10,618 bases of DNA from positions 1 to 10,618 of the forward strand of contig JAEOTU010000202.1 of assembly GCA_016839665.1 (NCBI GenBank). The letters are read 5' to 3'. Made by a program: the position numbers and the translations under genes. Of the stretch, positions 1 through 10,618 are shown one piece after another. Numbering within the stretch: position 1 is the stretch's first letter; each line of letters begins with the position of its first letter. This DNA comes from Candidatus Hodarchaeota archaeon (GTDB lineage: Archaea > Asgardarchaeota > Heimdallarchaeia > Hodarchaeales > Hodarchaeaceae). Below the pieces are notes generated by a model. That model was not told the DNA's origin. It searched no databases and saw only the letters and a list, made by a program, of their open reading frames with translations.

Positions 1-160
1 TATCTTTTCCCAATGTTTCATTTACTTGTGTTGAGATTCTGTCAGCTTTTTCCTGTTGTCGTGAACCCATGATAACTGATTCTCCAGCCAGTCCCCATCG
101 CAATGCCAAACCTTGACCTTGCGGTCCAGTTCCGCCAATCATTCCAATATTTTTAGCCAT
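1..160 (-). CDS. npdG: F420H2:NADP+ oxidoreductase, N-terminal fragment (runs off the left edge)
   Basis: About 53 codons are visible, reading leftward from an ATG at 160. Near the N-terminus is the dinucleotide-binding loop GMIGGTGPQGQGLALRW, followed by a second strand ending in MGSRQQEKA. This glycine-rich loop plus GSR(x)2-3EKA is the signature of F420-dependent NADP reductases (Fno/NpdG), where the SR pair contacts the NADP 2'-phosphate. By family knowledge the enzyme moves hydride between reduced coenzyme F420 and NADP+ in the cytoplasm. An AGGA Shine-Dalgarno core lies at 171-174 on the minus strand, 7 bases before the ATG, which supports this start. The F420-binding and C-terminal helical parts lie outside the window, so a related Rossmann protein of the same superfamily cannot be excluded. 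The 241-base spacer suggests its own promoter rather than read-through from the mutase. Confidence 0.8.
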   Translation of the reverse strand, partial: MAKNIGMIGGTGPQGQGLALRWGLAGESVIMGSRQQEKADRISTQVNETLGKD

Positions 161-401
161 AATAAGTCTTTCCTGATGTTTCGGGTAATATTGATTAACT
201 TCTGATAATCTTTTATCTTTTCTCAGATATGCATTAAATTAACAATAGTTGCGAGAAAATTTACAAAATAGATAGTACAATATTTTTGTATGGTTTATTG
301 CGTTTTAATTGCATGAAATAAGAAAGAATAGGCCAAATACATAAAAACTGTTCTTTAACTAGTAGAAATAAGTTATTCGTGTGTTAGATCGGTATAATCT
401 A
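161..401. other. Non-coding spacer between mutase stop and F420 reductase start
   Basis: This AT-rich stretch lies between two minus-strand genes. I see no credible reading frame, RNA gene or strong repeat. It should hold the 3' end of the mutase transcript (a minus-strand T5 run at about 343-347 is a possible T-rich archaeal terminator) and the promoter of the F420 reductase. Several AT-rich hexamers on the minus strand could be TATA boxes, and none stands out enough to call. Confidence 0.5.
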
Positions 402-1823
402 CTAATCTGTAAAATCTATTATTTTCGCTTCCAACTTATTTTGGAATTTGGATAGTAGTTCTGCTGCTTGTGTTTCGGTTTCTGCTTCTACCGTGATACG
501 TATTTTTGGCCCTGTATTACTAGCACGAATTAATACCCAAGACTCTTTTCCAATTGGTACACCAATCCCATCGATAGGGTTGATATTATCGTATTCCGAT
601 CTTAGAGTGTTTAACAATTCAGATATAACTTGAAATTTGACTTTATCAGGGCAAGCTACTGCAAGTCTTCGTTTATTCAAGCGTGGGAGGCCATCCACTA
701 TTTCAGATAGAGGTTGATCTTGCCGCGAAAGAATCTCGGCGAGTTTTAAGGGGATTATCATTGCATCATCAAAAAGGTAAACAGTGGGAAAAACCATATG
801 GCCACTAGATTCAATCCCAATTAATGTGTCAGTTTTACTCTGTGCATCAGCAGTGAGAAACGTATGACCTACTTTAATACGGTCAACAATGATAGGTGGT
901 GAGAGAACCTTTTCTAGAGCTAGAGAACATTCAACATTAGCTATTACACGGTTTAAGTCAGGAAATTCATCCATCATAAATTTTGCTAAAATTAGTCCTG
1001 TAGTATCTGCTAAAAGAACACGCCCAGTATTGTCTACAATAACTGCCCGATCACCATCGCCGTCAAAACCAACACCAAAATCGGCATTTTCAGATTTAAC
1101 CTTACCTGCAAGAAATTTCAGTGATTTTTGATTTGGTTCCGAGCTTCGATTTGGAAAAGTGGGGTCAACTTTACAGAAAAGGGGAATTACAGTTAATCCC
1201 ATGCCACGAAGAATCGTGGGAGCTGATAAACACGAAGCGCCATTACCACAATCAAGAACAACTTTCAATTTTCGCTTTAAAGGAAATTTTGACGACAAAA
1301 AGTCTTCATATTTCTCCTTACGATTAGCAATCTCCATTTGGCCAACTTTGTCCCACCTTGGTGTTAGAAACTGTCCCTCAATAAAAATGTCACGAATCCT
1401 CATGTTATCTTCTTCTGAGAAACCTACACCAGAACCGTAATAGAACTTCACACCATTCCATTCTGGTGGTAGATGAGAAGCAGTGATAAAGGCTGTTGCA
1501 AATGCTTGGTCTTGCCAAGCTGAAAACATGCAAGCGCCAAATTGTAATGGTTCTCCTGAAAATACAATGTTAATTCCAGTAGCCATGACCCCCGCAGCAA
1601 AAGCTTGAGCCAATAAAGAACTAGTCTGTCGAATATCAAAAGAAATGAAAACAAAATTGTCTTGTAAACCTTTTTCGAGTTGCAAAAAAGTTCCATAAGC
1701 AAGACCGATTCGGAAAAGGTTTTGCGGAGTAATTTCTTCTCCAAATATCCCCCTGATATCATATGCTCTGAAGATATGGATTAAGTCGTTGTAACTTTTA
1801 GAATCAACCAAATTTGACACCAT
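402..1823 (-). CDS. Phosphomannomutase/phosphoglucomutase (alpha-D-phosphohexomutase family)
   Basis: The 473-residue protein is full length for the four-domain phosphohexomutase family, which interconverts hexose 1- and 6-phosphates for sugar-nucleotide synthesis in the cytoplasm. Motifs counted from ATG 1823: FRAYDIRG at 18-25; the phosphoserine loop TASHLPPEWNG with Ser116; the metal loop DGDGDR at 254-259; the sugar-binding loop ESSGH at 338-342; and the phosphate-binding loop RASNTGP at 433-439. All catalytic elements are present. One oddity is Leu118 where TASHNP is the common form. A TTG at 1826 could extend the protein by one residue, but ATG 1823 is the simpler start, preceded by a weak AGAGAT. 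It lies 8 bases after the profilin-like stop, so the pair is probably one transcript. Whether mannose, glucose or glucosamine phosphate is preferred cannot be read from sequence. The family call is firm and the substrate is not. Confidence 0.93.
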   Translation of the reverse strand: MVSNLVDSKSYNDLIHIFRAYDIRGIFGEEITPQNLFRIGLAYGTFLQLEKGLQDNFVFISFDIRQTSSLLAQAFAAGVMATGINIVFSGEPLQFGACMFSAWQDQAFATAFITASHLPPEWNGVKFYYGSGVGFSEEDNMRIRDIFIEGQFLTPRWDKVGQMEIANRKEKYEDFLSSKFPLKRKLKVVLDCGNGASCLSAPTILRGMGLTVIPLFCKVDPTFPNRSSEPNQKSLKFLAGKVKSENADFGVGFDGDGDRAVIVDNTGRVLLADTTGLILAKFMMDEFPDLNRVIANVECSLALEKVLSPPIIVDRIKVGHTFLTADAQSKTDTLIGIESSGHMVFPTVYLFDDAMIIPLKLAEILSRQDQPLSEIVDGLPRLNKRRLAVACPDKVKFQVISELLNTLRSEYDNINPIDGIGVPIGKESWVLIRASNTGPKIRITVEAETETQAAELLSKFQNKLEAKIIDFTD

Positions 1824-1831
1824 CAATCTCT

Positions 1832-2203
1832 TTATCCAAAGAGAGCAGTCATCTTAGCGATTTCTTTCTGTATTTCAATAGGTTCATCATCTTTCAAATA
1901 ACAAAGAAAAAAATACTTATTCTTAGTTACCTGTAGAACCAGAGAACCGTGCCCCTCTGGGTTAGTTAAGCACCAATAGTCTGGGTAAGCGTTGAGGATC
2001 GAATTGTACTCTACTCCGGCAACACGAATGGATGGAGGGTATGTAACCCATTCATAGATAAGGTAGTAACCGTCAAGAAGGGCTCCATTGACCTGAGGGA
2101 ATGCACCAGTATGCCACCAGGTATTTCCGTAAGGATCTAGGATCACACAGCCAGATATAATATATTTATCCATGAGCTCCTGTAGAATCTTCCGGTAAGG
2201 CAT
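1832..2203 (-). CDS. Profilin-like protein (Asgard-type actin regulator)
   Basis: The protein has 123 residues, the usual profilin size. The order of elements matches profilin end to end: an N-terminal amphipathic helix (2-14); a strand and turn GCVILDPYGNTWW (18-30), equivalent to the eukaryotic AaIvg-x-dG-x-vWA segment; a helix around 40-53; the strand pair IRVAGVEYNSIL (59-70), equivalent to g-l-x-G-x-K-Y; a turn PEGHGSLVLQVTKNKYFFLCYL (82-103 region), equivalent to G-x-G-(i/v)-x-(i/v)-x-K-T-x-x-x-(l/i)-(v/i); and a C-terminal helix (107-121). Profilins bind actin monomers. Trp3 of eukaryotic profilins is replaced by Tyr3, so proline-rich ligand binding may be weak or different. The start is ATG 2203 rather than the upstream in-frame GTG at 2212, because that GTG is part of the Shine-Dalgarno sequence. 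Similarity was judged by eye; a roadblock or other small alpha/beta protein is the main alternative. Confidence 0.72.
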   Translation of the reverse strand: MPYRKILQELMDKYIISGCVILDPYGNTWWHTGAFPQVNGALLDGYYLIYEWVTYPPSIRVAGVEYNSILNAYPDYWCLTNPEGHGSLVLQVTKNKYFFLCYLKDDEPIEIQKEIAKMTALFG

Positions 2204-2208
2204 TAATT

Positions 2209-2216
2209 CCACCTTT
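2209..2216 (-). promoter_or_regulatory. Ribosome binding site of the profilin-like gene
   Basis: The minus strand reads AAAGGTGG, 5 bases before ATG 2203. AGGTG pairs with the archaeal 16S 3' tail. It contains the GTG that would otherwise be the longest-frame start, so it decides the start in favour of ATG 2203. Confidence 0.7.
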
Positions 2217-2240
2217 GATTTGTTTTGAATTCTAGAGTGA

Positions 2241-2270
2241 TATCGTTTTAAAAACTGTCGTTTTAAATTC
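2241..2270. promoter_or_regulatory. Divergent promoter region, profilin-like gene / YdjM-like gene
   Basis: The two divergent genes are about 90 bases apart. A symmetrical AT box, TTTTAAAA at 2246-2253, sits about 43 bases from the profilin ATG and about 41-45 bases from the plus-strand start, which suits an archaeal TATA box in either direction. A second AT box, TTTTAAAT, lies at 2261-2268. Because the first box is palindromic it could serve both genes. The spacing supports this, but no clear BRE element was recognised. Confidence 0.4.
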
Positions 2271-2290
2271 TACTCGGAGATTCGAATATT

Positions 2291-2749
2291 TTGATGCCAC
2301 ATATCCATCTTCTGTTGGGAATTGCTAGTGCTAATATCTTCTGTTCCTGGGGTGTTAATTCTTCTAGCTTGTTGTGGTTTATTCTTGGATCAGTCATTCC
2401 TGATATAGACTACTTTTTAAATTTATTTATAAAGAAAAATAGTCATAGGCAGTTATTTACCCATTATCCACTTTTGTATCTAGTTGCAGCAGTCTTTCTA
2501 GGTTTCTGGGGGTCGATACCCTCTGTTTGGGTCTGTTTTGGTGCTCTTGTTCATCTTCTCATAGATATTATTGATTGGGAAATGTATCTATTAGCACCTT
2601 TTTCAAACAGATCTTTTTCATTTCTCAATCTAGATTATGCAAAGGGGAAATCTCTTTTTAGTAATCTCAAAGATTATTATAAAAATCGAAACATTAAGAT
2701 TTTGGAATTAATGTCTCTGCTGATTTTTGGATTATCCTTCTTCATATAA
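2291..2749 (+). CDS. YdjM/DUF457-type membrane-bound metal-dependent hydrolase
   Basis: This is a small integral membrane protein of 152 residues. Its motifs are those of the YdjM (DUF457) family: His4/His6 in the first hydrophobic segment, GSVIPDID at 33-40, HRQLFTH at 52-58, and HLLID at 88-92 with another Asp at 95. The paired Asp and His residues at membrane edges are the family's presumed metal ligands. Hydrophobic segments lie at about 5-20, 27-47, 60-93 and 138-152. The family is annotated as membrane-bound metal-dependent hydrolases, but the substrate is generally unknown and I cannot infer it here. GGAGAT at 2276-2281 lies 9 bases before a TTG at 2291 and 12 before ATG 2294, so the start may be either. 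It is divergent from the profilin-like gene and 107 bases upstream of the zinc-ribbon gene, with no obvious functional link to either. Confidence 0.75.
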   Translation: MMPHIHLLLGIASANIFCSWGVNSSSLLWFILGSVIPDIDYFLNLFIKKNSHRQLFTHYPLLYLVAAVFLGFWGSIPSVWVCFGALVHLLIDIIDWEMYLLAPFSNRSFSFLNLDYAKGKSLFSNLKDYYKNRNIKILELMSLLIFGLSFFI

Positions 2750-2833
2750 CTACATGTTAATAAAATTAGAAATCTTCTCTAATAAGAACCTATTTGTAAT
2801 TCACTAAACAAAGCACTTATGAAGCTTTTGAAA

Positions 2834-2843
2834 CCTGTACAGG
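2834..2843. repeat. 10-bp perfect palindrome before the zinc-ribbon gene
   Basis: CCTGTACAGG is a perfect palindrome ending 13 bases before ATG 2857. Its last bases run into AGGA (2841-2844), the only Shine-Dalgarno-like sequence for that gene. It could be an operator half-site pair or a small hairpin masking the ribosome site, or it may be chance. Confidence 0.35.
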
Positions 2844-2856
2844 ACATAAATGACTG

Positions 2857-4170
2857 ATGCATCTTCTCAAATGTCCCCACTGTGGTGAAATGGTTCCCTC
2901 CACTAAATTCTGCATTAAATGTGGAAAGGAACTGGAAGTAGTTTCTTCAGGAGCCTCAGAACACCAACAATTGATTACATGCCGTCATTGCGGGAAAAAT
3001 ATTCCTGAAAGCAAATGGTGCATTTTTTGTGGAAAAAGTCTGGAAAAAATTCCTCTTCAGGAACTTCCTCAGACTTTAGAAATGGTTGAATGTCCTTTAT
3101 GTCGCAACGAAGTCCCCTCAAGTCACAATTTTTGCCATCTCTGTGGGGGTAAATTGAAAAAGATTATTGTTAATGACCAAGAACAAAGTGTGTTATGCAC
3201 CCGGTGCTGGAAGCCTAATCCCCCTGATACTGGATATTGTATTCATTGTGGATTACAACGACAAGTGAAAAAGTCTATTTTCCTCGAGAAACCTTTTGAA
3301 GGATACCAACTTTCTCTCTCGCAATTTTTTCAACCCTCCATGCTTCCCCTAAGTACATTAAAATTTAGCTTAACCTCCTCTAAAAAATTTCCCAATAGAG
3401 TTACTATATCTCATTCTAAATTTTTTGGGGTCACTAAATCACGAAAGGGGTCGGTTCTATTTCGGAATTTTGGTGGGTTTGATGGAAATAATTTATTAAA
3501 TTATCTGGGGTCTTTTATTCTGATTTTTCTAATTTACCTTTTTTGGTTTTCAGGCCGTTATTCTACTCTTGTTGAAAATTTCGATCCAGTAACTGATGGA
3601 ATTCTAACGTCTCTTTTTGGAGGGATATTATTAACTGCTTTGCTAATGTTTCCAATTTGGCTTTCTACATTAATGGTATATCGAAATACAGGTTACAGGT
3701 TAAATTATAAAATAGATTCTTCTCGAGTTTTCATAACGGTAATTTTCAATGTCATTTGGCTTTTTGTAGGTTTTGGTCCAATCCTCCTTCAAATAGGCGA
3801 TTTTAAAAATCCACGCGAACGCTTTATTGTGCAGAAATCATTTATAAGGGGTATTGTATGGGGAACTGTATTTACTGTTTGTTGTACTCTATTGTTGGCA
3901 CTTTTAAGTATAGCTACTGTTGGATTTCCAGGTGTCTTTAGTGGGTTTCTTTTTCAGAATCATCCTATCAAAGGTCATCTCTTAGCTAGCTATTTTGGTG
4001 CTACTTGGATCTCTTTAGTTCTTATTCTTCCATTTGGTGATTATTTTGATAAAGTTATTAAGCATTGGAGCCAATTGGGGTATTTTGCGTTACTAGCCAT
4101 TGGTTTCCTTTTACTCACTCACTCTTTTAATTTAATGGGATTACTTTACCAATTAACTTATCGGGCCTAG
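2857..4170 (+). CDS. Four-zinc-ribbon multi-pass membrane protein, possible inactive site-2 protease (M50-like)
   Basis: The 437-residue protein begins with four CxxC-(9 or 10)-CxxC zinc ribbons, with cysteines at 6/9/19/22, 42/45/55/58, 79/82/93/96 and 114/117/128/131. A polar linker follows (133-210), then about six hydrophobic segments: 215-233, 249-274, 291-313, 330-355, 375-393 and 407-433. The membrane part resembles archaeal M50 proteases in outline. The segment 267-279 sits where the HExxH helix would be but reads IWLSTLMVYRNTG, without His or Glu. FGP at 306-308 sits near the usual PG loop, and ILPFGDYFD at 390-398 recalls the LDG motif. If this alignment holds, it is a pseudoprotease with cytoplasmic zinc ribbons. 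The ribbons are certain; the M50 link is my inference by eye. AGGA at 2841-2844 is distant, so ribosome binding is weak. An ATG at 2850 is in another frame and soon stops. Confidence 0.8.
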   Translation: MHLLKCPHCGEMVPSTKFCIKCGKELEVVSSGASEHQQLITCRHCGKNIPESKWCIFCGKSLEKIPLQELPQTLEMVECPLCRNEVPSSHNFCHLCGGKLKKIIVNDQEQSVLCTRCWKPNPPDTGYCIHCGLQRQVKKSIFLEKPFEGYQLSLSQFFQPSMLPLSTLKFSLTSSKKFPNRVTISHSKFFGVTKSRKGSVLFRNFGGFDGNNLLNYLGSFILIFLIYLFWFSGRYSTLVENFDPVTDGILTSLFGGILLTALLMFPIWLSTLMVYRNTGYRLNYKIDSSRVFITVIFNVIWLFVGFGPILLQIGDFKNPRERFIVQKSFIRGIVWGTVFTVCCTLLLALLSIATVGFPGVFSGFLFQNHPIKGHLLASYFGATWISLVLILPFGDYFDKVIKHWSQLGYFALLAIGFLLLTHSFNLMGLLYQLTYRA

Positions 4171-4256
4171 ATAGCATGAATAAAAAGCTAATTAGTTTTA
4201 CAAGGCAAATAACTTAATTAATTACTTTGTTTCCCTACACGTGAGGAATCTAAGAG
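4171..4256 (+). promoter_or_regulatory. Short spacer with RBS and possible TATA for the dehydrogenase
   Basis: GTGAGG at 4241-4246 is a Shine-Dalgarno sequence 10 bases before ATG 4257. TTAATTAATTA at 4214-4224 is a possible TATA box, placed so that a start near the ribosome site would result. CTAATTAG followed by TTTT at about 4189-4199 could end the preceding transcript. The ribosome site is supported; the other two are weak. Confidence 0.35.
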
Positions 4257-5267
4257 ATGCACGAAGATGCAATAAAGGTTTCAGTAGTCGGAACAGGTAA
4301 GATGGGCCTCTATCATGCTCGTTTATTATCACGACTCGGGCATTTAGACTCAATAGTTGATACAAATATCAAAACAGCGAAATCTGTCGGACAACAATTT
4401 GGGGTACCTTATTTTCCAAGTGTAGAAGCGATGTCGGAAGAGCGATCTCCAAATGGCGTTATTATAGCTGTTCCTACTGATGCTCACCCCAGTGTCGCAG
4501 TTGAAGTGATACAGTGTATTCCAGGATTAAAGGCCATGTTAATTGAGAAACCAGTTGCTCCTTCGGTGAAACAAGCAATCGACTTGAAGTCAAAACTAGC
4601 TAAGTTTGATGTGAAGGTTATTATAGGTCATATAGAAGTTTTTAATCCTGTTGTTTCACGTATACGCGAAATTCTGAATCAAAAAACTCTAATAGGTGAT
4701 CTACGCTCTGTTCTGTTTCAGCGACGAGGTGCTGTAGCAGAAACTAGAATCGGATCAGTTGGAGATGTTTATGCGGACATAGGAGTTCACGATTTCGATA
4801 TAGCTTTAAGATTATTCATGAATGGAAAATTAGAATTGTATTCTACTGCTGTAAAACTGAATAAAGTAGATAATTCAAGTATAATAATCATCTCCTCTGA
4901 AGATAAGAAATTTTTCACTACGTTTATCATGAGTAGAGAATATGCTGGAAAACTACGAACTATTGATATTGAAGGAACAAAAGCAACTCTCTGTGCAAAT
5001 ATGCTGACACAAATTTTAGAATTGCGTAGCTTGGAAATTGCACGTGGAGAGAAAGATATTTCAGCCATTCGAATACCTTTTTCGAATGGGGAGCAAGTTA
5101 AAGTCTATGGTGAACCTCTCCTTCTGGAAATGTGGAATTTTGTGGATTGTATTTTAGGAAGATCTATCCCTCTTGTGTCAGTAGATGATGGAGTAGACGT
5201 GCTAAAAATAGTGGAAGCCACACGAAAAAGCATTAAAACAGGGTCAGTTGTACCTTTACAAATTTAA
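4257..5267 (+). CDS. Gfo/Idh/MocA family oxidoreductase, UDP-GlcNAc 3-dehydrogenase-like
   Basis: The 336-residue cytosolic protein is full length for the family. An N-terminal Rossmann domain carries VVGTGKMG (10-17) and ends its second strand with Asp35, pointing to NAD preference. IEKP at 96-99 is the hallmark loop with catalytic Lys98. GHIEVFNP at 124-131 and DIGVHDFD at 174-181, with His178 and Asp174, are the C-terminal substrate-site motifs. These closely recall UDP-N-acetylglucosamine 3-dehydrogenases, which oxidise the sugar C3 hydroxyl on the way to diaminated sugars for glycans or lipids. In those enzymes the first motif is usually GHxERFNP; here Arg is Val128, so the substrate could differ. 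It lies 86 bases after the zinc-ribbon gene with its own ribosome site. No aminotransferase or glycosyltransferase partner is in the window, so the pathway role is inferred from family alone. Confidence 0.85.
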   Translation: MHEDAIKVSVVGTGKMGLYHARLLSRLGHLDSIVDTNIKTAKSVGQQFGVPYFPSVEAMSEERSPNGVIIAVPTDAHPSVAVEVIQCIPGLKAMLIEKPVAPSVKQAIDLKSKLAKFDVKVIIGHIEVFNPVVSRIREILNQKTLIGDLRSVLFQRRGAVAETRIGSVGDVYADIGVHDFDIALRLFMNGKLELYSTAVKLNKVDNSSIIIISSEDKKFFTTFIMSREYAGKLRTIDIEGTKATLCANMLTQILELRSLEIARGEKDISAIRIPFSNGEQVKVYGEPLLLEMWNFVDCILGRSIPLVSVDDGVDVLKIVEATRKSIKTGSVVPLQI

Positions 5268-5333
5268 TTACTATTTTTAGCATTAGAACTAATTTCAATC
5301 CGAAAATTAATTTTTCAGCATCCGTTCAGAATT
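5268..5333. terminator. Convergent AT-rich intergenic region, likely bidirectional termination
   Basis: The dehydrogenase and the sensor gene converge on these 66 bases. T5 runs on the plus strand at 5274-5278 and 5311-5315 and the 12-base palindrome AAAATTAATTTT at 5303-5314 fit T-rich archaeal termination on both strands. No strong GC hairpin is present. Confidence 0.4.
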
Positions 5334-7727
5334 TTATTCTGCTCGAACCTGCTCAATAATTAAAAACCAAGATGTAACTTTTAGCTTGATTTCATCGTAA
5401 ATTGGAAAAGGATAAAACCTTAAATGATTCTGATTTCCTTGATTGTCTACTAGTGTTGAATTAATAATATTTTCCCCGGTCGTTTTTTGATAGATTAAAT
5501 CTCGAAATTGGGTTGTTAATCCTGACTCTTGAAAAGGATGGAAACTAAGTATATTAATTGTTTTTAAATCTGATATATCTGTAAAACTCAATAATTGATG
5601 AGCACTCTTATTATATGCAATGACACGGCCCATATTATCAATCTTTAACCACCCTAACGGGAGATTTTCAACCAAAGTTTCGTATTCTTTAGTTACTTGT
5701 TTGAGATATTTCTTCATCCGTGTTTGTTCAGTGACGTCCGAAACTGTAACCACTGCTCCTGCAACCTTATTGTCTACTATAAGGGGAACAGAAGACACTG
5801 ATGCTTTTACTTCTTCTCCTTGAGCTGTCGTATAAGTCACTAGAAGATAATCATCACTTTTTTTGCCTCTCATCCTTTCCTGAGTTAGCTCTTTCACACG
5901 AGCATGTTCATAATCAGGAAAAAGATCAAAAATGCTTTTTCCGATAAGTTTATGTTTTTTATATCCGAGTATTTTCTTTAATCTAGGATTAGCTGATGTT
6001 ATTTTAAAATTTCGATCATAAGTGTATAATCCGTCTGTCATTGAGTCTATAATTGATTCAAGAAACTCTTTGGTTGTTTGGAGTTCTTTTTTGCGACGTA
6101 ATTCCTCAGTAACATCACGAATAAATCCATATGTCTCTATAAGATTTCCATTTCCATTTTTTATGGCAGCAGCAGTTACACGAGTTGAGATTTTTTTTCC
6201 TGAGCGGTGAACAAATTCCAAGGGGTAAGTATCCTCTATTGATTCTCCTTTTAACCGCCTTTGGGTTATTTCTTGTATTTTTTCAGCACCATTAGAGCTA
6301 GTAAAGTCAAGTACTGGAATTCCTATCATTTCGTGAGAGCTATAACCTAACAGTTGGGCTACACTATCATTCACATAGGTTGTCTTTTCTCCATCAATTG
6401 AAGTCACCCAAACCCCTATTGGAGTTTGTTCGATGAGGGATTGGAAACGTTTTGCGTACTCTTTAGTTTCCTGTTCAGCCATCTTTTTTGCTGTAATATC
6501 CCTCATTACTTTGGCAATACGATGACCTTTAGAGTGTTCTATGACGGATAAATTAGCTTCAAGAATACGGTTTGTACCGTCCTTAACATTCCTAATACGA
6601 TATTCTAAGAATTTAGGAATTTGAGGGATCCTGTCTTGAATGACAAAATCTTGGATCTTATCACGAATCCAGTAAAAATTCTCATGTTCATCGGAACTTA
6701 CATCATCATCTATTGGTTCCAGTTGACTCATTATATCCCAAATTGGTTTTCCCAAAGTATCCTCTGCAGAGAAGCCTGTTATAATGGTTGCAGCCGGGTT
6801 CCAATCCAAAATAATTCCTTCCTGATCCATGATAATTATTCCTTCGATTGACCCTTCAACAATTTTACGGTGCTTTTCTTCAGAATCAATCAGAGCTTGT
6901 TGGGTTTTTACCTGTTGTGTAAAATCTCGGGCGATTGCTTGAATTCCCGTAACAGTTTGAGTTTTTTTCCCATAAATTGGTCTTGCAGTAATGTCTAGGT
7001 GAAGAACTTGACCATTTTTTGTTTGAGAACGCAGTATCCGACTTTCTGTATTTCCATTACATATAGAATCAATCATTTCCTTCCATTTAACCAAATCATC
7101 TGGATAAGCAATATTCTCATACGTAAGTGTTTTGCTTTCTTCAAGACTAAATTCGTAAATAGACAAAAAATCTTTGTTTGTTTCTTGTAAACTTCCTTCT
7201 GAATCTAAAATAAAAATCAAACCAGCTGCGTTTTCAAATAAATCTTTGTAACGTCCCTCAGACTTCTGTAATTCCTGTTGGAGCCAATAGCGATCTATTG
7301 TTTGCCGAATGGAAGTTGCCATGAGGCTAAAGTATCCAGGTTGTACTCTTTTGATGAAGTATCCGCTTGCACCCAGTTGCAGTGCTTCAGAAGCTATCTC
7401 CTCGGATCCCTGGCCTGTGATAAAAATGACTGGTGTATCAATTTTCATTTCCCCAAACTTCCTCATTAAATGAATTCCGTCTGAGGGGAAAATTTTCCCT
7501 TTCACAGTTAAGGTACCAGGAAGTTTGTGATCACATAAGATACAATCAAATTTTTCAGCCTGAAGCTTTTCGATTGCTTCCTTGGCAGAGTAAGCAGGAG
7601 TTATTTGAAATCCAGGATCGACATCACTGAATTTCTTGATAATCAGACGAATAAACCACTCATCGTCATCAATCGCTAGGATTTTTGCTTCTTTTAGAGG
7701 TCTTGTGACATGAGGATGCGTTGTCAT
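5334..7727 (-). CDS. Receiver domain plus five PAS domains, sensory protein without kinase
   Basis: The 797-residue soluble protein starts with a complete CheY-like receiver (about 14-145): acidic pocket Asp20/Asp21, phospho-acceptor Asp66 in DHKLP, Thr104 and Lys126. It contains a loop insertion at 70-83. Five PAS modules follow at about 156-275, 283-415, 427-545, 555-672 and 680-797, shown by repeated NAA/NPR-type cores, GYSSHEMIG- and GYKKHKLIG-type turns, and connecting RDIT/RDVT/SDVT segments with short helical linkers. The protein ends inside the fifth PAS. There is no HisKA His box, HATPase ATP site, DNA-binding or cyclase domain, and no membrane segment. It would receive a phosphate and sense ligands or redox, then pass the signal by protein contact; this is inference. 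The start is ATG 7727: upstream ATGs are out of frame and no clear Shine-Dalgarno exists, so the leader is short. A TATA box and repeated sites lie upstream. Confidence 0.9.
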   Translation of the reverse strand: MTTHPHVTRPLKEAKILAIDDDEWFIRLIIKKFSDVDPGFQITPAYSAKEAIEKLQAEKFDCILCDHKLPGTLTVKGKIFPSDGIHLMRKFGEMKIDTPVIFITGQGSEEIASEALQLGASGYFIKRVQPGYFSLMATSIRQTIDRYWLQQELQKSEGRYKDLFENAAGLIFILDSEGSLQETNKDFLSIYEFSLEESKTLTYENIAYPDDLVKWKEMIDSICNGNTESRILRSQTKNGQVLHLDITARPIYGKKTQTVTGIQAIARDFTQQVKTQQALIDSEEKHRKIVEGSIEGIIIMDQEGIILDWNPAATIITGFSAEDTLGKPIWDIMSQLEPIDDDVSSDEHENFYWIRDKIQDFVIQDRIPQIPKFLEYRIRNVKDGTNRILEANLSVIEHSKGHRIAKVMRDITAKKMAEQETKEYAKRFQSLIEQTPIGVWVTSIDGEKTTYVNDSVAQLLGYSSHEMIGIPVLDFTSSNGAEKIQEITQRRLKGESIEDTYPLEFVHRSGKKISTRVTAAAIKNGNGNLIETYGFIRDVTEELRRKKELQTTKEFLESIIDSMTDGLYTYDRNFKITSANPRLKKILGYKKHKLIGKSIFDLFPDYEHARVKELTQERMRGKKSDDYLLVTYTTAQGEEVKASVSSVPLIVDNKVAGAVVTVSDVTEQTRMKKYLKQVTKEYETLVENLPLGWLKIDNMGRVIAYNKSAHQLLSFTDISDLKTINILSFHPFQESGLTTQFRDLIYQKTTGENIINSTLVDNQGNQNHLRFYPFPIYDEIKLKVTSWFLIIEQVRAE

Positions 7728-7738
7728 TACTGTTAACC
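7728..7738. repeat. 11-bp direct repeat, copy 1 (putative operator)
   Basis: TACTGTTAACC abuts the start codon of the sensor gene and is repeated exactly 60 bases away at 7788-7798. It contains the palindromic core GTTAAC. Its position covers the expected transcription start, where a bound repressor would block initiation. Confidence 0.5.
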
Positions 7739-7763
7739 ATCATTTCACTAATTATTTACGATA

Positions 7764-7771
7764 ATTTTATA
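7764..7771 (-). promoter_or_regulatory. TATA box of the receiver/PAS gene
   Basis: The minus strand reads TATAAAAT, ending 36 bases before ATG 7727. An archaeal start about 25 bases downstream of the box would fall near 7740-7745, leaving a leader of some 15 bases, consistent with the lack of a strong Shine-Dalgarno sequence. The two 11-bp repeats lie on either side. Confidence 0.55.
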
Positions 7772-7787
7772 GAACACCTTAGATAAA

Positions 7788-7798
7788 TACTGTTAACC
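7788..7798. repeat. 11-bp direct repeat, copy 2 (putative operator)
   Basis: This is the second exact copy of TACTGTTAACC, about 16 bases upstream of the sensor gene's TATA box, just beyond the BRE position. With copy 1 at 7728-7738 it brackets the core promoter at a 60-base, near six-turn spacing. Confidence 0.5.
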
Positions 7799-7882
7799 TT
7801 ATGTATGTTTGTAAAATATATTTATCTTAAAAGAATAATAAAGATCTGTCATAAATTCATGTTTTTTGTTCCGTAATCCAAT

Positions 7883-7905
7883 ATTTCCTTATTAATTTCC
7901 TATTA
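7883..7905. repeat. Imperfect tandem repeat, two 11-12 base units
   Basis: ATTTCCTTATTA is followed directly by ATTTCCTATTA; the units differ by one T. It is a short tandem duplication in AT-rich DNA and may be slippage with no function. Confidence 0.45.
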
Positions 7906-8017
7906 CTGCTTGTCAAAATTAGTGAGTAAAATACCAATTAAAAATCTATTCCTCTCAAGATAACATGTAACATTTATCTATTAAATTCATTTGTTATTAA
8001 CGTAATGAAAAATTTAG

Positions 8018-8031
8018 TTTCTTATAAGAAA
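8018..8031 (+). promoter_or_regulatory. Palindromic TATA-like element before the methyltransferase
   Basis: TTTCTTATAAGAAA is a perfect 14-base palindrome with TTATAA at its centre. A start about 25 bases downstream would give a leader of about 30 bases with the ribosome site at 8070. The palindrome could double as a regulator site. It is the best promoter candidate for this gene. Confidence 0.4.
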
Positions 8032-8069
8032 ACTTCACACGCCGTGGAGAGTCTCAAATTTATCAGATT

Positions 8070-8073
8070 GAGG
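8070..8073 (+). promoter_or_regulatory. Ribosome binding site supporting a TTG start
   Basis: GAGG lies 9 bases before TTG 8083. A TGA stop occupies the codon directly before this TTG, so translation cannot start further upstream in frame. Confidence 0.6.
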
Positions 8074-8082
8074 AATATTTGA

Positions 8083-10590
8083 TTGTCATCATTTATAAAT
8101 CATTATAAAAGTGTTTTAGACGAGTTACAGGGGCATTTCCTTTGTAAAAACAAGAAAAATATCAAGATTTTCATTCGTAATTTGCTGAAACAGACAATTT
8201 TTCTAGCGTTTTATCTTAAAACTTCTTCTCAAAACCCCATATCAGAAAAAGATGAGGAACATTTTCTTGAATCTGACTATTTTTGGTCAGCTTTATACAA
8301 TTCATCCTCTATTAAGAGGGTTGTGAATGCTTTTTTCCCATTAGATTTAGAATTGTTTGGATCTTTGAAAAGGAATGAAAAAAGGAACATTACTTCTTGT
8401 TTAAATGATTTCACTGAATCTTATATATGGAACACGTCTCAGAATCGGCGTTTAGCAGATAATAAGGACGTTGTAACACCAGAAATCTTTGAAAAGATAT
8501 ACAGCCTAGAGAATCCAGAGAATGTGGGTGTTGTTGTTACACCTCCAATCTATGCGTACTGGATGGTAGAAAGGTGTTTTCAAAGACATTTATCGAGAAT
8601 TCTAGGAATAAAAAATTTCAACATTAAATTATGCAATTCTTTGAACCACAAGCAAATTAAACTTCTTTTAAGCTATATTTCACAAATTAGAGTGTTAGAT
8701 ATAGCTGTGGGCTGTGGGACATTTTATTTAGCATCTTTGAGGTACCTACAATCTTTGAAAAATGAAATCCATATAGATAAAGAAGATTCTTTCTCCTTTC
8801 TAATGAGAGTATTAAAGGAAAACCTATATGGGGTTGATGTCGATGAGAATGCCCTTCTTGTTTGTAAAATACGTTTAACTTTGCAACTATTAAGTGAGAA
8901 TCCGTTAATAGCAGCTGAAGAACTACTAGAAATCATCTCCAATGTCAACTTAAGAACTGGTAATTCTTTGATGGGATTTATTGAGAATCCAGATACAGTG
9001 GGATCATATGGAGGAGAAGATTACAATAAATTAATATTTCGCAATATCGAAGTAGAGGATATTCAAGATACGTCCTATAAACGTAAAGCTTTTCACTGGT
9101 TTCACGAATTTCCAGAGATTTTTGACAATGAAAAACCTGGGTTTGATATAGTAATCGGAAATCCTCCTTACATTGGATATCGTTTGATTTCACAAATAGA
9201 AAAGCGTTTGTTGAAATGCTTCTACCCTAGAATCTATACTGGATTAAATGATTATTATTACTACTTTATTTGGAGAGCTACGCAACTATTAGCTTCGAAT
9301 GGTAGCTGTACGTTAATTGTTCCCAGATATTTTTTAGAAGCTCGTTACGCTCGAAAGCTACGCTCCCAGCTTGAGAATCCTCATACTAGTTATATAGATA
9401 TAATCATTGATTTGCGGGAATTCAAGGTTTTTCCAAAAGGAATCAATACATTAATCCTTTTTTTAACAAAAGATAACAAATCTGATCAAGAAAAGAGAAT
9501 TCTAGTCTTGAAAAAGCATAGAATATCCTCACAGACTCTTCTACAAGAATTACAGATAAATTTGGATAATTCTTCACTAAAGCCAAGTCAGAATTTTCAC
9601 CAGTTCGTATTTAATAGTGATGAATTTGTAAATGGGAAAATTTTATCATCCTCAAGAACTTTAAGGAAAAAATTGAAGGTTATTGAAGAACAATGCGTCC
9701 CTTTAGGTCATCTTTGTGATGTAGGAACTGGATATCATTCTGGTAAGGATATGGTTTTTTCTCAAAATGTTATTGAGCAAAATAATCGATTTTTCGGAGA
9801 AATAAAATCCCAGAGTTCCATTACTCGTTATCCATTAGAAGCAGGAATAATCAAAGAAATTGTGAAAACACCAGATATTTTGTCTTTTACGATAAGATGG
9901 AATAATAAATATGTTATCTTAACTGAACGGGGTATAAAAATTGATGATTATCCATATATTAAAACTTACTTAGAACAATTTAAAGAAACTCTCCAAAATC
10001 GTTATGAAGTCAAGAAAAATTTATCTAAGTGGTATGAAATTGCTCAAGTTCGCAATCGACATCTCTTCAAAGCTAAAACCAAAATTATCTGTCCTTATCG
10101 CGCTCGTGTTCCAAGGTTTGCTATTGATGAGAAACAGCGTTTTAGTTCAATTGATTGTACTTCAATTGTACCAAAGAAAACTTGCTCCGTCGGCATCTAC
10201 TACATATTGGGTATTTTAAACTCTGAATTGATAGAATTTTACTTATATATAATTGCTAAGAAGCTTGATGCTCAAAAAATTGAGTTATACCCAAAAACTA
10301 TCAGTCAAATTCCGATAAAAATCGGAAATGGGACGGAAGAGTTTTCTTTGATTGAAAAAATATCACAGATCACCCAGAGCATATGTCAAAGAATGGACTC
10401 AATTGCTTTTGCTCCTTCTCAAAAGAACTTAATAATCAAAAGAGGAAAGAGAGCTTTAGAACAATTTGCGATAGACTTCAACGAAATTTATTCTGACATC
10501 AAGCAGCTTGATAAAATGGTTTATACTTTATATGGTTTTGAAGATCAGGTAGCCGAAATAAAAAGAGAAATCACCCTTCATCAAACCTGA
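8083..10590 (+). CDS. Type II/IIG-like N6-adenine DNA methyltransferase (Eco57I/TaqI family)
   Basis: The 835-residue protein transfers a methyl group from S-adenosylmethionine to adenine N6 in a specific DNA site. Parts in order: an N-terminal helical region (1-145) without a recognisable PD-(D/E)xK nuclease; VVVTPP at 150-155, the usual lead-in to the methylase domain; SAM motif I DIAVGCGTF at 206-214; YGVDVDENA at 249-257; catalytic motif IV NPPY at 360-363; a target-recognition domain beginning near VGTGYHSGKDMVF (547-559), the G-TG-D-VF pattern of TaqI-type specificity domains, with ICPYRARVP and GILNSELIEFYL further on; and a C-terminal LDKMVYTLYGF, common in type IIG enzymes. Motif I has Val209 and Cys211 in the loop but keeps the key Asp and glycines. 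The start is TTG with GAGG upstream. A stand-alone methylase, or one partnered by a downstream gene, is more likely than a fused restriction enzyme. Confidence 0.9.
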   Translation: MSSFINHYKSVLDELQGHFLCKNKKNIKIFIRNLLKQTIFLAFYLKTSSQNPISEKDEEHFLESDYFWSALYNSSSIKRVVNAFFPLDLELFGSLKRNEKRNITSCLNDFTESYIWNTSQNRRLADNKDVVTPEIFEKIYSLENPENVGVVVTPPIYAYWMVERCFQRHLSRILGIKNFNIKLCNSLNHKQIKLLLSYISQIRVLDIAVGCGTFYLASLRYLQSLKNEIHIDKEDSFSFLMRVLKENLYGVDVDENALLVCKIRLTLQLLSENPLIAAEELLEIISNVNLRTGNSLMGFIENPDTVGSYGGEDYNKLIFRNIEVEDIQDTSYKRKAFHWFHEFPEIFDNEKPGFDIVIGNPPYIGYRLISQIEKRLLKCFYPRIYTGLNDYYYYFIWRATQLLASNGSCTLIVPRYFLEARYARKLRSQLENPHTSYIDIIIDLREFKVFPKGINTLILFLTKDNKSDQEKRILVLKKHRISSQTLLQELQINLDNSSLKPSQNFHQFVFNSDEFVNGKILSSSRTLRKKLKVIEEQCVPLGHLCDVGTGYHSGKDMVFSQNVIEQNNRFFGEIKSQSSITRYPLEAGIIKEIVKTPDILSFTIRWNNKYVILTERGIKIDDYPYIKTYLEQFKETLQNRYEVKKNLSKWYEIAQVRNRHLFKAKTKIICPYRARVPRFAIDEKQRFSSIDCTSIVPKKTCSVGIYYILGILNSELIEFYLYIIAKKLDAQKIELYPKTISQIPIKIGNGTEEFSLIEKISQITQSICQRMDSIAFAPSQKNLIIKRGKRALEQFAIDFNEIYSDIKQLDKMVYTLYGFEDQVAEIKREITLHQT

Positions 10591-10599
10591 GGGCAGATT

Positions 10600-10618
10600 T
10601 TGACAAACAGAAAAAAAA
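10600..10618 (+). CDS. Possible start of a downstream gene (runs off the right edge)
   Basis: A TTG at 10600 opens a frame reading MTNRKK to the window end. GAGGG at 10589-10593 overlaps the methyltransferase stop and lies 6 bases upstream, an ideal ribosome site and typical of translational coupling. The methyltransferase itself uses TTG. Six codons are too few to identify anything. If real, it would be co-transcribed and is a candidate partner such as a nuclease. Confidence 0.35.

What the first reader, a model, noticed from the sequence alone, without database searches (positions are those of the whole stretch)
1832..2203. Profilin-like gene, a eukaryotic signature protein in an apparently archaeal setting
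The 123-residue product follows the profilin plan from N-terminal to C-terminal helix, including the dG-x-vW-like turn at 25-30 and the strand pair around 59-70. The sequence shows the order of elements. That Asgard archaea carry functional profilins is established. Membership here is my reading by eye. Tyr3 in place of the N-terminal Trp hints at altered proline-rich ligand binding.
Basis: partly seen in the sequence, partly recalled or inferred. Interest (0 to 1): 0.75.

Follow-up and report, generated by a model that had tools for sequence, protein, structure and literature searches.

The report
Second profilin of Hod-type Asgard archaea
The gene encodes a real but hard-to-recognise profilin, a protein that in eukaryotes controls actin filaments, and it belongs to a divergent second-copy family found in Asgard archaea of the group proposed as the closest relatives of eukaryotes.

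Summary

New here: it is not the orthologue of the studied heimProfilin. It belongs to a divergent subfamily (W) with a 5-6-residue insertion before helix 2, W-specific residues around beta2-alpha2 and a long stem (98/98). W was found in 9 of 227 genomes of the phylum (a lower bound); 8 of these 9 also carry a canonical profilin. In 9 of 9 the next gene is a phosphohexomutase, inside a larger conserved block. Actin and gelsolin occur in the nearest relative's genome; the window's own genome is not held. Tyr3 is invariant in both subfamilies (41 of 41).

Most likely: a neofunctionalised actin-monomer-binding profilin. Actin binding is inferred.

The parts
1832..2203 (-). W-type profilin CDS, 123 aa, start ATG 2203, stop at 1834-1832
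2078..2092 (-). codons 38-42: insertion before helix 2, absent from all 15 canonical rows compared
   Evidence: alignment of 26 W and 15 canonical rows
2093..2119 (-). codons 29-37 WWHTGAFPQ: end of strand 2 and the following loop; W30 aligns with the poly-proline-binding Trp53 of heimProfilin, followed by W-specific H31, G33, F35, P36
   Evidence: heimProfilin contacts read in PMC8410842
2048..2071 (-). codons 45-52 GYYLIYEW: helix 2, with W-specific Tyr46 and shared Trp52
402..1823 (-). phosphohexomutase (PMM/GlmM-like) directly downstream of the profilin on the same strand, start ATG 1823, 8 bases after the profilin stop; probable operon partner
   Evidence: next to the profilin in 9 of 9 other W-type loci; junction of the window and 8 of these 9 printed
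2291..2749 (+). YdjM-type membrane protein, first of the divergently oriented genes of the conserved block
2857..4170 (+). zinc-ribbon (DZR) protein with a hydrophobic C-terminal part (the latter by eye), member of the conserved block
4257..5267 (+). GFO/IDH/MocA oxidoreductase, member of the conserved block
5334..7727 (-). response-regulator/multi-PAS protein, member of the conserved block

Best explanation
The gene encodes a small actin-binding protein of the profilin family, the second profilin of a Hodarchaeales-type Asgard archaeon. Shown here: profilin sequence and predicted fold; a separate subfamily that, in related genomes, coexists with a canonical heimProfilin-type copy; purifying selection on it; actin and gelsolin in related genomes. 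Inferred: it binds monomeric actin with the usual profilin face (beta4-beta6 and the C-terminal helix) and slows nucleation or feeds monomers to barbed ends, while its remodelled beta2-loop-helix 2 region, next to the poly-proline site, gives it a different partner or regulator from the canonical copy. Its place in front of a phosphohexomutase gene suggests co-expression; a functional link to sugar metabolism is unproven.
Against: No binding assay exists. The basic residue at heimProfilin R98 (R/K in 15 of 15 canonical rows) is lost in W (T13, S6, I4, N1 of 26 printed), and H137, an NMR actin contact, is Gln in 25 of 26 (though also in 2 of 15 canonical rows); so weaker or lost actin binding is possible. 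Odin profilin also has Thr at the first site (alignment) and was crystallised with rabbit actin (title). The stem of W is long (1.71 changes per column), as expected after a change of function. Synteny reaches beyond the gene pair, so adjacency alone is weak evidence for a shared function. Actin family hits are not specific to Asgards: the same search rings in 6 of 14 control genomes, all bacteria, but the six hits used there score over 430 bits across nearly the full model, and the conserved copies are 77-100% identical to G001's.
Confidence: 0.72

Rival explanations
1. A profilin fold that has left actin: a neofunctionalised paralogue that binds another partner (a poly-proline or other peptide, or the neighbouring sugar enzyme) and no longer regulates actin, while the canonical copy keeps that job.
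For: Long stem and W-specific residues such as G18, H31, G33, F35, P36, Y46, V53, T54, W77, L79, C101; loss of the basic residue at R98; next to a phosphohexomutase in 9 of 9 loci; in two genomes with only a canonical profilin (G048, G049) the close phosphohexomutase (best 30-31% identity), the GFO and the DZR neighbours are also not found.
Against: The three mutation-tested actin-face residues of heimProfilin are kept, F95 as Trp. G048 and G049 miss the whole block, so a missing contig or one deletion explains the co-absence as well. In G045, G053 and G054 a 43-47% mutase exists with no profilin found beside it. Synteny is broader than the pair.
Confidence: 0.2
2. It is simply the orthologue of heimProfilin, fast-evolving in this lineage.
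For: heimProfilin is its closest solved relative.
Against: 8 of 9 W genomes carry a separate canonical copy that is far closer to heimProfilin (profile E 6.4e-43 against 1.2e-14); W forms its own clade.
Confidence: 0.03
3. A roadblock/longin-family protein that merely resembles profilin.
For: Roadblock3 of MK-D1 appears at Foldseek ranks 49-50 with TM 0.59-0.62, not far below many profilin rows.
Against: Ranks 1-48 are profilins; sequence profiles list profilins and no roadblock; the N- and C-terminal helices are placed as in profilin.
Confidence: 0.02
4. Chance open reading frame.
For: None found.
Against: 28 homologous clusters, third-position bias, conserved position.
Confidence: 0.01

Closest known systems
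heimProfilin, Heimdallarchaeota LC3 (PDB 6YRR, PMC8410842)
   Same: Profilin fold; Tyr3 (Tyr26), the Trp30 position (Trp53) and Phe122 (Phe147); Gly45, Gly86 and an aromatic at 77 (Phe95) of the actin face.
   Different: About 31-34% identical; no 23-residue N-terminal extension; 5-6-residue insertion before helix 2, shorter loop before the C-terminal helix, basic Arg98 lost; a separate clade that coexists with a canonical copy.
Odin profilin (PDB 5ZZA, with rabbit actin)
   Different: 22% identity; in the alignment it lacks most W-specific residues.
Loki profilins 1 and 2 (PDB 5YED, 5YEE, 5ZZB)
   Different: 14-16% identity. Loki-labelled database rows lie on another branch of my tree; the PDB sequences themselves were not in it.
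Eukaryotic profilins (Pfam PF00235)
   Different: 8-17% identity; PF00235 gives no hit for P0001 even at E 10 and weak hits for 7 of 29 family members.

Membership tests
Profilin | Profilin fold: sheet flanked by N- and C-terminal helices on one side | tested here: met
Profilin | Sequence relation to proven profilins | tested here: met
   6yrr E 1e-9, 1.2e-14 by profile
Profilin | Recognition by the curated Pfam model PF00235 | tested here: inconclusive
   No hit for P0001 at E 10 or below; 7 of 29 relatives match, best E 2.2e-4. The model is at its limit for this group: canonical rows match in 10 of 10, best 2.2e-5 at exactly the 25-bit cut-off, and one canonical copy scores 21.2, below it
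Profilin | Actin binding | not testable with these tools
   Residues only: G63, F95, G104 equivalents kept (F to W), Arg98 lost
Profilin | Poly-proline binding cradle | tested here: inconclusive
   Y3, W29, W30, F122 present in the window protein; position 30 is W18/Y4/H4 of 26 in the subfamily; no assay
Profilin | Phosphoinositide binding | not testable with these tools
   heimProfilin K110 and K146 align with Val92 and Leu121 here; Lys at 92 in 13 of 26 W rows
Canonical heimProfilin orthologue group | Groups with heimProfilin rather than in a separate clade | tested here: not met
   W clade 98/98 and 100/100
Roadblock/longin | Best fold or profile match to roadblock/longin | tested here: not met
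   Roadblock only at Foldseek ranks 49-50, E 1.6e-3 against 2.4e-8 for Odin profilin

The most novel reading that the evidence does not exclude
A dedicated second profilin arose by duplication in the archaeal lineage proposed as sister to eukaryotes, acquired a new ligand surface next to the poly-proline site, and is co-expressed with a sugar-phosphate mutase, so that an actin regulator, or an ex-actin regulator, is tied to surface-glycan precursor synthesis.
Probability: 0.15. Interest if true: 0.72.

Novelty: new variant of a known kind. Interest (0 to 1): 0.45.

Why it matters
Asgard profilins are tested as stand-ins for the pre-eukaryotic actin system. If genomes of the group proposed as sister to eukaryotes hold two profilins, one of them missed by Pfam and NCBIfam, then inventories and phylogenies built on such hits or on the canonical copy undercount the regulators, and profilin subfunctionalisation can be tested outside eukaryotes with paralogue pairs from one genome.

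Tried and rejected
Own-genome search: no genome is held for the window, so actin and gelsolin were sought in relatives instead.

Apparent loss of actin in G002 (CP070760.1, titled 'chromosome'): neither the actin family nor an actin protein matched. Not accepted as loss: a 100-N run cuts the record just before the genes that follow actin in G051, and the record is pieces joined by N runs elsewhere too (at least ten runs in the 20 kb of L066). That actin lies in the missing stretch is inference.

Tyr3 as a sign of altered ligand binding: rejected, invariant in 41 of 41 rows.

Functional coupling from synteny alone: weakened, because the pair sits in a longer conserved block.

The canonical-copy profile found no eukaryotic profilin in the PDB up to E 10, while the W profile listed some at E 0.8-1.2; too weak to say which subfamily is nearer eukaryotes. 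No eukaryotic rows were put in the trees.

Limits of the counts. In one search two of four Thor rows (P0048, P0060) were spoiled by my trimming and left out by the program; one search used the same file without them. The 227-genome search scored at most 19 candidates a genome and missed G001's canonical copy that one search found, so its tallies are lower bounds. One search covered 14 of the 20 genomes with a match; G064, G065, G066, G068, G085 and G099, with weak hits, were left out. Tree rows were a selection: 19 of the 33 W clusters seen plus 7 loci; one search listed only 120 of 390 proteins. Two relatives carry other labels: P0006 'Thorarchaeota' and P0007 'Promethearchaeota'; in the tree they fall inside W next to G051's copy, so the first label may be wrong or the family may reach further.

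Literature: the listings (25 of 39 papers shown; 3 of 4; 20 of 51; 15 of 40; 15 of 21) showed no title or abstract start that describes this subfamily. PMC8410842: abstract and outline, the whole Results section and passages. Passages only of PMC10307638 and PMC12993045. The supplementary tree of 256 Asgard profilins of PMC8410842 may hold W members; it could not be read.

Full report
OBSERVATION. The ORF lies on the minus strand of 1832-2203 and encodes 123 aa (P0001). Pfam and NCBIfam give no hit (E up to 1 and 0.1), yet phmmer against PDB sequences gives heimProfilin 6yrr at E 1e-9 over residues 2-122, and Odin profilin at 0.043. The protein search gave 29 clusters including the window's own, 49-95% identical; all 29 lack a precomputed Pfam domain, and the seven that carry a source's name are called 'hypothetical protein'. 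A profile of these 29 (A2) finds 6yrr at 1.2e-14, Thor profilin 7pbh at 3e-4, Odin profilin at 4.5e-3; of 10 listed sequences 9 are profilins, six of them at E 0.8-1.2. A comparison with L008 (genome G001) gives dN/dS 0.042, with 34 of 41 differences at third positions.

SETTING. Seven loci in named public genomes encode relatives, all titled Hodarchaeota, Heimdallarchaeota or Hodarchaeum MAGs; L001 is 95% identical and carries all seven complete window genes in the same order at 84-95% identity. Where the protein search gives an organism, three labels are Hodarchaeales, one Thorarchaeota and one Promethearchaeota. The window's own genome is not held. In G001, the genome of L001, actin and gelsolin domains are present. 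Over seven genomes gelsolin is found in 7 of 7, with 0 of 14 control genomes; actin in 6 of 7 (the family also rings in 6 of 14 control genomes, all bacteria) and, in a partly overlapping set, 10 of 11 at 77-100% identity. The single miss in both sets, G002, has an N gap just before the genes that follow actin elsewhere.

TWO PROFILINS. A second profilin, matching A2 at 3e-13 to 4e-15, is present in 6 of the 7 genomes and is 27-34% identical to the window protein. A profile of such canonical copies (A4, 10 rows) hits 6yrr at 6.4e-43, so these are the heimProfilin counterparts. Of 14 genomes searched with A4 (chosen from the 20 with a match), the 9 with a W-type gene (G001-G007, G051, G052) have the canonical copy in 8 (not G006); G048, G049 and G053 have a canonical copy only; G054 has a canonical copy plus a divergent sister of W (L025); G045 has one other profilin. 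Among 227 genomes of the phylum W occurs in 9, a lower bound. Pfam PF00235 matches 10 of 10 canonical rows, the one printed lying exactly at the cut-off, but only 7 of 29 W members, best E 2.2e-4.

TREE. In a 54-row tree W is one clade (98/98), with L025 as its sister (100/97), beside the canonical Heimdall-type rows; its link to L026 is not strong (82/84). Without Loki rows, L025 and L029, W is 100/100 with a stem of 1.71 changes per column. I read this as a duplication within or near the Heimdall lineage followed by fast change and then a freeze. The root and the relation to eukaryotic profilins were not resolved.

WHAT IS DIFFERENT. Comparing 26 W with 15 canonical rows: 5 residues (6 in 7 of 26) are inserted before helix 2; residues conserved in W at 90% or more and absent from the canonical rows are P2, R4, G18, H31, G33, F35, P36, Y46, V53, T54, W77, L79 and C101; Trp59 of heimProfilin (15 of 15 canonical) is Pro36 (24 of 26). 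Tyr3 is invariant in all 41. The poly-proline contacts Trp53 and Phe147 of heimProfilin (PMC8410842) correspond to W30 (W18, Y4, H4) and F122 (F25, Y1). The mutation-tested residues G63, F95, G104 correspond to G45, W77 and G86, each 26 of 26; canonical rows vary at F95 (L6, F5, Y3, C1). The basic residue at R98, which I align from memory with an Arg of the eukaryotic actin-binding set, is mostly Thr, Ser or Ile in W.

NEIGHBOURS. The profilin stop and the phosphohexomutase ATG are 8 bases apart. The same pair, same strand, is found at all 9 other W loci, although the spacing varies and in G006 (L006) the mutase ORF called starts about 300 bases on. The mutase scores below NCBIfam's GlmM cut-off (352.7 against 439) and resembles solved phospho-sugar mutases. 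The block PAS - GFO - DZR - YdjM - profilin - mutase is shared by L001-L007 and G051; L006 and L007 are cut by contig ends, and G052's profilin lies at a contig end so that only the mutase side could be seen. Comparing L001 with five loci, gene order continues on the mutase side in all five, on the PAS side only in G051. G048 and G049 lack close hits for the mutase (best 30-31%), the GFO and the DZR protein, which fits loss of the block or missing sequence. In G045, G053 and G054 a 43-47% mutase was found with no profilin match in its short locus.

MECHANISM. Shown: profilin family, fold, paralogy, selection, company of actin and gelsolin in relatives. Inferred: actin-monomer binding by the conserved face; a changed ligand site by the remodelled beta2-helix 2 region; co-expression with the mutase.

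NOVELTY. Multiple Asgard profilins and duplications are in print (PMC8410842), and Hodarchaeales as sister to eukaryotes is the claim of PMC10307638 (passages). The W subfamily as such was not seen in the listings. It is a new variant of a known kind.

Noticed in passing
L067 (G048) 3406-10149; L068 (G005) 3228-9876: The canonical profilin lies in a neighbourhood with a myo-inositol-1-phosphate synthase, a UbiA prenyltransferase and a CTP_transf_1 family protein (Pfam run on L067; same order by eye in L068); interesting because heimProfilin without its extension binds a phosphoinositide (PMC8410842).
   Followed up: partly
L087 14562-14661 (G002, CP070760.1): The 'chromosome' record is pieces joined by 100-N runs; a gap next to the expected actin place mimics loss of actin.
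   Followed up: yes
L060, L061 (G049:C66): Two neighbouring divergent actin-like genes, 39% and 33% identical to the conserved actin, in one genome that also has the conserved copy.
   Followed up: no
window 8083-10590: Eco57I/TaqI-type adenine methyltransferase (restriction-modification-like, 835 aa), with a counterpart beside the block in L001 (84%) and G051 (47%) but none of that closeness in L002-L005 and L007.
   Followed up: partly
window 1-160, minus strand: Start of an open-ended ORF resembling the N-terminus of an NADP/F420-type reductase; a similar full gene follows the mutase in L001 (12046-12744) and in four of five loci compared. The family name is by eye only.
   Followed up: no
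L025 (G054) 1498-1890: A lone divergent sister of the W clade (33% identical to the window protein), with no phosphohexomutase match in its locus: a possible intermediate.
   Followed up: partly
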